A model generated the notes under the pieces. That model saw only the letters and a program-made list of their open reading frames with translations. It had not been told where the DNA came from and searched no databases. A program made the translations under genes and the position numbers. From Dyadobacter fermentans (lineage in GTDB: Bacteria; Bacteroidota; Bacteroidia; Cytophagales; Spirosomataceae): 64,000 nucleotides of DNA. Below, in pieces: positions 1-64,000 of the stretch. The stretch covers positions 434,001-498,000 of the forward strand of contig NZ_JAHXBN010000011.1 in the NCBI RefSeq assembly GCF_019924045.1, given 5' to 3'. Position 1 is the first letter of the stretch. Every line of letters begins with the position of its first letter.

Positions 1-850
1 CGCATTGTCTTGTATTTTAATGGGTTGCTTTCTGGCTGCGGCCTCAGGGCAATTTAGCTGGCCGGTGGCTGGTTTAAGCGTACTGACGACCATTCTCCTG
101 CAAGTACTTTCCAACTTTGCCAATGACTATGGCGATGCGGTGAACGGTAAGGATACCGAACTGCGCGAAGGACCACGCAGGGCTGTGCATTCAGGACATA
201 TCGCTGCTGCGAAAATGCTGCGGGCCATTATTCTTTTCTCGGTGCTGGCATTGATTTCGGGCATTACCTTGCTGACGATCGCGTTGAAAGGGGCGCCCGC
301 AAACACATTCTGGGTGTTTCTGGGAATCGGCATTGCCTGCATCATCGCGGCTATCACGTACACGGCAGGCAAACGCCCCTATGGCTACGTTGGCCTGGGT
401 GACCTCTCCGTTTTAATCTTTTTCGGATGGGTGGGCGTTATCGGTAGTAACTTTCTGCACACGCATATATGGAACTGGGGCTTGCTCTTGCCCGCAACCA
501 GCTGCGGCCTATTTGCCGTAGGAGTATTGAATATCAATAACATAAGAGATATCGATTCCGACCGCGCCACGGGTAAAAACTCGATCCCGGTCCGCATTGG
601 CCGTGAAAAAGCGATCGTTTATCACTGGGGCATTTTGCTGATCGGCATGCTTTGTGTGACCATTTACACGGCGCAGCATTTTTCCAGCTACACCAGCCTG
701 ATCTTTTTCCTCAGCTTTCCGTTGTTTGTCAAAAACGGACTCGCTATTTCCCGGCTCACCAAAGCCAGTGAACTCGATCCATACCTGAAACAAATGGCGC
801 TTTCCACCTTGCTTTTCGTGATCCTTTTCGGAATTGGAATTGTCCTTTAA
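1..850 (+). CDS. menA: 1,4-dihydroxy-2-naphthoate polyprenyltransferase MenA (5' end missing)
   Basis: Integral-membrane UbiA-family prenyltransferase that joins a polyprenyl chain to 1,4-dihydroxy-2-naphthoate in menaquinone synthesis. The reading frame is open to the left edge (codons begin at base 2), so the true start lies outside the window; roughly 20 N-terminal residues are missing. The first Asp-rich motif reads NFANDYGDAVNGKD, followed by the ARG-type segment REGPRRAV. The second motif is NNIRDIDSD near the middle. At least seven hydrophobic segments follow the UbiA pattern. It converges with the SGNH gene only 3 bp away, leaving no room for a terminator. Family call is firm; MenA rather than UbiA rests on the motif spacing and on the menaquinone respiration usual in this phylum. 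Confidence 0.88.
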   Translation, partial: ALSCILMGCFLAAASGQFSWPVAGLSVLTTILLQVLSNFANDYGDAVNGKDTELREGPRRAVHSGHIAAAKMLRAIILFSVLALISGITLLTIALKGAPANTFWVFLGIGIACIIAAITYTAGKRPYGYVGLGDLSVLIFFGWVGVIGSNFLHTHIWNWGLLLPATSCGLFAVGVLNINNIRDIDSDRATGKNSIPVRIGREKAIVYHWGILLIGMLCVTIYTAQHFSSYTSLIFFLSFPLFVKNGLAISRLTKASELDPYLKQMALSTLLFVILFGIGIVL

Positions 851-853
851 TGG

Positions 854-2656
854 CTACTTTACGAAAGGTTTGATCGCATTACCCAGCAGGCTGTAACCCT
901 TTTCATTGGGGTGCAGGCCGTCGGAAAAAAGCGACTCATCGATCTTGCCATCTTCTTTTAGAAATACTTTTCCCGGGTTCACAAACAATACATCGGCTTC
1001 GCCTGCAATTTGCACCAGTTTATCATTTAATACGGCTACACGCTCTTCCTGCTGGCGGCGCGGGTAAATGCCCATCATCACGATCTGCGCCTGCGGCTGG
1101 CGGTATTTGATCGTTTCAATAAGCTGCTTCCAGCCTGCGACAATCTCTTCGTCGCTGTTCAAACCGAGATTATTGGTACCGATATTGATGAAAATCTGTT
1201 TGGGCTTGAAATCGTCCAGTTCTCCGTGATAAATTCGCCACAGCACATTTTCGATGCGGTCCCAGCCGTAGCCCATATTCACCGAATTTTTCCCGAAAGT
1301 GCTCCCCCAGGAAGATTCACCCACCGCTCTCGGTCCTTTGGGTAAACCACCCCAGAAATGAGTGATCGAATTGCCGATCACCACCGTTGTCGGTGAGGTT
1401 TTTCGGTTGAGTCCGAGGATTTCCGAATGCCTTTTTTCCCAATCATAATTGTGCAACTCACGCATTTGCGTTGCCGGGCGAGTAGTCGAGCATTGGCCTG
1501 CGGGTTCATGCAATATCATTCTCAAATGCTTTTCATAGCCATCGGCATATTGCAGCATACCGAGGTCCGTCTGGTGCGTGCCGTCCACCGTCGATTCGTA
1601 GGTTTGGCCGAAATCTTCTTTCGGAATCAGGTAAATGTTTTGAAAACCCTGGGCTTTTAATGTCGCGAATGCGTCTTTCAACACGCCGTTGATCTCTGCG
1701 TAATAATGCTTGCTTTGCGGATTAATATCCTCTTCGGCATATCCCGCATGCTCCGCGAGCGCAATCGGCACGCCGGGGCGCTTATGGCGCAATGCCGTTA
1801 CCGTGTTGATTACCCGCTTCTTCACTTCTTCGGCCGTCAGTCCGAGCTTCGAATCGGGGCGAATGGTGAGGTTAGGGAGACAGTCGAGCACATAAATTTT
1901 CGCATCGATCTCGCCTATCAGATCCACCACTTCTTTTTCCAATCTCCCATTTCCGGAAAAACCCAGGTTGATCAACGGGCGGTCCATTTTTCGACCCAAT
2001 ATCGAGGTCCACGCCATTCCCGGCCGCGACGCGCACGCGCCTTGTGCGATGGAAGTTCCGTAAATCACGATCGGCTTATCGGGTCGCACGGCCAATGGTG
2101 TAAATTCCGTCCCCTGCGGCGTTCCGATTTCCAGCCATTTCACGCTGTTGTAAAGCGGCAGAAACAGCCGGTACTCCCTTCCGTGTTTGTGGTAATTATC
2201 GTTCGGGGCCAGATTTTTGAAATCGTAGGTAATGGTGTCTCCAAACGCATATTTACCTGCACACCAGCGCCATTCGCCATCGCTGCTTACAGCATACAGG
2301 TCCACGCCGCTCACGCCCGTTGCAGGCATGTGCGGGAGCGCGTGCTTGCCTCCCACCGTATAGCGAATCTTGATATCGGAAGAATTGGCACGGAAACGGA
2401 TCATCAGCCCGGCCGATTGGTTGGACAAGTTCCAAACCACATCACGTACCTGCTTTTCGGCTCGGGCCGGCAGTCGGTCATACGGACTTTTCAACTCCTT
2501 GGTAGGCCAGGCCTGCCCTTCAACAACGGGAAAAGTAGAAGTTTGAGGATTCCACCAGACATACTGGCTGCTCTGCGCTAAAATCTGAATGCTCAGCAAC
2601 AGGCCCAGGCACACATTTGAAATTAATCTGAAAAGCATAAAATTGAAAACGGACAC
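854..2656 (-). CDS. Secreted protein with two SGNH/GDSL hydrolase domains
   Basis: A 600-residue exported hydrolase. A signal peptide ends near AQSS (residue 30); M1 or M7 could start it. Residues 30-190 form an N-terminal beta-sandwich-like region. The first SGNH domain has Ser202 (YGTSIAQG), the FSGNG block at 233-237 and Asp358/His361 (DGTH). A second complete SGNH domain has Ser430 (IGNSIT), Asn496 (GTNN) and Asp579/His582 (DGLHP). Both copies keep catalytic Ser, Asp and His, so both could be active esterases, probably on acetylated or acylated carbohydrate (inference). It is the last gene of the minus-strand run, 54 bp after the DUF4920 gene. A near-consensus -7 (CAAAAGTG on plus, 2670-2677) suits the M7 start at 2638. 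Confidence 0.85.
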   Translation of the reverse strand: MSVFNFMLFRLISNVCLGLLLSIQILAQSSQYVWWNPQTSTFPVVEGQAWPTKELKSPYDRLPARAEKQVRDVVWNLSNQSAGLMIRFRANSSDIKIRYTVGGKHALPHMPATGVSGVDLYAVSSDGEWRWCAGKYAFGDTITYDFKNLAPNDNYHKHGREYRLFLPLYNSVKWLEIGTPQGTEFTPLAVRPDKPIVIYGTSIAQGACASRPGMAWTSILGRKMDRPLINLGFSGNGRLEKEVVDLIGEIDAKIYVLDCLPNLTIRPDSKLGLTAEEVKKRVINTVTALRHKRPGVPIALAEHAGYAEEDINPQSKHYYAEINGVLKDAFATLKAQGFQNIYLIPKEDFGQTYESTVDGTHQTDLGMLQYADGYEKHLRMILHEPAGQCSTTRPATQMRELHNYDWEKRHSEILGLNRKTSPTTVVIGNSITHFWGGLPKGPRAVGESSWGSTFGKNSVNMGYGWDRIENVLWRIYHGELDDFKPKQIFINIGTNNLGLNSDEEIVAGWKQLIETIKYRQPQAQIVMMGIYPRRQQEERVAVLNDKLVQIAGEADVLFVNPGKVFLKEDGKIDESLFSDGLHPNEKGYSLLGNAIKPFVK

Positions 2657-2710
2657 CGATGTATCGCTACAAAAGTGCCCGCCAGGCTATTTCTCCCTTT
2701 TGGAAATAGA

Positions 2711-3154
2711 TTATTTCACAATCACCCCATCGGCAATAAACGTCAGTTCATCCTTCGGCTCGGTGATTTTCGCTATTTCCTCCTTACTCTTGCCTGCGTC
2801 CTGCGCATAGTGCTTCAAATGCTCCACGGGCACTGTCGTTTTCTTGGCTGCTCCTTCAAAAACCACCGTTTTACCGGCAATATCTTTGGGCACAAAAAAC
2901 GCGTAGTCTTTAAAAACCACCCGCATGGTTTCGCCATTATCGAGGTTAACCTTCATCCAGCAGCCCTTCACCTGGCAAACCGATTCCACTGTACCGACCA
3001 CTTTCGCCTGTATTTCAGCCTTGTCGCCCATCTTAGCTGGAAGCGCCGTGGCCGCAATCGCCTTTTTATCATCAATCTGTTTGCCAAAATTTTCCTGAGC
3101 TCTGGCGAAAGACATGCTCAGAACCACCAGGATTATTGAAAGGAGCTTTTTCAT
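2711..3154 (-). CDS. DUF4920 domain protein, exported
   Basis: A 147-residue periplasmic or surface protein with a clear signal peptide (MKKLLSIILVVLSMSFARAQ). The rest matches DUF4920, a small beta-rich OB-like family found in Bacteroidota: a K-V-V-G-T-V segment, the CQVKGCWM motif with two cysteines five apart, and a DYAFFVP block. The motif resembles metal-binding or redox sites, but no function is established for the family. It is separated from the large secreted protein upstream by 75 bp that hold a plausible promoter of its own, so it may be transcribed independently. Confidence 0.8.
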   Translation of the reverse strand: MKKLLSIILVVLSMSFARAQENFGKQIDDKKAIAATALPAKMGDKAEIQAKVVGTVESVCQVKGCWMKVNLDNGETMRVVFKDYAFFVPKDIAGKTVVFEGAAKKTTVPVEHLKHYAQDAGKSKEEIAKITEPKDELTFIADGVIVK

Positions 3155-3192
3155 GATGTTAATGTTTAAAAGTGTGTTTCAATAGGTTGGTT

Positions 3193-3222
3193 TAAAGTTA
3201 ACACCTCCCGCAATACAATCAA
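3193..3222 (-). promoter_or_regulatory. Bacteroidota-type promoter for the DUF4920 gene
   Basis: Read on the minus strand, TTG (3220-3222) is followed after 19 bp by TAACTTTA (3193-3200), one base off the TAnnTTTG -7 consensus. It lies 39-68 bp upstream of the start codon at 3154, a usual leader length. Sequence match only. Confidence 0.45.
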
Positions 3223-3229
3223 AACCATC

Positions 3230-6200
3230 CTATTCCAACACTTCAACCCAACCTTTGCAATGATTCCCCTGCGGTGTATCGACGACGTAGAGGTATGTGC
3301 CATTGGCAATGCCTTTCCCCCAATTGTTCTTATAATCGGCCGATTTGAAAATGGATTTGCCCCAGCGGTTGAAAACTTCCAGCGACGATGAAGCGACGGG
3401 CACGATGAAAAAATCGTTCTTCCCGTCGCCGTTCGGGGTGATGACGTTGCTTAAAGTAAATGCAGGTTCCGCACTGATCTTTTTGGAAACCGTAAGCGAG
3501 CAACCGGTTGCATTATAGGCTGTCAGGGTAATAGTATATTCCCCCGGAACTTCATAAATGTAGTTTTTAACTTCCGGGCCGGTCACCGGGTTACCCGTAC
3601 CCATATTCCATTCATAGCGCTGCGCTTTGCCGGTTTTGTTCGTTAATGAATAGGAAAACGGCTCGTTACATGCCCCACCCGATTGCGTTACCTCGAAATC
3701 CGGGGCGTAGGATTGGTCAACTTTCACTGTGATTTCGCGAAGCGGGCGACAGCCGTCTTCATACAGCCCTTCGATCACGTAAGTCGTGGTTTGCGCCGGC
3801 TTTACGGTCACCGACTTCCCGATTGTTTCTTCCAGACCCGTGGTCGCATGCCATTTGTATTGCGGGGCATTACCCGAAACGGTCAGCGTCACGGTGGCGC
3901 CCTGGCATACCTCGGTATCAGGCATGTCGATGAAGTCTGTCTTTTTCTCGACATCCAGTTTAACTTTTTCCGTCACTTTGCAACCGGCATTATTGCTGAT
4001 TTCAACCGTGTATTCCGTTGTTTCCTTTACCGAAGCAACAGGCGTCGCGATGGCCGCGTTATCCAGTCCCGTTGCCGGCGACCACTTATATTGCGTGCCG
4101 CCGCTGGCACTCAGCTTCACGATGCTGTTTTCGCAGACCGTTGTGTCACCCGTTACTTTTGTCGCTAATGTTTCTACGACAACCTTCTTTTGAGCCACAT
4201 CCATTCGCTTGCAGCTCAACCGGTTGTATGCTGTGAGCGTGACCGTGTATTCGCCCGGGTTGGTAAATGCATATTCCGATTGCCCCTCATCTCTCGAAAT
4301 CGTATTTCCGTTGACCTCCCAGATGTAATCCACCCCACCTTCGCTAGTGTTCACGAATGTCAGTTCCAGGGGTGCACAGCCGCGGAGCACATCCTTAGTT
4401 TGGCCATTATAGACGTCAAAATCCGCTTTTAACCGGTCGATATCGATCTTAAAAGCCGCGTTATTGCAGTTATCGCTGTTGTTGGTTTCAGACCAGGCCT
4501 GTGGTGTTGTCGGGAAATGGCTGCCTCCGCAGGCGCAGGTAGCGTGGTAGATCATCCCGTTTTTATCAAACCGGCTTGTTCCGCCATCCACGTGGTCGCC
4601 TTGCAGCCGGGTGTCGCGCGCGAGACTTCCGAAAAACGTTGCGTAGAGCAAGGATTTCGCTCCCTGTTCCAGAATGGCAATGTAAAAGTTGTTTCCATTG
4701 GTAGTGGGCTGAATGGCATCTTCGGTAACATGTAAGCCTATGGTACTGCTGGCCGCATTGTTATTGGTACCACTATTCACGTTCCCTCCCCAGCCTGCGA
4801 GGTAAATATTCCCGCATTCACTCACCAGAAAGGCCGTTGGTGAAATATCCGGCGTGCCGCGGCCGGAACCAATAATAGTCGAAAACAGGGTCTGAGTCAA
4901 TGAGGCATTCAATGCGTGCACAAACTGGCCGCTTTTTGGATTCTGGTACACGCCCTGACTTACCGGATAATTGCCTGTCGTGAGCCCATACACATACACC
5001 TGGTTGCTCTGGTCGATATCGAGCAAATAAGCACCATCCTCCTTATCGGTACCGAGGTAAGTCAATGCGGACAGCTGATCGTTCACAAAACGTGCCACGA
5101 AGCCGTCCTCCGTCCCCTTCAATGCAGATTGATAAGCTCCTGTCTTGGTCTGCAAGTTGGCGCTTTGAGATATTCCGGCGACATATACTTCACCATTGGC
5201 AGCGACTTTCAATGAATAGGCCGCGTCCCATTTGTCGCCGCCCAGGTAGGTCGACCACAGCAACTGATCCAGCCCGGCAGAGAATTTCAAAACCACGCCG
5301 TCCTGGCCGCCCGCTACCTTGTTTTGTACAGGATTTTTCAAGGGGAAATTCGCCGAATTGGTGGATGAAACCACATACACCTGGTCGTTTTTATCCAATC
5401 CTATTTCACCCCGAAAGCTGTCTCCATAGTTCCGGATCGTCACATTATTCGTCACACTCACTCCGTCGTTGCCGCTGCCGCCCACAAATGTGGAGCCCGT
5501 AAGCTGATTCCCGGCAGCATTCAGTTTGGAAACAAACAGGTCACTGCCGTTTGTCATTCCGATCCCCGAAATCGGCTCCACACCGGTTCCCCCGCCAAAG
5601 ACGCGTTGAAATGCATTGTCTTTGGTTGGGAAATTTTTGGAAGACGTCGTCCCGAGAATCAGCAGCTCTTTCCGGCTGTTCACGATCAGGCTCGTGGGAA
5701 CGTCGCCGTCGTTGCCTCCCAGAAAAGTCGCATACAGCAAATCAGACCCATCTGGATTGAATTTCAAGATCGAGACATCGACCAAGCCGCCAAATTTGAC
5801 CTGAAATGCCCCGGTTGTCGCGGGGAAATTGGCCCCGAACACCGTACCACCGGAATACAGGTTACCCTCATCGTCATACGTCGCGGTGTGCCCCCAGTTA
5901 TCGGCCACAGAGCCGGAATAAGTTGAAAAGATAAGTTCGGGGTCGATAGTGAGCGGCAATGATTTGTCGTAACCGGAAGGCAGCTCAAAATGTGCGATAT
6001 TATCGTCGGAAATGCGGAATGCCGAAGGAACCTCCATCGCGCGTGCATTGCTGGCCGACTGAAACGAATACGGCTGCGCTTCCCTGATATCCCCCACCGA
6101 AGTTTTGATCACTATCTGCCCCGATTCATTCAGAGAAACCTTTTCCGCGCCTTTGTACTGGAAACTGATCCTGGAAGGATCCGCGCCGGGTTTGACCATG

Positions 6201-6691
6201 AATTCATATTTGAGTTTGGCCTGATTGAGGTAAATACGGAGGTCGATATCGGGGTAAATATTCTCGTAAATCACCTCTTCAAAACCATTTACACCGCTCG
6301 CCCAGGTGCCTGCATCACTCCCCAGAAAGTAGTTGAAACGTCCTTTACTAACTTTTAATGGCTGGTGCCGGAGCGCCGGAGACGCATTAAGAAACGTTAC
6401 TTCCACGCCGTGCGCGCGAATGCCGGACACGCTCACATCCTCGCGTGCGCCGGGCGCTTGGGCATGCCCAGGCGCGTGCATGGCGGACACTTTCGCGCCG
6501 TCATAAAGTACGTAAAGTAGGGAGTGCGACTTCAAAAACAGAAAACCGCCAGGGATAGCGGCACGGAAACGGACATCGCTGTCCCATTGCCCCTTGTTTT
6601 CGATAAAATAGGCCGAAGCAGCCCGGGAATGGTCGGCTGTGCGGACGATAATCAGAAACGATATGAAGAGTAGCCGTAAAGTTTTCTGCAT
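3230..6691 (-). CDS. Large secreted SBBP/PKD protein with CHU_C (T9SS type B) C-terminus
   Basis: A 1153-residue surface protein. A signal peptide covers residues 1-25. The N-terminal block beginning AYFIENKGQWDSDVRF is the DUF7948-type module that precedes SBBP beta-propeller repeats. Residues about 250-740 hold repeated units of the form S-T-Y-L-G-G-x-x-x-D, interpreted as a beta-propeller. A PKD domain follows (FTNPGEYTVTLTAYN near 810), then two Ig-like units starting TTVC/TEVC, and a second PKD (VPGEYTITLTAYN). The last 80 residues are the gliding-motility C-terminal domain: ITPNGDGKNDFF, FNRWG, WGKGIANGTYLYVV. This type B signal routes export through the type IX secretion system and surface attachment. 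No enzymatic domain is seen; adhesion is the likely role (inference). It starts 21 bp after the ABC ATPase gene. Confidence 0.88.
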   Translation of the reverse strand: MQKTLRLLFISFLIIVRTADHSRAASAYFIENKGQWDSDVRFRAAIPGGFLFLKSHSLLYVLYDGAKVSAMHAPGHAQAPGAREDVSVSGIRAHGVEVTFLNASPALRHQPLKVSKGRFNYFLGSDAGTWASGVNGFEEVIYENIYPDIDLRIYLNQAKLKYEFMVKPGADPSRISFQYKGAEKVSLNESGQIVIKTSVGDIREAQPYSFQSASNARAMEVPSAFRISDDNIAHFELPSGYDKSLPLTIDPELIFSTYSGSVADNWGHTATYDDEGNLYSGGTVFGANFPATTGAFQVKFGGLVDVSILKFNPDGSDLLYATFLGGNDGDVPTSLIVNSRKELLILGTTSSKNFPTKDNAFQRVFGGGTGVEPISGIGMTNGSDLFVSKLNAAGNQLTGSTFVGGSGNDGVSVTNNVTIRNYGDSFRGEIGLDKNDQVYVVSSTNSANFPLKNPVQNKVAGGQDGVVLKFSAGLDQLLWSTYLGGDKWDAAYSLKVAANGEVYVAGISQSANLQTKTGAYQSALKGTEDGFVARFVNDQLSALTYLGTDKEDGAYLLDIDQSNQVYVYGLTTGNYPVSQGVYQNPKSGQFVHALNASLTQTLFSTIIGSGRGTPDISPTAFLVSECGNIYLAGWGGNVNSGTNNNAASSTIGLHVTEDAIQPTTNGNNFYIAILEQGAKSLLYATFFGSLARDTRLQGDHVDGGTSRFDKNGMIYHATCACGGSHFPTTPQAWSETNNSDNCNNAAFKIDIDRLKADFDVYNGQTKDVLRGCAPLELTFVNTSEGGVDYIWEVNGNTISRDEGQSEYAFTNPGEYTVTLTAYNRLSCKRMDVAQKKVVVETLATKVTGDTTVCENSIVKLSASGGTQYKWSPATGLDNAAIATPVASVKETTEYTVEISNNAGCKVTEKVKLDVEKKTDFIDMPDTEVCQGATVTLTVSGNAPQYKWHATTGLEETIGKSVTVKPAQTTTYVIEGLYEDGCRPLREITVKVDQSYAPDFEVTQSGGACNEPFSYSLTNKTGKAQRYEWNMGTGNPVTGPEVKNYIYEVPGEYTITLTAYNATGCSLTVSKKISAEPAFTLSNVITPNGDGKNDFFIVPVASSSLEVFNRWGKSIFKSADYKNNWGKGIANGTYLYVVDTPQGNHCKGWVEVLE

Positions 6692-6712
6692 AGTCCGCGC
6701 GGCAAAGTTTTT

Positions 6713-7333
6713 CTATTTGAACGCAGAAACCGAGATGATATTTTTACAAAATTCGTATTCCTGCTGCACATTTGAACCGAGTAAAACCAACTGATTCTGT
6801 GTATTATCCATTACGTGATCGAGGTACCAATTGATGCCTTGCACATCCAGATTTGTTGTTGGTTCATCGAGAAAAACCACTGGCACATCCGAAAGAAACG
6901 CCAGCCCCAGTTTCACCCGCTGCTTCATACCCGACGAAAAGTGCCGGATAATCTTCCCGCTGGCGTGCGGCAGTTGTATAAAATCTTCAAAATCTCTCGC
7001 CGAAATGCCATTCTTGAATGGCTTGAACTTGCCGTGAAACTCAATCTGCTCGCGTAATGTAAACTCCTCAATCAGTTCGAGGTAGGGAGCTGCTATTACA
7101 ATGTGCTTATACCAATGATCGGTTTCGATTTCCTTGCCACTTCCGTTGATATACGTGATGCTACCTTCCGAAACCGGGATCATGCCGGTAAGCAGTTGCA
7201 GCAAAGTCGATTTACCACTTCCGTTCGGACCTACAAAAACATACTTTTCACCCGCTGCAAGTTCGAAGCTGGCATTTCTGACAATCCACTCTTTGATGAA
7301 CTTCTTCCCTATTTTATCGACTGTAATCCGCAC
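6713..7333 (-). CDS. ABC transporter ATP-binding protein (orphan)
   Basis: A 206-residue nucleotide-binding subunit. Walker A is GPNGSGKST near residue 35, the signature is HFSSGMKQR near 130, and Walker B is VPVVFLDEPT near 150, followed by a D-loop (TTNLD). The H-loop position reads LLGSN, with no His where one is normally present, so hydrolysis may be altered. It is shorter than typical exporter ATPases (230-310 residues), lacking a C-terminal extension. No permease is encoded nearby, so its membrane partner must be elsewhere, or it belongs to a CcmA-like small ATPase group. It sits 24 bp after the beta-lactamase gene and 21 bp before the large secreted protein, probably in one transcript. 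Confidence 0.82.
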   Translation of the reverse strand: MRITVDKIGKKFIKEWIVRNASFELAAGEKYVFVGPNGSGKSTLLQLLTGMIPVSEGSITYINGSGKEIETDHWYKHIVIAAPYLELIEEFTLREQIEFHGKFKPFKNGISARDFEDFIQLPHASGKIIRHFSSGMKQRVKLGLAFLSDVPVVFLDEPTTNLDVQGINWYLDHVMDNTQNQLVLLGSNVQQEYEFCKNIISVSAFK

Positions 7334-7357
7334 TGCTCTCTGTTAATGTAATCCTGA

Positions 7358-8248
7358 TTATTTACCGCCATAGTAATCCGCGGCCGCCCTCGCGATCCGG
7401 GCGATCACCAGTTCTCGCGTATCTGTTTTCGCAGTGGCGTCCGAGACGAACACTACTACGGCAATATCTCTTTTATTGGGAAACTTGATAATCCCCACGT
7501 CATTTGTCGCGGCCGTCACTCCTTTTTCGTTAGTACCGGAGGTGCCCGTTTTGTGTGCCACCACCGTGCCTTCTGGCAACAGCCCTTTGATCCTTTTCAG
7601 GCCGGTGGGGCCTGCTACGAGTATTTTCCACAGGAAATCATGACTGGATTTAGAGAGCGTCTTGCCCTTATAAACGATATCCAGCAATTGAAGATAAGCC
7701 GAAGGATGCGCAAAATTGGTATACTGCACATTCCAGCCAGCCTTCATTTCCTTCTCCGTAGCCACAATTGCAATGTCTTTTACGCCCAGCGTATGAATGT
7801 AGTCGTTCACCTTTTTGGTGCCGCCCGCCAGTTCAAAAAGGATATCGCAGGCATTGTTATCGCTTTCCGAAACCGAGTAACCGAGCAGCTCGCCGATGGT
7901 AATGTCAAAATCCTGATCCGGGTGCTTGTCGCGCATCGGGCTGTGTGTATCCCGGTCGAGCTGCGCTTTTGTGACGTGGATCTTCTGGTCCAACTTGTAT
8001 TTGCCCTTATCTACCAGGTCCAAGACAGCCATTGCCAATGGAAATTTGAATGTACTTTGCATCGGGAATTTGTGATCCTGGTTGATCAGCAACGTTTCCC
8101 GGGTTTTTAAATCCATAATCCCCACGCCCACAATGCCATTGGCTTGCTTGCCGATCGTTTCGATTTCGGCGCTGAGTTTTGCTTGCTGAGCAAACATGAG
8201 GATTGGGAAGAGTAATAAGAGAACTAAAATCCGGGCAAGTCTGGTCAT
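7358..8248 (-). CDS. bla: Class A beta-lactamase, subclass A2 type (CepA/PER-like)
   Basis: A 296-residue periplasmic serine beta-lactamase. A signal peptide ends at FAQQ (about residue 22). Catalytic residues are all present: Ser65-T-F-Lys68, Ser129-Asp-Asn131, general base Glu165 in TEKEM followed by VQYTN, and Lys233-Thr-Gly235. The TEKEM...QYTN omega-loop pattern and the DxDFDITIGELL segment are those of the Bacteroidota subclass A2 enzymes (CepA, CfxA, PER families), which commonly act as cephalosporinases. Whether this one is extended-spectrum cannot be judged from sequence alone. No mobile element, integrase or resistance partner is adjacent; it is embedded in a chromosomal run with a CNNM/CBS gene 34 bp upstream, so it looks intrinsic rather than acquired. 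Confidence 0.92.
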   Translation of the reverse strand: MTRLARILVLLLLFPILMFAQQAKLSAEIETIGKQANGIVGVGIMDLKTRETLLINQDHKFPMQSTFKFPLAMAVLDLVDKGKYKLDQKIHVTKAQLDRDTHSPMRDKHPDQDFDITIGELLGYSVSESDNNACDILFELAGGTKKVNDYIHTLGVKDIAIVATEKEMKAGWNVQYTNFAHPSAYLQLLDIVYKGKTLSKSSHDFLWKILVAGPTGLKRIKGLLPEGTVVAHKTGTSGTNEKGVTAATNDVGIIKFPNKRDIAVVVFVSDATAKTDTRELVIARIARAAADYYGGK

Positions 8249-8282
8249 CGGCGTTATTTTTAGCTGATTTATTGCAGGTTTA

Positions 8283-9482
8283 TTACGGACGCTCGGCTTT
8301 ACGGTCTTCGATGGTCAGTTTCACCAGTTCAATGCGCGTGTCCTGCACCGAAACGATTTCGAACGAATAAGGCGGCATTTCAACGACCTCGTTTTCATCG
8401 GGTAAGTCGCCGTAAAAATGGATCAGCATACCGGCTATCGTGTCATAGTCACCTTCCGGAAGCTCCCAGCCATACTTTTCGTTCAAGTAGTCGAGTTCGT
8501 GACGTGCGCTGAGCATGTACGTATGATCGTCGAGCTGGCGTTCGGTCCAGTCTTCGGTGGTGTCGTATTCGTCCTGGATTTCTCCGAAAATCTGTTCTAC
8601 TACATCTTCCACGCTCACGAGGCCGGAAGTACCGCCGAACTCGTCTACTACCAATGCGATGCTTCGCCGTTCTTCCAGGAACCGCAGCATCAGATCTCGT
8701 GCGGGCATGGCCTCGGGCACGATCAGGATCGGCGTGATAATGCTGCTGATCTCCTTCGGTTTTTTAAATAGTGACAATGCATGGCAATAGCCCAGCACCT
8801 CGTCTACGGACTCTTTATGAACGATTATTTTGGAATGGCCGCTTGTCAAAAATGCGGTACGCAGGTCCTCTATGCTCGCATTCACATTCACGGCCGATAT
8901 TTCCGTCCGCGGGATCATGCAATCCCGGATGCGCAGATCCTTGAAATCCAATGCATTGATAAACATTTTCTCTTCAATGCTGTGGTCGTCGAAATCGGGG
9001 TCGTCGGCGGAGATAATGTCGTCACGCAGTGAGGGAGATAATATGTTTTCCTTTACAAATGGCTCTATCACCCAGTAAAGCGGCGTCATCAACCACTCTC
9101 CGAAGCGAACCGGAAATGCTTTCAGGTCCAGCACTTTCGGAAAACTCCGACCGATTTTAACCCAACTCGAATAGCTGCCCATCCACAAAACCGCCAGTGT
9201 CGCAAACAATGCTACGATCAGCAGCCAGTTTTGAGTACCGCTACTAAGCTCGAACAACGGGAATATGGTGACCACCCCCATGAAACAGCCCAATGCAACG
9301 GACAGCAGGCGAATCATCCGGAGAATGCGGCGCCAATAGAGCGTCTGCTCCACCTGCTCATTCTTTTCATGCCTGAGTGAGTACCGGTCGATCCACACAT
9401 CCAGCAACACCGACCGCACCGCGCCGTAATAGCCCGCCAGCATAAAGAATACGATCGTCGTGAAGAGGAATATCAGGTTCAT
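8283..9482 (-). CDS. CNNM/CBS-pair/CorC_HlyC membrane protein (hemolysin family, GldE-like)
   Basis: A 399-residue inner-membrane protein. Hydrophobic segments lie at about 1-22, 56-78 and 84-105, shorter than a full CNNM domain. The cytoplasmic part begins with the conserved CMIPRTEI motif (188-195), then a CBS pair with VVDEFGGTSGLVSVED at 278-293, and a C-terminal CorC_HlyC domain (about 320-395). Related proteins include CorC (magnesium or cobalt efflux) and GldE of gliding bacteria. The family's hemolysin label is historical. Its start codon overlaps the stop of the 94-residue membrane protein gene (ATGA), so the two are translationally coupled. Confidence 0.85.
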   Translation of the reverse strand: MNLIFLFTTIVFFMLAGYYGAVRSVLLDVWIDRYSLRHEKNEQVEQTLYWRRILRMIRLLSVALGCFMGVVTIFPLFELSSGTQNWLLIVALFATLAVLWMGSYSSWVKIGRSFPKVLDLKAFPVRFGEWLMTPLYWVIEPFVKENILSPSLRDDIISADDPDFDDHSIEEKMFINALDFKDLRIRDCMIPRTEISAVNVNASIEDLRTAFLTSGHSKIIVHKESVDEVLGYCHALSLFKKPKEISSIITPILIVPEAMPARDLMLRFLEERRSIALVVDEFGGTSGLVSVEDVVEQIFGEIQDEYDTTEDWTERQLDDHTYMLSARHELDYLNEKYGWELPEGDYDTIAGMLIHFYGDLPDENEVVEMPPYSFEIVSVQDTRIELVKLTIEDRKAERP

Positions 9483-9763
9483 TTCTTCGGATTTTTAGCG
9501 GGTTTGCCTTTGACCGCCGCCTGCCGACCGCCGACCGCCGCTGTATGGTTGGATTTTTGGCGCTCTGCCTCCGGTTCGCCTGCCTGCTTCGCAGCAGTGG
9601 CAGCTTTCAAACGGCTGAATTGGAATAGCAAAAAGCAAACAATGCACAACAGTAAAAGCCAGTAGCTTTCTAACAGCCCGGCGCGCCGGAATTCGAGCAC
9701 CCATAGCACGAGAAAACCGAATGCGAGGGCCAGGAAAATCGTCCGGATCAGTTTGGAATTCAT
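9479..9763 (-). CDS. Small two-helix membrane protein, unknown function
   Basis: A 94-residue protein not recognised as a named family. Residues about 5-25 (IRTIFLALAFGFLVLWVLEF) and 33-50 (YWLLLLCIVCFLLF) are membrane helices. The tail is hydrophilic and lysine-rich, ending GKPAKNPKK, probably cytoplasmic. The gene overlaps the following CNNM/CBS gene by 4 bp (ATGA), which implies coupled translation and possibly a shared complex. A -7-like CAAAGATA (plus strand 9821-9828) lies upstream on the correct strand, but no -33 at proper distance is seen. Confidence 0.7.
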   Translation of the reverse strand: MNSKLIRTIFLALAFGFLVLWVLEFRRAGLLESYWLLLLCIVCFLLFQFSRLKAATAAKQAGEPEAERQKSNHTAAVGGRQAAVKGKPAKNPKK

Positions 9764-10003
9764 TAATGAAGGATCTGCTTAAACATGCAGGGCCAGCGCC
9801 CTATTTTTTTCAATGATTTTCAAAGATACCACAGATTGCGCCAAAACGGTTATCCATGCATTAATCTTCGTTTCAACGCATAATAAACCATACATAACTC
9901 GGTCATTTCCCCCTAAAATAGCTAACTTGCAGGGATTGCCGTGCAATTCAGGGCCTACACTTGAATTGTAAAATTAATTCTTGAAAAAATATCCTTTATT
10001 ACT

Positions 10004-11083
10004 ATGAGCGAAACGACAAAACGCTTTGCACCCGGTGTTGTAACCGGCGATGGAGTTAGTGAAATTTTCCGCCACGCCAACGAAAACAACTACGCCCTTC
10101 CGGCCGTGAACGTGGTAGGAACCAATTCAGTGAATGCGGTCCTGGAAACAGCCAAAGCGGTTAACAGCCCTGTTATTATTCAGTTTTCGAATGGTGGAGC
10201 TATATTTTATGCAGGTAAGAGCCTTTCCAATGCCAATCAGCAGGCGGCTATCGCAGGCGGTATCTCGGGTGCGATGCACGTACACCAGATGGCGGCATTG
10301 TACGAAGTGCCTGTAATCCTCCACACCGACCACTGCGCGAAGAAACTCCTCCCGTGGATCGACGGTTTGCTGGATGCGGGCGAGCGTTATTTCGATCAAT
10401 ACGGTAAGCCATTGTACAGCTCCCACATGCTCGACCTTTCGGAAGAGCCTATCGAGGAAAACATCGAGATCTGCGCTAAATATTTCGAGCGTATGGCGAA
10501 GTTGGGTATGACCCTCGAAATCGAATTGGGTGTAACCGGCGGCGAAGAAGACGGCGTTGACAACTCGGACGTGGACAGCTCAAAACTGTACACCCAGCCT
10601 GAGGAAGTGGCATTCGCTTACGAAGAACTTTCAAAAATCTCTCCTAACTTCACCATCGCAGCTGCATTTGGTAATGTTCACGGGGTATACAAGCCAGGTA
10701 ATGTGAAATTGGAGCCGAAAATCCTCCGTAACTCACAAGACTACATCAAGCAGAAATTCGGAACCGGCGACCTGCCCGTTAACTTCGTATTCCACGGAGG
10801 ATCAGGCTCATCCCGCGAAGAAATCCGCGAAGCGATCGAGTACGGCGCGATCAAAATGAACATCGACACCGACATGCAATGGTCGACTTGGGAAGGTGTT
10901 CTCAACTATTACAAATCAAAAGAAGGCTACCTGCAATCACAACTCGGCAACCCCGAGGGTGCAGATTCGCCCAACAAAAAATACTATGACCCACGCGTAT
11001 GGCTGCGCAAAGGCGAAGAGAGCATGATCGCTCGTCTGAAAGTGGCGTTCGAGGATTTGAACTGCATTAATCAGCTGGGGTAA
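10004..11083 (+). CDS. fbaA: Class II fructose-bisphosphate aldolase
   Basis: Zinc-dependent aldolase of glycolysis and gluconeogenesis, cleaving fructose 1,6-bisphosphate to dihydroxyacetone phosphate and glyceraldehyde 3-phosphate in the cytoplasm. At 359 residues it is the class IIA (FbaA) length. The LHTDHCAKK motif at 106-114 supplies catalytic Asp109 and zinc ligand His110. EIELGVTGGEEDG carries a further metal ligand, and HGGSGSS plus NIDTDMQW bind the phosphate. It is a single-gene unit: a 240-bp upstream spacer separates it from the minus-strand run, and a strong hairpin terminator follows 22 bp after its stop. Confidence 0.96.
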   Translation: MSETTKRFAPGVVTGDGVSEIFRHANENNYALPAVNVVGTNSVNAVLETAKAVNSPVIIQFSNGGAIFYAGKSLSNANQQAAIAGGISGAMHVHQMAALYEVPVILHTDHCAKKLLPWIDGLLDAGERYFDQYGKPLYSSHMLDLSEEPIEENIEICAKYFERMAKLGMTLEIELGVTGGEEDGVDNSDVDSSKLYTQPEEVAFAYEELSKISPNFTIAAAFGNVHGVYKPGNVKLEPKILRNSQDYIKQKFGTGDLPVNFVFHGGSGSSREEIREAIEYGAIKMNIDTDMQWSTWEGVLNYYKSKEGYLQSQLGNPEGADSPNKKYYDPRVWLRKGEESMIARLKVAFEDLNCINQLG

Positions 11084-11105
11084 TTTGCTCGGCTGAAATG
11101 TTAAG

Positions 11106-11135
11106 AAAAAAGCAACCTGCGAGGGTTGCTTTTTT
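11106..11135. terminator. Bidirectional intrinsic terminator between fbaA and the HxlR gene
   Basis: AGCAACC (11111-11117) pairs with GGTTGCT (11124-11130) around a 6-base loop. A run of six A precedes and six T follows, so U-tracts arise on both strands. It serves fbaA on plus and the convergent HxlR gene (stop at 11153) on minus. Confidence 0.85.
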
Positions 11136-11152
11136 CTTTGGCCGGAAGCAGC

Positions 11153-11518
11153 CTATCCCTCCACCATCATCCGCTTCCGATGCGCCACGCCCCAATCGCG
11201 GAGCGTCTTGATCACAATCTCCAATGAATGCCCGTATTCAGTGAGTGAATACTCGACCACCACGGGGATAGAATCATAAACCGTCCGCTTCACAAGATCA
11301 TTCGATTCCAACTCCCGCAATTCCTTCGAGAGCATTTTGTCGGTAATGCCCGGCACTTCTTTCGCGATTTGCGAAAAGCGTTTGTTACCGAACATGAGGG
11401 ATATGATGATGGGCAGCTTCCATTTGCCGCTAAGTACTTCCAATGCGTCGCGCACGGGCAGGATGCTTTTGGTGCATTCGCCCCAGGTGTGCGGGTTCGT
11501 TTCCTTCGTTTTTTCCAT
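11153..11518 (-). CDS. HxlR-family (DUF24) winged-helix transcriptional regulator
   Basis: A 121-residue DNA-binding protein. The family core is complete: LEVLSGKWKLPIIISLMFG (helix 1 and W), FSQIAKEVPGITDKMLSKEL (recognition helix) and VVEYSLTEYG (wing). Cys15 (GECTKS) falls where many HxlR members keep a redox-sensing cysteine that reacts with quinones, diamide or hypochlorite. It is divergently arranged with a nitroreductase gene across a 102-bp spacer carrying an inverted repeat. That layout matches the YodB-YodC and HypR-HypO pairs of Bacillus, so repression of the nitroreductase relieved by electrophiles is a reasonable inference. Confidence 0.9.
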   Translation of the reverse strand: MEKTKETNPHTWGECTKSILPVRDALEVLSGKWKLPIIISLMFGNKRFSQIAKEVPGITDKMLSKELRELESNDLVKRTVYDSIPVVVEYSLTEYGHSLEIVIKTLRDWGVAHRKRMMVEG

Positions 11519-11543
11519 AGCTTTTTACCACTATCCTTTTGTA

Positions 11544-11581
11544 TACTACTTACAAATGTATAGTAAATTTAATTAAGTTTG
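11544..11581. promoter_or_regulatory. Candidate HxlR operator with divergent -7 elements
   Basis: TACTAC (11544-11549) and ATAGTA (11560-11565) give perfect 5-bp inverted arms (TACTA/TAGTA) about a 12-bp centre. A minus-strand -7 (TACATTTG, plus 11553-11560) lies inside it. A plus-strand -7 TAAGTTTG (11574-11581) follows just downstream. A regulator bound here would cover both promoters, which suggests autoregulation plus control of the nitroreductase. Neither -7 has a good TTG partner. Confidence 0.4.
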
Positions 11582-11620
11582 CATACCGATTAGTCAACGG
11601 CACGTCAAACTTAGATAAAA

Positions 11621-12256
11621 ATGAGCGAGTTAATAAAAAAATTGAACTGGCGTTACGCCGCCAAACGTATGAACGGTCAAACCGTTCCCCAGGAAAAGCT
11701 GGACAATATCCTCGAAGCGATCAAGCTTGCACCATCCTCGGTGGGTTTGCAGCCTTACAATGTGATTGTAGTGGAAAATAAAGAGCTGAGGGACCGGATT
11801 TTCAAAGAGGCTGCTCCTCGTCAGCTGCAAATCCCCGATGCTTCGCATTTGCTGATTTTTGCGGCATGGGACAAGCTGACTTCGCAGCATGTAGATGATT
11901 TTATCAATCTGGTCGCTTCTACCCGCAATGTGAGCCTCGAATCATTAGCGGCTTACCACAACAGCATTAACGGCGGCATCCTCAGCCGTAGCGAGGAAGT
12001 GAATTTCGACTGGGCGGCACGGCAGGCTTACATTGCCCTGGGCCACGGACTGGTGGCAGCGGCAACGGAAGAAGTGGATGCTACGCCAATGGAAGGTTTC
12101 GATTCTGCGAAACTGGATGAAATTCTCGGGCTTCGGGAGAAAGGACTGCGCAGCGTGGTGATCCTGACATTAGGCTATCGTGATCATGAAAAAGATCCCC
12201 TCGCAAATGCGAAGAAGGTCCGCCGCGCGCATGAAGAACTTTTTATCTCCATCTAG
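11621..12256 (+). CDS. Nitroreductase-family NAD(P)H-dependent oxidoreductase
   Basis: A 211-residue FMN flavoprotein of the nitroreductase superfamily. WRYAAKRMNG near the N-terminus provides the phosphate-binding Arg and Lys, APSSVGLQPYNVIVV is the FMN-binding block near residue 37, and GLREKGLRSVVILTLGYR near the C-terminus is the conserved family tail. It resembles YdgI/YodC-type dihydropteridine or quinone reductases, which reduce quinones and nitroaromatics using NAD(P)H. Its divergent HxlR neighbour suggests induction by quinone-like or oxidative electrophiles. No terminator follows; instead the 3' spacer is the 10-bp-periodic array. Confidence 0.88.
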   Translation: MSELIKKLNWRYAAKRMNGQTVPQEKLDNILEAIKLAPSSVGLQPYNVIVVENKELRDRIFKEAAPRQLQIPDASHLLIFAAWDKLTSQHVDDFINLVASTRNVSLESLAAYHNSINGGILSRSEEVNFDWAARQAYIALGHGLVAAATEEVDATPMEGFDSAKLDEILGLREKGLRSVVILTLGYRDHEKDPLANAKKVRRAHEELFISI

Positions 12257-12281
12257 CCTTTTAAGTAACAGGAGGTTGAGA

Positions 12282-12572
12282 GTCAGGTGTGGTCAGGTGT
12301 AGTCAGGAATGGTCATGTGCAGTCAGAGGTGGTCAGAATGGTCAAGTATAGTCAGGAGTGGTCATGTTTAGTCAAGAATTGTCGAGACTATAATGACAAT
12401 ACTTAACAATACCCGACAACGAATGACAACACCTGACAAAAAATGACAATACCTGACAAAAACAACACTCGACTAAAATTGACAATACCTGACAAAAACA
12501 ACACTTGACAAAAATTGACAACACCTGACAACCAATGACCTCCCTCCAAATAAGTTACAATACCGAACAAAC
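12282..12572. repeat. 10-bp-periodic degenerate array with inverted halves (GTCA... / ...TGAC)
   Basis: This fills the 322-bp spacer between the nitroreductase and DsbA-like genes. From 12282 to 12390 there are eleven units of the form GTCAGGTGTA, each starting GTC and spaced 10 bp (one of 9). After a short centre (about 12384-12393) the pattern flips: units of the form GACAATACCT recur at 10-bp steps, with two 16-bp interruptions, to 12540. A decayed unit reaches 12572. The halves are reverse complements in consensus. Near the centre, GTCAAGAATTGTC (12371-12383) matches the reverse complement of 12394-12406 at 11 of 13 bases. A transcript would fold into a long imperfect hairpin. There is no reading frame in it. 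Confidence 0.9.
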
Positions 12573-12578
12573 GATATC

Positions 12579-13286
12579 ATGAAAGTCGAAATATGGAGTG
12601 ATGTAATGTGCCCGTTTTGCTATATTGGCAAAAGGCGCTTTGAGAGTGCGCTGGCGGAGTTTCCGCAGCGTGACCAGATTCAGGTGGAATGGAAGAGCTT
12701 CCAGCTGAATCCGCAGATGAAAACCGAACCGGGAAGAAGCATTAACGACTACCTGGCCGAGACCAAAGGCTGGACGCCAGATTATGCGCAGCAGGTGAAC
12801 GACCACGTCGCGAATATGGCCGCCGAAGTGGGTTTGGAATATAATATGGATAAAGCTGTATTAGCAAATTCATTCGACGCACATCGCTTTTTGCAATTTG
12901 CCAAAACCAAAGGCCTGGGCGATGCAGCGGAAGAGCAATTGTTCAAAGCCTATTTTACGGATGGGCGGAATACAGCCGACCACGACACGCTGATCGAACT
13001 CGGAACGGCCATTGGCCTGGATGCAGCTGACCTGAAAGCCGTTCTGGAAGGTACGCGCTTCAGCGAGGATGTGCGGCACGACATTTACGAGGCGCAGCAG
13101 GTAGGTGCACGCGGCGTTCCGTTTTTTGTGCTCGATCGCAAGTATGCGGTTTCAGGGGCGCAACACACCGAGACTTTTCTCAATGCATTGCAGCAGTCGT
13201 TTGGTGAGTGGGAAAAAGCCAATCCCAAACCACTCGTAAGCCTGGCCGACGGGGCGAACTGCGCCGTCGACGGGGAATGCGACTAA
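12579..13286 (+). CDS. DsbA-family oxidoreductase, FrnE-like
   Basis: A 235-residue thioredoxin-fold protein of the FrnE/2-hydroxychromene-2-carboxylate isomerase branch. The redox motif Cys11-Pro-Phe-Cys14 sits at the N-terminus (SDVMCPFCYIG), the helical insertion spans about 60-165, and the cis-Pro loop is RGVPFFVLD near 178-186. There is no signal peptide, so it acts in the cytoplasm, unlike periplasmic DsbA. Such proteins are thiol-disulphide oxidoreductases or polyketide-related isomerases; the intact CxxC favours redox activity. Two cysteines also occur at the extreme C-terminus (CAVDGECD). Proximity to the HxlR/nitroreductase pair hints at thiol stress, but the repeat array lies between them. 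Confidence 0.9.
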   Translation: MKVEIWSDVMCPFCYIGKRRFESALAEFPQRDQIQVEWKSFQLNPQMKTEPGRSINDYLAETKGWTPDYAQQVNDHVANMAAEVGLEYNMDKAVLANSFDAHRFLQFAKTKGLGDAAEEQLFKAYFTDGRNTADHDTLIELGTAIGLDAADLKAVLEGTRFSEDVRHDIYEAQQVGARGVPFFVLDRKYAVSGAQHTETFLNALQQSFGEWEKANPKPLVSLADGANCAVDGECD

Positions 13287-13305
13287 GGTCTGAAATACGC
13301 ATTCG

Positions 13306-13342
13306 AAAGCGGCACATCGGAACTCCGGTGTGCCGCTTTTTT
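13306..13342 (+). terminator. Intrinsic terminator of the DsbA-family gene
   Basis: AAAGCGGCACA (13306-13316) pairs perfectly with TGTGCCGCTTT (13329-13339) across a 12-base loop, and the U-tract runs to 13342. It starts 19 bp after the stop codon. Confidence 0.9.
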
Positions 13343-13488
13343 GTGGCAATCTGCATCACTGGTACGGTTCTATAAGTAAAGTAAATGGCGCTGGTCTGGA
13401 ATGTCGGGTAATTTGTGCTAATTGCGATAATTTGCTGCATAAATAAGGGCATATCAACCACCGCTATCAGCACTTTACACCCGATCCT

Positions 13489-16053
13489 ATGCGCTTTCTG
13501 GCATTTTTGCTGCTCTTTCTAACCATGCAACAGCTCTCCCGGGCCGGAGGGATCAGGGGCCGCATTACCACAACAAAGGGCGAAGCACTCCCCTACGCCG
13601 GCATTGCGGTGAAGGGCACGAGCAATGGTACCATGGCCAATGAGGAAGGTGTGTACGAGTTCAGCCTCGTGCCGGGTAACTACGAGATCATTTTTCAATA
13701 CCTGGGTTTTAAAAGTGTTTCCAAAACTGTCACTATCGGCAACGATTTCACCGAGCTGAATGTGGAGATGGAAGAGCAGGCGCTCAGCCTGCAAGAGGCG
13801 ACGATCGGCAAGAGCAAGGAGGATCCCGCGTACACGATCATGCGGCGTGCGATCGCGAAGGCACGTTTCCACCAATTGCAGGTACGCGGGTACACGGCCA
13901 AAGTGTATTCCAGAAGCACAGGTGTGGCTACCAAAATTCCTTTTCTACTCCAAAAACGGCTAAAAAAAGAAGGTGTTCAGCAGGGTAAGGCCATTCTAAA
14001 CGAAAGCGTCGCGGAAATCAAGTACCGCCGCCCCAACAATTACAGCCAGCGCATTATCTCCACCCGCAACAGCCTCGATAACAGCATTCCATCACCGAAT
14101 GAGTACATTCTAGCCAGCTTGTACAGCCCTGAGATCGCGGGTACCATTTCTCCATTGTCGCCCAAATCATTTGCCTATTACAAATTTGAATATGAGGGCT
14201 ATTTCGAAGAACGTGGGGAGATTGTCAATAAAATAAGGGTTATTCCAAAAGCCTATGGTGAAGGGGTTTTCAAAGGAAGCTTGTTTATCCTCGAAGACCG
14301 CTGGGCGATCCATAGCTACGATTTGCAAACTACCACCAGCGGCTTGAACATTTCAGCCAAGCAGATTTTCAGTCCGGTGCAGGGGGTGTGGATTCCGGTA
14401 AATCAACAGTTCAAGCTCAATGGCAGTTACCTCGGCTTCGCGGGGGAATTCCGGTACCTGGTCTCTTTAACATACGATAAACTCGATGTCGATCCCGGTT
14501 TGCGGGAAGACATTATCATTGCCGACCATAAAAAAGAGAATGCACCCAAAGTAAAAGGCGGCAAAGACCTCGAAACGCTAATCCAGGCGCAGAAGGAGTT
14601 CTCTACCAAAAATTTTAGAAAACTCACCAAACAATACGAAAAACAGCAGAAAAAAGAGCAGAAGGAACAGCTGGGCAACGACCGGCTGGTGCGGCAGGAC
14701 TCCATCGTGATCGATTCGATGGCCAACAAGCGCGATACTACCTACTGGACGACATTGCGGCCGATTCCGCTGACACGGTCGGAGGTATCCAGTTACGTTA
14801 CGCAGGACAGTATCAAGGTCGTGAAGGATTCGCTGCGCATCAATACCAAGCCCGATTCTACGCATTTCAAGCCAATCCACCTGCTTTTGGGTAATACCTA
14901 CGCATTAGGCAACCGCAATACTTTCTATTTCAAAAGTCCTTTCCTATCGGTCAGCTATAACTCGGTGGAGGGTAACGCGATTAATTTCATCACCGAATGG
15001 CAGAAGCGCTGGGGTAAATCGTCGTACATGAGTGTGCGCCCGCTGGTGCGTTACTCGTTCGGGCGGAAGCGGCTGTACGGGAATCTGGAAACCAACGTAG
15101 GCGGCAAAAACTGGAACCTGGCATTGGCGGGCGGTGAAATGGCGACGCAGATCAATAGCCGCGAACCGATCCCGCCGTTGCCTAACAGTGTCGCCGCACG
15201 CTTTTTCGACCGCAGCCTGATGAAGTTGTATCAAAAACAGTTCGGCCACATTCAATACACGCTCCGCAATATCGGCGACGTGCTGAGCATCAATACAAGC
15301 CTGGACTTTGAGCACCGTGTGGAGCTCCTCAACCAGGAAAGTGCGCGGCCGATTATCTTTTGGAGCCAATTTGGTTTTACACCCAACCGACCGGTTAACC
15401 GCGAACTGGCTAACACCGGCTTCAAAGACCATAATGCCTGGATTTTCGACATTACCGCCACATTGCGTCCATGGAGAAGGTATTTGATCCGCAATGGCGA
15501 AAAACGCTATTTAAGGAGTCGTGGGCCGGCATTTAGTGCCAATTACAAAAGTGGTCTGGGCTTTTTGGGAGATGTGGATTATTCAATGCTGCAAGGAACG
15601 ATCCGCCAAAGTTTAAGCCTGGGACCGCGCAGCAATCTCGAATACCTGGTGAATGGGGGTGGATTTTTGAATACAAAAAGAATGTATTTCCCCGACTATC
15701 AGCATTTTATGGGCAACGAGTTCTTCTTCCAGTATGTCTACCCGCCCGACCAATTCCGGATGCTACCCTATTACCGTTACAGCACGGCGAAGTGGTTTTT
15801 CCAGACGCATTTGACGTGGTCGATGCAGCATTTCCTGCTCACGCGGGTGCAGTCGTTACGTGTTACCGGCATTTCGGAGACGTTGCAGCTGCATTACCTG
15901 CGCGTACCGTCGATCCGGAATTATACGGAAGCCGTTTATGGGATTGATAATATTATGCGGATCGTCCGGTTGGAGGCCGTCGCGCAATTCCATGGCTCGC
16001 ATTTCCAGGGCATGGGATGGCGCATCGGGGCCTCCTTTCGGTTCGGACGGTAA
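13489..16053 (+). CDS. DUF5686 outer-membrane protein with carboxypeptidase-like N-terminal domain
   Basis: An 854-residue exported protein. The signal peptide covers residues 1-19 (cleavage near SRAGG). Residues about 20-100 are a CarboxypepD_reg-like beta-sandwich (GRITTTKGEALPYAGIAVKG, then VPGNYEIIFQYLGF). The long remainder matches DUF5686, a Bacteroidota family whose C-terminal half looks like an outer-membrane beta-barrel; the end is aromatic-rich and finishes IGASFRFGR. No TonB plug domain is present, so it is not a standard TonB-dependent receptor. Function is unknown. The gene abuts the convergent M1 peptidase gene with no spacer at all. Confidence 0.85.
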   Translation: MRFLAFLLLFLTMQQLSRAGGIRGRITTTKGEALPYAGIAVKGTSNGTMANEEGVYEFSLVPGNYEIIFQYLGFKSVSKTVTIGNDFTELNVEMEEQALSLQEATIGKSKEDPAYTIMRRAIAKARFHQLQVRGYTAKVYSRSTGVATKIPFLLQKRLKKEGVQQGKAILNESVAEIKYRRPNNYSQRIISTRNSLDNSIPSPNEYILASLYSPEIAGTISPLSPKSFAYYKFEYEGYFEERGEIVNKIRVIPKAYGEGVFKGSLFILEDRWAIHSYDLQTTTSGLNISAKQIFSPVQGVWIPVNQQFKLNGSYLGFAGEFRYLVSLTYDKLDVDPGLREDIIIADHKKENAPKVKGGKDLETLIQAQKEFSTKNFRKLTKQYEKQQKKEQKEQLGNDRLVRQDSIVIDSMANKRDTTYWTTLRPIPLTRSEVSSYVTQDSIKVVKDSLRINTKPDSTHFKPIHLLLGNTYALGNRNTFYFKSPFLSVSYNSVEGNAINFITEWQKRWGKSSYMSVRPLVRYSFGRKRLYGNLETNVGGKNWNLALAGGEMATQINSREPIPPLPNSVAARFFDRSLMKLYQKQFGHIQYTLRNIGDVLSINTSLDFEHRVELLNQESARPIIFWSQFGFTPNRPVNRELANTGFKDHNAWIFDITATLRPWRRYLIRNGEKRYLRSRGPAFSANYKSGLGFLGDVDYSMLQGTIRQSLSLGPRSNLEYLVNGGGFLNTKRMYFPDYQHFMGNEFFFQYVYPPDQFRMLPYYRYSTAKWFFQTHLTWSMQHFLLTRVQSLRVTGISETLQLHYLRVPSIRNYTEAVYGIDNIMRIVRLEAVAQFHGSHFQGMGWRIGASFRFGR

Positions 16054-17910
16054 TTATTTCACTTTTGTAGCCTTGAAACGCGGGGCAGTTTTAGGCACTG
16101 TCGGCCAAACGTTATTATCAAGGTCGATGTCGGCCATGCGCTGGCTCGGATCGATCGCGATCGCCTGAATATCCGAAATGTTACGCTCGATGGTGAAGGA
16201 ATACTCAGGGTAAGTCCAGCCCCAGTCGGCCAGTTGCGTGGTTTTGGTATAGAGCTTCTCATTTTTCTCGCCCCTCATGATTTCGAGCGGGATATAAAAA
16301 TTCTCCTCTGTGCCGTCTTTGTAGCTTACCACCACATCCAGCGGCATCGGCATTTGGCCGATTCTTTCGAGCACTATATCTGTTTTCCCAGCAGTGGCAA
16401 CTACTTCCCGAATGCCGTAATCGATCGTTTTGGTCGTCCCCACAAAGTTCTCCCAGAACCAGTCCAGTTCCAGGCCCGATTCCTTTTCCATAATGCGTTT
16501 CAAATCGGTCGGGTTCGGATGTTTGAACTTCCACTCATTGAAGTACCGCTTCATTCCGCGTTGGAAAGTTTCCTTACCCATGATATAATTAAGCTGATTC
16601 AGGAAAACGGCGCCCTTGTTGTAACTCGCAATACTGTATGCCTTATTGGTATTATAATGGTCGGCGTGCGTCGTAAGCGGCTCCTCCGTACCGGACTTCA
16701 CCAGACTGCGGTAGCTGGTGGTAGCGCTGCGTTGCGGATCGCCTTTGGCAGGAAAGAGCTCGTTCATCACGATATTCTGCGCGTAGGTCGTGAAACCTTC
16801 GTCCATCCAGGGATATTTAGACTCATTGGTGCCCAAAAGCCCCTGGAACCAGCTGTGAATGGACTCGTGGACGGTCACGCTCGTTAGCGAATGCAAGTTC
16901 AGGCGCCCGGTGATAAGTGTCGCCATGGGATACTCCATACCACCGTCTCCGCCCTGGATTATCGAGTATTGCTTATACGGATAACGTCCGAATTGCTCGT
17001 TCATGATCTTGAACGAACGTACGGCCAGCGGCTCCATTTGCTTCCACACATTAGCCAGTGTATCGGTTTGGTAGAAGAAATGCAGGTCTAGTTTATCGTC
17101 TACTTTCACAACATCGTGTTGGTAGTCGCGGTCGGCGGCCCACATGAAGTCGTGTACTTCCGGTGCGATGAAATGCCAGGTAAGGCGCTCGCCGGGTTTG
17201 TGGGTGACATTTTTGGTAGAATAGCCGTGGCCAATTTTGTCCGGATTTTGCAAATAGCCCGTTCCCGCGATCGTGTAAGCCGCATCCATCGTGATTTTCA
17301 CATCAAAATCTCCCCAGACCCCGTAGAACTCGCGACCGATGTAAGGATTCGCGTGCCATCCCTCGTAATCGTACTCCGACATTTTGGGATACCATTGCGC
17401 CATCGAGTAGTCGATGCCTTCGTTATTATTGCGACCTGTGCGGCGGATCTGCAATGGTACCTGCGCTTCGAATTCCATATCGAAAGTATGCTGCGATTTC
17501 GGGAGGATCTTCTCGTTCAGAGTCACTTCGAGGATGGTCCCTACCAATTCATATTTCAGCGACTTTCCATTCTGTTTGAGGGAAAGCACTTTTTCGTAAC
17601 CGATCTCCGAAGGCAACAATTTGGAAATGCGGTCCTTCACCCGCGAATCGGGGTCGCTGATCGAGCGCGAGCGGACGTCCATCTGGCTGCCTGGCTGGAA
17701 TGCGTTCAGGTATAAATGGTAAAATACCTTTTGAAGTGTATCGGGGGAATTGTTGGTGTAAACGAGTTTTTGAGTGCCTTTGTACTGGTGTTTGACAGCA
17801 TCAAAATCAATCTCCATCTGGTACTTCGCGCGCTGCTGCCAACGGTCATTTTGTGCTGAAACCCGGATCGCCAGCGCGACCAGCATTAGCACGGATAATT
17901 TAAACTTCAT
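16054..17910 (-). CDS. M1-family zinc metallopeptidase, exported
   Basis: A 618-residue secreted aminopeptidase-like enzyme. I place the start at 17910, because the in-frame ATG at 17940 adds ten residues ahead of a clean signal peptide (MKFKLSVLMLVALAIRVSAQ). Gluzincin residues are intact: the exopeptidase motif GGMEYP (about 323-328), zinc site His348-Glu349-Ser-Ile-His352 and third ligand Glu371 (WMDEGFTTY). The C-terminal part is beta-rich and shorter than full M1 enzymes (about 850 residues), as is usual for this Bacteroidota group. It likely trims peptides in the periplasm or at the surface. Confidence 0.92.
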   Translation of the reverse strand: MKFKLSVLMLVALAIRVSAQNDRWQQRAKYQMEIDFDAVKHQYKGTQKLVYTNNSPDTLQKVFYHLYLNAFQPGSQMDVRSRSISDPDSRVKDRISKLLPSEIGYEKVLSLKQNGKSLKYELVGTILEVTLNEKILPKSQHTFDMEFEAQVPLQIRRTGRNNNEGIDYSMAQWYPKMSEYDYEGWHANPYIGREFYGVWGDFDVKITMDAAYTIAGTGYLQNPDKIGHGYSTKNVTHKPGERLTWHFIAPEVHDFMWAADRDYQHDVVKVDDKLDLHFFYQTDTLANVWKQMEPLAVRSFKIMNEQFGRYPYKQYSIIQGGDGGMEYPMATLITGRLNLHSLTSVTVHESIHSWFQGLLGTNESKYPWMDEGFTTYAQNIVMNELFPAKGDPQRSATTSYRSLVKSGTEEPLTTHADHYNTNKAYSIASYNKGAVFLNQLNYIMGKETFQRGMKRYFNEWKFKHPNPTDLKRIMEKESGLELDWFWENFVGTTKTIDYGIREVVATAGKTDIVLERIGQMPMPLDVVVSYKDGTEENFYIPLEIMRGEKNEKLYTKTTQLADWGWTYPEYSFTIERNISDIQAIAIDPSQRMADIDLDNNVWPTVPKTAPRFKATKVK

Positions 17911-17950
17911 TATAAGGTTAGTAATTTGATTAAACCGCAAATTAACGGAA

Positions 17951-17984
17951 TTGTCTGGTTTATAGGGAGAAAATTATATATTTG
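17951..17984 (+). promoter_or_regulatory. Promoter for the Uma2 gene
   Basis: An exact -7 TATATTTG (17977-17984) lies 16 bp before the ATG at 18001. TTG at 17951-17953 gives a 23-bp spacer, the long end of the accepted range. This implies a very short leader. Confidence 0.45.
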
Positions 17985-18000
17985 AGCAAAACTCACTACT

Positions 18001-18591
18001 ATGCAACGCTCCATCGAAATACCAAAAGAACTTATTTACGAGGAGTTTGACGGGCACCCAGTTTACCGTAAGGGATACCGCGATTATCTCGTGGGAACCA
18101 AAACGGTAGAAGAATTAATGGGTACCAGTAAATTACAGTGGTTTATCGTCACATCACTATTGAGAAAAATTCTTGAATTGTTCCAACCTGGCGAATATTT
18201 GGTCGGGACTAATGAACCGGGCGTACATCTCAGACGTGGCACCAACTTCGCAAACGACATAGCCATTTATCGTAAAGGGCAGCTTAAAATCGGATTGAAT
18301 TCTGTTAACTATGCCGAGATTCCCCCGGTGGTAGCCATTGAAGTAGATGTACGGGCCGATTGTTCCGATATTTTCTCAAATGAGTTCGAATATATGCAAG
18401 CAAAAAGTAAAAGGCTGCTGGATTTTGGAGCTCAAAAGATTATCTGGATAGACTCTGTCTCTAAAAAAGTCTCTATTATTTCGTCAGACCGTCGATGGGA
18501 AACCATCGATTGGGATTTGCCGTTCGAAATTCTTGACGGAAAGTACATCAATGTATGGGACTTGATGTTGAAAAATGGTTTTGAAGCGTAA
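18001..18591 (+). CDS. Uma2-family (DUF820) putative restriction-like endonuclease
   Basis: A 196-residue member of the Uma2/DUF820 family, which has a PD-(D/E)XK nuclease fold. The core shows NDIAIY near residue 86, PPVVAIEVDVRA near 105 supplying acidic residues, and GAQKIIWID near 145 for the conserved Gln/Lys region. The family is common in cyanobacteria and Bacteroidota and is often found singly; its biological role is not established. No methylase or helicase partner is nearby. It is a monocistronic unit with its own promoter. Confidence 0.8.
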   Translation: MQRSIEIPKELIYEEFDGHPVYRKGYRDYLVGTKTVEELMGTSKLQWFIVTSLLRKILELFQPGEYLVGTNEPGVHLRRGTNFANDIAIYRKGQLKIGLNSVNYAEIPPVVAIEVDVRADCSDIFSNEFEYMQAKSKRLLDFGAQKIIWIDSVSKKVSIISSDRRWETIDWDLPFEILDGKYINVWDLMLKNGFEA

Positions 18592-18735
18592 ACTGTGCAT
18601 CATTCTCCACAAAAAACCTCATTTTTAAGCGATTAAAGCGGTTTGGAGCATTTTAGGCATATTTACGCTTCTGGCATAGTGTTGGTAATTATTGAATCAG
18701 AAATCAATAATCGAAAACCTAAATATTTGTCACTC

Positions 18736-18900
18736 ATGCTTAGATGGACCGTAATATTTCTCGTTATCGCTATCGTGGCCGGGATCCTCGGATTCGGTGG
18801 TATAGCGGCAGGCGCAGCCGGAATTGCTAAAATTCTTTTCTTCGTATTCCTCGTTCTCTTCGTGTTAAGCTTATTAAGCCGTGGTGTCGGGCGATCCTGA
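18736..18900 (+). CDS. DUF1328-family small membrane protein (YtjA-like)
   Basis: A 54-residue hydrophobic peptide. An upstream in-frame ATG at 18643 would add 31 residues unlike the family, so 18736 is preferred ([20 protein letters not shown]). Two helices are separated by a glycine/alanine stretch ([15 protein letters not shown]) that is the DUF1328 hallmark. Members are membrane peptides of unknown function, in some species linked to envelope or general stress. A strong hairpin terminator follows 24 bp after the stop. Confidence 0.82.
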
Positions 18901-18924
18901 CGACTTCCGGAAATACAATAAATG

Positions 18925-18953
18925 AAAAAAGCGGACCCGATGTCCGCTTTTTT
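18925..18953. terminator. Bidirectional terminator between the DUF1328 gene and guaA
   Basis: GCGGAC (18931-18936) pairs with GTCCGC (18942-18947), extended by A6 before and T6 after, around a 5-base loop. Convergent guaA stops at 18962, so the same hairpin can serve it. Confidence 0.88.
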
Positions 18954-18961
18954 CGTATTCC

Positions 18962-20491
18962 TTATTCCCATTCGATGGTAGCCGGCGGCTTCGAAGAGAT
19001 GTCGTACACGACTCTGTTCACCCCTTTTACCTTATTGATAATATCATTGGATACTTCTGCGAGGAAATCATATGGCAAATGCGCCCAGTCGGCAGTCATA
19101 CCGTCGACAGAGGTTACCGCACGCAGCGCAACCACGCGCTCGTATGTGCGCTCGTCGCCCATTACACCTACGCTCTGCACGGGAAGGAGCATTGCGCCCG
19201 CCTGCCAAACGTCCTTATAAAGATCCCATTTGCGGAGACCGCCGATGAAGATCGCGTCCACTTCTTGCAGAATAGCGACTTTCTCAGCAGTGATTTCGCC
19301 CAAAATACGGATCGCCAGACCTGGTCCCGGGAAGGGGTGGCGGCTGAGGATCTTCTCGTCGATACCCAGTGTACGTCCAACCGCCCTTACCTCGTCTTTA
19401 AACAGAGTGTTCAGCGGCTCTACTACTTTCAGTTTCATGAAATCGGGCAAACCACCCACGTTGTGGTGCGATTTGATCGTCGCCGAAGGTCCTTTTACCG
19501 AAACGGATTCGATCACGTCGGGATAAATAGTGCCTTGGCCGAGCCATTTCACATCCTCGATCAGATGTGCTTCCTGGTCGAAAATATCGATGAACGACTT
19601 TCCGATCGCCTTGCGTTTCGCTTCGGGATCGCTCAGGCCGTCGAGCGACTGGTAAAAGTGTGATTTAGAATCCACACCTTTAATATTAAGGCCCATATCC
19701 TGGTAAGAATGGAGCACTTGCTCGAATTCATCCTTACGCAAAAGCCCATTATCTACGAAAATACAATAGAGGTTTTTGCCGATCGCGTGGTGTACCAGTG
19801 TGGCAGCTACCGTAGAATCCACACCGCCCGACAATGCCATCACGACCTTGTCGTTGCCCAGCTTCTGGCGAAGCTGTTCAATCGTATGCTCTACGAAAGA
19901 GTCGGAAGTCCAGTCCTGTTTGCACCCGCAAATGTTTACTACGAAGTTATGCAGCAACTTTTTACCCTCGGTAGTGTGGGTAACTTCCGGGTGGAACTGG
20001 ATACCATAGGTGAGTTCATCCTCCACTTTAAATGCAGCCACTTTCACCGATTCCGTAGAAGCGATCACATGGAAGTTCTGCGGCGCACGTACGATCGTGT
20101 CACCATGCGACATCCATACCTGCGACGATTCCGACAACCCAGCCAGCAATGAAGAATCCGTATCATCGATTTCCAGCTTCGCACGGCCATACTCGCGGTG
20201 TTGCGAAGGTTTCACTTCGCCGCCCAGCTCCTGCGCAAGCAGCTGCGCGCCATAGCATACACCCAGCAGGGGCAATGTTTTGCGGAATTTGTTCAGATCA
20301 ACCCGGGGAGAATCCTCGTCCCTTACCGAACAGGGGCTACCTGAGAGAATGACACCTTTGACGTTGGGAGTGAGTTCGGGGAAGTTGTTGTATGGGTGGA
20401 TTTCACAATAAACATTCAGTTCGCGAACTCTGCGTGCAATTAACTGGGTGTACTGTGAGCCAAAATCTAAAATCAGAATTTGTTCAGTCAT
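18962..20491 (-). CDS. guaA: GMP synthase (glutamine-hydrolysing)
   Basis: A 509-residue cytoplasmic enzyme that aminates XMP to GMP using glutamine and ATP, the last step of guanine nucleotide synthesis. I use the start at 20491 ([18 protein letters not shown]); the frame remains open 27 codons upstream to 20572 but that stretch does not match the family. The class I amidotransferase domain has Cys79 (GVCYGAQ) and the His167/Glu169 pair (FHPEV). The ATP pyrophosphatase P-loop is SGGVDS at 221-226, and the dimerisation domain ends KPPATIEWE, as in all GuaA proteins. Confidence 0.97.
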
Positions 20492-20510
20492 ATATATGCT
20501 ATCTAAAACG

Positions 20511-20539
20511 CAAAGGTAGGGAGATTGGAGGAAAACCAA
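20511..20539 (-). promoter_or_regulatory. Promoter for guaA
   Basis: On the minus strand TTG (20537-20539), an 18-bp spacer, and TACCTTTG (20511-20518), an exact TAnnTTTG. It ends 20 bp before the chosen guaA start. The placement also supports 20491 rather than 20572 as the start. Confidence 0.6.
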
Positions 20540-20672
20540 AAAACGAAGTTGAAACTTCGCCACTTTGGTCATTCAAATAGCTATTTAACCGTTTAAACTT
20601 TTTTCCAGCCAATATGCAACTTCCTTTTATCCCTTTGTATCTATAAACCGAAAGATAGACACACACCACTTA

Positions 20673-20733
20673 TATAACATACAAGCCTTTTATGTAATCA
20701 AAGGTTCTATGTTATACCAAGTACCTATCTTTG
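20673..20733 (+). promoter_or_regulatory. Nested palindrome and promoter upstream of the beta-barrel receptor
   Basis: TATAACATA (20673-20681) and TATGTTATA (20708-20716) form perfect 9-bp inverted arms. Inside them CCTTT (20686-20690) and AAAGG (20700-20704) form a second pair with almost the same centre. An exact -7 TATCTTTG follows at 20726-20733; its -33 position overlaps the right-hand part of the palindrome. This has the geometry of a repressor operator for the gene at 20789. Confidence 0.5.
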
Positions 20734-20788
20734 CAGTGTACCTAATGGAACAACTCACCCCGGGTACGCTGAACTTTAACTATTAGCC

Positions 20789-23242
20789 ATGAAAATCTTA
20801 ATGAACCTAACTGCAGCGCTGCTGCTGGGCAGTGGATTTGTGCACGCACAAGCTCCCCAGCCTCTTACCGGAAAAGGAAAAATCACCGGCGCGGTGCTTG
20901 ATGAAAAGTCACAACCGTTCCCGTTTGTGAACGTCCTTCTGCTACAAGCCAAAGACTCGGTACTTGTAAAAGGGCTTGCGGCCGACGAGCAGGGCAAATT
21001 TGCGTTCGACCAGGTAGCAGCAGGCAAATACCTTACGCTGATCTCCATGGTAGGTTACCAGAAAGCATACAGCGAACCATTTAATGTAAAAGACGCTCCC
21101 GTAAACCTTCCCACTGTCAATCTGAAATCGGATATCAAATCTCTGAGCGAAGTGACAGTCGTGGCGAAAAAACCATTCATCGAGCAGGAAATCGACCGGA
21201 CGGTGGTGAATGTGGAAAACAGCATTGTTTCCGCCGGCGCAACCGCATTGGAAGTACTTGAACGCGCTCCCGGCGTGACGGTGGATCAGCAGAACGAGCA
21301 ATTGAAACTGCGGGGTAAGGAAGGGGTGATTGTTCAGATCGACGGGAAACAGACTTTTTTATCTCAGCAGGAACTGATTACCCTCCTCCGCAACACGCCG
21401 AGCGACAACATTGAGAAAATTGAGTTGATCACTAACCCTTCGGCCAAATACGACGCAGCGGGCAACTCGGGGATCATCAATATCAAAATGAAGCGCAACA
21501 AGAACTACGGCACCAACGGGAATATCAACCTGGGTGGCGCATGGGCGAAATACGGTCGCGCAAATGCAACCGCGACGCTCAACCACCGGGCCGGAAAGAT
21601 CAGCACATTTATCAGCGGCGGTGCTTTTTATAACAAAGGATTCAATAACAACGACATTTACCGCACCATTCCTTACGAGGATAAAGTGACGATTTTCGAC
21701 CAGCACACCGAGCGTATCAACAGATCCGAGTATTATAATGTGCGTGCCGGCCTCGATTACTTTGCAACGGACAAGACCACCGTAGGCGTATTGGTTTCCG
21801 GTTTCTACAACGATTGGAGCAACCCATTCGGACAAACCAACACCCGGATCCTGAACGAAGACCTAAGCCTGCAACGGACATTCCGGACCAACGTTTTCAA
21901 TGGCGGGAAGATGAATAACATCAGTTCCAACGTGAACCTGAAACACCAGTTCAACGACAAGGGAAAAGAACTGACTTTCGACCTGGATTACGTGCACTAC
22001 GGCGGCAAAAAGAAAAGCGACCTGGATACCCGTTACTTCAATGCAAACGGCACGCCGGATGAGGCTGCTACGGAAATGGTCCGCAACGATATGCCTTCCG
22101 ACATCAACATTGCGATGGCGAAACTGGATTACACCCAAACGATCGGCAAAGGCAAGTTCGAAACCGGTTTGAAATCGAGCTATGTGACTTCGGATAATGA
22201 TATGGTGTTTGAAACCTTCGTCGACAGCTGGCAATTTGACCCGAAACGCTCGAACCGTTTCAAATATACCGAGAACGTGAATGCAGCTTATGCGAACTAC
22301 GCCGGTGCTATTTCGAAGAAAATCAAATATCAGTTGGGCGTTCGTGCGGAACACACGCATTCGATCGGTAACTCGATCACGCTGAACCAGAAACGCGACA
22401 GAAACTATATCAACTTTTTCCCAAGCGTATTCTTATCGAACCAACTGGATACCAACAACGTGATCAACCTGTCGTACAGCCGCCGGATCGACCGCCCGAA
22501 TTACCAGTCACTGAACCCGTTCGAGTTTTACCTGGATCCGTACACATTCCAGCGCGGTAACCCGAACCTGAGACCACAGTACACGCATTCGTTCCAGTTG
22601 GTCCACGTTTACAAAAACGCATTGAACACGACGCTGGCTTACAGCCGCATCAAAGATATGATCGCGGATGAATTGCCTCAGCAGATTGCGTCGGAAAACA
22701 AGACTTTCGTGACTTCGGATAACCTTGACAACCAGGACAATGTAAGCCTGACCGTCTCTTTCCCGATTCCAGTCACTAAATGGTGGCAAGTGCAGGCGAA
22801 CTTTACGGGTGTGTACAACCATTACAAGTCATATTACCTGGAACAGCAGCTGGAAATCAAGCAGACATCCTGGAATATGTACGCCAGCAACCAGTTTACG
22901 ATCGGCAAAGGATGGTCCGCCGAGCTCTCGGGATGGTACAATAGCCGGCAGTTCTATGGATTGTACGCAGCCCGCCCGATGGGGATGATCAATGCAGGCT
23001 TGCAAAAGAATATCCTGAACAAAAAAGGAACGATCCGTTTCAATGTGAACGATATCTTCTGGACCAACCGCTTCAACGGTACCGCGGTGTACAAGGATAT
23101 CAATTTCAAAGTGCGTTCCGAATGGCCTAGCCGCCAGTTCAGACTGACCTTCACTTACAACTTCGGCAACCAGAACGTGAAGGGTGCCCGCCAGCGCAAC
23201 ACCGGCTCGGATGACTTGCAGAAACGCGCAGGAGGCAATTAA
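20789..23242 (+). CDS. Outer-membrane beta-barrel (TonB-receptor-like) family protein
   Basis: An 817-residue outer-membrane protein. The signal peptide covers residues 1-20 (cleavage after VHA). A CarboxypepD_reg-like domain spans about 30-112 (KITGAVLDEKSQPFPFVNV). A TonB plug domain follows (LEVLERAPGVTVDQ, VQIDGKQTFLS, IEKIELITNPSAKYDAAGNSG). The rest is a barrel of the OMP_b-brl_3 type, not a SusC barrel, and no SusD gene follows. Such receptors generally import iron chelates or other scarce ligands; no ligand can be read here. The gene stands alone between the nested palindrome and a strong terminator. Confidence 0.88.
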   Translation: MKILMNLTAALLLGSGFVHAQAPQPLTGKGKITGAVLDEKSQPFPFVNVLLLQAKDSVLVKGLAADEQGKFAFDQVAAGKYLTLISMVGYQKAYSEPFNVKDAPVNLPTVNLKSDIKSLSEVTVVAKKPFIEQEIDRTVVNVENSIVSAGATALEVLERAPGVTVDQQNEQLKLRGKEGVIVQIDGKQTFLSQQELITLLRNTPSDNIEKIELITNPSAKYDAAGNSGIINIKMKRNKNYGTNGNINLGGAWAKYGRANATATLNHRAGKISTFISGGAFYNKGFNNNDIYRTIPYEDKVTIFDQHTERINRSEYYNVRAGLDYFATDKTTVGVLVSGFYNDWSNPFGQTNTRILNEDLSLQRTFRTNVFNGGKMNNISSNVNLKHQFNDKGKELTFDLDYVHYGGKKKSDLDTRYFNANGTPDEAATEMVRNDMPSDINIAMAKLDYTQTIGKGKFETGLKSSYVTSDNDMVFETFVDSWQFDPKRSNRFKYTENVNAAYANYAGAISKKIKYQLGVRAEHTHSIGNSITLNQKRDRNYINFFPSVFLSNQLDTNNVINLSYSRRIDRPNYQSLNPFEFYLDPYTFQRGNPNLRPQYTHSFQLVHVYKNALNTTLAYSRIKDMIADELPQQIASENKTFVTSDNLDNQDNVSLTVSFPIPVTKWWQVQANFTGVYNHYKSYYLEQQLEIKQTSWNMYASNQFTIGKGWSAELSGWYNSRQFYGLYAARPMGMINAGLQKNILNKKGTIRFNVNDIFWTNRFNGTAVYKDINFKVRSEWPSRQFRLTFTYNFGNQNVKGARQRNTGSDDLQKRAGGN

Positions 23243-23302
23243 GAGTGGAATTCCGGTCGAACGAGACCAGTGTTCATAAATTAGTTAGGTTTGTTATGCA
23301 GA

Positions 23303-23339
23303 AAATCCATCCCGCGATGTGCGGGATGGATTTCTTTTT
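23303..23339. terminator. Strong terminator between the receptor gene and pgk
   Basis: AAATCCATCCCGC (23303-23315) pairs perfectly with GCGGGATGGATTT (23321-23333) around GATGT, then CTTTTT. It lies between convergent genes and can act on both strands, though the minus-strand U-tract is weaker. Confidence 0.9.
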
Positions 23340-23364
23340 GATATAAACCTAATAAGTGAAATGC

Positions 23365-24555
23365 TTATGCTTGAAGCGCCGCAACACCCGGAAGCACTTT
23401 GCCTTCCATGTATTCGAGCAATGCACCGCCACCGGTTGATACGTAGCTTACGCGATCGCCGTAGCCTGCATTGTTGATCGCAGAAGCCGAGTCGCCGCCG
23501 CCGATCAATGAGAATGCGTCGTTGTCTTCGGTTACCGATACTACCGCCTCAGCGATTGCGTTGGTTCCTTTCGCGAAGTTCGGGAACTCGAATACGCCCA
23601 TCGGGCCGTTCCAGAGCACAGTTTTTGACTTTTTAATGATATCAGAGAAAATCTCCGCGGTTTTCGGACCGATGTCCAGGCCTTCCCATTCGTCAGGAAT
23701 GTTACCTGCTTCAACAACTTTACGATCCGCGTCGTTGGAGAATTTATCGGCGATTACCGTATCCACCGGCAATACCAGGTTAATACCTTTCGCTTTCGCT
23801 TTTTCGATCAGTTCAAGCGTAAGATCCTGCTTGTCGGCTTCGAGTAACGACTTACCGATGCTTCCGCCTTGCGCTTTGGAGAATGTATAGGACATACCGC
23901 CGCCGATAATGAGGTTATCCACTTTATCCAACAGGCGTTCGATGATCAGGATTTTGTCGGAAATTTTCGCCCCACCCATGATCGCCGTGAAAGGCCTTTC
24001 TGAATGTTCGAGCAGGCGCTCTGCATTATCGAGCTCCGCCTGCATGACATAACCGCAAACTTTATCCTTAAAAAACTTACCGATAACAGCCGTAGAAGCG
24101 TGTGCGCGGTGTGCGGTACCGAATGCATCCATTACCCACACATCACCGAGTTTCGAAAGCTTCTCAGCAAATTCTTCGTTACCTTTTTCTTCTTCTTTAT
24201 AAAAACGCAGGTTTTCGAGCAACAGAACTTCTCCCGGTTGCAATGCAGCGGCCAGCTCAGTAGCGCTTGCGCCAATGCAATCGTCGGCAAACTTCACAGT
24301 CTTTCCGAGGATCAGCGACAATGGGTTTACCAGGTGTTTCAGGGAGTACTTTTCGACAGGACCGTCCTTCGGGCGACCCAAGTGTGACATTAAAATGACG
24401 GAACCGCCGTCATTAAGAATCTTGCTGATTGTAGGAATGGTCGCACGGATACGCGTATCGTCCGTGATCTCAAATTTTTCATTAAGCGGGACATTGAAAT
24501 CCACGCGAACCAGGGCTTTTTTCCCTGAAAAATCATAAGAATCTAATGTTGTCAT
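23365..24555 (-). CDS. pgk: Phosphoglycerate kinase
   Basis: A 396-residue cytoplasmic glycolytic enzyme that transfers phosphate between 1,3-bisphosphoglycerate and ADP. Standard family length. The N-terminal substrate site is [12 protein letters not shown] (13-24) with [12 protein letters not shown] and SHLGRPK, the hinge region holds MGGAKISDK, and the C-terminal nucleotide site is [10 protein letters not shown] with STGGGALLE near the end. It is transcribed alone from an AT-rich spacer and is not linked to gap or tpi. Confidence 0.97.
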
Positions 24556-24584
24556 GGGCAGGTAAAATTGTTTTCCATAGAGAG

Positions 24585-24592
24585 CAAATGTA
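24585..24592 (-). promoter_or_regulatory. -7 element of the pgk promoter
   Basis: TACATTTG on the minus strand is an exact TAnnTTTG, 30 bp upstream of the pgk start. No TTG is found at the expected -33 distance, so support is partial. Confidence 0.4.
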
Positions 24593-24879
24593 AATCAATT
24601 TCTTAATTATATACTATGCTTTTCAGAAAAGGCGGCGCGCATAATAGCTATAATCCTATTTTTACCTTTCATTTTTCTATAAAATCAGTATTTAACCAAA
24701 TTTTAATATAAACTGTCCTGCGCCCGCTGGTACCGCCCTTTTCGCCATTCAAAAACACCAAGCAAAAAATTCATTCACTCACTCCCGTTCCACGGCGGCT
24801 CATTCAATCATTCAGTCATTCGGTCATTCGGTCATTTTTTGGTAACTTTATTTCTTCATCAACTAAAAAAGTAACCGTT
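24593..24879. other. Intergenic spacer between divergent pgk and FAN1-like genes
   Basis: The left half (24593-24720) is AT-rich and shows no gene. The right half carries short repeats (ATTCATTCACTCACTC at 24769-24784, then the 8-bp array) and a weak -7 TAACTTTA (24843-24850) ahead of the TTG start at 24880. No RNA gene or long hairpin is recognisable. Confidence 0.6.
24800..24839 (+). repeat. 8-bp tandem array (TCATTCGG-like), five units
   Basis: Units are TCATTCAA, TCATTCAG, TCATTCGG, TCATTCGG and TCATTTTT, in exact 8-bp register. The array stops 3 bp before a -7-like TAACTTTA, so unit number would change what lies at -33 of the downstream gene. Confidence 0.85.
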
Positions 24880-26607
24880 TTGTCCGCCGAGTTGACCGAT
24901 CCGTTCGCCCAGGAACAAGTGTTCCCCACGGATTTACCGCCCAAATACTATCTCGAATATTTCAATTACGTGCTCGCCTTCGTTCGCAAGCGATATGCGC
25001 ACATCCTGCACGAGCGCGAGCTAAATTTCCTGGACAATTACGAGTCGCTTTCCGAGGATGCGCAATGCCTCTTCATCCGTTTCAGCAACCGCAGCAAATC
25101 GTTTTTCCGCACCAACAGCCTCTCCTATTCTGAAATTGAAGATATGCCCGCGGTCCTTACCGAACTACTCGAACGCGACTTCATCGAAACGCTTTGCGAA
25201 GCGCACGAAAGCCGTTTCGGAGAAGTGATCGACCTTTTCACCAAACCCGAACTGCTGGAAGTCACCAAGCTGCTTGAACCAGACGTAATGCCTTCCAAAA
25301 GCATTAAAAAGCCCGATCTGGTGCGCTGGCTGCTGCATGAGTACGATTTTGAGATGCTTTGTGAGGTGCTCGGCGAAATGGAGCCGGTGGTGAAAGTGTC
25401 GTTCGAGGCGGAGGTAATGCTGATGAAGTTCCTCTTCTTCGGTAACCGCTATGCCGATATGACCGAATTTGTCGTCCGCGACCTAGGGCATGTGCGGTTC
25501 CAGTCGTTTGATGAACAATATCTTTCCATTCAGTTTGATACCCGAAAGGATGCGGACGATACATTAATGGTGTCGTTGATGAAAGAAACGTTCGACATCA
25601 TCAAACAGGATCTGCCGCCGGAGGAGATCTATGACTGGTTTATGAACTGGCAGGCTTCAAGCGGTACCGGACTCAGCCATAAGGCATTACCTTCTTTCAA
25701 TTCATTTATATTAAAAGTAAGTGCCTGGCTGGAACGCAAGAAAATGCTTTCGCAGGCATTAACCATTTACCAACTCACCAACGACGCCCCAGCCCGGGAG
25801 CGGCGCGTGCGACTACTTTATAATCTGGGCGAAATCGACGAGGCATTAGCATTATGCGAGGAAATATCCGAAAGCCCGCAGAATGCCGATGAGCGCTTTT
25901 TCAGCCTCGATTTTTATGAAAAGATCAAAAACAAAAAAGCCCGGACCGTCAAAAGGACGACCCAGGCCTTGAAGGCTGCCGAAGCGATTGAAGTACCTAT
26001 TTCGTATCGTTTCCGGGTGGAATTCGGCGCTATAACCTATTACCAGGAGCAGGGTTACAATGCATTTTTCAGTGAAAATGAGCCGTGGCGCGCATTGTTC
26101 GGGCTGCTGTTCTGGGATATTATTTATGATACCAATGTACAGACGATCCACAACCCGCTGCAACGCATTCCGTCCGACTTCTTCTTGCCCGATTTCTATT
26201 TCAAACGGTCGGAGCAGTTAAAGGAACGGCTCGCCGCCGCGCACTCGCGCGAGATCATCGACGAGCTCGTCACACAGACATTTACAGACAAATACGGCAT
26301 TACCAACGTACTCGTGCCGTGGTATGACGGCGCATTGGAAAAGGTATTGACATTGACTTCCCTTTTGAGCCCTGAAAAAATCCACAAGATTATGCTGGAA
26401 ATGGCGCTGAACCTCCGCGAAAACACCCGAGGCTTCCCCGACCTGCTCGTTTGGAACGACGACGATTACGCATTCATCGAAATCAAATCTCCTACCGACC
26501 ACCTCTCGTCGCGGCAGTTGCATTGGCAGCATTTCTTCGCCGAGCATGGCGTACAGAGCCGGATCGTGCGGGTGAATTGGATCAAGGAGGATATTAGTCT
26601 AACGTAA
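24880..26607 (+). CDS. FAN1-like structure-specific nuclease (SAP-helical-VRR_NUC)
   Basis: A 575-residue DNA repair nuclease candidate. The C-terminal VRR_NUC domain has the PD-(D/E)XK core: GFPDLLVWNDD, then FIEIKSPTDHLSSRQLHWQHFF with catalytic Glu and Lys and the trailing Gln. A SAP-like DNA-binding motif lies near 120-150 (ELLEVTKLLEP...KKPDLVRWLL), followed by a helical middle region with TPR-like pairs (about 270-340). Length and order fit bacterial FAN1 proteins, which incise flapped DNA and unhook interstrand crosslinks. The start is TTG at 24880. The 3' end overlaps the convergent EEP gene by 14 bp. The FAN1 assignment is by architecture, not alignment. Confidence 0.82.
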   Translation: MSAELTDPFAQEQVFPTDLPPKYYLEYFNYVLAFVRKRYAHILHERELNFLDNYESLSEDAQCLFIRFSNRSKSFFRTNSLSYSEIEDMPAVLTELLERDFIETLCEAHESRFGEVIDLFTKPELLEVTKLLEPDVMPSKSIKKPDLVRWLLHEYDFEMLCEVLGEMEPVVKVSFEAEVMLMKFLFFGNRYADMTEFVVRDLGHVRFQSFDEQYLSIQFDTRKDADDTLMVSLMKETFDIIKQDLPPEEIYDWFMNWQASSGTGLSHKALPSFNSFILKVSAWLERKKMLSQALTIYQLTNDAPARERRVRLLYNLGEIDEALALCEEISESPQNADERFFSLDFYEKIKNKKARTVKRTTQALKAAEAIEVPISYRFRVEFGAITYYQEQGYNAFFSENEPWRALFGLLFWDIIYDTNVQTIHNPLQRIPSDFFLPDFYFKRSEQLKERLAAAHSREIIDELVTQTFTDKYGITNVLVPWYDGALEKVLTLTSLLSPEKIHKIMLEMALNLRENTRGFPDLLVWNDDDYAFIEIKSPTDHLSSRQLHWQHFFAEHGVQSRIVRVNWIKEDISLT

Positions 26608-27391
26608 ACTCGGCTGTTACCGGCAGGTGGTCCGACGCATATTGCTCGTCGATCACCTTCGTGTTAGCACTTTTGAGTTTGCCCCCCTGCTTGTGCATGA
26701 TGAAATCGATGGTCTTTTTCGGTACTTCCACGGGGATCGTCGGCTTGCAGTCGGTGCAGGAGCGGGTGAAGTATTTATCAAAATAAGCAATTACCGGGCT
26801 TTCAGGTGTTGCGTTGAAATCGCCACCAAGGATCATCGGCAACGCTGTTTCTCCGAAATACTTCATAATCGTTTCGGCTTGCAGCAGGCGGTTTGGTTCT
26901 TTCAAACCCAGATGCGTGCTGGCGAAGATGAGCTTGCGATTATCCGGCAATTTCACGGTTACCGCGGCAATCGTGCGATCTTCTTCCTTCAATTCCGGAC
27001 GAATAGGCAATGCAAACTTCGCCGAATCGACGATCGGGAATTTGGTCAGAACCGCCACGCCGTAATCGCCGCCCTGGTGATCGATCGCTTTGGAAAAATA
27101 GAATTTCATGCCGGTCAGCGCGGCCAGTTGCTGGGCTTGGTTCTTGCCTTTGCCGGATCGTTCGGTATTCACATCCACTTCCTGTAATGCCACGAAATCC
27201 GGTTTTTCTGCATTGATTACCTTCGCAATGGCTTCCACGTCGATCTTGTCCCCAGCCGAGGGTGGGTTACAATGGTGGATGTTGTAAGTCATCACTTTGA
27301 AACGCTGCTTTTTGGCAGGCTGGTCGGGCAACGTACCGCCTAGTACGTTGATTGAGAAGAGAATGGATAAAGAAAACAAATACTTTTTCAT
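26594..27391 (-). CDS. Endonuclease/exonuclease/phosphatase (EEP) family protein, exported
   Basis: A 265-residue metal-dependent phosphodiesterase fold with a signal peptide (residues 1-19, cleavage near LGGTLP). Family motifs in order: MTYNIHHC (34-41), FVALQEVDVNTER, SKAIDHQGGDYGVAVLTKF, FASTHLGL, LGGDFNATPES and ASDHLPVTAEF. Catalytic Asp, Asn, Glu and His are present. Exported members include surface nucleases, sphingomyelinase-like and inositol phosphatase enzymes; the substrate cannot be fixed. It overlaps the convergent FAN1-like gene by 14 bp, and a -7 CAAAAATA (plus strand, 27424-27431) lies 33 bp upstream of its start. Confidence 0.88.
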   Translation of the reverse strand: MKKYLFSLSILFSINVLGGTLPDQPAKKQRFKVMTYNIHHCNPPSAGDKIDVEAIAKVINAEKPDFVALQEVDVNTERSGKGKNQAQQLAALTGMKFYFSKAIDHQGGDYGVAVLTKFPIVDSAKFALPIRPELKEEDRTIAAVTVKLPDNRKLIFASTHLGLKEPNRLLQAETIMKYFGETALPMILGGDFNATPESPVIAYFDKYFTRSCTDCKPTIPVEVPKKTIDFIMHKQGGKLKSANTKVIDEQYASDHLPVTAEFTLD

Positions 27392-27423
27392 CGGTGGTAC
27401 GAAGATTAAGGTTAGTAATGCAC

Positions 27424-27431
27424 CAAAAATA
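27424..27431 (-). promoter_or_regulatory. -7 element for the EEP-family gene
   Basis: TATTTTTG on the minus strand, an exact TAnnTTTG, 33 bp upstream of the start codon. No convincing -33 partner. A small hairpin (AACCC GTTT GGGTT, 27464-27477) lies upstream between the divergent genes. Confidence 0.35.
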
Positions 27432-27550
27432 GTAGTTGAAAGCCAGAAATTATCCCGCCTGATAACCCGTTTGGGTTTATCCTCCCATCAAATCTCGACC
27501 CGAAGGGCATTTTTCACTATCATTACACATTCATTAACAATCCTCGCTTC

Positions 27551-28873
27551 ATGAAGCTAAGAAAACTCCTATTCGCTGCGGCCGCGCTCACGGGCCTCGG
27601 CGTCGCGCATGCGCAAACCAGGCCGGAGGATGTGAAAAGTTTCACGCTCGCCAACGGCATGAAATTCCTCGTCCTGGAAGACCATTCGATCCCCACTGCG
27701 AATATGTACCTTTTCTGGAAGGTCGGCTCGCGAAATGAGGTGCACGGCATTACCGGCCTCTCCCACTTTTTCGAACACATGATGTTCAACGGCTCCAAAA
27801 ACTATGGCCCGAAGCAGTTCGACCGCGTGATGGAAGCCAACGGCGGTTCCAACAATGCCTACACAACCGAAAACGTGACCGTCTATACCGACTGGTTCCA
27901 GAAAGATGCCCTGGAAACGATCTTCAAACTCGAATCCGACCGCATCGGCCACCTCACAATCGATCCCAAAATGGTAGAAAGCGAGCGCGGTGTGGTGCTT
28001 TCCGAGCGCAGTACGGGTCTGGAAAACAGCAACTACCAGCTCATAGGAGAGCAAGTCCAGTCCGTTGCATTCCAGGAACACCCTTATATGTTCCCGGTAA
28101 TCGGTTTTGAATCGGATATCAAGAGCTGGACGCAATCCGATCTGGAAAACTATTTCAAAACTTACTATTCACCCAACAACGCGACCGTCGTGGTGGTGGG
28201 TGATGTTCAATTTAATGAAGTTAAAAAACTGGCCGACCAAAATATGGGGCCGCTTCCCGCTCGGGGCCTGCCGCCGAAGATCCGGACCATTGAGCCGCCG
28301 CAGAATGGCGAGCGCCGCGTAACGACATACAAGGATATTACCACGCCGAATTTGCTCCTCGCCTACCATGTTCCCGAAACTGCCCATGCCGACTATTACG
28401 CACTGGACCTTTTCAGCAGCCTGTTAAGCTCGGGCAACTCTTCGCGGCTGGTAAAGTCGCTGGTAATGGACACTACCATCGCATCCAGCGTTTCCACAGG
28501 GCTCGATAATGGTTTCGATCCGACATTGTTTGCCGTTTTTGCAGTAGCGGGCGATAATGTTTCCGCCGCAGACCTCGAAAAAGCCATTGAAAAACAGATC
28601 GATATGATTATCGAGAATGGCGTGACCGATGCGGAGTTGCAAAAAGTGAAGAACCAGAAACTCATGGAATTCTATCACACGCTCGAAACCATCAATGGAA
28701 AAGCCAACAGCCTTGGTACTTATGAGGTGTTTTTTGGTGATTACAAAAAAATGTTCGAAGCTCCCGAGAACTACAAGAAGGTCTCCGTGGAGGATATCAA
28801 ACGCGTAGCAGCACAGTATTTCACCGAGCGCAACCGCACCGTAGGGTACCTGCTTCCTGAAAAATCGAAATAA
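27551..28873 (+). CDS. M16-family zinc peptidase, catalytic subunit
   Basis: A 440-residue exported peptidase with a signal peptide (cleavage near VAHAQ, residue 21). The inverted zinc motif His72-Phe-Phe-Glu75-His76 is intact, with the third ligand Glu152 about 76 residues on (ERGVVLSERS). Two M16 halves are present, the second (PeptidaseM16_C) beginning near FKTYYSPNNATVVVVGD. It is the catalytic half of a two-gene system; the next gene, 23 bp downstream, encodes the partner lacking the motif. Such pairs form a clam-shaped heterodimer degrading short peptides (established for the family). Confidence 0.93.
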   Translation: MKLRKLLFAAAALTGLGVAHAQTRPEDVKSFTLANGMKFLVLEDHSIPTANMYLFWKVGSRNEVHGITGLSHFFEHMMFNGSKNYGPKQFDRVMEANGGSNNAYTTENVTVYTDWFQKDALETIFKLESDRIGHLTIDPKMVESERGVVLSERSTGLENSNYQLIGEQVQSVAFQEHPYMFPVIGFESDIKSWTQSDLENYFKTYYSPNNATVVVVGDVQFNEVKKLADQNMGPLPARGLPPKIRTIEPPQNGERRVTTYKDITTPNLLLAYHVPETAHADYYALDLFSSLLSSGNSSRLVKSLVMDTTIASSVSTGLDNGFDPTLFAVFAVAGDNVSAADLEKAIEKQIDMIIENGVTDAELQKVKNQKLMEFYHTLETINGKANSLGTYEVFFGDYKKMFEAPENYKKVSVEDIKRVAAQYFTERNRTVGYLLPEKSK

Positions 28874-28896
28874 CAGCCATTCAAATTCATATTGGA

Positions 28897-30273
28897 ATGA
28901 AAAATATCCTGATTCTGGTACTCGCCCTGTGCGCATTTGCGGCTGAGGCGCAGAATAATTTCAAAGTACCTCCTTACGAGACATTCAAACTTAAAAACGG
29001 GCTGACGGTGTACCTGATGGAGCAGCATGAGGTGCCGCTGATCAACGTGTCGGCCGTGTTCGATGCCGGTGCGATCAACGATGGTCAAAGTTACGGCCTC
29101 GCCAGTCTAACCGCCGATGCATTACTCTTCGGGACGCAAAAATACACCAAAGCGCAGATCGAGGAAATGACCGATTACGTCGGCGCCAGCCTTTCCACCT
29201 ATGCTTCCAAAGACAATGCGGGCCTTGCGGCTTCATTTGCTGTAAAAGACCAGGACAAGCTTTTTGAACTGATCCAGCAGGTGCTTATCCATCCGGTTTT
29301 CGATGCTACCGAATTTGATAAACACAAACAGCGCACGCTGCTCGAACTCGCCCAGGCGAAAGAAAGCCCTCGCTCGGTGATCGGCAACTATTACAATGCA
29401 TTCCTGTTCGGCAATTTCCCTTATGCGACGCCGACGGCCGGCAGCAAATCGACGGTCGAGAAAATCGATGTGGCCGCAGTGAAGGCATTTTATCAGAACA
29501 ACTACACCACGGGAAAAGGAGCTATTTCGATTGTCGGCGATTTCAAGGCGACGGATATGAAGAAAAAAGTGACGGCATTGTTCGGTGAATGGAAAACCGC
29601 GCCTGCCAGAATGGTGAAACGCGTGGCACCCAATCTGGAATTCGACAAGGCTCGCGTATTGCTCGTGAATAAAGACGACGCCCGCGAAACCACATTCATG
29701 ATCGGTGGCAAGGGGATCGATTACAATTCACCGGATTATGTGCCCGTGGTCGTGATCAACACCATCCTCGGCGGTAGGTTTACCTCCTGGCTGAATGACG
29801 CACTGCGTGTCAATTCGGGCCTCACCTACGGCGCAGGAAGCCGTTTTACCCGCTACAAGTATGCAGGTACTTTCGGTATCAGCACTTTTACCAAAAACTC
29901 CACGACCATTCCGGCCATCGACATGGCACTGAGCGTGCTCGACAGCCTTCACAAACACGGCATTAATGAGGAAATCCTCGCGTCCGCGAAGGCGTACGTG
30001 AAGGGCGACTTTCCGCCCGATTACGAGTCGGCCGGCGCATTGGCAAGGCTTCTGACGGATATGTACACTTACAATTTCGATGAAAGCTTTATCAATACAT
30101 TCCAGGCAAAAGTGGATGGCCTGACGGTGACGCAGGCTAAGAATATCATCGCCACCTATTTCCCGAAAGACAAGCTGCAATTCGTACTCGTAGGCAAGGC
30201 TTCGGAGATTAAGGAGCAGGTTAAAAAGTACGGCCAGCTGAGTGAAAAACAGATCAAAGCCGACGGGTTTTAG
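28897..30273 (+). CDS. M16-family peptidase, non-catalytic partner
   Basis: A 458-residue exported M16 homologue (signal peptide ends at AEAQ, residue 19). At the zinc-motif position the sequence reads GLASLTADALLFGT, so HxxEH is absent. The C-terminal Arg/Tyr pair needed to complete the active site of the partner is present (RVNSGLTYGAGSRF). This is the standard division of labour in M16B heterodimers. It follows the catalytic gene by 23 bp on the same strand and is surely co-transcribed. Confidence 0.92.
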   Translation: MKNILILVLALCAFAAEAQNNFKVPPYETFKLKNGLTVYLMEQHEVPLINVSAVFDAGAINDGQSYGLASLTADALLFGTQKYTKAQIEEMTDYVGASLSTYASKDNAGLAASFAVKDQDKLFELIQQVLIHPVFDATEFDKHKQRTLLELAQAKESPRSVIGNYYNAFLFGNFPYATPTAGSKSTVEKIDVAAVKAFYQNNYTTGKGAISIVGDFKATDMKKKVTALFGEWKTAPARMVKRVAPNLEFDKARVLLVNKDDARETTFMIGGKGIDYNSPDYVPVVVINTILGGRFTSWLNDALRVNSGLTYGAGSRFTRYKYAGTFGISTFTKNSTTIPAIDMALSVLDSLHKHGINEEILASAKAYVKGDFPPDYESAGALARLLTDMYTYNFDESFINTFQAKVDGLTVTQAKNIIATYFPKDKLQFVLVGKASEIKEQVKKYGQLSEKQIKADGF

Positions 30274-30327
30274 TATATCAATCGCAGTACTACCTTTTGG
30301 CAATACCTATCTAAAACAATCAACGAG

Positions 30328-31191
30328 ATGACGATGAAAAAACTAATCGGTCTGGGCTGTCTGGCGGCTGCATTGCTGGGCGGAAGCGACCTTTTTGCAC
30401 AAGGCAAGCCGGTGTACACCGCGCCGATCGGCTTACAGGCATATACTTTCCGGGGCAGCTGGGGCAAGGGCATCGAAGCGACGCTCGATACCATCAAATC
30501 CCTCGGTGTGACTGAAATGGAAGGAGGCCCGATCGCCGGTATGACCACCGAAGAGCTCCGCAAGCAGCTCGACAAACGCGGCATCGCCATGCGTTCCATC
30601 GGCGCCGACTACAAAAAACTCAGCGAAAGCACCGCACAAACCATTAAGGACGCTAAAATCCTCGGCGCCAAATATGTGATGGTCGCCTGGATTCCTCACG
30701 AAAAAGGCAATTTCAACCTCGAAACCGCGAAAAAAGCAGTCGCCGATTTCAACAAAGCGGGAAAAGAACTGAAAGAAGCGGGCATTTCGCTCACTTACCA
30801 TAACCATGGCTACGAATTCGTGCCTTACGAGGATGGTACGCTGTTCGATTACATTGTCAAAAACACCAATCCCGAATATGTCAATTTCGAAATGGACGTC
30901 CTCTGGACTGCATTCCCTGGACAAGACCCGGCGAAGCTGCTTTTGAAATACCCGACAAGATGGAAGCTGATGCACCTCAAAGACCTGAAAAAAGGAGTGA
31001 AAGGTGATCTCTCTGGCGGCACACCCACCACGAACGACGTGGCATTAGGGACAGGCCAAATCGACATTGCTGCCACTCTAAAAGCCGCGAAGAAAGTAGG
31101 GATCAAGCATTATTTCATCGAGGATGAGAGCCCGTCGTACTTGAAGCAGATTCCGGTAACGATTGCTTATATCAAAAGTATCAAAGAGTAA
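30328..31191 (+). CDS. Sugar phosphate isomerase/epimerase-like TIM-barrel protein, exported
   Basis: A 287-residue AP_endonuc_2 (xylose isomerase-like) TIM barrel with an N-terminal signal peptide (MKKLIGLGCLAAALLGGSDL); translation may start at 30328 or 30334. Metal-site features are visible: TEMEGGP after strand 2, SLTYHNHGYEF, YVNFEMDVLW, KLMHLKDLKKG and HYFIEDESPS, supplying Glu, His and Asp ligands. Exported relatives in Bacteroidota act on oxidised or inositol-type sugars; the exact substrate is unknown. It lies 54 bp after the M16 pair and converges with the SusD gene across a purine/pyrimidine foldback. Confidence 0.87.
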   Translation: MTMKKLIGLGCLAAALLGGSDLFAQGKPVYTAPIGLQAYTFRGSWGKGIEATLDTIKSLGVTEMEGGPIAGMTTEELRKQLDKRGIAMRSIGADYKKLSESTAQTIKDAKILGAKYVMVAWIPHEKGNFNLETAKKAVADFNKAGKELKEAGISLTYHNHGYEFVPYEDGTLFDYIVKNTNPEYVNFEMDVLWTAFPGQDPAKLLLKYPTRWKLMHLKDLKKGVKGDLSGGTPTTNDVALGTGQIDIAATLKAAKKVGIKHYFIEDESPSYLKQIPVTIAYIKSIKE

Positions 31192-31196
31192 TAGTC

Positions 31197-31305
31197 GGGA
31201 GAAAGGAGGAAAGGGAGGATGGAGGAAAGGGAAATGTAAAAATCCTTTTCTCCCTTCCTCCCTTCCTCCCTTTCCTCCTTTTCTCCCTTCCTCCTTTTCT
31301 CCCTT
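31197..31305. repeat. Polypurine/polypyrimidine foldback at a convergent junction
   Basis: A plus-strand purine tract (31197-31235) is followed by a pyrimidine tract (31245-31306). Bases 31197-31217 pair with 31266-31287 with one bulge, and inner parts pair less well. The pyrimidine side contains an exact 16-bp direct repeat (31274-31289, 31290-31305). It could act as a bidirectional terminator and could form triplex DNA in vitro. Confidence 0.85.
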
Positions 31306-31309
31306 CAAC

Positions 31310-33205
31310 CTACCACCCCGGATTTTGCTTCAATGTCGGAGTGCGTTGCAACTCGTCCTGCATGATCGGGAAGAGATAATGCCTTGGCGTTACAAATACG
31401 CGGCTTTCTACGAAATAGCGTTGCATCCGGTATTTTTTACCATCCACTTCGATCTTGCCATTCGGGTCTTCGACCGGCTTCATACCGTTAATCATCCGTT
31501 GGGTTTTCGGATACGGCCAGTAGGCTTGCGAACGCTGCTCGTTGGTCGCGCCCGCGCTTTGCCACGCCTGCTCACGTGCGACTTCTTTGGCGGAACTCGC
31601 TTCCAGGTATAGCCGCGATGACCAGATACGGTTGTTTTCATAGAATAGCTCCACCCTTCTTTCGCGTTTGATGTATTCGTCCATTAACGACTTGCTCGTT
31701 TGCGCTTCCGGCGGGATGGGGGCCATAAATGAGCGTTTTCTTACGTCGTTCAGCATTTGGTAAATCTCCGCATTAGGGCCTGCCGACTCATTCACCGCTT
31801 CCGCGTATATGTAAATAAACTCCGGCAAGCGCCACACCGGCGGGCCGCTGATGGCAAAGCTCTTGTCACGGTTCCACGATTCGCGCAGGATTTTACGCAG
31901 GAAATAACCCGTTGTTGAAGAGTTGGAAGCGCCGATTTTGTCCGCCCCGGTGGCCGTGTTGATCACCTTTCCTTTGAATGTAGCCCCGTGATACACGATA
32001 TCCCGGTAGAAGCGCGGGTCTCTTTTCACGCTTTCGTAAGGGTTACCGTCGTCATAGCCGTCGGTTTTGGCGCGGGTGCCGTACACCGGGTAGCCGAAGC
32101 CATTTGGTGCAATGTATTCATATTCATCCACCTGCTCCTGAACCGGCATCTGGCGCGAGCTTCCGCCCCAGCTGGGCGGGTAAATGTCGCCCTGCCAGTT
32201 GTTGTCCTTGTCGCGGGTGACGAAGAAAACAGCCTCGTTCTGGAATGCCTGCATATCATGGTATAAATCCCAGAGCCGAGCGGGTACTTTGGAGTTGTTG
32301 TTGTTATTTCCGGCATCGTCGCGGAAATCGGATGCATCGTGACCCTGGTACAGGCTGTAACGCTGGCGACCATCTACTTTGAAATCAATCACTGCCTTCG
32401 CAGCCTCCTTGGCTTTCACCCAGCGATCGACATTGTATGCATATTCCGAGGCAAACTGACGCGTATCATTCGGGAAAGTACCTCCATTCCACATCGGCGT
32501 GGCCGCCATCCAGGAAATCATCGCTTTCAGGCCCAGGCACGTACCTTTATCTACCCGGCCAAAATCCGCGCCGCCCCAGCTGCCTGGGACCCGCGCAAAT
32601 GCGGAGTCGCAGTCTTGCTTGATCTTCTCCGCAATCGAATGAAAAGACTCCTGTTTGAAATCCATCGGGTCAGTAGGCTGAATGGTGTGTGTCACATACA
32701 CCACCTCCCCGTACATACGCGCTGCCAGGTAATGGAAGTAGGCGCGCATGAAGTAGGTTTCACCAAGACGCTTGTCGAGGTCGCCAGCTTGCAGCGGGTT
32801 ATCGGGTGTATTGTATTTCCTTACACCTTCCAGGATCACATTGGCCTTACGAATACGGGCATACAAATCCCACCAGTATTGCCCGCGGCTGCTGCGGTCG
32901 GGCATGGCGTTCGGGTTCCAGTCGCCGGTATTGAACTTGTTGGTTAGGCTTCCTTCCGCCGTCGAGCCCTCAGCCTCATCGGTAACGGGTGCCGATGAAA
33001 AGTGCGAGAAAAACACCAACGGGCTGTTAGAGCCCTTGGCATTGTCGTACAGGTCGGTTACCAGCTGGTTCATTTTATTGTATCGGGTAAAAACCTGTTC
33101 CGCGTCTACCTGATCGTCGGGTTTGCGGTCAAGGAAATCTTGCTGGCAGCCCGACAACATGACAAGACCGAATGCTATGCTCGTTAAAATTTTTGTGGTA
33201 TTCAT
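31310..33205 (-). CDS. SusD/RagB-family outer-membrane lipoprotein
   Basis: A 631-residue surface lipoprotein that captures ligand and delivers it to its SusC partner. The lipobox is MLSGC with Cys20, so it is lipid-anchored. The N-terminal SusD half (FLDRKPDDQVDAEQVFT) includes paired TPR-like helices (YWWDLYARIRKANVILEGV, ETYFMRAYFHYLAARMYG). The C-terminal SusD_RagB part includes LPEFIYIYAEAVNES and DEYIKRERRVELFYEN. The gene starts 15 bp downstream of the SusC stop. No glycoside hydrolase follows; the operon ends at the foldback. Confidence 0.94.
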   Translation of the reverse strand: MNTTKILTSIAFGLVMLSGCQQDFLDRKPDDQVDAEQVFTRYNKMNQLVTDLYDNAKGSNSPLVFFSHFSSAPVTDEAEGSTAEGSLTNKFNTGDWNPNAMPDRSSRGQYWWDLYARIRKANVILEGVRKYNTPDNPLQAGDLDKRLGETYFMRAYFHYLAARMYGEVVYVTHTIQPTDPMDFKQESFHSIAEKIKQDCDSAFARVPGSWGGADFGRVDKGTCLGLKAMISWMAATPMWNGGTFPNDTRQFASEYAYNVDRWVKAKEAAKAVIDFKVDGRQRYSLYQGHDASDFRDDAGNNNNNSKVPARLWDLYHDMQAFQNEAVFFVTRDKDNNWQGDIYPPSWGGSSRQMPVQEQVDEYEYIAPNGFGYPVYGTRAKTDGYDDGNPYESVKRDPRFYRDIVYHGATFKGKVINTATGADKIGASNSSTTGYFLRKILRESWNRDKSFAISGPPVWRLPEFIYIYAEAVNESAGPNAEIYQMLNDVRKRSFMAPIPPEAQTSKSLMDEYIKRERRVELFYENNRIWSSRLYLEASSAKEVAREQAWQSAGATNEQRSQAYWPYPKTQRMINGMKPVEDPNGKIEVDGKKYRMQRYFVESRVFVTPRHYLFPIMQDELQRTPTLKQNPGW

Positions 33206-33220
33206 AAAAATCAGGTTAAA

Positions 33221-36200
33221 TCAGAATGAAATGTCGACACCAAAATTCACCACCTTCTGGATCGGGTACCAGTCGCCCGAGCCTTCGCGGGTTTCGGGGT
33301 CCATATCCACATCTTTGAGTCCGTCCCATGTGAGCAGGTTCATGCCCTGCACGTAAATGCGGAAATTGTCGATACCAATCTTTTTGATCGCCGTTTTAGG
33401 CAGGTTATAGCCTACCTCTACCGTTTTCAGACGGATGTATTTCGAATCATACAAGAACAAGCTGCTATTGCCATTCTTGTTATTGCTATGGTCGCCGAAA
33501 TGCAATGCGGGATACGTTGCGGTCGCTGCGGTTTCGGGCGTCCAGCGTTTCAGGTGCATTGGTTTCACTTTACCATATTTATCCTGGCTGAAAAGCGGAA
33601 AATCATAAACCGCCGCGCCGGACAGCTGCACCGACGCCCGTGATGCCCCTTGAAATAAGGCGCTGAAATCGAAATTCTTGAAGCGGCCTCCTACCGGCAA
33701 ACCGAACATCAGCTCGGGGTTGCGCGGGTTACCCACGGCGGTGCGGTCGCCCAGGTCGTCGATCTTGCCATCATTATTCAGATCCTTATAAATCACATCT
33801 CCCGGCCGCAGCGTACCGAACGATTGGAAGCCGCTGCCGTTGTTCATTGCATTGAGCTGATTGGCCTCTTCCTGGTTGGCTACGAACCGATCGAAAATAT
33901 AATCGAAATGCTCGTCGATGCGCTTGCCGGTGTTAGCCCTTCCGGGTGAAGCATAAGGGATCTCGTTCATGAAAATGATTTTGTTGCGGGCAAAAGTCAT
34001 ATTCGGGCGAACGAAATAGGTAAAGTTCTTACCAATGCTGCCCGTCCAGCCGATCTCGAAATCGAACCCTTTGTTGTTCACAATCCCCGAGTTCAGGAAT
34101 GGAGCGTCTTTGCCGACGATGTCAGGAAAACCCAGCTTGTTGCCGCCCCCCATATTGGTGATAATGTCGTAACGGTGCTCCCGGAAGAGATCGAGCGTCA
34201 ATGTGAGGCGTTTCAGGAATGTCGCGTCAATCCCGATGTTGGTCTTGCGGGCCTTTTCCCAGGTCAGGTTCGGATTGGCCAGATCACCTTCAGAGAGGAA
34301 ACCGCCGGCACCTGAACCGAAATTATCGGTACCAAAGTTGTAATCGCCGTCGCGCCGACCGAAATATTGCAGATAAATGAAGCGCTTGTCGTCGGGAATC
34401 TTGTCACTTCCCACCAAACCAAACGAGCCTCGGATTTTCAGGTTGTTCAGCCAGTTTTGGGTATTGGTCATGAAACGCTCTTTCGTGAGCACCCAGCCAG
34501 CCGCTACGGACGGAAAAAAGCCATAACGCTTACCCTTCGCAAAGTTTTCAGAGCCATTGTAAGCAGCATTCACTTCCAGCAAATAGCGGTCGTCGTACCC
34601 GTACGTGGCTCGCGCGGTAATGCCTTGGTAGCTGAACGGCACCTGGTTGTTGATAACCCGTTTCGACCGGTTGAAAAGCACCATTCCCGTCACATCATGC
34701 AATCCAAAATTCCGCATGTAGTCGAGCTTGGCCTGAAAATAGGCGCGGCTTTCATTGTTATTGTTGCTATACCCGTTCCCGATCGTTTGGTCGATATTGT
34801 ATTTGTTCCCGGACTTGTACGCACCCGTGTAATGCCCAGGCGTACGATAAATGTCGCTTCCCGCAGTAGGAACAAATGTTGCATAACCCGGATATTCGCG
34901 GTAACCTTCCGAATAGGTACCCACTTTACGGTCGATCCAGCCGCCGTCGTTGGCGTCGTAAGAGAACATTCCCTCAATAGCCAGGCCTTTTGTAATAAAA
35001 TTCAGCTTATGCCCCAGCGAAAATGAACCATTGAGATACGTATTCTTCTCATTCAAAAAACCGGTACGGCTGAGCTCTCCGAGAATGTTGAAGCGGTAAA
35101 TCTGGTCCCCATACAGCATTCCGAGCGGGTTATTAGCTTGGAACACCTTGTTGGCGGGATCGTCGTTCGGTTCCACGATGATCGGCAGGTACGAAGGCTG
35201 GGTATTAGCCAGCTCCACAATGCGGGCGGCGGTTGTGCCCGGCGCGTTACGGTCGGTAATGCGGGCGCCGAGGTCCAGTTTAGCGTAGAAATTGTCCGTA
35301 ATGTCGATATCAATGTTCGAGCGGAAATTGTAACGCTTGAACACGGCCTGCGTGCTGTTCGCCGCCAGATCGGTGTGTCGGTAGTTACCATCCTGCTGGA
35401 AGTAGTTGGCCAGGACGAAATACCTGGCCCTCAACGATCCACCGCTAATAGATAAACTGTAATCGTGCTGCACCCCGGGCTTAAATGCATAATCGAAGTA
35501 ATTCCAATTGTAGCCCAGACCGTCGGAATTATCCCCTTTCGCCTTACGGAAATCGGCAATGGCCTGGTCCGAGAACAAGTTCAATGTCGCCGGATCGGCA
35601 TCGGGGTTATCATTTCTTCTTGCTTCATTGTAAAGCATCGCATAGTCCGCCGAACCGAGGTAGGTCGGGAATTTCACCGGTTTGTTGATACCGACCGACG
35701 CTTTGAAGTTCACAGTGGCCTTATCCTGCACTTTTCCGCGTCGGGTTGTGATCAGGATTACACCATTCGCCCCACGCACACCATAAGGCGCTGTGGCCGA
35801 AGCATCTTTCAAAATCGTAAATGTCTCGATCTCCGAAGGCGCGAGGTAATCCATGCTCCGTTCGAGGCCGTCGATGATCACGATCGGCGCCTTGTTTCCA
35901 TAAGTAGCCGTACCGCGGATAAAAATATCGCTGCGGTCTACGCCCGGTTCGCCGCCGCTGAACTGGTTCGCGAACAATCCGGGTAACCTTCCTGCCAGTG
36001 CGTTGGTGATACTCGCCGTCGGGCTTTGTTTCAAATCCTCGGTGGTAATGGTCGCGATCGAGCCGGTAATGGTCGCTTTGCGTTGCGAGCCGTACCCCAC
36101 GATCACGATCTCCTCCAAACCGTTCAAATCTTCTTCAAGCTGAATACTCAGCGTTGTTTGCGAGCCGACTGTCTGTTCTTTTTTGAGATACCCAATAAAA

Positions 36201-36787
36201 GAAACCACCAGCACATCGCCCGCCTCGGCTTCCACCGTAAACTTCCCGCTTGCATCAGCCGACGTTCCTTTATCGGTTCCTTTTACGATCACCGTCGCAC
36301 CCGGCAATGGATTCCCCTTCGCATCGGCAACGGTACCGGTAATTTCACGGATTACCGTCTCAGGCATTGCCGGCACATTAATGTTCGGTACGGGGCCGGC
36401 CCCGTCGTGTTCCTCCTTTTTGTAGACCGCGATTTGCTTACCTATTACCTTATACGTTAGGTCTGTTCCTTTGAGCGCGGCATTCAGGATCGCCGGCACG
36501 GTTTCATTTTTCAGGTTCAGATTAATATTAATTTCCTGCCTTCCCGAAAAAAGATCATCCCTGTAAAATATACGATAACTGGTTTGTTCCTGAATTTGCC
36601 TGAACAGTGTGCCCAGATTTCCGTTCCGGATTTTGACATCCATCCTGCTTTTCTGAGAATACCCCGTTGCATGCACGCTCATCATCCCGATCCATAACAG
36701 TACAACTGTCAGTTTCATGATTCTCAGCAGTTTTGATGGGTGCAATTTTCCCAAAGGGCAATACCCTTTCTGGTCAAATTTTTTCAT
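33221..36787 (-). CDS. SusC/RagA TonB-linked transporter with N-terminal STN signalling domain
   Basis: An 1188-residue outer-membrane transporter. The start at 36787 gives the long basic leader typical of STN-containing SusC proteins (MKKFDQKGY...RIMKLTVVLLW). An STN domain lies at about 48-125 (VKIRNGNLGTLFRQIQEQTS), then a CarboxypepD_reg-like domain near 148-225 (ITGTVADAKGNPLPGATVIV). The TonB plug begins EIVIVGYGSQRKATITGSI, and the barrel ends VVNFGVDISF. The STN domain contacts the FecR-type anti-sigma factor encoded just upstream, so ligand occupancy feeds back on transcription. The 95-bp gap to fecR holds two hairpins. Confidence 0.95.
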   Translation of the reverse strand: MKKFDQKGYCPLGKLHPSKLLRIMKLTVVLLWIGMMSVHATGYSQKSRMDVKIRNGNLGTLFRQIQEQTSYRIFYRDDLFSGRQEININLNLKNETVPAILNAALKGTDLTYKVIGKQIAVYKKEEHDGAGPVPNINVPAMPETVIREITGTVADAKGNPLPGATVIVKGTDKGTSADASGKFTVEAEAGDVLVVSFIGYLKKEQTVGSQTTLSIQLEEDLNGLEEIVIVGYGSQRKATITGSIATITTEDLKQSPTASITNALAGRLPGLFANQFSGGEPGVDRSDIFIRGTATYGNKAPIVIIDGLERSMDYLAPSEIETFTILKDASATAPYGVRGANGVILITTRRGKVQDKATVNFKASVGINKPVKFPTYLGSADYAMLYNEARRNDNPDADPATLNLFSDQAIADFRKAKGDNSDGLGYNWNYFDYAFKPGVQHDYSLSISGGSLRARYFVLANYFQQDGNYRHTDLAANSTQAVFKRYNFRSNIDIDITDNFYAKLDLGARITDRNAPGTTAARIVELANTQPSYLPIIVEPNDDPANKVFQANNPLGMLYGDQIYRFNILGELSRTGFLNEKNTYLNGSFSLGHKLNFITKGLAIEGMFSYDANDGGWIDRKVGTYSEGYREYPGYATFVPTAGSDIYRTPGHYTGAYKSGNKYNIDQTIGNGYSNNNNESRAYFQAKLDYMRNFGLHDVTGMVLFNRSKRVINNQVPFSYQGITARATYGYDDRYLLEVNAAYNGSENFAKGKRYGFFPSVAAGWVLTKERFMTNTQNWLNNLKIRGSFGLVGSDKIPDDKRFIYLQYFGRRDGDYNFGTDNFGSGAGGFLSEGDLANPNLTWEKARKTNIGIDATFLKRLTLTLDLFREHRYDIITNMGGGNKLGFPDIVGKDAPFLNSGIVNNKGFDFEIGWTGSIGKNFTYFVRPNMTFARNKIIFMNEIPYASPGRANTGKRIDEHFDYIFDRFVANQEEANQLNAMNNGSGFQSFGTLRPGDVIYKDLNNDGKIDDLGDRTAVGNPRNPELMFGLPVGGRFKNFDFSALFQGASRASVQLSGAAVYDFPLFSQDKYGKVKPMHLKRWTPETAATATYPALHFGDHSNNKNGNSSLFLYDSKYIRLKTVEVGYNLPKTAIKKIGIDNFRIYVQGMNLLTWDGLKDVDMDPETREGSGDWYPIQKVVNFGVDISF

Positions 36788-36833
36788 AAATTTGATTTGA
36801 CTTTTGTTAATACAATGGTTTAAGGATCACTTG

Positions 36834-36879
36834 CTTGCCGGCAAGTGTGAAGATTCGGGAAACGTTGCCGCGTTTCCCG
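36834..36879. promoter_or_regulatory. Two hairpins between fecR-like gene and susC
   Basis: CGGGAAACG (36856-36864) pairs with CGTTTCCCG (36871-36879) immediately after the FecR stop. Next is a perfect 12-bp palindrome CTTGCCGGCAAG (36834-36845). On the coding (minus) strand no U-tract follows, so they are more likely processing or attenuation structures that let susC/susD be expressed at a different level from the regulators. Confidence 0.55.
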
Positions 36880-36882
36880 TTT

Positions 36883-38022
36883 TTATGGTTTGATAGTGCT
36901 TTCCTCCAATACGTACCTCCTTTCGTTAGGTTGTTGTTTGTAATTGAGCCCGGTAGTCAACGCGAGCACTTTCAATACGTCGCGGACGTCATCTTGAAGA
37001 ATCAGGTCTCCTCCAAATTTAACACCCGCGAGTTTCGGTTGTTTTAGTTCAATATCTACCCGGTAATACCTCGAGAGCTTTTTAATAATTTCAGACAACG
37101 GCGCGACATTCAGAGCCAGATAGCCATCTTTCCAGGAAATATATTGCTGGACGTCGACCTGCTGTGTTTGCAGCACCGCCTGATCCTGATCGAAAACGGC
37201 CCGCGTCCCCGGCGTAATCTGTGTCTTTTTCGAGCCGAAAAGTGTCTGCCGCTGCGTCGTGAGCTCTACGCTGCCCTTGGTGAGCACAGTGGCCGTGTAA
37301 GGATCGTCGTCATAAGCACTTACGTCGAACTCAGTGCCCAGCACTTTTACCTCCATATCTTTGGTATGGACATAAAAAGGTGCATCTTCTGCATGGGCGA
37401 CTGAAAAATATGCCTGGCCTTCGAGGTACACCTCGCGCAGGCCTTTATCGAAATGAGAAGGATAAACCAGCTTTGAGCCGGAGTTCAGCCAAATACGCGT
37501 ACCATCCGCAAGCGTCAGCACCGACCGCTTGCCATAAGGCACGACTAAAGTATTAAACTGCTGATCCCCGGCCACCTGCTGATCTATCGTCGATGAAGAG
37601 TCAACTTGAATGAGCGCACCGCCATCTTTGTATTCCACGCTCGAATTTTCATTCCGCAAGCTGATCACACGTTTGTCGCCAAGGATCAGCTGGGTTTCGT
37701 CGGGTCCGTTCGCGCCGCGGGCAGCGAACTCCTGCATCGTACGAGCGGTATCTTTGTAAAACACGAGATAACCCACACCTGTCAGCAACAGCAGCGTCAC
37801 CGAAGCAGCCGCCGCAATCCAGAAAATGTTGAATGATCTTTGTTTCCTCTGCGAGATAGTTTCACCTACCTGGTTCCAGAGTGCATCCTTTTCATCGGGT
37901 GAAAAGGTTTCGTTACGGAGGGTTTTAAACAGTAGCCTCGCCCGTTCGCCGGCCACCTTTTCCTGTTCGGTCAGGTGCTCCGGATCCGGGGTCGGTTCCT
38001 GCTTGTTCTTTTTTCTTTTCAT
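36883..38022 (-). CDS. FecR-family anti-sigma factor
   Basis: A 379-residue inner-membrane regulator. The N-terminal cytoplasmic part (1-75) binds the sigma factor, one membrane helix follows (SFNIFWIAAAASVTLLLLTG, about 83-103), then the periplasmic FecR domain (VPYGKRSVLTLADGTRIWLN, YLEGQAYFSV) and a C-terminal DUF4974/STN-like domain (VAPLSEIIKKLSRYYRVDIE). It sequesters the ECF sigma factor until the STN domain of SusC reports ligand. Gene order sigma-fecR-susC-susD on one strand is the standard trans-envelope signalling cassette. It begins 93 bp after the sigma gene. Confidence 0.93.
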   Translation of the reverse strand: MKRKKNKQEPTPDPEHLTEQEKVAGERARLLFKTLRNETFSPDEKDALWNQVGETISQRKQRSFNIFWIAAAASVTLLLLTGVGYLVFYKDTARTMQEFAARGANGPDETQLILGDKRVISLRNENSSVEYKDGGALIQVDSSSTIDQQVAGDQQFNTLVVPYGKRSVLTLADGTRIWLNSGSKLVYPSHFDKGLREVYLEGQAYFSVAHAEDAPFYVHTKDMEVKVLGTEFDVSAYDDDPYTATVLTKGSVELTTQRQTLFGSKKTQITPGTRAVFDQDQAVLQTQQVDVQQYISWKDGYLALNVAPLSEIIKKLSRYYRVDIELKQPKLAGVKFGGDLILQDDVRDVLKVLALTTGLNYKQQPNERRYVLEESTIKP

Positions 38023-38115
38023 GGAAGCGCGCTTGTTTAAACTACAAGAGTGCCGCCAGTCACAGATATAGACTTCTGAAAGGATTTATTTTAACAAAAA
38101 ATAGAAAATATTTTA

Positions 38116-38703
38116 TTAACAGCACATTATCAACAAGATAGCCCCAAATTCAAGTTTACCGCGTAGTTGTTTGAGGGCACGGTAAACGAAAGTCCGGCAG
38201 GTAGGAACGGAAATCTGCATAATCGCAGCGATTTCATCGTAATCGAGATCCTGATGAAACCGCAGATATAATATCTCCCGCTGGCGGTCGGGAAGCAGGT
38301 TGATCTCCGCCGCAAGGTGTTGCAGCGTTTCCCGCTCCTTTTCACTGACAATCATCTCTTCTTCAATACTGAAACTAAAGGTATTGATAGCCAGCGAATC
38401 TTCGGTATCCCATCGGTCAAATCGGAGCATCGACGATTTCCGGTGCGCCAGGTGCAGCTTCCTGCGCAGTGATTTGAGGAGATAGAATTTCACATTGGCA
38501 TCCTGGGCCAGGTTTTTTCGGTAGCCGTGCAAATCGATGAAGAGATCATGAATGCAATCTTTGACAAGGTCCCGGTCGGTACTATACCGCATACCGAATG
38601 CATAAAGTACGTCGGCATACTCGTCATAAAGGTCGCTAAACGCATCGGGATCGCCGGAAATGAAGCGTAGCCAGGTGTCCTGATCCGGGTCTGAATGTGT
38701 CAT
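38116..38703 (-). CDS. ECF RNA polymerase sigma-70 factor (Bacteroidota FecI-like)
   Basis: A 195-residue ECF sigma factor. I start it at 38703 (MTHSDPDQDTWLRFI). The frame stays open to 38760, but the extra 19 residues are translated tandem repeat. Region 2 spans about 14-80 (FSDLYDEYADVLYAFGMRYS, DCIHDLFIDL). Region 4 spans about 130-185 (LPDRQREILYLRFHQDLDYDEIA, then VPTCRTFVYRALKQLRG). It should direct the downstream susC/susD genes and possibly itself. A -7-like element (CAAAGTTC on plus, 38708-38715) is too close to the start to be certain. Confidence 0.92.
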   Translation of the reverse strand: MTHSDPDQDTWLRFISGDPDAFSDLYDEYADVLYAFGMRYSTDRDLVKDCIHDLFIDLHGYRKNLAQDANVKFYLLKSLRRKLHLAHRKSSMLRFDRWDTEDSLAINTFSFSIEEEMIVSEKERETLQHLAAEINLLPDRQREILYLRFHQDLDYDEIAAIMQISVPTCRTFVYRALKQLRGKLEFGAILLIMCC

Positions 38704-38730
38704 AGCGCAAAGTTCAATGCTTATTTCCCC

Positions 38731-38795
38731 AAAACGGCTTTTCCAAAACGGCTTTTCCAAAGCGGCTTCTCCGAAACGGCTTCTCCGAAGCGGGG
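38731..38795 (-). repeat. 14-bp tandem array upstream of the sigma gene
   Basis: Units on plus are AAAACGGCTTTTCC twice (38731, 38745), AAAGCGGCTTCTCC (38759), GAAACGGCTTCTCC (38773) and a partial unit (38787). Each unit is nearly self-complementary (AAAA CGGC TTTT), so stacked small hairpins are possible. It occupies the expected -33 region of the sigma gene. Confidence 0.85.
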
Positions 38796-38935
38796 ATTAA
38801 ATTTAATGAGTATCTACGAAAATTATCAAATATCTCCTGTTTCTTCCTCCTATTTTAATACCAGACAATTTGGTGAGACCGGCTGCTTGCCAAGTGCGCA
38901 GATACTTTTTACTTTGCATCAAAAAAGCAATCAAC

Positions 38936-39892
38936 ATGGAACCAGCACTATTGAATGAAGTCCCGTCGCTCGATTTGGCCGATTTCACATCGGGGGATGC
39001 CCAACGGAAGCAGCGGTTTGTCGAAGACCTTGGCGCGGCATTTACCAACATCGGTTTTGTAGCCATTAGAAATCACGGGTTAAGCGATGCGCTGCGTAAT
39101 GAGCTTTACGAAAGTGTAAAGCAATTCTTTTCGCAGCCGGACGAAGTCAAGAAAAAGTACGAGTTCCCTGAGTTGTTCGGACAGCGTGGCTATATCGGCA
39201 AAGGCAAAGAAACGGCAAAAGGTTTCAAAGTAGCCGATTTGAAAGAATTTTACCACGTAGGCCAGCCAGAGCCCTTCGGGCAAATGCCTTCCAATATCTT
39301 CCCCGACGAATTTCCCGATTTCAAGAAATATACGCTCGAAGTTTATCGCACTTTCGAAAATACAGGGAAAACACTGCTACGTGCCATCGCCATTTACCTC
39401 GACCTCCCGGAAGATTATTTTGAGGACAAAGTTAAAAACGGCGACAGCCTGCTTCGCGCATTGCATTACTTCCCTATTCCCAATCCGGAGCTGGTACCGG
39501 AAGGGGCTGTAAGGGCTGCTGCACACGGGGATATCAACCTCATTACCCTGCTGATGGGCGCCAGTGCGGAAGGTCTCGAAGTGCTGCGCCGCGATGGTGA
39601 GTGGATCGCCATTACCGCATTACCCGACCAGATCGTCGTCAACGTAGGTGATATGCTCGACCGGCTGACGAACCATAAGCTCAAATCGACCATTCACCGT
39701 GTGGTAAACCCGCCGCGCGAGAAAATGGGGACTTCGCGCTATTCCATTCCGTTTTTCATGCATCCGCGCGCCGACATGGACCTGACCAGCCTCGAAAGCT
39801 GCGTTACTGTCGAGCAGCCGAAGCTGTATACCAACATGACTGCCGGCGAGTTTCTCGATGAACGTTTGCGGGAGCTCGGTTTGAAAAAATAA
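38936..39892 (+). CDS. 2-oxoglutarate/Fe(II)-dependent oxygenase, isopenicillin-N-synthase family
   Basis: A 318-residue non-haem iron oxygenase. The start at 38936 (MEPALLNEVPSLDLADF) fits the family; 22 further in-frame codons upstream do not. The N-terminal DIOX_N segment is FTNIGFVAIRNHGL. The iron triad is His198-x-Asp200 (AAHGDIN) and His254 (STIHRVV), with Arg268-x-Ser270 (RYS) binding 2-oxoglutarate. Family reactions range from hydroxylation to ring closure; the substrate is unknown and isopenicillin synthesis is not implied. A promoter-like TTG-N20-TACTTTG lies at 38887-38916. The chromate transporter gene follows 12 bp downstream. Confidence 0.9.
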   Translation: MEPALLNEVPSLDLADFTSGDAQRKQRFVEDLGAAFTNIGFVAIRNHGLSDALRNELYESVKQFFSQPDEVKKKYEFPELFGQRGYIGKGKETAKGFKVADLKEFYHVGQPEPFGQMPSNIFPDEFPDFKKYTLEVYRTFENTGKTLLRAIAIYLDLPEDYFEDKVKNGDSLLRALHYFPIPNPELVPEGAVRAAAHGDINLITLLMGASAEGLEVLRRDGEWIAITALPDQIVVNVGDMLDRLTNHKLKSTIHRVVNPPREKMGTSRYSIPFFMHPRADMDLTSLESCVTVEQPKLYTNMTAGEFLDERLRELGLKK

Positions 39893-39904
39893 AAGTACCT
39901 CAGC

Positions 39905-41092
39905 TTGTCTTACCCACCTATCCGTCGATTTCGTTACATCATTTACCTGATGGACATCCTCCTGCTGTCGCTCACGGCATTCGGAGGACCGCAGGTACAC
40001 CTCATGATGATGATCGAGCGGCTGGTGCATAAGCGGCGGTATGTCACAGAAGAAGAGTTACTTGAATTACAGGCCCTTTGCTCGATATTACCCGGCCCAA
40101 GTTCTACGCAGACGGTCACGGCAATAGGCCTGAAAATAGGCGGGCAGCCGCTCGCCTACCTGACGCTGCTCGTATGGTCACTGCCGGCGATGATCCTGAT
40201 GACGCTCGCGGCAATCGGCATCCATTACCTCGAACGGAATGCGATTTCACTCGATTTTACACGGTTTGTGGGCCCCATGGCGGTCGCATTCCTGATGTAC
40301 GGCGCCTCCTCCATTGCCCGGAAAGTGATCCACAACACCCAGGGTTGGACATTCCTCGTCATTTCGACCATCCTTGCGTATATGTACCCGTCACCTTACA
40401 TGACGCCCGTCCTCATTGTCTGCGGGGGTGTGGCGTCGTCGCTTAATTTCAAAAAGCACGAAAAGATGGAGAAGGCAGAGATCCGCATCAAATGGCGGCC
40501 TATTATTTTCTGGATCTCCGTGCTGATTACCGCGGCTATTATCGGTAAGATCACCAACTCATTGCCCGTCAGGCTTTTCGAGAACTTCTACCGCAACGGC
40601 AGCCTCGTTTTCGGCGGCGGGCAGGTACTGATCCCCATTTTGTACAACGAATTTGTGGAGTTCAAGCATTACCTGACCGAGCAGGAGTTCCTTGCGGGGA
40701 TGGCACTCACGCAGGTCGTACCCGGGCCGGTATTCTCCATCGCCACGTTTGTCGGAAGTGTGTCACTCCAATCCAACGGCTGGTTTGGCCAGATTGTCGG
40801 TGGGTTTGTAGCAACGGCCGGTATCTTCCTGCCGGGCACTTTCTTCATCTTTTTTGCCTATCCTTTCTGGGACCAGCTGAAACGCTACCGCGGCATTCGC
40901 GCCTCGCTCGAAGGCATCCACGCTGCCAGCTGCGGCCTTACCATCGCCGCAGCTATTTCGCTCTTTCAACCGATGACGACCAGCATTCAGCCTGTGGCAA
41001 CGGTTATCGCCACATTGCTGGTCGTCGCATTTGGGAAGGTACCTTCGTATCTGATCATTTTGGCCGGGTTGTTGCTGGGGCTGGTGTTTTGA
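39905..41092 (+). CDS. chrA: Chromate transporter (CHR family, two-domain ChrA)
   Basis: A 395-residue inner-membrane protein with two homologous CHR halves. Half one has AFGGPQVHLMMM and the LPGPSSTQ motif (about 26-63). Half two has VFGGGQVLIPILYNEF and QVVPGPVFSIATFVG. Around ten to twelve membrane segments are apparent. Full-length ChrA proteins export chromate, driven by the membrane potential (established for the family); sulphate-like anions may be other substrates. I use a TTG start at 39905, 12 bp after the oxygenase stop; ATG at 39950 is the alternative but would cut a conserved-looking basic leader (PPIRRFRYIIYL). Confidence 0.88.
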   Translation: MSYPPIRRFRYIIYLMDILLLSLTAFGGPQVHLMMMIERLVHKRRYVTEEELLELQALCSILPGPSSTQTVTAIGLKIGGQPLAYLTLLVWSLPAMILMTLAAIGIHYLERNAISLDFTRFVGPMAVAFLMYGASSIARKVIHNTQGWTFLVISTILAYMYPSPYMTPVLIVCGGVASSLNFKKHEKMEKAEIRIKWRPIIFWISVLITAAIIGKITNSLPVRLFENFYRNGSLVFGGGQVLIPILYNEFVEFKHYLTEQEFLAGMALTQVVPGPVFSIATFVGSVSLQSNGWFGQIVGGFVATAGIFLPGTFFIFFAYPFWDQLKRYRGIRASLEGIHAASCGLTIAAAISLFQPMTTSIQPVATVIATLLVVAFGKVPSYLIILAGLLLGLVF

Positions 41093-41170
41093 TGGGCATT
41101 TTAGCCAGAGAACGGGAAAGGTTATGTATATTTACTTAGACTTCATTCAATAACTTAATACGGGCGGTAT

Positions 41171-41431
41171 ATGCTTTTGGAACTCAATGATAACGTAATC
41201 AAAAGTACCGGGCTCTCCGAGCAGGAGTTGAGGATCGAACTGGCGGTGCGGCTGTATGAAGATGGTAAAATTACTGTCGGTCAAGGCGGAACCATGACCG
41301 GACTGGGTAGCATTCGCTTCCAGCAGGAACTCGGAAAACGTGAAATTGCCTGGCACTACGATGTTGAAGATTTACACGCCGATCTAGAAACATTAAAAAA
41401 TTATCCGAAAAAGGAGCTTCAAAAAATGTGA
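41171..41431 (+). CDS. UPF0175 family small protein
   Basis: An 86-residue protein matching UPF0175: SEQELRIELAVRLYEDGKITVGQG near the N-terminus and SIRFQQELGKREIAWHYDVEDL. Members are small helical DNA-binding-like proteins, often placed beside PIN-domain or DUF3368 toxins as antitoxins. Here no toxin gene is adjacent; the next gene is a secreted hydrolase whose first possible ATG follows the stop directly. A weak -7 (TATATTTA, 41127-41134) lies 37 bp upstream. Confidence 0.8.
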   Translation: MLLELNDNVIKSTGLSEQELRIELAVRLYEDGKITVGQGGTMTGLGSIRFQQELGKREIAWHYDVEDLHADLETLKNYPKKELQKM

Positions 41432-41467
41432 ATGAATTATAGTATCAGCATAAGTTTCCCAAACCCA

Positions 41468-44449
41468 ATGACCAGACACCACCTAGCCCTAGTTACACTC
41501 CTTTTCATAACAGCATTTACCAGCACAAAAGCCCAAATCGCCTCTTCACCGGGCTTTTTACAGAAAACCAATACAAATGCGTCCCGACAATGGGTTGATT
41601 CCGTTTTTGCCTCGCTGACACCCGATGAGCGCATTGCGCAGTTGATCATGGTCGCGGCGGTGTCGGATACCAAACGCGCGTTAATCGACCCAAAAACCAG
41701 TAATCCGGCGGCAGTAGAGAAGCTGATCCGCGAAAATAAGGTCGGGGGAATTGTGTTTTTCCAAGGCGGACCCGTGCCGCAAGCCCGACTGACGAACTAC
41801 TATCAGTCGATTTCAAAAGTACCATTGCTCGTGGCAATGGATGCGGAGTTCGGACTGGCGATGCGGATCGATAGCACCGTTCGCTATCCCTATCAAATGA
41901 CTTTGGGCGCCATCCAGGGCAATAATAACCTGATTTACCAAATGGGCGCGGAGCTCGCTAAACAGGCCCGACGTCTTGGAATGCATATCAACTTCGCACC
42001 GGTGGCGGATGTCAACAACAATCCGAACAACCCGGTGATCAGCTTCCGGTCATTTGGGGAAAACAAATACAAAGTCGCTGAAAAAGCCGTTGCATATATG
42101 CGCGGCATGCAGGACAATGGCTTGCTCACCAGCGCGAAACACTTTCCCGGACACGGAGACACCGGTACCGATTCGCATTATGATTTGCCGTTAATCTCAC
42201 ATTCCACCCAACGCATTGATTCACTGGAACTATACCCGTTCCGCGCGCTGATCGATAATGGATTGAGCGGCATGATGATCGCGCATTTGAGCATTCCGGC
42301 ACTCGATCAGACGCCTAACCTCCCTTCTACCTTATCCAAGCCGATTGTAAGCAAGCTACTGCGCGAGCAGTTGGGTTTCGAAGGACTGGTTTATTCCGAC
42401 GCCATGAATATGAAGGGCGTAACCAAGTATTTCCCGGATGGCAAGGCCGATGCCATGGGCCTGGAAGCGGGTATGGACCTTTTGGAATTCACCGAAGACG
42501 TGAACAAATCCATTGCCGAGATCAAAAAGAGCATTGCCGAAGGGAAAATCACGCAGGCGGAGATCGACTACCGTTGCCGCAAGGTACTGGAAGCCAAGGC
42601 TTGGGCAGGGCTGGCGCATTACAAGCCGGTTGACCTCAACAACCTGTACGAAGACCTGAACCCCAAAGCCGCAGAGCTTACCAACCGGCTGCTCACCGAA
42701 AAGGCCCTTACAATACTGAAAAACGACAACAGCATTCTGCCGCTGCGGGAGCTGGATACGCTCAAAATCGCTTCCATTTCTGTGGGAGCCGATACCGTCA
42801 CTACTTTTCAGAACACGCTCGGCCTTTACACGACCGTTGACCATTTCTATATTCCTGCCAAAGCCACGGCGGAGCAAATCGAGGCCCTTCGCGCGAAGTT
42901 GAATGCTTATAACCTCCTGCTGGTAGGCGTGCATTTGGGCAGTATTTCTCCGCGCACGAGTTATGGCCTTACCGAACCCATGAGCGCGGTTTTACAAGAA
43001 CTGATCGCTACCAAAAAAGCAGTAGTTTCCGTTTTCGGCAATCCATATGCTCTGAATAAAATGCCTAAAACAGACGATGCGAAGGCCCTGATCATGGCAT
43101 ACCAGCTTACGCCATACACCCAGGATTTGTCGGCTCAATTGATTTTCGGGGCAATTCCTGCCTTGGGTAAGCTGCCGGTGACGGTGAATGCACAATACCC
43201 TTACAACGCGGGCATCCAGACCCCGGTGCTGGGTAGACTAAAATACACCATCCCCGAAGAACTGGGGCTGGATTCGAAGGTGATTACTTTTAAAATAGAC
43301 TCCATTGCCAATGCCGCGGTAGCACAGAAAGCAACCCCCGGCTGCGTGGTGCAGCTGGCCAAGGATGGCAAAGTATTCTTCCGCAAAGCCTACGGAAAGC
43401 ACACCTACGAAGGCAGCCATCCTGTAAAACTGACGGATTTGTACGACCTGGCTTCGGTTACCAAGATTACCGCCTCCACCCTCGCATTGATGAGCCTCTG
43501 GGATGCGAAAAAGTTTGATCTGGATGCGACAATGAAGGATTATCTTCCCGACTTCGAAGGCTCCAACAAGGCCGACCTTCAATGGCGCCGCGTGCTCACG
43601 CATAGTGCACGACTGAAAGCATTTATCGTACTTTGGAAGGAGGCACAAAAGGCGGACGGCAGCTGGAAAAAGAAGACGTTCAGCACCAAACAATCCAAAC
43701 GCTACCCTACTTCGGTGGTGGGCGATAGCTTGTTTATCTTCAAAAATTACGATAAAACGATTTTCAAATCGATCCGCGACTCTCCTTTGAATGAAAAAGA
43801 GGGCTACGTATACAGCGACCTTTCGTTTATTCTTTACCCGCAAATCGTAAAACGGTTGAGCGGGGAGAATTTTGAAGATTATGTCAAAAACCATTACTAT
43901 CACAAACTCGGCGCTAACACGCTTACTTTCAACCCAAAACGCTTTTACAAACTGGACGACATCGTGCCTACCGAGCGCGACACGTTTTTCCGGATGACGC
44001 AGCTGCACGGTCAGGTGCACGACGAGGCGGCGGCCATGCTGGGCGGATTAAGCGGCCACGCCGGGCTTTTCGGCACTTCCAATGATGTGATGAAAGTGTG
44101 GCAAATGTATTTGCAGGATGGCTACTATGGTGGTCAGCAGTTGCTGAGTAAGGATGCATTGATTGAGTTTACGCGTTATCAATATCCTGAGGAAGGAAGC
44201 CGTCGCGGTATCGGATTTGACAAGCCTACATTCAAATACACGGGCAATGCACCTAGATACGCGAGCCCGTCGAGCTTCGGACATACCGGTTACACGGGTA
44301 TTATGACCTGGGCTGATCCTGCGTGGGGGCTGAACTACGTCTTTTTGTCGAACCGGGTGTACCCAACGCGTGAGAACAACAAGATCTCGACGCTGAACAT
44401 CCGCACGTCGATCATGGATGTCGTCTACGAACAGCTTTTAAAAAAGTAA
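41468..44449 (+). CDS. Exported fusion of GH3 beta-N-acetylglucosaminidase-like and serine-hydrolase domains
   Basis: A 993-residue secreted enzyme. I choose ATG 41468, which starts a clean signal peptide (MTRHHLALVTLLFITAFTST); ATG 41432 would add twelve residues. The N-terminal GH3 domain carries the NagZ-type KHFPGHGDTGTDSHYDLP motif (from 224) with the His/Asp acid-base dyad, and the nucleophile Asp311 (YSDAMNM). A GH3 C-terminal sandwich follows (LTEKALTILKNDNSILPL). The last third is a class C beta-lactamase/PBP-like domain with Ser663-Val-Thr-Lys666 (LASVTKI), YSDLSF in place of YxN, and a HTGYTG element near the end. Together these suggest peptidoglycan turnover: glycosidic cleavage plus a D-peptidase or esterase activity. 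Confidence 0.9.
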   Translation: MTRHHLALVTLLFITAFTSTKAQIASSPGFLQKTNTNASRQWVDSVFASLTPDERIAQLIMVAAVSDTKRALIDPKTSNPAAVEKLIRENKVGGIVFFQGGPVPQARLTNYYQSISKVPLLVAMDAEFGLAMRIDSTVRYPYQMTLGAIQGNNNLIYQMGAELAKQARRLGMHINFAPVADVNNNPNNPVISFRSFGENKYKVAEKAVAYMRGMQDNGLLTSAKHFPGHGDTGTDSHYDLPLISHSTQRIDSLELYPFRALIDNGLSGMMIAHLSIPALDQTPNLPSTLSKPIVSKLLREQLGFEGLVYSDAMNMKGVTKYFPDGKADAMGLEAGMDLLEFTEDVNKSIAEIKKSIAEGKITQAEIDYRCRKVLEAKAWAGLAHYKPVDLNNLYEDLNPKAAELTNRLLTEKALTILKNDNSILPLRELDTLKIASISVGADTVTTFQNTLGLYTTVDHFYIPAKATAEQIEALRAKLNAYNLLLVGVHLGSISPRTSYGLTEPMSAVLQELIATKKAVVSVFGNPYALNKMPKTDDAKALIMAYQLTPYTQDLSAQLIFGAIPALGKLPVTVNAQYPYNAGIQTPVLGRLKYTIPEELGLDSKVITFKIDSIANAAVAQKATPGCVVQLAKDGKVFFRKAYGKHTYEGSHPVKLTDLYDLASVTKITASTLALMSLWDAKKFDLDATMKDYLPDFEGSNKADLQWRRVLTHSARLKAFIVLWKEAQKADGSWKKKTFSTKQSKRYPTSVVGDSLFIFKNYDKTIFKSIRDSPLNEKEGYVYSDLSFILYPQIVKRLSGENFEDYVKNHYYHKLGANTLTFNPKRFYKLDDIVPTERDTFFRMTQLHGQVHDEAAAMLGGLSGHAGLFGTSNDVMKVWQMYLQDGYYGGQQLLSKDALIEFTRYQYPEEGSRRGIGFDKPTFKYTGNAPRYASPSSFGHTGYTGIMTWADPAWGLNYVFLSNRVYPTRENNKISTLNIRTSIMDVVYEQLLKK

Positions 44450-44481
44450 CCCAGGTTACCCGCACCGAACCCTGAACTTGC

Positions 44482-44489
44482 TACCTTTG
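44482..44489 (+). promoter_or_regulatory. -7 element for the DUF721 gene
   Basis: TACCTTTG, an exact TAnnTTTG, 24 bp before the start at 44514. No TTG at the expected distance upstream. Confidence 0.4.
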
Positions 44490-44513
44490 TAACTTACGAA
44501 CCAGGTTATCATT

Positions 44514-44834
44514 ATGTACTATCGATTTGATAAAGAAAAAGCGTCCCGACGGCCCGGAATCACGCCGTTGAAGGAGGCTATCGATCAAATGCTCGATAGA
44601 TACAAGCTGCGTAGCCGTTTCGACCAATCTTATGTGGTCGCGCATTGGGACAAGATCATGGGTTCGGCGATTGCTACCCGTACCCAAAAAGTATATATCA
44701 AAGACAACATCCTATTCCTCCAAATCGAATCCGCGCCGCTACGCAACGAACTTTTCCGCGCAAAGGGCAAGATCATCGAGCTGATCAACCGGGAAATGGG
44801 GAGTTCGCTGGTGCAGGACGTGATTTTCGTTTGA
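44514..44834 (+). CDS. DUF721 (DciA-like) protein
   Basis: A 106-residue protein with the DUF721 core: PLKEAIDQMLDRYKLRSRFDQ, then VVAHWDKIMGSAIATRTQKV, and LFLQIESAPLRNELFRAKGKII. Members related to DciA act as loaders of the replicative helicase DnaB in bacteria lacking DnaC, and the KH-like fold binds nucleic acid. That role is inferred for this short Bacteroidota form. It is a single gene with its own -7 element. Confidence 0.82.
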   Translation: MYYRFDKEKASRRPGITPLKEAIDQMLDRYKLRSRFDQSYVVAHWDKIMGSAIATRTQKVYIKDNILFLQIESAPLRNELFRAKGKIIELINREMGSSLVQDVIFV

Positions 44835-44888
44835 TTTCTTCCCACGGAAAAAATTTGTAACTTCAATCTTCAATTATCATTGAAGGAA

Positions 44889-45107
44889 ATGACTACGCTG
44901 ACCATTAAAACCGAAAAAGAGGAAGTGATTGCGGCCGTGAAAGCACTTTTGCGGGAATTCAAAGTGGCATTCGAAGAAAAGGAAGAAAAACCATACGACC
45001 CCGAATTCGTGGCCATGATCAAGGAAAGCGAGCAACAAATCAGGGAAGGCAAAACCGTTAAATACGAACCGGGTACTAACCTATGGGATCTGGTAGATAC
45101 CAAATAA
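44889..45107 (+). CDS. Antitoxin of a YoeB-type module (DUF2683-like)
   Basis: A 72-residue acidic protein, start taken at ATG 44889 (MTTLTIKTEKEEVIAAVKAL) behind a GGAA-containing stretch; TTG 44880 is also in frame. The N-terminal half is helical and the acidic C-terminal half (EKEEKPYDPEFVAMIKESEQ) is the type that wraps a toxin. It overlaps the toxin gene by 25 bp, the usual antitoxin-first order. It is not a Phd-type YefM; the DUF2683 assignment is by resemblance only. Confidence 0.78.
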   Translation: MTTLTIKTEKEEVIAAVKALLREFKVAFEEKEEKPYDPEFVAMIKESEQQIREGKTVKYEPGTNLWDLVDTK

Positions 45108-45355
45108 TATTTACCGAACAAGCGATCACACACTTATCATTTTGGCATAAATCCGGCAACAAGATCATCATCAAGAAAATAGAACAGCTTATCGAGTCCA
45201 TCACCGACACACCGACAGAAGGAATCGGGAAACCTGAACTTTTGAAATATGAACTTGCCGGAAAGTATTCCAGAAGGATTAGTCATGAACATCGTATTGT
45301 GTATCGAATCATTGGGAATACCGTCTATATTCTTTCTCTGAAAGGCCACTACTAG
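45083..45355 (+). CDS. YoeB/Txe-family mRNA interferase toxin
   Basis: A 90-residue RelE-superfamily toxin that cleaves mRNA on the ribosome. Family signatures are complete: GIGKPELLKYELAGKYSRRI (48-66) with the catalytic-type Glu52 and Arg residues, SHEHRIVYRI (67-76), and the C-terminal LSLKGHY, ending in the His-Tyr pair that contributes to catalysis in YoeB. All key residues are present, so it should be active unless neutralised. The start overlaps the antitoxin gene by 25 bp, implying translational coupling. Confidence 0.92.
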   Translation: MGSGRYQIIFTEQAITHLSFWHKSGNKIIIKKIEQLIESITDTPTEGIGKPELLKYELAGKYSRRISHEHRIVYRIIGNTVYILSLKGHY

Positions 45356-45367
45356 TCTTTATCTTTG
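45337..45367 (+). promoter_or_regulatory. Promoter for the LD-carboxypeptidase gene
   Basis: An exact -7 TATCTTTG (45360-45367) with CTG (one base off TTG) at 45338-45340 across 19 bp. It lies 44 bp ahead of the start at 45412 and overlaps the toxin stop. Confidence 0.42.
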
Positions 45368-45411
45368 CCTCCCAAATCAAAAGCAACCGGAGGCATCGCG
45401 TATTAATCTGA

Positions 45412-46344
45412 ATGAATCCAATCCAATTTCCTGCATTTCTGAAACCTGGCGACCGCGTCGGGGTTTTGGCTCCGGCCAGCATTGTGAAGTATGAAGACGT
45501 TATCCCCGGCATCAGGTTGTTTACCGAGCAGTGGGGGCTCGAAGTGATCGAGGGGAAAACCCTGAGAACATCATTCAACCAGTTTTCGGCTTCCGACGAA
45601 GACCGGCTGGCCGATATGCAGCAAATGCTCGACGATCCGTCCATCAAAGCCATTATAGCTGCCCGCGGCGGTTACGGCTGTTCCCGGATCGTGGATAACC
45701 TGAATTTTGACAAATTCCTCCAAAATCCGAAATGGATCGTCGGTTTCAGTGACCTGACAGCCTTTCTTGCCCGGACCTTCCAATTAGGCTACGCGAGTAT
45801 TCACGCGCCGATGGCCAAAACAATTACTGGTACCGGTGCAGAAATGGCAGCCGAGTCACTCCGGCAGATGCTTTTCGGCGAATTGCCCGGTTATGAAGTA
45901 GCTGCTCACCGCTTAAACCGCGCGGGGCAAGCGACTGCGCAAGTCGTCGGCGGAAATCTTTGTCTGCTAGCACATATGATCGGTTCGGAGACGGAGACGA
46001 ATACCGATGGCAAGATCCTTTTTATCGAAGATATCAATGAATACCTGTATAATCTGGACCGGATGATGATCCAGTTGAAACGGTCGGGGAAGCTCGCCAA
46101 ACTGGCCGGATTGGTGGTGGGCCAGTTTACAGATATGAAGGACAACAACAGCCCCACATTCGGAAAGGATTCATACGAAATTATCGCGGAGCATGTGACT
46201 GAGTTCGATTATCCGGTTTGCTACGATTTCCCCGTGGGCCACGTCAGCGACAATCGCGCCATGGGCGTCGGCATACGGGCCGCATTCAAAGTATCGGAGC
46301 AGGCCGTGGAGCTCCGCTTTCTATCAAATTCCACAGCTGTTTAG
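45412..46344 (+). CDS. LD-carboxypeptidase (peptidase family S66)
   Basis: A 310-residue cytoplasmic serine peptidase that removes the terminal D-Ala from tetrapeptides during peptidoglycan recycling. The nucleophile is Ser113 (VGFSDLTA), Glu206 lies in LFIEDINEYLYNLDRM and His277 in PVGHVSDN, a catalytic triad as in LdcA. The N-terminal KPGDRVGVLAPAS and AIIAARGGYGCSRI are family blocks. No signal peptide. The SDR gene follows 9 bp downstream, so the two are probably co-transcribed. Confidence 0.93.
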   Translation: MNPIQFPAFLKPGDRVGVLAPASIVKYEDVIPGIRLFTEQWGLEVIEGKTLRTSFNQFSASDEDRLADMQQMLDDPSIKAIIAARGGYGCSRIVDNLNFDKFLQNPKWIVGFSDLTAFLARTFQLGYASIHAPMAKTITGTGAEMAAESLRQMLFGELPGYEVAAHRLNRAGQATAQVVGGNLCLLAHMIGSETETNTDGKILFIEDINEYLYNLDRMMIQLKRSGKLAKLAGLVVGQFTDMKDNNSPTFGKDSYEIIAEHVTEFDYPVCYDFPVGHVSDNRAMGVGIRAAFKVSEQAVELRFLSNSTAV

Positions 46345-46353
46345 CTTAGAGAT

Positions 46354-47154
46354 ATGACAAATTTCAAGGATAAGGTTGTCTGGATCACAGGGGCGTCGTC
46401 CGGTATCGGCGAGGCATTGACCATGGCTTTTGCCAAAGAAGGCGCAAAACTGGTGCTTACCGCTCGTCGCCGCGAGGAGTTGGAAAGAGTGAAGCAGCAA
46501 ACCGCATTGCCCGATGCAAATGTGCTGGTGCTGCCTTTGGATGTTACGCAATTTGAACAGGCCAGGCCAGCCGCCGAACAGGTAATCGCCCATTTCGGAC
46601 AGATTGATGTGATGGTGCATAATGCGGGCGTCAGCCAACGTTCCTACATCAACGATACCGACCTGGAAGTTTACCAAAGCCTGATGAACGTCAACTTTTT
46701 CAGCACGGTAGCACTTACAAAAGCCGTTTTACCCCATATGATCGCGCAACAGTCGGGCCATTTTATTGTCATGAGCAGTGTTGCCGGGAAAATCGGTACC
46801 ATTATGCGCTCAGGTTACAATGCAGCGAAACATGCGTTACAGGGCTTTTACGACTCATTGCGCGCCGAAGGTTATCAGCACAACATCAAAGTCACCACCA
46901 TCTGCCCCGGCTACATCCGCACGAATATCTCTTTGAATGCATTGGATGCATCCGGCGACAAATTTGGCAAAATGGATAGCAACCAGGCGCAGGGTATCCC
47001 GGCGGATGTTTGCGCCGAAAAGATCCTCGATGCAGTCAGAAAGGATAAAAAGGAGATCTACATTGGCGGATTTAAAGAAGTCGCCGCTATTTACCTCAAA
47101 AGGTTCTTCCCGAACCTGCTGTTTGATCAGGTCAGGAAGAACATTCCGGAATAG
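46354..47154 (+). CDS. SDR-family oxidoreductase
   Basis: A 266-residue classical short-chain dehydrogenase/reductase. The nucleotide-binding motif is TGASSGIG (12-19), the NAG motif is at 90-92 (HNAGVS), and the active site has Ser141/142, Tyr155 and Lys159 (SGYNAAKHAL). LTARRREEL after strand 2, with two Arg, favours NADP(H). The C-terminal half resembles DHRS7-like proteins, but the substrate is unknown. It ends in a TAG that overlaps a 14-bp repeat shared with the convergent M20 gene. Confidence 0.92.
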   Translation: MTNFKDKVVWITGASSGIGEALTMAFAKEGAKLVLTARRREELERVKQQTALPDANVLVLPLDVTQFEQARPAAEQVIAHFGQIDVMVHNAGVSQRSYINDTDLEVYQSLMNVNFFSTVALTKAVLPHMIAQQSGHFIVMSSVAGKIGTIMRSGYNAAKHALQGFYDSLRAEGYQHNIKVTTICPGYIRTNISLNALDASGDKFGKMDSNQAQGIPADVCAEKILDAVRKDKKEIYIGGFKEVAAIYLKRFFPNLLFDQVRKNIPE

Positions 47155-47187
47155 CCGCTGTGGAGCAGCCGCTGTGGAGCAGCCGCT
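47153..47187. repeat. 14-bp tandem repeat bridging two convergent stop codons
   Basis: AGCCGCTGTGGAGC occurs at 47153-47166 and again at 47167-47180, with a half unit from 47181. It starts inside the SDR stop (TAG 47152-47154) and runs into the M20 stop (47186-47188). Confidence 0.85.
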
Positions 47188-48529
47188 ACTTAGCTTTCGC
47201 TTTTTCGAGGTAATCGGTAGCCAGGCGGGCGATTGAGCGAACACCCAGCACCAGGCTACCTTCGTCAACATAAAAATCGGGCGTGTGGTGCGGTGCGGCT
47301 TCTGCAACGCTCTTACCCTTTGGCATACCTCCCAGGAAGAAGAAGAAACCGGGGACTTTTTGTTGGTAAAAAGCAAAATCTTCGGCGCCGGTTTTGACCG
47401 GAATCACATTTACATTCTCTTTCCCGGCTACATTTTCCAGCGTACCGATCATTTTCGCCGTCAGCGCCTCATCATTATGCGTGACAGGGTACATTATATC
47501 GATATCGACCGTTGCAGTTGCCCCCGCACTTTCGGCGATGTTGGTTGAAATGTCATTCAGCCGCTTATGCACGTAAGAATGCATGTTTTCATCGAAAGTG
47601 CGAATGGTACCGATCATTTTCACCGACTCGGGAATGATGTTCTGCCGCACGCCGCCATGGATTGCACCAATGGTCACGACCGCGGGCGCGTGGGTGAGGT
47701 CCAGGTTACGGCTGACGATCGTCTGCAATGCGGTCACGATCTGCGAAGAAGTTACGATCGGATCGACTCCCGACCACGGGTAAGCACCGTGCGTTTGTTT
47801 TCCTTTTACATCAATACTAAAAAAATCTACGGCAGCCATCGTCGCGCCGGGACGGTAGGAAATCTTCCCTACTTCGATCTGCGAGTCGATATGCAAGCCA
47901 AAAATCGCATCGACTTTCGGGTTTTCGAGCACCCCTTCCTTTACCATCAGTTCTGCACCGCCCTCCTCACCTTCCGGAGCACCCTCTTCGGCAGGTTGGA
48001 ATATAAATTTAATGGTACCGGGAAGCTCATTTTTCATCGACGCCAGCACATCCGCTACCCCCATGAGTATCGCAATGTGCGTGTCATGCCCACATGCGTG
48101 CATGACACCCGTAGTCTGCCCTTTGTATTCCGTCGTTACTTTCGATTTGAAAGGGAGATCCACCCTTTCGGCCACCGGCAGACCGTCCATATCGGCCCTC
48201 AGTGCCACCACAGGCCCCGGCTTGCCGCCTTTCAGAATGCCTACCACGCCGGTATGCGCAACGCCGGTTTGAACTTCGATGCCCAGCTGTTTCAAATGGC
48301 TTGCAACCTTTTCAGCCGTTTTGAATTCCCGGTTGCCCAGTTCAGGATTTTGGTGAAAATGACGACGCCATTCCACCAGCTTCTTTTCCAGCGCCGGCGC
48401 TCTCTGATCGATCGATTTGGCTAATGGCGATTGCGCAAATGCCGATTGCCCGGCGATAACTGCAATCAGTACGGCAGCAGATATTCTGCCGAATTTGTTT
48501 AAAATTTTGCCCGTAAAAGGAGTTGTCAT
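47186..48529 (-). CDS. M20-family amidohydrolase, exported
   Basis: A 447-residue metal-dependent amidohydrolase of the M20D (N-acyl-amino-acid/IAA-amino-acid hydrolase) group. A signal peptide ends near AFAQSP (about residue 34). Metal-ligand motifs are GVMHACGHDTHIA (about 138-150), FQPAEEG, FGLHID and the C-terminal PHHTPDFYVDE. The dimerisation lid begins KTHGAY-like (GKQTHGAYPWSG). Periplasmic members release amino acids from N-acyl conjugates or modified peptides. It is convergent with the SDR gene and separated from the lipoprotein operon upstream by a terminator. Confidence 0.92.
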   Translation of the reverse strand: MTTPFTGKILNKFGRISAAVLIAVIAGQSAFAQSPLAKSIDQRAPALEKKLVEWRRHFHQNPELGNREFKTAEKVASHLKQLGIEVQTGVAHTGVVGILKGGKPGPVVALRADMDGLPVAERVDLPFKSKVTTEYKGQTTGVMHACGHDTHIAILMGVADVLASMKNELPGTIKFIFQPAEEGAPEGEEGGAELMVKEGVLENPKVDAIFGLHIDSQIEVGKISYRPGATMAAVDFFSIDVKGKQTHGAYPWSGVDPIVTSSQIVTALQTIVSRNLDLTHAPAVVTIGAIHGGVRQNIIPESVKMIGTIRTFDENMHSYVHKRLNDISTNIAESAGATATVDIDIMYPVTHNDEALTAKMIGTLENVAGKENVNVIPVKTGAEDFAFYQQKVPGFFFFLGGMPKGKSVAEAAPHHTPDFYVDEGSLVLGVRSIARLATDYLEKAKAK

Positions 48530-48590
48530 AGGAATGTATTAAAGAATCAGTTTTTTCAAGATCGGAAAGAAATTCTTCCGTTCCAAAACA

Positions 48591-48621
48591 AAAAGGCCTT
48601 ACCCATAATGGATAAGGCCTT
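48591..48621 (-). terminator. Terminator of the SusCD/DUF5011/lipid-binding operon
   Basis: AAGGCCTTA (48593-48601) pairs with TAAGGCCTT (48613-48621). On the minus strand a U-rich tract follows (TTTTTGTTTTG). It lies 21 bp past the stop of the lipid-binding lipoprotein gene. Confidence 0.85.
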
Positions 48622-48641
48622 GTATTAGCAAGTGTTTGTAA

Positions 48642-49124
48642 TCAATGCTCGTCTTCGAGGAAACCTGTGCGACGGTAGCCGGCATATTCGTACTGCGTAC
48701 CAGGGTCATCTGAAAACTCAAACTTTACGTAAAGTGAGTCTGTTTTGTTACCACCAGGGGTCGTGGCAGCTCCTTTAAGAATTTTCCCTTCGATAACTGA
48801 TACTTTGATCTTGTCATCATACGCATTTGCCAAATTTGGAGCGGCGTCGAAAGTCATCGCGGGAAGGTTCACCTTCGTCACAATTTTAGCCGGCCAGGTT
48901 TCGTGATCATCCAGAATGAGGTCGGTTTCGTTGTTAGCCGCAGTGTTGGATGTCGTAACAAGGTGGAAACCAGCTCCAATATCTTCACCATCAACCAAAA
49001 TATTGATCCACCATTCACCACACATGGCCTTCAACTTCGTTCCTTCGATGGTCGGCTCGCTGCCCAGATCACAGGACAAAAGGCCGAACACCAATAATAT
49101 CAGAGAATACTTTATATATTTCAT
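48642..49124 (-). CDS. Lipid-binding (Lipid_bd) family lipoprotein
   Basis: A 160-residue surface or periplasmic lipoprotein. The start at 49124 gives a lipoprotein signal peptide with Cys18 (FGLLSCDLGSE); an upstream extension of 36 codons lacks family character. The body matches the Bacteroidota Lipid_bd family: CGEWWINILVDG, TSNTAANNETDL, EGKILKGAATTPGGNKTDSL, FEFSDDPGTQYEY, and the ending YRRTGFLEDEH. Its ligand is not established. It is the last gene of a four-gene operon with SusC, SusD and a DUF5011 lipoprotein, 11 bp after the DUF5011 stop. Confidence 0.87.
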   Translation of the reverse strand: MKYIKYSLILLVFGLLSCDLGSEPTIEGTKLKAMCGEWWINILVDGEDIGAGFHLVTTSNTAANNETDLILDDHETWPAKIVTKVNLPAMTFDAAPNLANAYDDKIKVSVIEGKILKGAATTPGGNKTDSLYVKFEFSDDPGTQYEYAGYRRTGFLEDEH

Positions 49125-49135
49125 AGACGTCAATT

Positions 49136-49768
49136 TTATTGTTTCACAAAAGTACGAAGCGCAGTACCGTAGCCCGGATTGATTACCACCCAGCTGTAAG
49201 ATACACCCTCTTTGATCGATGCGTCGGTACATTCGAATGCGTTACCCGAAGTGAGCTGGTAAGGAACGCCTATTTTGCCCTTATCGAAATAATAGAACAA
49301 AACAGCATCTCCCGGAGCCGGTACTGAAACACCTCCGACGTTATCCGCTCTGTACAGGTTTCCGCTTACCTTCGTCACTTTTGAAATGCCCTGGTTACCA
49401 GCGTTCCGCTTGTAGCTTCCGGTAATGTCGGTGGTTGCCGCAGCAGAGATCACACCAATGTAGCGGTACTCGGTCGACGAGTAACCATCCTTGTTCACGG
49501 CATTGTAAGTGATCACGTAAACACCCGGCGTTTTTGTATCCACTGTGCCGGATACCTTCACCTGAATCTCCGTATCCCCTTCCTTAGCTGTTGCGCCAGG
49601 GTCTGTAAAAGTGCCTCCCACCGCTACCTGGTTCCATTGCTCACCTTTCAAAGTGATCACCGGATAAAAGGTAATGCTTGAGATACCTTCTGTCACCTTA
49701 TCCTCTTCGCACGAAAATGCTGCAAACAAGGTCAGGGCTATCATTATCAGTTTTATTCCTCTTTTCAT
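49136..49768 (-). CDS. DUF5011 immunoglobulin-like lipoprotein
   Basis: A 210-residue lipoprotein; start at 49768 with Cys20 in the lipobox (LFAAFSCEED). Residues about 30-110 form an Ig-like DUF5011 domain (YPVITLKGEQWNQVAVGGTF...DPGATAKEGD, then PGVYVITYNAVNKDG). The C-terminal part (about 120-210) is a separate beta-rich domain beginning GSYKRNAGNQGISKV, seen in SusCD-linked lipoproteins. Probably an accessory ligand-binding protein of the adjacent transporter. It begins 25 bp after the SusD stop. Confidence 0.85.
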   Translation of the reverse strand: MKRGIKLIMIALTLFAAFSCEEDKVTEGISSITFYPVITLKGEQWNQVAVGGTFTDPGATAKEGDTEIQVKVSGTVDTKTPGVYVITYNAVNKDGYSSTEYRYIGVISAAATTDITGSYKRNAGNQGISKVTKVSGNLYRADNVGGVSVPAPGDAVLFYYFDKGKIGVPYQLTSGNAFECTDASIKEGVSYSWVVINPGYGTALRTFVKQ

Positions 49769-49793
49769 AGTTTCTGTTATCAATGACCTGTGT

Positions 49794-51272
49794 TTACTTC
49801 ATCCACCAAACCTTGGCCGTAACAGGTACGGAAGCTGGTGCATTAATGTTACCGTCGCGCGAAGCGGAAGTGTAAGGGAGTCGTTTAGGCAACTCGTTTC
49901 CGATTACAGATTCCTCCGACACCGTCCACTGGCCCGGCACGTAATTATTAGCCGTTGACCGTACAGGCGATTTCTCAGGATAGCCGGTGCGCGCCTGATC
50001 CAGGTAAGATTCGTATCCCTGACGGAACATCGCTACCCACTTCTGGTACATAATCACTTTCAGTTTTGCCTCCACAGTTCCGGTTGACGGATATTCGTAA
50101 ACACCACCTTTGGCAATCTTCTTGGCGTCAAATGCAACGTTGAATTTCGCGTAAGCCGCAGGAACAGCTTTTTCGTAAAACTCCTTCGCCTTAGCATCAT
50201 TACCAATGCGCAGGTATGCTTCCGATAAAAGGAAGTACACTTCATCGATACTGAAAAAGTAGAATGGATCAGTAGCGGTCATTCTTGCTACGCTAGGGGT
50301 TCCGGGTGCAATGGTAGTGTTGTTGAAATCGCCTTGTTCCAAACCGCTCTGCCCGGTAGGACCCGGTGTAAAGTATGCGGCAAGACGCGCATCGTCATTA
50401 TTGGCCTGCAAATAGGTCATCAATGTACGGCTCAGGCGCAGGTTGGTTCCTGTGTTCAGCTGGCGGACGTTAGTTTCATACAATGGATTACTGCGGTTGG
50501 GTTCATCCACGAATTTGGTCAATGCAGCATGGTCTTCCAGAAAAGGCGTATTCGCATCCAGCATGGCCTTGATTGCCGCAATTGCCTGAGCCGAGTTCGA
50601 ACTTGCTGTTTGGCGCAGGTACAATTTCAGTTTCAGCGTGTTCACAAAGCGTTTCCAGTGATCGATCTGGTTGTCGGCACTCATGCCGCCGAAAATCAGG
50701 TCGGAAGCTACCGCCGTGGATTTTCCGTTGTTGAAGTCGAGCGCGAGAGCGGCGTCGAGTCTTTTCAGCAACTCTGCGTATACCGCAGGACCGTCGTCGT
50801 ATTTGGGCGCCTTAATGGTTTCCACCTGTAAGGCTTCCGTCAAAGGAATTTTGTCAAAAAAGTCAGCCAGCATCTGGTAACCGAAGGACTGTACGGCTAT
50901 TGCCTGCAATACCATATTATTGTTACCCGAAGCGGTGGCTTTGATTTTAACATCCTCGAGGTCATTCAACCCACCCGCATAAAACTCCGTCCACATGTTG
51001 TTGTAGTCGGACGGGTTAAGGTCGTAAGAGTCGATATTGCGGTACTGGGAACTTGCATTGGACTGAGTCCAGTGCTGCGACCAAAGTCCGCCGATAATGG
51101 CCATATCACTTCCGACAGAAGCTACGATTGACGCCTGTGCAGCCGGCAACACAAATTCCGGCGCCACATTGGTCGGGTTGTTCGGGTCTTCGTTTACATC
51201 GAGCCAATCGTTGCAAGAGCCTAGTGAAAGTGCTGCAAGCAGCAAAACACTATTTTTTATAATACCTTTCAT
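49794..51272 (-). CDS. SusD-like nutrient-binding lipoprotein (SusD_2 type)
   Basis: A 492-residue surface lipoprotein with lipobox LGSC (Cys20) and the N-terminal signature DWLDVNEDPNNPTNV typical of the SusD-like_2 group rather than classic RagB/SusD. TPR-like helices include FGYQMLADFFDKIPLTEALQ and VYAELLKRLDAALAL. The C-terminal portion has KVIMYQKWVAMFRQGYESYLD and RLPYTSASRDGNINAP. It pairs with the SusC gene 11 bp upstream. Members of this subgroup are common next to transporters that lack carbohydrate-active enzymes. Confidence 0.93.
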   Translation of the reverse strand: MKGIIKNSVLLLAALSLGSCNDWLDVNEDPNNPTNVAPEFVLPAAQASIVASVGSDMAIIGGLWSQHWTQSNASSQYRNIDSYDLNPSDYNNMWTEFYAGGLNDLEDVKIKATASGNNNMVLQAIAVQSFGYQMLADFFDKIPLTEALQVETIKAPKYDDGPAVYAELLKRLDAALALDFNNGKSTAVASDLIFGGMSADNQIDHWKRFVNTLKLKLYLRQTASSNSAQAIAAIKAMLDANTPFLEDHAALTKFVDEPNRSNPLYETNVRQLNTGTNLRLSRTLMTYLQANNDDARLAAYFTPGPTGQSGLEQGDFNNTTIAPGTPSVARMTATDPFYFFSIDEVYFLLSEAYLRIGNDAKAKEFYEKAVPAAYAKFNVAFDAKKIAKGGVYEYPSTGTVEAKLKVIMYQKWVAMFRQGYESYLDQARTGYPEKSPVRSTANNYVPGQWTVSEESVIGNELPKRLPYTSASRDGNINAPASVPVTAKVWWMK

Positions 51273-51283
51273 TTGAAGCCTAA

Positions 51284-54200
51284 TTAGAATGATAGATTTA
51301 ACTGAACACCATACGTTGCAGTAGATGGCCCCGCCGCAAATTCACCATAAAGGTTTTTCAGGCTGGTTCCAAACGTATTGGCTTCCGGGTCAACGACGTG
51401 ATTGGCTTTCGGTGTCCACAGCACCAGGTTACGACCAAACACACCCACAGATGCACCTCTTACCGGCAGTTTCGACAACGCCTTCTTCGGCACAGAATAG
51501 GTCAATGACACGTTTCTGAGTTTGAAGAATGTTTTCGGCAATACGTGGTTGTACTCGTTCGCAGAAGTCGATCCGCCGTAGTAAGTGAACACATCCGCAC
51601 GCGACACCGGCATGGTGTTAGGTGCATAGCTGTCCTCGCCTACTTTTACAACGGAACCAGGTACAACAAACGGCTCACGGTCGTTGTACTGTGACATGTA
51701 TGCGTTTCCGTTGAAGTAATTCAGGCGGGCTGTGTAAGAGTAGAACACGCCACCGTTACGGTAGTCGCCATTCGCGCTGAATTTGAATCCTTTGTAATCC
51801 ACGTAGGTCGATACACCCAAAGTATAGTTCGGGTTGATCGAACCCCGGTATGTTTCTTCGGAACTTACAAGCGGCAATCCGTTTGTAGGGTTCACAATGA
51901 TGTTTCCACTTGGATCACGCTGTACATCCGGTGAATAAATAGCTCCCAGCGGCTTGCCTACCACGGCGCGCAGTTTCACATTGTAGCTGCTGTTGAGCAG
52001 AATATTTCCTGAACCGCCTTCCAGCCCGAGTGATTCCACCTCGTTCCAGATCTTATTGTAGTTCACTGTCACACCCCATTCCAGTTTTTCTGTACGGACC
52101 GGGATCAGGTTCAATGCCAATTCAACCCCTTTGTTTCTTACGCTACCCAGGTTCACAGTTTGCGTAGTGGCACCTGTTGCAGGTTCGAGGGCAAGGCTGA
52201 TAATCTGGTTTTTGGTCAGCTTGTTATAGTAGCTCAGGTCGAGTCCTACACGTCTTCCAAAGAAACCCAGTTCAAGACCTCCTTCGTATTCGGTTGAAAT
52301 CTCCGGCTTCAGATTCTGGTTTCCAAGGTTGTTTGAGACCTCGTAAGCGTTCAGGCCACCGAATGGGAAGTTGATATTACCAAAACCACCCGCACGTACA
52401 GACCCAGGCACATACACAGAATAAACCTGATAAGGATCTGCGTCGTTACCCGCCGATGCGGCTGCAAAACGTACTTTCACGAAAGGAATTTCTGCCGGTA
52501 GTTTGAACACATCCGACAGCACGGCACTGATGCTCGCGCTTGGATAGAAGTAGGAGTTCTTACCTTTTGGCAACGTACTGGTCCAGTCGTTACGTGCACC
52601 CACCGTGAGGTATAACCAATTGTCAAAACCGAATGTAGCCTGGCCATAGATACCCACGAGGCGACGCTTACTGGTGGTAGCAAATGTGGTAGGTGTTACA
52701 GAGCTGTTCGAAAGGCTGTAAAAACCGGGGAGGTCGAGGTTTGTCACTTTCGCAAAGTTGGTTTGCGCAGTTCTTTCATTCAGGTTATGTCCAAAGAATG
52801 CCTGCACATCGAAACGCGATCCGAAGTTGTGTTTGAAATTGAAGATCAGATCGCTGTTGAACTGGCGGTTCTGCCGTGCCAGTTGCGACACCCCACCAAA
52901 AACGTCGTTCGCTGTGCTGTTAGGAGCGCTGTCGGAGATTTTACCCACGTTACCCCAGTCTTTCTGGAACGCATCGGAGTAGTCACCACCCACGCGGTAT
53001 CTCACATCCAGGTTTTTCAGCAACTGATAGCCAAACTCGATGTTACCGAAAATGCGGTCTTCGTCGTAGTTGTTACCTTGGTTGTACAGTGTCCAGTAAG
53101 GGTTCTGAGCGTATGGCGTAAAATAGTTATCCAACGTCATGAACTTGTAGTAAGGACTGTTGGGGTCCAGCAGTGCTTTTGAATCCACGATCGAGTGATC
53201 GCGCGGGATCTGGATGATCTCCTGCCACACTACTTTACCCCCGCCTGCATCATCTCCCTGGCCGGTTGCAACTGCTTTCTGATTTTTGTGAACGTAGTTA
53301 ATGTTTGAATTCACCGAGAACTTATCCAGTTTCAAACCACCGTTCAAGCTCAATGTATTACGCTTGTAAGAGTCGGCGTTCGTAGGAACTACGCCGTCGG
53401 CTGTCGCATTGGAGTACGCTACGCGGTAGTTGGCCGTTTCTGTACCGCCGGACACCGCAATGCTGTTATTCCATTCATAACCTTTGTCGAAGAAATCTTT
53501 CAGGTTGTCTTCCTGCGCCGAGAAAGGTTTCAGCATTTGAGAGTTATCCACTACATTACCCCAAAGGCGTGTCTTGCCATCGAGTTTGGGACCCCAAGAA
53601 CCGTTTTCAATGCGGTCGAACAAGCCGCTCCATCCCTGGCCGTAGGTATTTTGCAGGTGAGGAACCCGCAATACCTGTGATCTAGCGAAGGACGATGAGA
53701 TGTCAACCTGAGTCTTGCCCGATTTACCTCTTTTGGTAGTAATCAGGATCGCACCGTTGGCTGCGCGGCTACCGTACAATGCGGATGCCGAAATACCTTT
53801 CAGTACAGTAATGCTTTCAATCTCGTTAGGGTTGATATCGTTCATCTGGTTACCGAAGTCCATCGAACGGTTGAAGTCATCGTTGCCGTTTTGCGCATTG
53901 GTGGATGAAGTGTTACCACGGTTGTTCATCGGCACGCCGTCAATGACGAACAGCGGCTGGTTGTTACCGGTCACAGAGTTGAAACCGCGGATGTTCAGGA
54001 CGGTCGACGCTCCCGGTGCTCCCGATGCGGTATTTACAGACAGACCGGGCACGCGCGCGTTAAGCGCATCGAGCGGGCTGGTGTTGCGGGCTTCTGTGAT
54101 GGATGTATTGGCAATAGTGGCGGTACTGTAACCGAGCGATTTGCGTTCGCGCGAAATACCGAGTGCAGTCACGACCACCTCGCCGAGTTGCTGTGCATCC

Positions 54201-54490
54201 GCCACGAGCGTCACGTTGATCGTCGATTTGGAGCCGACCACGATGCTCTGGCTGAGATACCCCACGAATGAAAACACGAGCGTTCCGGAAGAGGGGGCTG
54301 TAATGGTGTACTTACCGTCGATATCGCTTGTGATACCTCTGGTTGTACCTTTTAGGGTGACGTTTACACCGGGGAGTACGCTTCCATCGTCGGCGGTCAC
54401 AACTCCCGATACTTGTTTATCCTGGGCAAATGCCTGCCAGCCAGGAATCAATAAGCACCCTAAGAATAGAAACAGTAGAGTCTTTCTCAT
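51284..54490 (-). CDS. SusC/RagA TonB-linked outer-membrane transporter
   Basis: A 1068-residue transporter without an STN domain. Signal peptide 1-22 (WQAFAQ), CarboxypepD_reg-like domain about 27-102 (VSGVVTADDGSVLPGVNVTL), TonB plug from about 105 (EVVVTALGISRERKSLGYST; PLFVIDGVPMNNRG; IESITVLKGISASALYGSRA), and a barrel ending TYGVQLNLSF. It leads an operon with SusD_2, DUF5011 and Lipid_bd genes. Its N-terminal 130 residues are closely similar to the two plus-strand SusC proteins, pointing to local duplication. Lacking STN, it should not signal through FecR. Confidence 0.95.
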   Translation of the reverse strand: MRKTLLFLFLGCLLIPGWQAFAQDKQVSGVVTADDGSVLPGVNVTLKGTTRGITSDIDGKYTITAPSSGTLVFSFVGYLSQSIVVGSKSTINVTLVADAQQLGEVVVTALGISRERKSLGYSTATIANTSITEARNTSPLDALNARVPGLSVNTASGAPGASTVLNIRGFNSVTGNNQPLFVIDGVPMNNRGNTSSTNAQNGNDDFNRSMDFGNQMNDINPNEIESITVLKGISASALYGSRAANGAILITTKRGKSGKTQVDISSSFARSQVLRVPHLQNTYGQGWSGLFDRIENGSWGPKLDGKTRLWGNVVDNSQMLKPFSAQEDNLKDFFDKGYEWNNSIAVSGGTETANYRVAYSNATADGVVPTNADSYKRNTLSLNGGLKLDKFSVNSNINYVHKNQKAVATGQGDDAGGGKVVWQEIIQIPRDHSIVDSKALLDPNSPYYKFMTLDNYFTPYAQNPYWTLYNQGNNYDEDRIFGNIEFGYQLLKNLDVRYRVGGDYSDAFQKDWGNVGKISDSAPNSTANDVFGGVSQLARQNRQFNSDLIFNFKHNFGSRFDVQAFFGHNLNERTAQTNFAKVTNLDLPGFYSLSNSSVTPTTFATTSKRRLVGIYGQATFGFDNWLYLTVGARNDWTSTLPKGKNSYFYPSASISAVLSDVFKLPAEIPFVKVRFAAASAGNDADPYQVYSVYVPGSVRAGGFGNINFPFGGLNAYEVSNNLGNQNLKPEISTEYEGGLELGFFGRRVGLDLSYYNKLTKNQIISLALEPATGATTQTVNLGSVRNKGVELALNLIPVRTEKLEWGVTVNYNKIWNEVESLGLEGGSGNILLNSSYNVKLRAVVGKPLGAIYSPDVQRDPSGNIIVNPTNGLPLVSSEETYRGSINPNYTLGVSTYVDYKGFKFSANGDYRNGGVFYSYTARLNYFNGNAYMSQYNDREPFVVPGSVVKVGEDSYAPNTMPVSRADVFTYYGGSTSANEYNHVLPKTFFKLRNVSLTYSVPKKALSKLPVRGASVGVFGRNLVLWTPKANHVVDPEANTFGTSLKNLYGEFAAGPSTATYGVQLNLSF

Positions 54491-54540
54491 ACAAAGGATT
54501 TAAAGTTTGTTTAAATAGGATATTAATTGCGTCAAGGTTA

Positions 54541-54571
54541 CAAAACTAATTCTTGTTTCAATCAATTACAA
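54541..54571 (-). promoter_or_regulatory. Promoter for the minus-strand SusC operon
   Basis: On the minus strand TTG (54569-54571), a 20-bp spacer, and an exact -7 TAGTTTTG (54541-54548), 50 bp upstream of the start at 54490. Confidence 0.65.
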
Positions 54572-55194
54572 TGCCCTCCAAATCAATGCCCAGAATATAA
54601 TTTGGCACAAATCGGATTTCATTACCAGTTTGTTAGCAGGAACGACAAAAATGCCTCCATAAACGTATTTGTTAGAACTTCATGCTTTCTGCGTATTCGC
54701 AATCAAAATTGCAACGCCTACTTCCTTTCCTTAGATGATTTTCAAACAATTCAAATATTTGCTAAAAGTAGCTTACTGTGGAGGGTGCATTTTCCAGGCC
54801 GGAAATGGCCCGTTTTGGGGGCTCGAAAATTTATATTAAGCTACAAACAATATTAAAATAATGCAAATATTTGTCAAAAAATCCTCGATGGGATGATATT
54901 CTCAATCCCCTCACTTTTTCAGAATCACTTTATTTAGATTCATTCTTCAATCACACCGCGTATACAGGTATCGTAATTCAGGCGTCCGCATTTTCACCAC
55001 CGGGCCTGTTTCTCCCAATAAATGTAAATTCCTCAAAAAAAGACATCTATTGTTAACAATTAGTTAAAATCAAGCCGATTTTTGAAAATTTCACATATTT
55101 GAAAAAATTGCAAAAAATCGTGACTTCTACATAGAAAATTCTTCATATCACGTGGTCAAGCCAAAGTAAATTTTGAAATTTCGTAATGAAAAGG
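54572..55194. promoter_or_regulatory. AT-rich regulatory spacer between divergent susC genes, with CAAATATTTG palindromes
   Basis: No gene is supported in this stretch. The 10-bp palindrome CAAATATTTG occurs at 54752-54761 and 54864-54873, and a 9/10 match (CACATATTTG) at 55092-55101. The last lies about 100 bp ahead of the plus-strand promoter. A small GC hairpin sits near 54794-54813 (TTTCC...GGAAA). The 777-bp spacer is far longer than other intergenic regions here, which fits a regulatory region; binding by a dimeric regulator is inference. Confidence 0.5.
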
Positions 55195-55224
55195 TTGTAC
55201 TGGTTAAACTAATAGTTATTTTTG
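55195..55224 (+). promoter_or_regulatory. Promoter for the plus-strand SusC/SusD operon
   Basis: TTG (55195-55197), a 19-bp spacer and an exact -7 TATTTTTG (55217-55224), 43 bp ahead of the start at 55268. This is the best promoter match in the window. Confidence 0.68.
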
Positions 55225-55267
55225 CAACAGTATGTTTACATAACAAACCTAACTTTAAACTTAATTT

Positions 55268-58200
55268 ATGAGGAAGATTTTATGCTCCTTAATGGGTTGT
55301 TTGCTGCTGTTTCTGACGCAGCTTCACGCCCAGGATCTCGCAGTGACCGGCAAGGTCACAGCCGACGACGGCTCGACACTTCCGGGTGTTAACATTTCTT
55401 TGAAAGGTACTACTCGCGGTACGACCACCGATACCCAGGGCCAGTACACAATTTCCACCTCAGCCGGGGCTACGCTTGTTTTTAGCTTTATCGGTTTTCA
55501 AACACAGGAAGTGATTGTTGGAAACCAGTCTACCATCAACGTAACGCTAAAAAGTGATGTCAGCCAGCTTCAGGAGGTTGTAGTAACAGCCCTTGGACAA
55601 GAGCGCAAAAGAAATGAGCTTGTTTACGCAGCCCAGCAGATCAACAACGAGCAGATCGTACAGGCCCGTAACCCGAACGTGATGAACGCGCTCGCAGGTA
55701 AAATCGCCGGTCTTGATATCAAAACGAACAACAACATGGGTGGTTCGACCAGCGCGATCATCCGTGGTTACAAATCCATTACCGGTAACAACCAGGCACT
55801 GTGGGTAATCGACGGGGTACCTGTTACCAATGCCAACAACAACTCGACCGACCAGCAGACAGGTCGCGCCGGTACCGACTACGGTAATGCTGCTTCCGAT
55901 ATCAACCCGGACAATATCGCATCTGTGAACGTACTGAAAGGCGCCGCAGCTACCGCATTGTACGGTTCGCGTGCTTCCAACGGGGTAATCCTCGTTACCA
56001 CCAAGCAAGGTCGTAAAAATAGCTTCGACGTAACCGTGAACAGCGGTGTTACCTGGGGCAAGATCGATAAAAGTACTTATGTGAAATATCAGAAAGAATA
56101 CGGTGCGGGTTATGGCGGCGACGGCGCGAAAGACCAGTTCTACCGAGGCAACCTCGGCTCAGGTGAAGGCGACATCGCTGTATTTGATGCCGATGCGTCT
56201 TTCGGAGCGAAATTTGATCCAAACAGACTGGTATACCAATGGGATGCCATCGATCCTACCTCTCCTACCTATGGCAAAATGACTCCATGGGTTGCTGCTA
56301 AAAACGGTCCCGATGCATTCTTCGAAACAGCTGTTACATCCAACCAGAGCGTAAGCATCCTGGGCGGTGGTGAAAACACCACATTTAAAGTAGGTTATAC
56401 CCGCAGCGACGAAAAAGGTGTGCTTCCAAACAGTAAATTAGGCAAGAACCTCTTCAACTTCTCGGCTTCATTTGACCTGACCAAGAAACTGACCATCTCT
56501 GCCAACGCCAACTACTCGCAAGTAAAAGGTATGGGACGTTACGGAACAGGCTATGATGGCAAAAACCCTAACCAGCAGTTCAGACAGTGGTTCCAGACCA
56601 ACGTTGACCTGCTCGAACAAAAAGCGGCTTATTTCAGAAACAGACAGGATGTAACCTGGAACTGGGGAGATCCAACCGCTCCATTCGACGACAACGGTCC
56701 GATTTACTCGGAAAACCCGTACTTCGCACGTTACGAAAACTTCTCGAACGACTCGCGCGACAACTTCTTCGGCTACGCTGCGGCAGTTTACAAAATCGCT
56801 CCATGGATCGACCTGACAACGCGTTTCGCTTATAACGGAACACAGGATATGCAGGAGGAGCGCATCGCATTCGGCAGCTCCGACCCAGCACAGTACAAGC
56901 GCTTCAACAGAGGTTTCAATGAGACCAACCTTGATGTGATCTTCAACTTCCGCAAAGCCATCACGAAGGATATCAACTTCTCCGGTTTGGCTGGTGGAAG
57001 CATGCGTCGTTCGACAGAAAACTCGATCCGCGCTCAAACGAATGGTGGTATGGTCGTTCCGGGCCTGTTCTCCCTTTCGAACTCGGCTAACCCGATCGAA
57101 GCGCCTACCGAAGCATACAGAAGAATTGGTGTGGATGGTCTTTACGCACAGGCTTCATTTGGCTATAAGGACCTCGTAAACCTTGACCTGACCGCGAGAC
57201 AGGACAAATCGACTACGCTCAGCAAAAACAACAACACTTATTTCTACCCTGCGATCGGTGCGAACTTCAACATCTCGAACCTCGAAGGACTTAAAAGACT
57301 TGGTTGGTTGACGATGGCTAAATTGAGCGCCAACTATGCAGAAGTAGGTAACGATGCGCCATGGGGAAGTACTTTGGATGTATATGACAAACCAACCGGC
57401 CTCGGCAATATCCCTTATTTCACGCTGAGAAATACCAAAAACAACCCGGACCTGAAACCGGAAAGAACCAAAAACTACGAATTCGGTCTTGAAAGTGCAT
57501 TCCTGAACGACCGCGTAGGTTTCAACTTTACCTACTACCGCTCAGCAACCCTCGATCAGATCCTTCCGGTATCGATCACTGCGGCAACCGGCTACGCATT
57601 CCGCTATGTAAACTCGGGTGAAGTGCAAAACAAGGGTATTGAAATCTCTGCATATGTAACGCCAATCAAAGTTCAGGACTTCTCATGGACTCTGAACGTG
57701 AACTTTGCAAGAAACCGTAACAAGGTAATCAGCCTGTACGGTGAAGGCGCTACCAAAGTAACCAACGTACAGATCGCCAGCCTCCAGGGAGGTGTTTCTA
57801 TCAATGCTGCGGAAGGACAGCCATTCGGCGTAATTCGCGGTACCAACTTCGTATACCACGAAGGAACCGGCCAGAAAGTGGTTAAAACCAACGGTATTTA
57901 TGCGGCAACTTCCAGCTCTTCCGAAATCATAGGTAACCCTAACCCGGACTGGATCGGCGGCGTAAGCAACACATTGAAATACAAAACATTGTCACTAAGC
58001 TTCCTGCTTGACATCCGTCACGGCGGCGACGTGTGGTCACTGGATCAATGGTATGGCGAAGGAACCGGTCTTTACCCGATCACAGCAGGTCTGAACGAGC
58101 TAGGCAATCCTAAAAGATCACCTGTTTCACAAGGCGGTGGTGTATTATTCCCAGGCGTACAAGCCGACGGAACACCCAACACTGTCCGTGCTGCAAACGT

Positions 58201-58522
58201 AGACGGAAACGGTGCGACTGCTTACGGTTACCCAGGCAACCCGCCAAGAGCGATGTACATCTACGACGCGAGCTACATCAAACTGAGAGAAGTAGCACTT
58301 ACCTACGCACTTCCGCAGGCGATCGTAAGCAAACTGCGTGCATTCAAAGAGATCGACATCTCGGTAATCGGACGTAACCTTTGGATCATTCACAAAAACA
58401 TGGAATTCCAGGATCCGGAAGAAGGTCTGGGCTCAGGTTTGCTGAATGGCGCGGGCGGTTACCAAAGCGGCGCTTACCCGGCTGTAAGAAACTATGGTTT
58501 CAATGTTAAATTCCGTTTCTAA
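55268..58522 (+). CDS. SusC/RagA TonB-linked outer-membrane transporter
   Basis: A 1084-residue transporter. Signal peptide 1-22 (LTQLHAQ), CarboxypepD_reg-like domain about 26-100 (VTGKVTADDGSTLPGVNISL), TonB plug from about 104 (EVVVTALGQERKRNELVYAA; ALWVIDGVPVTNANN; IASVNVLKGAAATALYGSRA), and barrel to the C-terminal aromatic VRNYGFNVKFRF. No STN domain. The SusD gene starts 5 bp after its stop. Codon use leans to AAC, CGT and GGT, as in highly expressed genes. Confidence 0.95.
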   Translation: MRKILCSLMGCLLLFLTQLHAQDLAVTGKVTADDGSTLPGVNISLKGTTRGTTTDTQGQYTISTSAGATLVFSFIGFQTQEVIVGNQSTINVTLKSDVSQLQEVVVTALGQERKRNELVYAAQQINNEQIVQARNPNVMNALAGKIAGLDIKTNNNMGGSTSAIIRGYKSITGNNQALWVIDGVPVTNANNNSTDQQTGRAGTDYGNAASDINPDNIASVNVLKGAAATALYGSRASNGVILVTTKQGRKNSFDVTVNSGVTWGKIDKSTYVKYQKEYGAGYGGDGAKDQFYRGNLGSGEGDIAVFDADASFGAKFDPNRLVYQWDAIDPTSPTYGKMTPWVAAKNGPDAFFETAVTSNQSVSILGGGENTTFKVGYTRSDEKGVLPNSKLGKNLFNFSASFDLTKKLTISANANYSQVKGMGRYGTGYDGKNPNQQFRQWFQTNVDLLEQKAAYFRNRQDVTWNWGDPTAPFDDNGPIYSENPYFARYENFSNDSRDNFFGYAAAVYKIAPWIDLTTRFAYNGTQDMQEERIAFGSSDPAQYKRFNRGFNETNLDVIFNFRKAITKDINFSGLAGGSMRRSTENSIRAQTNGGMVVPGLFSLSNSANPIEAPTEAYRRIGVDGLYAQASFGYKDLVNLDLTARQDKSTTLSKNNNTYFYPAIGANFNISNLEGLKRLGWLTMAKLSANYAEVGNDAPWGSTLDVYDKPTGLGNIPYFTLRNTKNNPDLKPERTKNYEFGLESAFLNDRVGFNFTYYRSATLDQILPVSITAATGYAFRYVNSGEVQNKGIEISAYVTPIKVQDFSWTLNVNFARNRNKVISLYGEGATKVTNVQIASLQGGVSINAAEGQPFGVIRGTNFVYHEGTGQKVVKTNGIYAATSSSSEIIGNPNPDWIGGVSNTLKYKTLSLSFLLDIRHGGDVWSLDQWYGEGTGLYPITAGLNELGNPKRSPVSQGGGVLFPGVQADGTPNTVRAANVDGNGATAYGYPGNPPRAMYIYDASYIKLREVALTYALPQAIVSKLRAFKEIDISVIGRNLWIIHKNMEFQDPEEGLGSGLLNGAGGYQSGAYPAVRNYGFNVKFRF

Positions 58523-58527
58523 GCGAT

Positions 58528-59964
58528 ATGAAAAAATTAATCATTCTTTTCCTCCCGTTCCTGATGCTGACGGCATGCGTCGACAGCCTGGACGACTATA
58601 ATGTGGATACCAAGCGTCCGTCTACGGCACCGCCTGTTACCTTTTTCTCGAATGCATTGAAAGGCCTGGCCGATACGCTCACCAGCCCGAACGTCAATGT
58701 AAACAACTACCGTCTGTATGTTCAACACTGGACAACAACCACTTACCTGGACGAGCCTCGCTATAATGTTACTGCGCGTATCATTCCGGAATCATTCTGG
58801 CGTGGATTGTACAAAGGTGTTATCTCGGATTTGAACGAATCCAGAAGACTGATTAATGCAGATGCGCTTCTCTTGCCGGCGACCAAAGATGTGCAGCTTG
58901 CGCAGATCGAAATCGTGGAGGTAATGACCTGGGCTGCATTGGTAAACACCTTCGGTAACATCCCTTATTCTGAGGCGATGAACCCGGAAAACCCGCTGCC
59001 TAAATACGATGATGCGAAGACAATATACGACGCACTCCTGGTTCGCCTGGACGCAGCGCTGCCAAAACTGGAATCCAAAGGAACACCATTCGGCGGCGGC
59101 GACCTGCTTTACAAAGGAAAGATCCCGCAATGGGTGAAATTCGGTAACTCACTGAAACTGAAACTGGCGATGATCATCGCCGACAGTGACCCCGAGAAAG
59201 CGAAGAAAATGGTAGCCGAAGCAGCTCCGAAGGTATTTACCAGCAACGCTGACAAGGCGGCTTTCCCTTACATTTCCACGCCGCCGAACTATAACCCGAT
59301 TGCCCAAAACATGAACTCGCTTTACACGAGCCGTCAGGACTTTATCCCTTCGGCAACCATCGTGACGCCCATGAACGAGTTGAATGATCCGAGAAGACCT
59401 TTCTTCTTTTCAACGATCAATGATAAATACGTAGGTGGCCAATACGGTTTTCTGAATACCTATTCGGCATTCTCACACGTGAGCGACAAGATCATCGATC
59501 CTGCTTTCGAAGGCCTTCTACTCGATTACTCGGAGGTAGAATTCCTGCTTGCGGAAGCTGTTGAAAGAGGTTTCATCGCCGGCTCAGCGGCTGACCACTA
59601 TAACAAGGCTGTTACTGCGTCTATCACTTACTGGGGTGGTTCTGCTGCCGACGCCGCGACATACCTGGCGCAACCTAAAGTTGCCTACGCAACGGCTGCT
59701 CCTACCTGGAAGGAAAAAATCGGCTTCCAGAAATGGATCGCACTTTACAACAGAGGCTGGGAATCATGGGTTGAATGGAGAAGACTTGACTACCCTAAAC
59801 TGTCCCCTCCGTCAGGCGGGAATGTACCGGCTGGTCTGGCAATCCCTGTACGCATGATCTACCCGATCGTAGAGCAAACCCTCAATGGTGCTAACCGCGA
59901 AGCTGCGGCAAGCGCTATCGGCGGTGACCTCGCTTCGACCAAATTATGGTGGGATAAATTCTGA
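58528..59964 (+). CDS. SusD-like nutrient-binding lipoprotein (SusD_2 type)
   Basis: A 478-residue surface lipoprotein with lipobox MLTAC (Cys17). N-terminal DSLDDYNVDTKRPSTAPP matches the SusD-like_2 pattern. Helical pairs include AQIEIVEVMTWAALVNTFGN and IYDALLVRLDAALPKLESKG. The C-terminal half has LLDYSEVEFLLAEAVERGF and KWIALYNRGWESWVEWRRLD. Its SusC partner is 5 bp upstream. It is followed by a very strong terminator, so this operon is only two genes. Confidence 0.94.
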   Translation: MKKLIILFLPFLMLTACVDSLDDYNVDTKRPSTAPPVTFFSNALKGLADTLTSPNVNVNNYRLYVQHWTTTTYLDEPRYNVTARIIPESFWRGLYKGVISDLNESRRLINADALLLPATKDVQLAQIEIVEVMTWAALVNTFGNIPYSEAMNPENPLPKYDDAKTIYDALLVRLDAALPKLESKGTPFGGGDLLYKGKIPQWVKFGNSLKLKLAMIIADSDPEKAKKMVAEAAPKVFTSNADKAAFPYISTPPNYNPIAQNMNSLYTSRQDFIPSATIVTPMNELNDPRRPFFFSTINDKYVGGQYGFLNTYSAFSHVSDKIIDPAFEGLLLDYSEVEFLLAEAVERGFIAGSAADHYNKAVTASITYWGGSAADAATYLAQPKVAYATAAPTWKEKIGFQKWIALYNRGWESWVEWRRLDYPKLSPPSGGNVPAGLAIPVRMIYPIVEQTLNGANREAAASAIGGDLASTKLWWDKF

Positions 59965-59982
59965 TCTCCAAACCAGTGATAT

Positions 59983-60018
59983 GCAGAAAGGCGGGCTTCG
60001 GTCCGCCTTTCTGCTTTT
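59983..60018 (+). terminator. Strong terminator with a cTTCGg tetraloop
   Basis: GCAGAAAGGCGG (59983-59994) pairs perfectly with CCGCCTTTCTGC (60003-60014). The stem closes with a G-T and a C-G pair onto a TTCG tetraloop (59997-60000), and TTTT follows. Confidence 0.92.
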
Positions 60019-60168
60019 ATGATAGTTACAATCCGTCGGGAGATAGTATACCGATTAAAAGCCCAACCCTGCCGGACGCTGGATACATTCCTGAAATGCG
60101 CTTCTTGCCATTGTAAATTCAAAGTCATAAGGTTTTCGAAAACCCTTCCACCTACAAACCTGACTTTG

Positions 60169-63100
60169 ATGAAATCACTGCTACTCACAATCGGAGCCGG
60201 TATGCTCGCGCTCTTTTTCAACATCGCCCACGCGCAAACGCGTGAGCTAACGGGCAAGGTTACTGCCGAAGACGGATCAGCGCTGCCCGGCGTCAATATC
60301 TCCTTAAAGAACACCACAAGAGGAACGATCACGGATGACAAGGGACAATACGCTATCTCCGCCGAGCCAGGCTCTACCCTCGTGTTCAGTTTTATTGGCT
60401 TCAGAAGCAAAGAAGCGCTTGTCGGGAATCAGACAAGGCTGGACATTATACTGACTAATGACGAAACACAACTTCAAGAAATAGTCGTTACCTCCCTCGG
60501 GATTGCCCGCGAAAAGAAGGCACTCGGCTATGCAGTACAGGAAATCAAGGCTGATAAACTCACGCTTGCCCGCGATCCTAATATCGGCAATGCGCTGGCC
60601 GGTAAAATTGCCGGTGTACAGGTACTGGGCCAGTCGGCGGCGAAGTTTGGCACACCAAGTATCCGAATCCGAGGCATCAATTCGCTGACAGGCAGCGACC
60701 CGCTTTACGTGGTGGACGGCACACCGACAGACATCAGTATGGTGAATATGGATGATGTGGAGTCGCTTACTGTGCTGAAAGGACCCTCTGCCACAGCACT
60801 ATATGGCAACCGGGCGTCTGCAGGCGTGGTGGTCGTCACTACTAAGAGAGGGAAATCGGGTGAAACCTCGTTGACCCTTAATCATGGTATGACGGTCGAT
60901 CAGGTTTCCCTTCTGCCCAAATACCAGAATGAATATGGCGGTGGTTATTCCCAGGAATGGGAGACATTCCAATTTGACCCCAAGATACATCCAGCCGCAT
61001 GGGCGTCGTACGAAGGCCAGCGTATTCTGGATTACTCGGCCGATGAAAGCTGGGGACCGAAATTGGACGGTTCCATGCACCGTTCCGCATTTTCATGGCA
61101 GCCGGGCGAGGGTTTTGGAAAAGAAACACCCTACGTGGCGCATCCGGACAATGTCCGTGAATTCTTTGAAAAACCTGTGAGCTACAATTCAAATATCGCG
61201 TTTTCCAAAGCGGGCGACGGCTACTCTTCCCGTATTTCCTACACACATATTGTCAATAACGGCATCGTTCCAAACAGCCGCCAGATCCGCGACTACCTCA
61301 GCGCAAAAACGGCCGTTACTTTTGCTAAAAGACTTACGGCAGAACTGAACATAAATTACACGGGGACCAAAACAGACAACACACCCGCTGATCGCTATGG
61401 CAGCTCGGGCGGTACAGGCCCGGGAACCAACCTGTTCGCCACCAGTAATTCGACATTGAATGGCTACAACCAAACCACAGGCTCATTCAACCAGTGGTTT
61501 CAACGACAACTCGACATCAAAGACCTTAAAAACTACAAAAATCCGGACGGAACCTTCCGTAGCTGGAATATTGGCAGCCCAACAGATGCCCGGCCTAAAT
61601 ATTGGGACAGTCCTTTCACGCAGGTATACGAAAACACCAACGTCAATCGTCAACAGCGTATTTTCGGCGACGCAGGGCTGACTTATCAAATTACCGACTA
61701 TTTGAAAATCACCGGCAAATTCCGCCGTGATTACGGGACTTACTTTATGGACGGGCGTATCGCTTCCGGAACTTTAAACGCAGGCGGATTGGGCGCATAT
61801 GCCTACTTGAGCGGGGCAACCCTCGAAAACAACTACGAGAGCATTGTGAGCTTCAATAAAGAAGTTCAAAAGATATCGATACTTGTAAATGCGGGCGGCA
61901 ATATACGCTACAACCGTACGGAAGGGACACTCCAGGCAACCGCTGGCGGGCTTACCACGCCTGGTTACTACAATATAGCCGCATCAAAAGATCGCCCAGT
62001 AACAGCAAACTACCTGTTCGAAAGGAAAACAAACAGCTTGTTTGCAAACGCCAGTCTCGGATATGGAGATTTTATTTTCGTGGAGGGTTCGATAAGAAAT
62101 GACTGGTCATCGACGCTCCCGGCAGTGAACAATGCTTATTTGTACCCTTCGGTATCCACCAGTCTGGTGTTCTCTGAATTCATTCCGGTTAACAGGGTAT
62201 TGTCATTCGGCAAGCTGAGAGCCGGCTATGCACAGGTTGGAACCGATCTCGGAGCCTATCAAACTGCCCTGAGTTACAATGTTGGAGTACCTTACGGAAC
62301 AAGCCCCGTCATGACACTCCCCGGCACCCTCCCCAATTCTCTCCTGAAACCAGGTATGTCGTCGTCGTACGAGGGCGGAATTGACCTGCAATTTTTCAGT
62401 AACCGTCTGGGACTCGAATTCACAATGTATAAAAACAACAACAGCAACCAGATCATACCATTAGCGGTAGCTTCAACGAGCGGTTATAACAATGCCGTCG
62501 TCAATGCAGGCTTAATTACTACGAAAGGGCTCGAAATCCACCTTTCGGCCCAGCCGATTAAAACCGAAGCATTTACCTGGGAGCTGGACGTCAATGCCGA
62601 CAGAAACCAATCCAAAGTGGTCGAGTTGACTGAACAAAGTAACAATTACCGGATCGACGGCCCTCAGTGGCGCGCGCTCACACTCAATGCACGTGTGGGA
62701 GAAGATTGGGGGATGCTGGAAGGGGTCGGTATTAAAAAAGATGCAAATGGGAAAAAGGTAGTCTACGCTGCCACCCCGGAAAATATCAAGGCAGGAAAAG
62801 CTGGTTTGTACGTAAAAGAAAACAACGTCAATCTTGGTAATGTGCTACCCAAATTCAAAGGTGGAATGATCAATGCATTTCAATACAAAGGTTTCACACT
62901 GCAGGCCAGCACTGATTTTGTCGTGGGCGGGAAATTTTTCTCCGTCACCCGGATGTTCAACGCCGGATCAGGCCTGGCTGCGGAAACTGCCGGCAACAAC
63001 GAATTAGGTAATCCAAAACGCGATGACCCCGACAAAGGAGGCGGTGTGCTGCTGGATGCAGTTACGGAAGACGGCCAACCCAACACACACAGGGTCGATA

Positions 63101-63387
63101 CTCAAAATCTCTACGAAAACTGGCTCTTTGCACTCAATGAGCAATGGATTTACGATAAAACCTATGTAAAACTCAGGGAGGTGTCGCTAGGCTATAAAAT
63201 CCCCAAAAGGCTTCTGGGTAAATATCTTAAGTCGGCCAGCGTATCATTGATCGGTCGCAACCTGCTACTGATTTACAGCGCGATTGGCGGCGGTATCGAC
63301 ATTTCGGAAACCGAAACGCTCTGGTACGAAGGCGGGCAATTGCCTCCGGTGAGATCCGTCGGAGCGACACTCAGAGTCGGCTTTTAA
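60169..63387 (+). CDS. SusC/RagA TonB-linked outer-membrane transporter
   Basis: A 1072-residue transporter. I start at 60169 (MKSLLLTIGAGMLALFFNIA, signal peptide ending AHAQ); the frame is open upstream to 60019 but overlaps the terminator region and is unlikely to be translated. CarboxypepD_reg-like domain about 25-100 (LTGKVTAEDGSALPGVNISL), TonB plug from about 104 (EIVVTSLGIAREKKALGYAV; PLYVVDGTPTDIS; VESLTVLKGPSATALYGNRA), barrel ending VGATLRVGF. A weak promoter (TTG 60105-60107, 20 bp, TAAGGTTT) lies upstream. The SusD partner begins 23 bp downstream. Confidence 0.94.
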   Translation: MKSLLLTIGAGMLALFFNIAHAQTRELTGKVTAEDGSALPGVNISLKNTTRGTITDDKGQYAISAEPGSTLVFSFIGFRSKEALVGNQTRLDIILTNDETQLQEIVVTSLGIAREKKALGYAVQEIKADKLTLARDPNIGNALAGKIAGVQVLGQSAAKFGTPSIRIRGINSLTGSDPLYVVDGTPTDISMVNMDDVESLTVLKGPSATALYGNRASAGVVVVTTKRGKSGETSLTLNHGMTVDQVSLLPKYQNEYGGGYSQEWETFQFDPKIHPAAWASYEGQRILDYSADESWGPKLDGSMHRSAFSWQPGEGFGKETPYVAHPDNVREFFEKPVSYNSNIAFSKAGDGYSSRISYTHIVNNGIVPNSRQIRDYLSAKTAVTFAKRLTAELNINYTGTKTDNTPADRYGSSGGTGPGTNLFATSNSTLNGYNQTTGSFNQWFQRQLDIKDLKNYKNPDGTFRSWNIGSPTDARPKYWDSPFTQVYENTNVNRQQRIFGDAGLTYQITDYLKITGKFRRDYGTYFMDGRIASGTLNAGGLGAYAYLSGATLENNYESIVSFNKEVQKISILVNAGGNIRYNRTEGTLQATAGGLTTPGYYNIAASKDRPVTANYLFERKTNSLFANASLGYGDFIFVEGSIRNDWSSTLPAVNNAYLYPSVSTSLVFSEFIPVNRVLSFGKLRAGYAQVGTDLGAYQTALSYNVGVPYGTSPVMTLPGTLPNSLLKPGMSSSYEGGIDLQFFSNRLGLEFTMYKNNNSNQIIPLAVASTSGYNNAVVNAGLITTKGLEIHLSAQPIKTEAFTWELDVNADRNQSKVVELTEQSNNYRIDGPQWRALTLNARVGEDWGMLEGVGIKKDANGKKVVYAATPENIKAGKAGLYVKENNVNLGNVLPKFKGGMINAFQYKGFTLQASTDFVVGGKFFSVTRMFNAGSGLAAETAGNNELGNPKRDDPDKGGGVLLDAVTEDGQPNTHRVDTQNLYENWLFALNEQWIYDKTYVKLREVSLGYKIPKRLLGKYLKSASVSLIGRNLLLIYSAIGGGIDISETETLWYEGGQLPPVRSVGATLRVGF

Positions 63388-63410
63388 TTACCCTTTCATC
63401 TCAATTCCGT

Positions 63411-64000
63411 ATGATCATGAAAAAATATCGGCAATTAGCTGTCCTGGCGCTCCTCCTCGTCATTATCGCGCCGGGATGCAGCGACTTTGGAAATATCAAC
63501 ATCAACCCCAATAACCCGTCCACACCGAGCACTGCGGGCCTACTCACAGGCGCGCTGCGCAATGTGGGCACCGTTAATGCACAAGTTGGCCCTGGCGGCG
63601 CGAACATCGTCCCAGCCATGTATGTGCAGCAGTTCGGAGATGTGATTTACATTGAGGATTCAAAATACAAGACAATCAATTTCAATTACAATGGCTGGTA
63701 TGCCGGTCCACTGATTAACCTGCAACATATCATCGAGCTTAACACCGATGAAAAAACCCGGGTTAATGCGTCAACATTTGGCTCCAATGCCAATCAGATC
63801 GCCATTGCACGGATCCTCAAAGCCTACTTCTTCCAATGGATCACTGACCGATGGGGCGACGTTCCCTACTCAGAGGCACTAAAAGGCGACGCCGATTTCA
63901 CGCCGGCATTTGATAAACAGGAGACGATCTACACTGACCTTTTCAAGGAATGGAAAGAAGCAGCTGCGCAATTCGACGAAGGAAAAGCATTTCAGGGTGA
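63411..64000 (+). CDS. SusD-like nutrient-binding lipoprotein (3' end outside window)
   Basis: An open frame from ATG 63411 (or 63417) runs off the window with no stop; 196 codons are visible. Signal peptide with lipobox APGC (Cys23 from the first ATG), then SDFGNININPNNPSTPST, the SusD-like_2 N-terminal pattern. Helical segments include GWYAGPLINLQHIIELNTDE and ARILKAYFFQWITDRWGDV, then PYSEALKGDADFTPAFDKQE, all typical of the family. It directly follows SusC and completes the third SusCD pair. Confidence 0.9.
   Translation, partial: MIMKKYRQLAVLALLLVIIAPGCSDFGNININPNNPSTPSTAGLLTGALRNVGTVNAQVGPGGANIVPAMYVQQFGDVIYIEDSKYKTINFNYNGWYAGPLINLQHIIELNTDEKTRVNASTFGSNANQIAIARILKAYFFQWITDRWGDVPYSEALKGDADFTPAFDKQETIYTDLFKEWKEAAAQFDEGKAFQG

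Follow-up and report, generated by a model that had tools for sequence, protein, structure and literature searches.

The window, a 64,000-nucleotide stretch of a Dyadobacter fermentans contig, carries between two plus-strand genes an array of short units that reverses its sense at the centre. The upstream gene (11621..12256) is nitroreductase-like and the downstream gene (12579..13286) DsbA/FrnE-like, both named by eye; the stop codon of the former ends 25 bp before the first core of the array and the latter starts 39 bp past the last. The array itself (12282-12539) consists of 11 GTC-units followed by 14 units in the opposite sense, set at 10-bp steps. Its plus-sense left arm (12282..12384) comprises ten GTCA units, starting at 12282, 12292, 12302, 12312, 12322, 12332, 12341, 12351, 12361 and 12371, and one GTCG unit starting at 12381, with a single 9-bp step from 12332 to 12341. 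The array centre (12385..12393) separates the final GTC core from the first TGAC core of the minus-sense right arm (12394..12539), whose 14 units are made up of 11 TGAC (12394, 12424, 12434, 12444, 12454, 12480, 12490, 12506, 12516, 12526 and 12536), two CGAC (12414 and 12470) and one TAAC (12404). Two steps in this arm are 16 bp long (12454-12470 and 12490-12506). The original prediction, made from the letters alone, had described eleven GTC units at 10-bp steps with one step of 9, a switch to opposite-sense units and two 16-bp interruptions, all of which these coordinates confirm (12282-12381 for the starts of the GTC units, 12394-12539 for the 14 opposed ones), as they do its period near one helical turn and its opposed arms; it had placed the end of the array at 12572, about 30 bp too far, the last core ending at 12539. 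Just outside the arms lies an outer clamp, AGGAGG on the left (12270..12275, plus strand) and the complementary CTCCCTCC on the right (12540..12547, plus strand), and inside the array there are evident block repeats, 20, 29 and 36 bp long.

Across the two strands of 12282-12540 there are 15 pairs of GTCA exactly 10 bp apart, whereas 10,000 first-order Markov resamplings gave 0.05 such pairs on average and never more than 2, which excludes chance for the focal array. When the 64 kb were scanned for 4-mers that recur four times with a constant spacing of 5-30 bp, words from the focal array ranked first, and with the array masked the best ten entries had at most two matches each. Elsewhere in the window, between two convergent genes at 31195-31306, lies a second inverted short-unit array, of purine units GGGAGAAAGGAGGAAA followed by pyrimidine units TCCTTTTCTCCCTTCC, which resembles the GTCA array in layout and differs in its letters. 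At 24800-24836 there is a GAATGATT / TCATTCAG microsatellite array of a dispersed type, recurring at L024:7894-8113, L030:3958-4100, L049:2752-2901 and L053:2235-2464; at L053, opposed-sense arrays of this type flank a small GTCA element on both sides. A 14-bp unit, TTCTCCAAAACGGC, is present in about 4.4 intergenic copies at 38725-38793.

Searching the host genome (G000) with the focal array by blastn gave 104 matches, which we grouped by hand into at least 40 places, a lower bound given that 40 of 127 candidates were scored; these were fetched as 39 stretches. A further search, of 39 mixed genomes, matched the array in 21 of 25 Dyadobacter and in none of the 14 from other families of the order. 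The pattern GTCA(N6GTCA)x3 occurred 610 times in the host genome and was present in 35 of 48 Dyadobacter genomes, whose copy numbers ranged from 0 to 610, with 13 genomes free of any match; the reversed-pattern control had zero matches in the same 48. Across the family, 61 of 222 genomes carried the pattern, representing 5 of 36 genera (one genus on a single match), with the reversed control matching once in each of two genomes, and a stricter pattern matched 4 of 395 genomes in a sample of the phylum, the host included, with a control match in one genome. GTCATTNRTD-type arrays were also present in a few other Bacteroidota and in three further genomes of the 395-genome sample. Among the 80 loci listed from a GTDB scan, 11 came from Dyadobacter records and 15 were two-armed, 10 of these in Dyadobacter, while L063 and L119 are plain microsatellites; many of the 65 one-armed loci listed are plain microsatellites of other taxa. 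One of the listed arrays, from Dyadobacter sp. BIN28 (L131), reads by eye as the focal array of G003. The focal array belongs to a dispersed intergenic element with copies in several genera of the family. The original prediction had proposed looking through this genome and its relatives, and had reserved the name of chance expansion for an array found only here with unconserved cores; what the search returned, with at least 40 places in the host, 35 of 48 genomes in the genus and 61 of 222 in the family, is an array that recurs and whose cores are conserved. Two contigs of the host assembly, C131 at its start (L032) and C116 at its end (L052), both break inside a GTCA array; as a single locus in G003 (L243), and likewise in G018 (L255), aligns with the flanks of the two contigs, they probably represent one array. 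Outside the family, opposed GTCATTTGGG / GTCATTAAGG arrays with an inward-facing layout were seen in Saprospiraceae (L057:6980-7400 and L089:6520-6960).

We derived the unit from 702 copies in the host genome, where the bases after GTCA were G at position 6 in 82%, A or G at position 8 in 94% and T at position 9 in 97%, and where position 10 was A, G or T about equally and C in 1%. Six sets of units from three genera had in common RTDGTCA plus three variable bases, with T9 at 92-99%, R8 at 83-97% and C at position 10 at 1-4%; this near-absence of C held even in coupled arms, where a C could find a pairing partner. Positions 5-6 vary by species, being GG in G000 and G003, TT in G040, G217 and G123, and purines in G202 and G209. 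The consensus first proposed, GTCAGGTRTN, is a species dialect; it is RTDGTCA that recurs across genera. In the host, 702 of 787 steps measured 10 bp, and 49 of the other 85 measured 20 or 30. Of the 803 units in the lattice, 747 had an intact core; most of the 56 broken ones (46) carried a single change, and the broken forms included GTCG 14 times, GTTA 11 times and GCCA 9 times. An array of stop codons, with TGA in all frames, was considered and rejected, as the broken cores showed no preference for other stops.

Comparison of copies revealed which of these positions are held. Duplicate copies within an arm (threshold 0.8, 32 blocks) mismatched at 0.7-3.3% of core positions 1-4 and at 3.9% of T9, against 10% at position 6 and 25-38% at positions 5, 7, 8 and 10. 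Orthologous arrays compared between species mismatched at 6-12% in the core, 9.5% at T9, 26% at position 6 and 42-49% at positions 5, 7, 8 and 10, with 14% in the 350-bp flanks. All of these constraint figures are partly conditional, because the search for arrays relied on their GTCA cores and would miss decayed ones. The ortholog set comprised 11 locus pairs (nine from G003, one from G018 and the focal pair), among which L246/L026, with a core mismatch of 27%, raises the mean; the shared G003 locus L243, whose G000 partner is split over two contigs, was excluded. The lattice persists at orthologous sites while its spacers are nearly randomised. The original prediction is thus supported as regards its cores, which are kept, unlike the spacers, in the host genome, at orthologous loci and in three genera.

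A phage origin was rejected, as among the 80 viral loci listed one (L366) was two-armed, with unlike units, and the other 79 had mostly unlike units, often GTCAC. Several phage contigs (L341, L344, L353, L358, L399 and others) carry degenerate 10-bp GTCAC(G/A) arrays, some with GTGAC, which apparently belong to another system; in the viral one-armed arrays L393 and L404 the units, of GTCATTGGTT and GTCATTAGYG type, are similar to those of the TT dialect. Carriage on plasmids was likewise rejected, with no match.

Orientation proved to be nearly invariant. When neighbouring arms of at least three units each were taken within 300 bp, 116 of 117 opposed pairs faced inward, and nine further neighbours were in the same sense. 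The two arms of an element have unequal and uncorrelated unit numbers (rho 0.20, p 0.24, 36 elements), and left arms are nearly C-free and right arms nearly G-free, C making up 2.2% of left-sense spacer bases in G000. Our finder detected seven of 43 G000 arrays as one-armed; two of these (the first array of L048, and L052) are cut by the end of a stretch or contig, three (L033, L042 and L051) have by eye a short or degenerate second arm, and L039 and L041 are truly one-armed. In the latter two, every core of the run was intact (19 of 19 in L039, 18 of 18 in L041), irregular units stood at the outer end, and opposite-sense cores within 400 bp were scattered and numbered six and one, respectively.

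To assess arm coupling we asked, in terms of pairing energy, whether an arm prefers its own partner to partners taken from other loci. Own partners paired no better in G000 over 75 nt (-52.2 vs -53.1; 32 of 36 elements, p 0.74), nor over 150 nt (p 0.80), whole arms (p 0.46), the inner 100 nt (p 0.64) or the outer 100 nt (p 0.49), and the preference was equally absent in G003 and G018 together (p 0.26; 19 of 20 loci), in G040 (p 0.22; 13 of 14 loci) and among nine focal arrays across species (p 0.22). Outside Dyadobacter, own partners were clearly favoured in G217 (-50.2 vs -41.8; 18 elements, 0 of 5000 permutations), G123 (-68.0 vs -58.6; 19 elements, p 0.0002), G202 (-60.2 vs -50.0; 14 elements, 0 of 5000 permutations) and G209 (p 0.017; six elements), and matched changes in both arms were seen by eye in some of these stems, as in L294, where a broken core is paired by its complement. 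Coupling in two related genera (g47 and g23) and none in Dyadobacter point to a hairpin form outside Dyadobacter and to arms that stand apart within it. The long hairpin of the original prediction thus holds insofar as the RNA of 12270-12590 folds strongly (-87.1 kcal/mol, z = -4.7 vs 100 shuffles), but a Dyadobacter arm pairs just as well with the arms of other loci. For the flanks the picture was mixed. By eye, a G-rich left and a C-rich right flank stand outside the focal array in eight of nine array-bearing species, G056 being the exception, and the focal-locus flanks paired better with those of their own species than with those of others (p 0.044, nine species); the own-flank test gave no significant result in G000 (35 elements, p 0.17-0.22) or G217 (p 0.17, 0.26) and varied in G123 (p 0.013, 0.11) and G202 (p 0.23, 0.034).

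To describe placement we used the 43 G000 arrays with at least six units, 40 of which have genes on both sides according to a simple purpose-made gene caller. Twenty-eight lay between tandem genes, 11 between convergent genes and one between divergent genes, compared with 161, 29 and 44 for array-free neighbours (p 0.026 convergent, p 0.009 divergent), and between tandem genes the array stood a median of 20.5 bp from the upstream stop versus 45 bp from the downstream start (p 0.005). Copies therefore sit at gene 3' ends, a placement that the original prediction had marked for checking. The two arms did not differ clearly in size with respect to the direction of transcription (p 0.10). The two-armed elements of g47 and g23 (57 of 60 loci) included 40 tandem, 14 convergent and three divergent placements, as raw counts without a base rate. 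We found no terminator-like site in 12200-12700, in agreement with the earlier view that the array is not a simple terminator. An intrinsic terminator has its T-tract directly behind a G+C-rich stem, and such a tract outside the arms (an 8-mer with at least six T at +1..+18 vs +37..+54) was in no excess in G000 (3 vs 3 of 70 outer flanks). The counts elsewhere were 7 vs 2 of 36 in G217, 6 vs 1 of 28 in G202, 2 vs 0 of 12 in G209 and 1 vs 3 of 38 in G123, a weak excess in g47 only. A role as chromosome-organising sites was rejected, as places were not unevenly distributed in G217 (26 places, p 0.51), G202 (18, p 0.85) or G005 (12, p 0.74); they were uneven in G123 (28 places, p ~0.003, with a 2.08 Mb row dropped as a likely chance match), and the value for G059 (p 0.009) concerns only the places listed and was not used.

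The focal region was matched in all 48 Dyadobacter genomes. Among the 30 species loci examined the two genes are adjacent in 27, nine of which carry the array, and the remaining 18 have 17-82 nt from stop to start inclusive. A two-gene tree fits an array that was gained once, was lost in G054 and G045 and is decaying in G056, where the genome retains two pattern matches; branch support is not shown on this tree and the order among close species is doubtful. Ten of 17 G003 array loci lie at the same place in G000, and the other seven may fall outside the fetched places, so turnover of sites looks slow. The 13 genomes without a match and the lack of the focal array in 18 of the 27 species with the gene pair adjacent indicate that the element's function is not essential.

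A separate element, ATGCCGTNAGGCAT, yielded 87 matches in 52 clusters in our searches, and five of these clusters lie inside GTCA arrays against 0.5-0.75 expected (P 0.0001-0.0009), an expectation that assumes 3000-4500 intergenic spaces. Triple REP hairpins stand between two full arms in the arrays of L024, L031, L048 and L049, and in the L033 array the right arm has only two cores. A RAYT-like Y1_Tnp locus (L318:500-1900) carries seven tandem copies of the ATGCCGTNAGGCAT REP pair with a period of about 214 bp. The exclusion of REP/BIME in the original prediction thus stands for the arrays themselves but overlooks the REP-type hairpins inside five of them.

The directional motif is constrained while the spacers are free, one-armed arrays stay intact, and C is nearly absent from position 10; the best single account of these features is a protein that recognises the motif once per turn of the helix. 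We put it at about an even call that the array is a hairpin-derived intergenic element that now serves chiefly as a directional, helically phased lattice for a putative binding protein. Judging from the constraint, a sequence-specific protein would cover each arm in head-to-tail order, with one subunit for every helical turn, such that two protein filaments would face each other across the array centre, and the pattern fits a head-to-tail operator array. Most likely the effect would be to set adjacent transcription units apart locally, the 3' end carrying a roadblock or an insulator, a role suggested by placement. The element probably began as a short hairpin of the kind still seen in other genera; in Dyadobacter, block duplication of units may have lengthened each arm independently, with chiefly the protein motif retained. 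Against a protein, the C-poor left arms, the G-poor right arms and the outer clamp of the focal locus suit pairing, and a consensus stem could keep GTCA invariant by itself because any arm pairs with any other.

The latter possibility, that the array acts as RNA, is the rival that survives best, although we regard it as somewhat unlikely. Here mRNA 3' ends, or the junctions between operon genes, would carry a long stem tolerant of shifts in register, which would stabilise the upstream message, stop exonucleases or serve as a target of RNase III with no dedicated DNA-binding protein; GTCA would stay invariant because each left unit has to be able to pair with whichever right unit it meets. Such a stem would account for the strong fold, the preference of g47 and g23 arms for their own partners, the placement at gene 3' ends, the complementary flanks of the focal array, the other-lettered inverted array between convergent genes at 31195-31306 and the five REP clusters inside arrays, four of them between two full arms, and it explains better than a protein does why left spacers avoid C and right spacers avoid G. 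However, own-partner preference is absent in Dyadobacter (G000, G003 with G018, G040), where there is also no U-tract; arm lengths are uncorrelated, two one-armed arrays retain their cores, and C is almost missing from position 10 even in coupled arms.

We consider it improbable that the array is a REP-like mobile or selfish repeat spread by a GTCA-recognising transposase, despite the range of 0-610 pattern matches among 48 genomes, which rises with genome size (rho 0.42, p 0.003), a placement resembling that of REPs, and the presence inside five arrays of hairpins of the kind found at the RAYT-like locus. The longest word shared between loci was 37 bases, versus simulated maxima of 26-37 (20 simulations on a subset of arms), and this lack of excess over random unit strings gives no sign of recent copy-and-paste. 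Moreover, 10 of 17 G003 loci keep their place in G000, array counts do not track Y1_Tnp counts (rho 0.21, p 0.15), and stretches of 4.5 and 5 kb at two of the genome's three Y1_Tnp loci contain no GTCA array; on these last two grounds Y1_Tnp was rejected as the driver. Neutral slippage of a short palindrome into a functionless repeat is very improbable, as it would suit the 20-, 29- and 36-bp block repeats of the focal array and the free arm lengths but should not, alone, keep seven of ten positions and the orientation across genera or hold cores below the divergence of the flanks with spacers above it.

Returning to the protein lattice, a bolder form, which we deem unlikely as a whole, would make it a family-wide nucleoprotein boundary in which a pair of filaments, assembled face to face behind gene ends on opposed RTDGTCA lattices, insulate transcription units or bridge the chromosome, the spacer dialect (GG, TT or RR) coevolving with the protein. 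Dispersed bacterial repeats are usually explained by copying, as for REPs and MITEs, or by slippage, as for microsatellites. A directional lattice kept at dozens of sites in several genera, with its spacers replaced and with no visible recent copying, argues instead for the footprint of selection for a binder and not for a sequence. The GTCA lattice is a ready bait for a candidate DNA- or RNA-binding protein, and array-poor or array-free species beside array-rich close relatives, together with one focal array that is decaying, offer natural contrasts; G000, G018, G011 and G003 are rich in arrays, and their close relatives G045, G046, G054 and G056 have few.

Searching Rfam with window 11600-13300 gave nothing above threshold, with two matches far below it (23.5 bits vs 79 and 21.6 vs 84), and among the open-access papers listed, judged by title and start of abstract, no report of such an array family was found. 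CRISPR arrays consist of near-identical repeats of about 20-40 bp with unique spacers between them; with a 10-bp period, 4-7 conserved bases and an inversion, the GTCA array is distinct from these, as the original prediction had maintained. The PhoB box has a TGTCA core and an 11-bp step. BldC occupies 9-bp direct repeats in head-to-tail fashion, and their number varies (PMC5859096). Operators of these two kinds resemble the arms in having directional sites about one turn apart and varying in number, but those described (for BldC, PMC5859096) are promoter-linked and have few repeats, whereas GTCA arrays reach 34 units per arm, have two arms and sit at gene 3' ends.

REP/BIME elements with their RAYTs are likewise dispersed, extragenic, palindromic and present in many copies (PMC2817692, PMC3733652); REPs, however, are palindromes of 20-40 bp with a GTAG or CGTC tag, whereas GTCA units have neither internal palindrome nor tag and their copies are alike only in the unit (PMC3733652). 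The unit is RTDGTCANNN, without the palindrome and tag, and neither alike copies nor a cognate RAYT flanked by the repeat was found, given the lack of excess word sharing and of arrays at two of three Y1_Tnp loci; Dyadobacter and Spirosoma are absent from the main text of both REP papers (PMC3733652, PMC2817692). Similar in some respects are the TAACTGA heptamer direct repeats described from Beggiatoaceae, cyanobacteria and five Bacteroidetes (PMC4679880), which, like cyanobacterial STRR, are short intergenic units, patchy across species and suspected to be binding sites. The TAACTGA unit is an exact 7-bp sequence, mostly upstream of start codons in its main host and arranged in direct and one indirect repeat, whereas the GTCA array has a degenerate 10-bp unit, gene 3' ends and two opposed arms (PMC4679880); the 7-bp unit of STRR and TAACTGA contrasts with a step of 10 in 702 of 787 cases here. 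The P6b stem of the Nostoc tRNA-Leu intron occupies one intron position, within a folded intron and with a 7-nt unit, whereas GTCA arrays occur at dozens of intergenic sites with arms that are uncoupled in Dyadobacter (PMC4476775). Arms complementary beyond the consensus, as in P6b, were absent from Dyadobacter and present in g47 and g23. In the account of PMC4476775, P6b is likewise a stem of degenerate tandem repeats in both arms, with two motif classes, and one arm alone may gain or lose a repeat.
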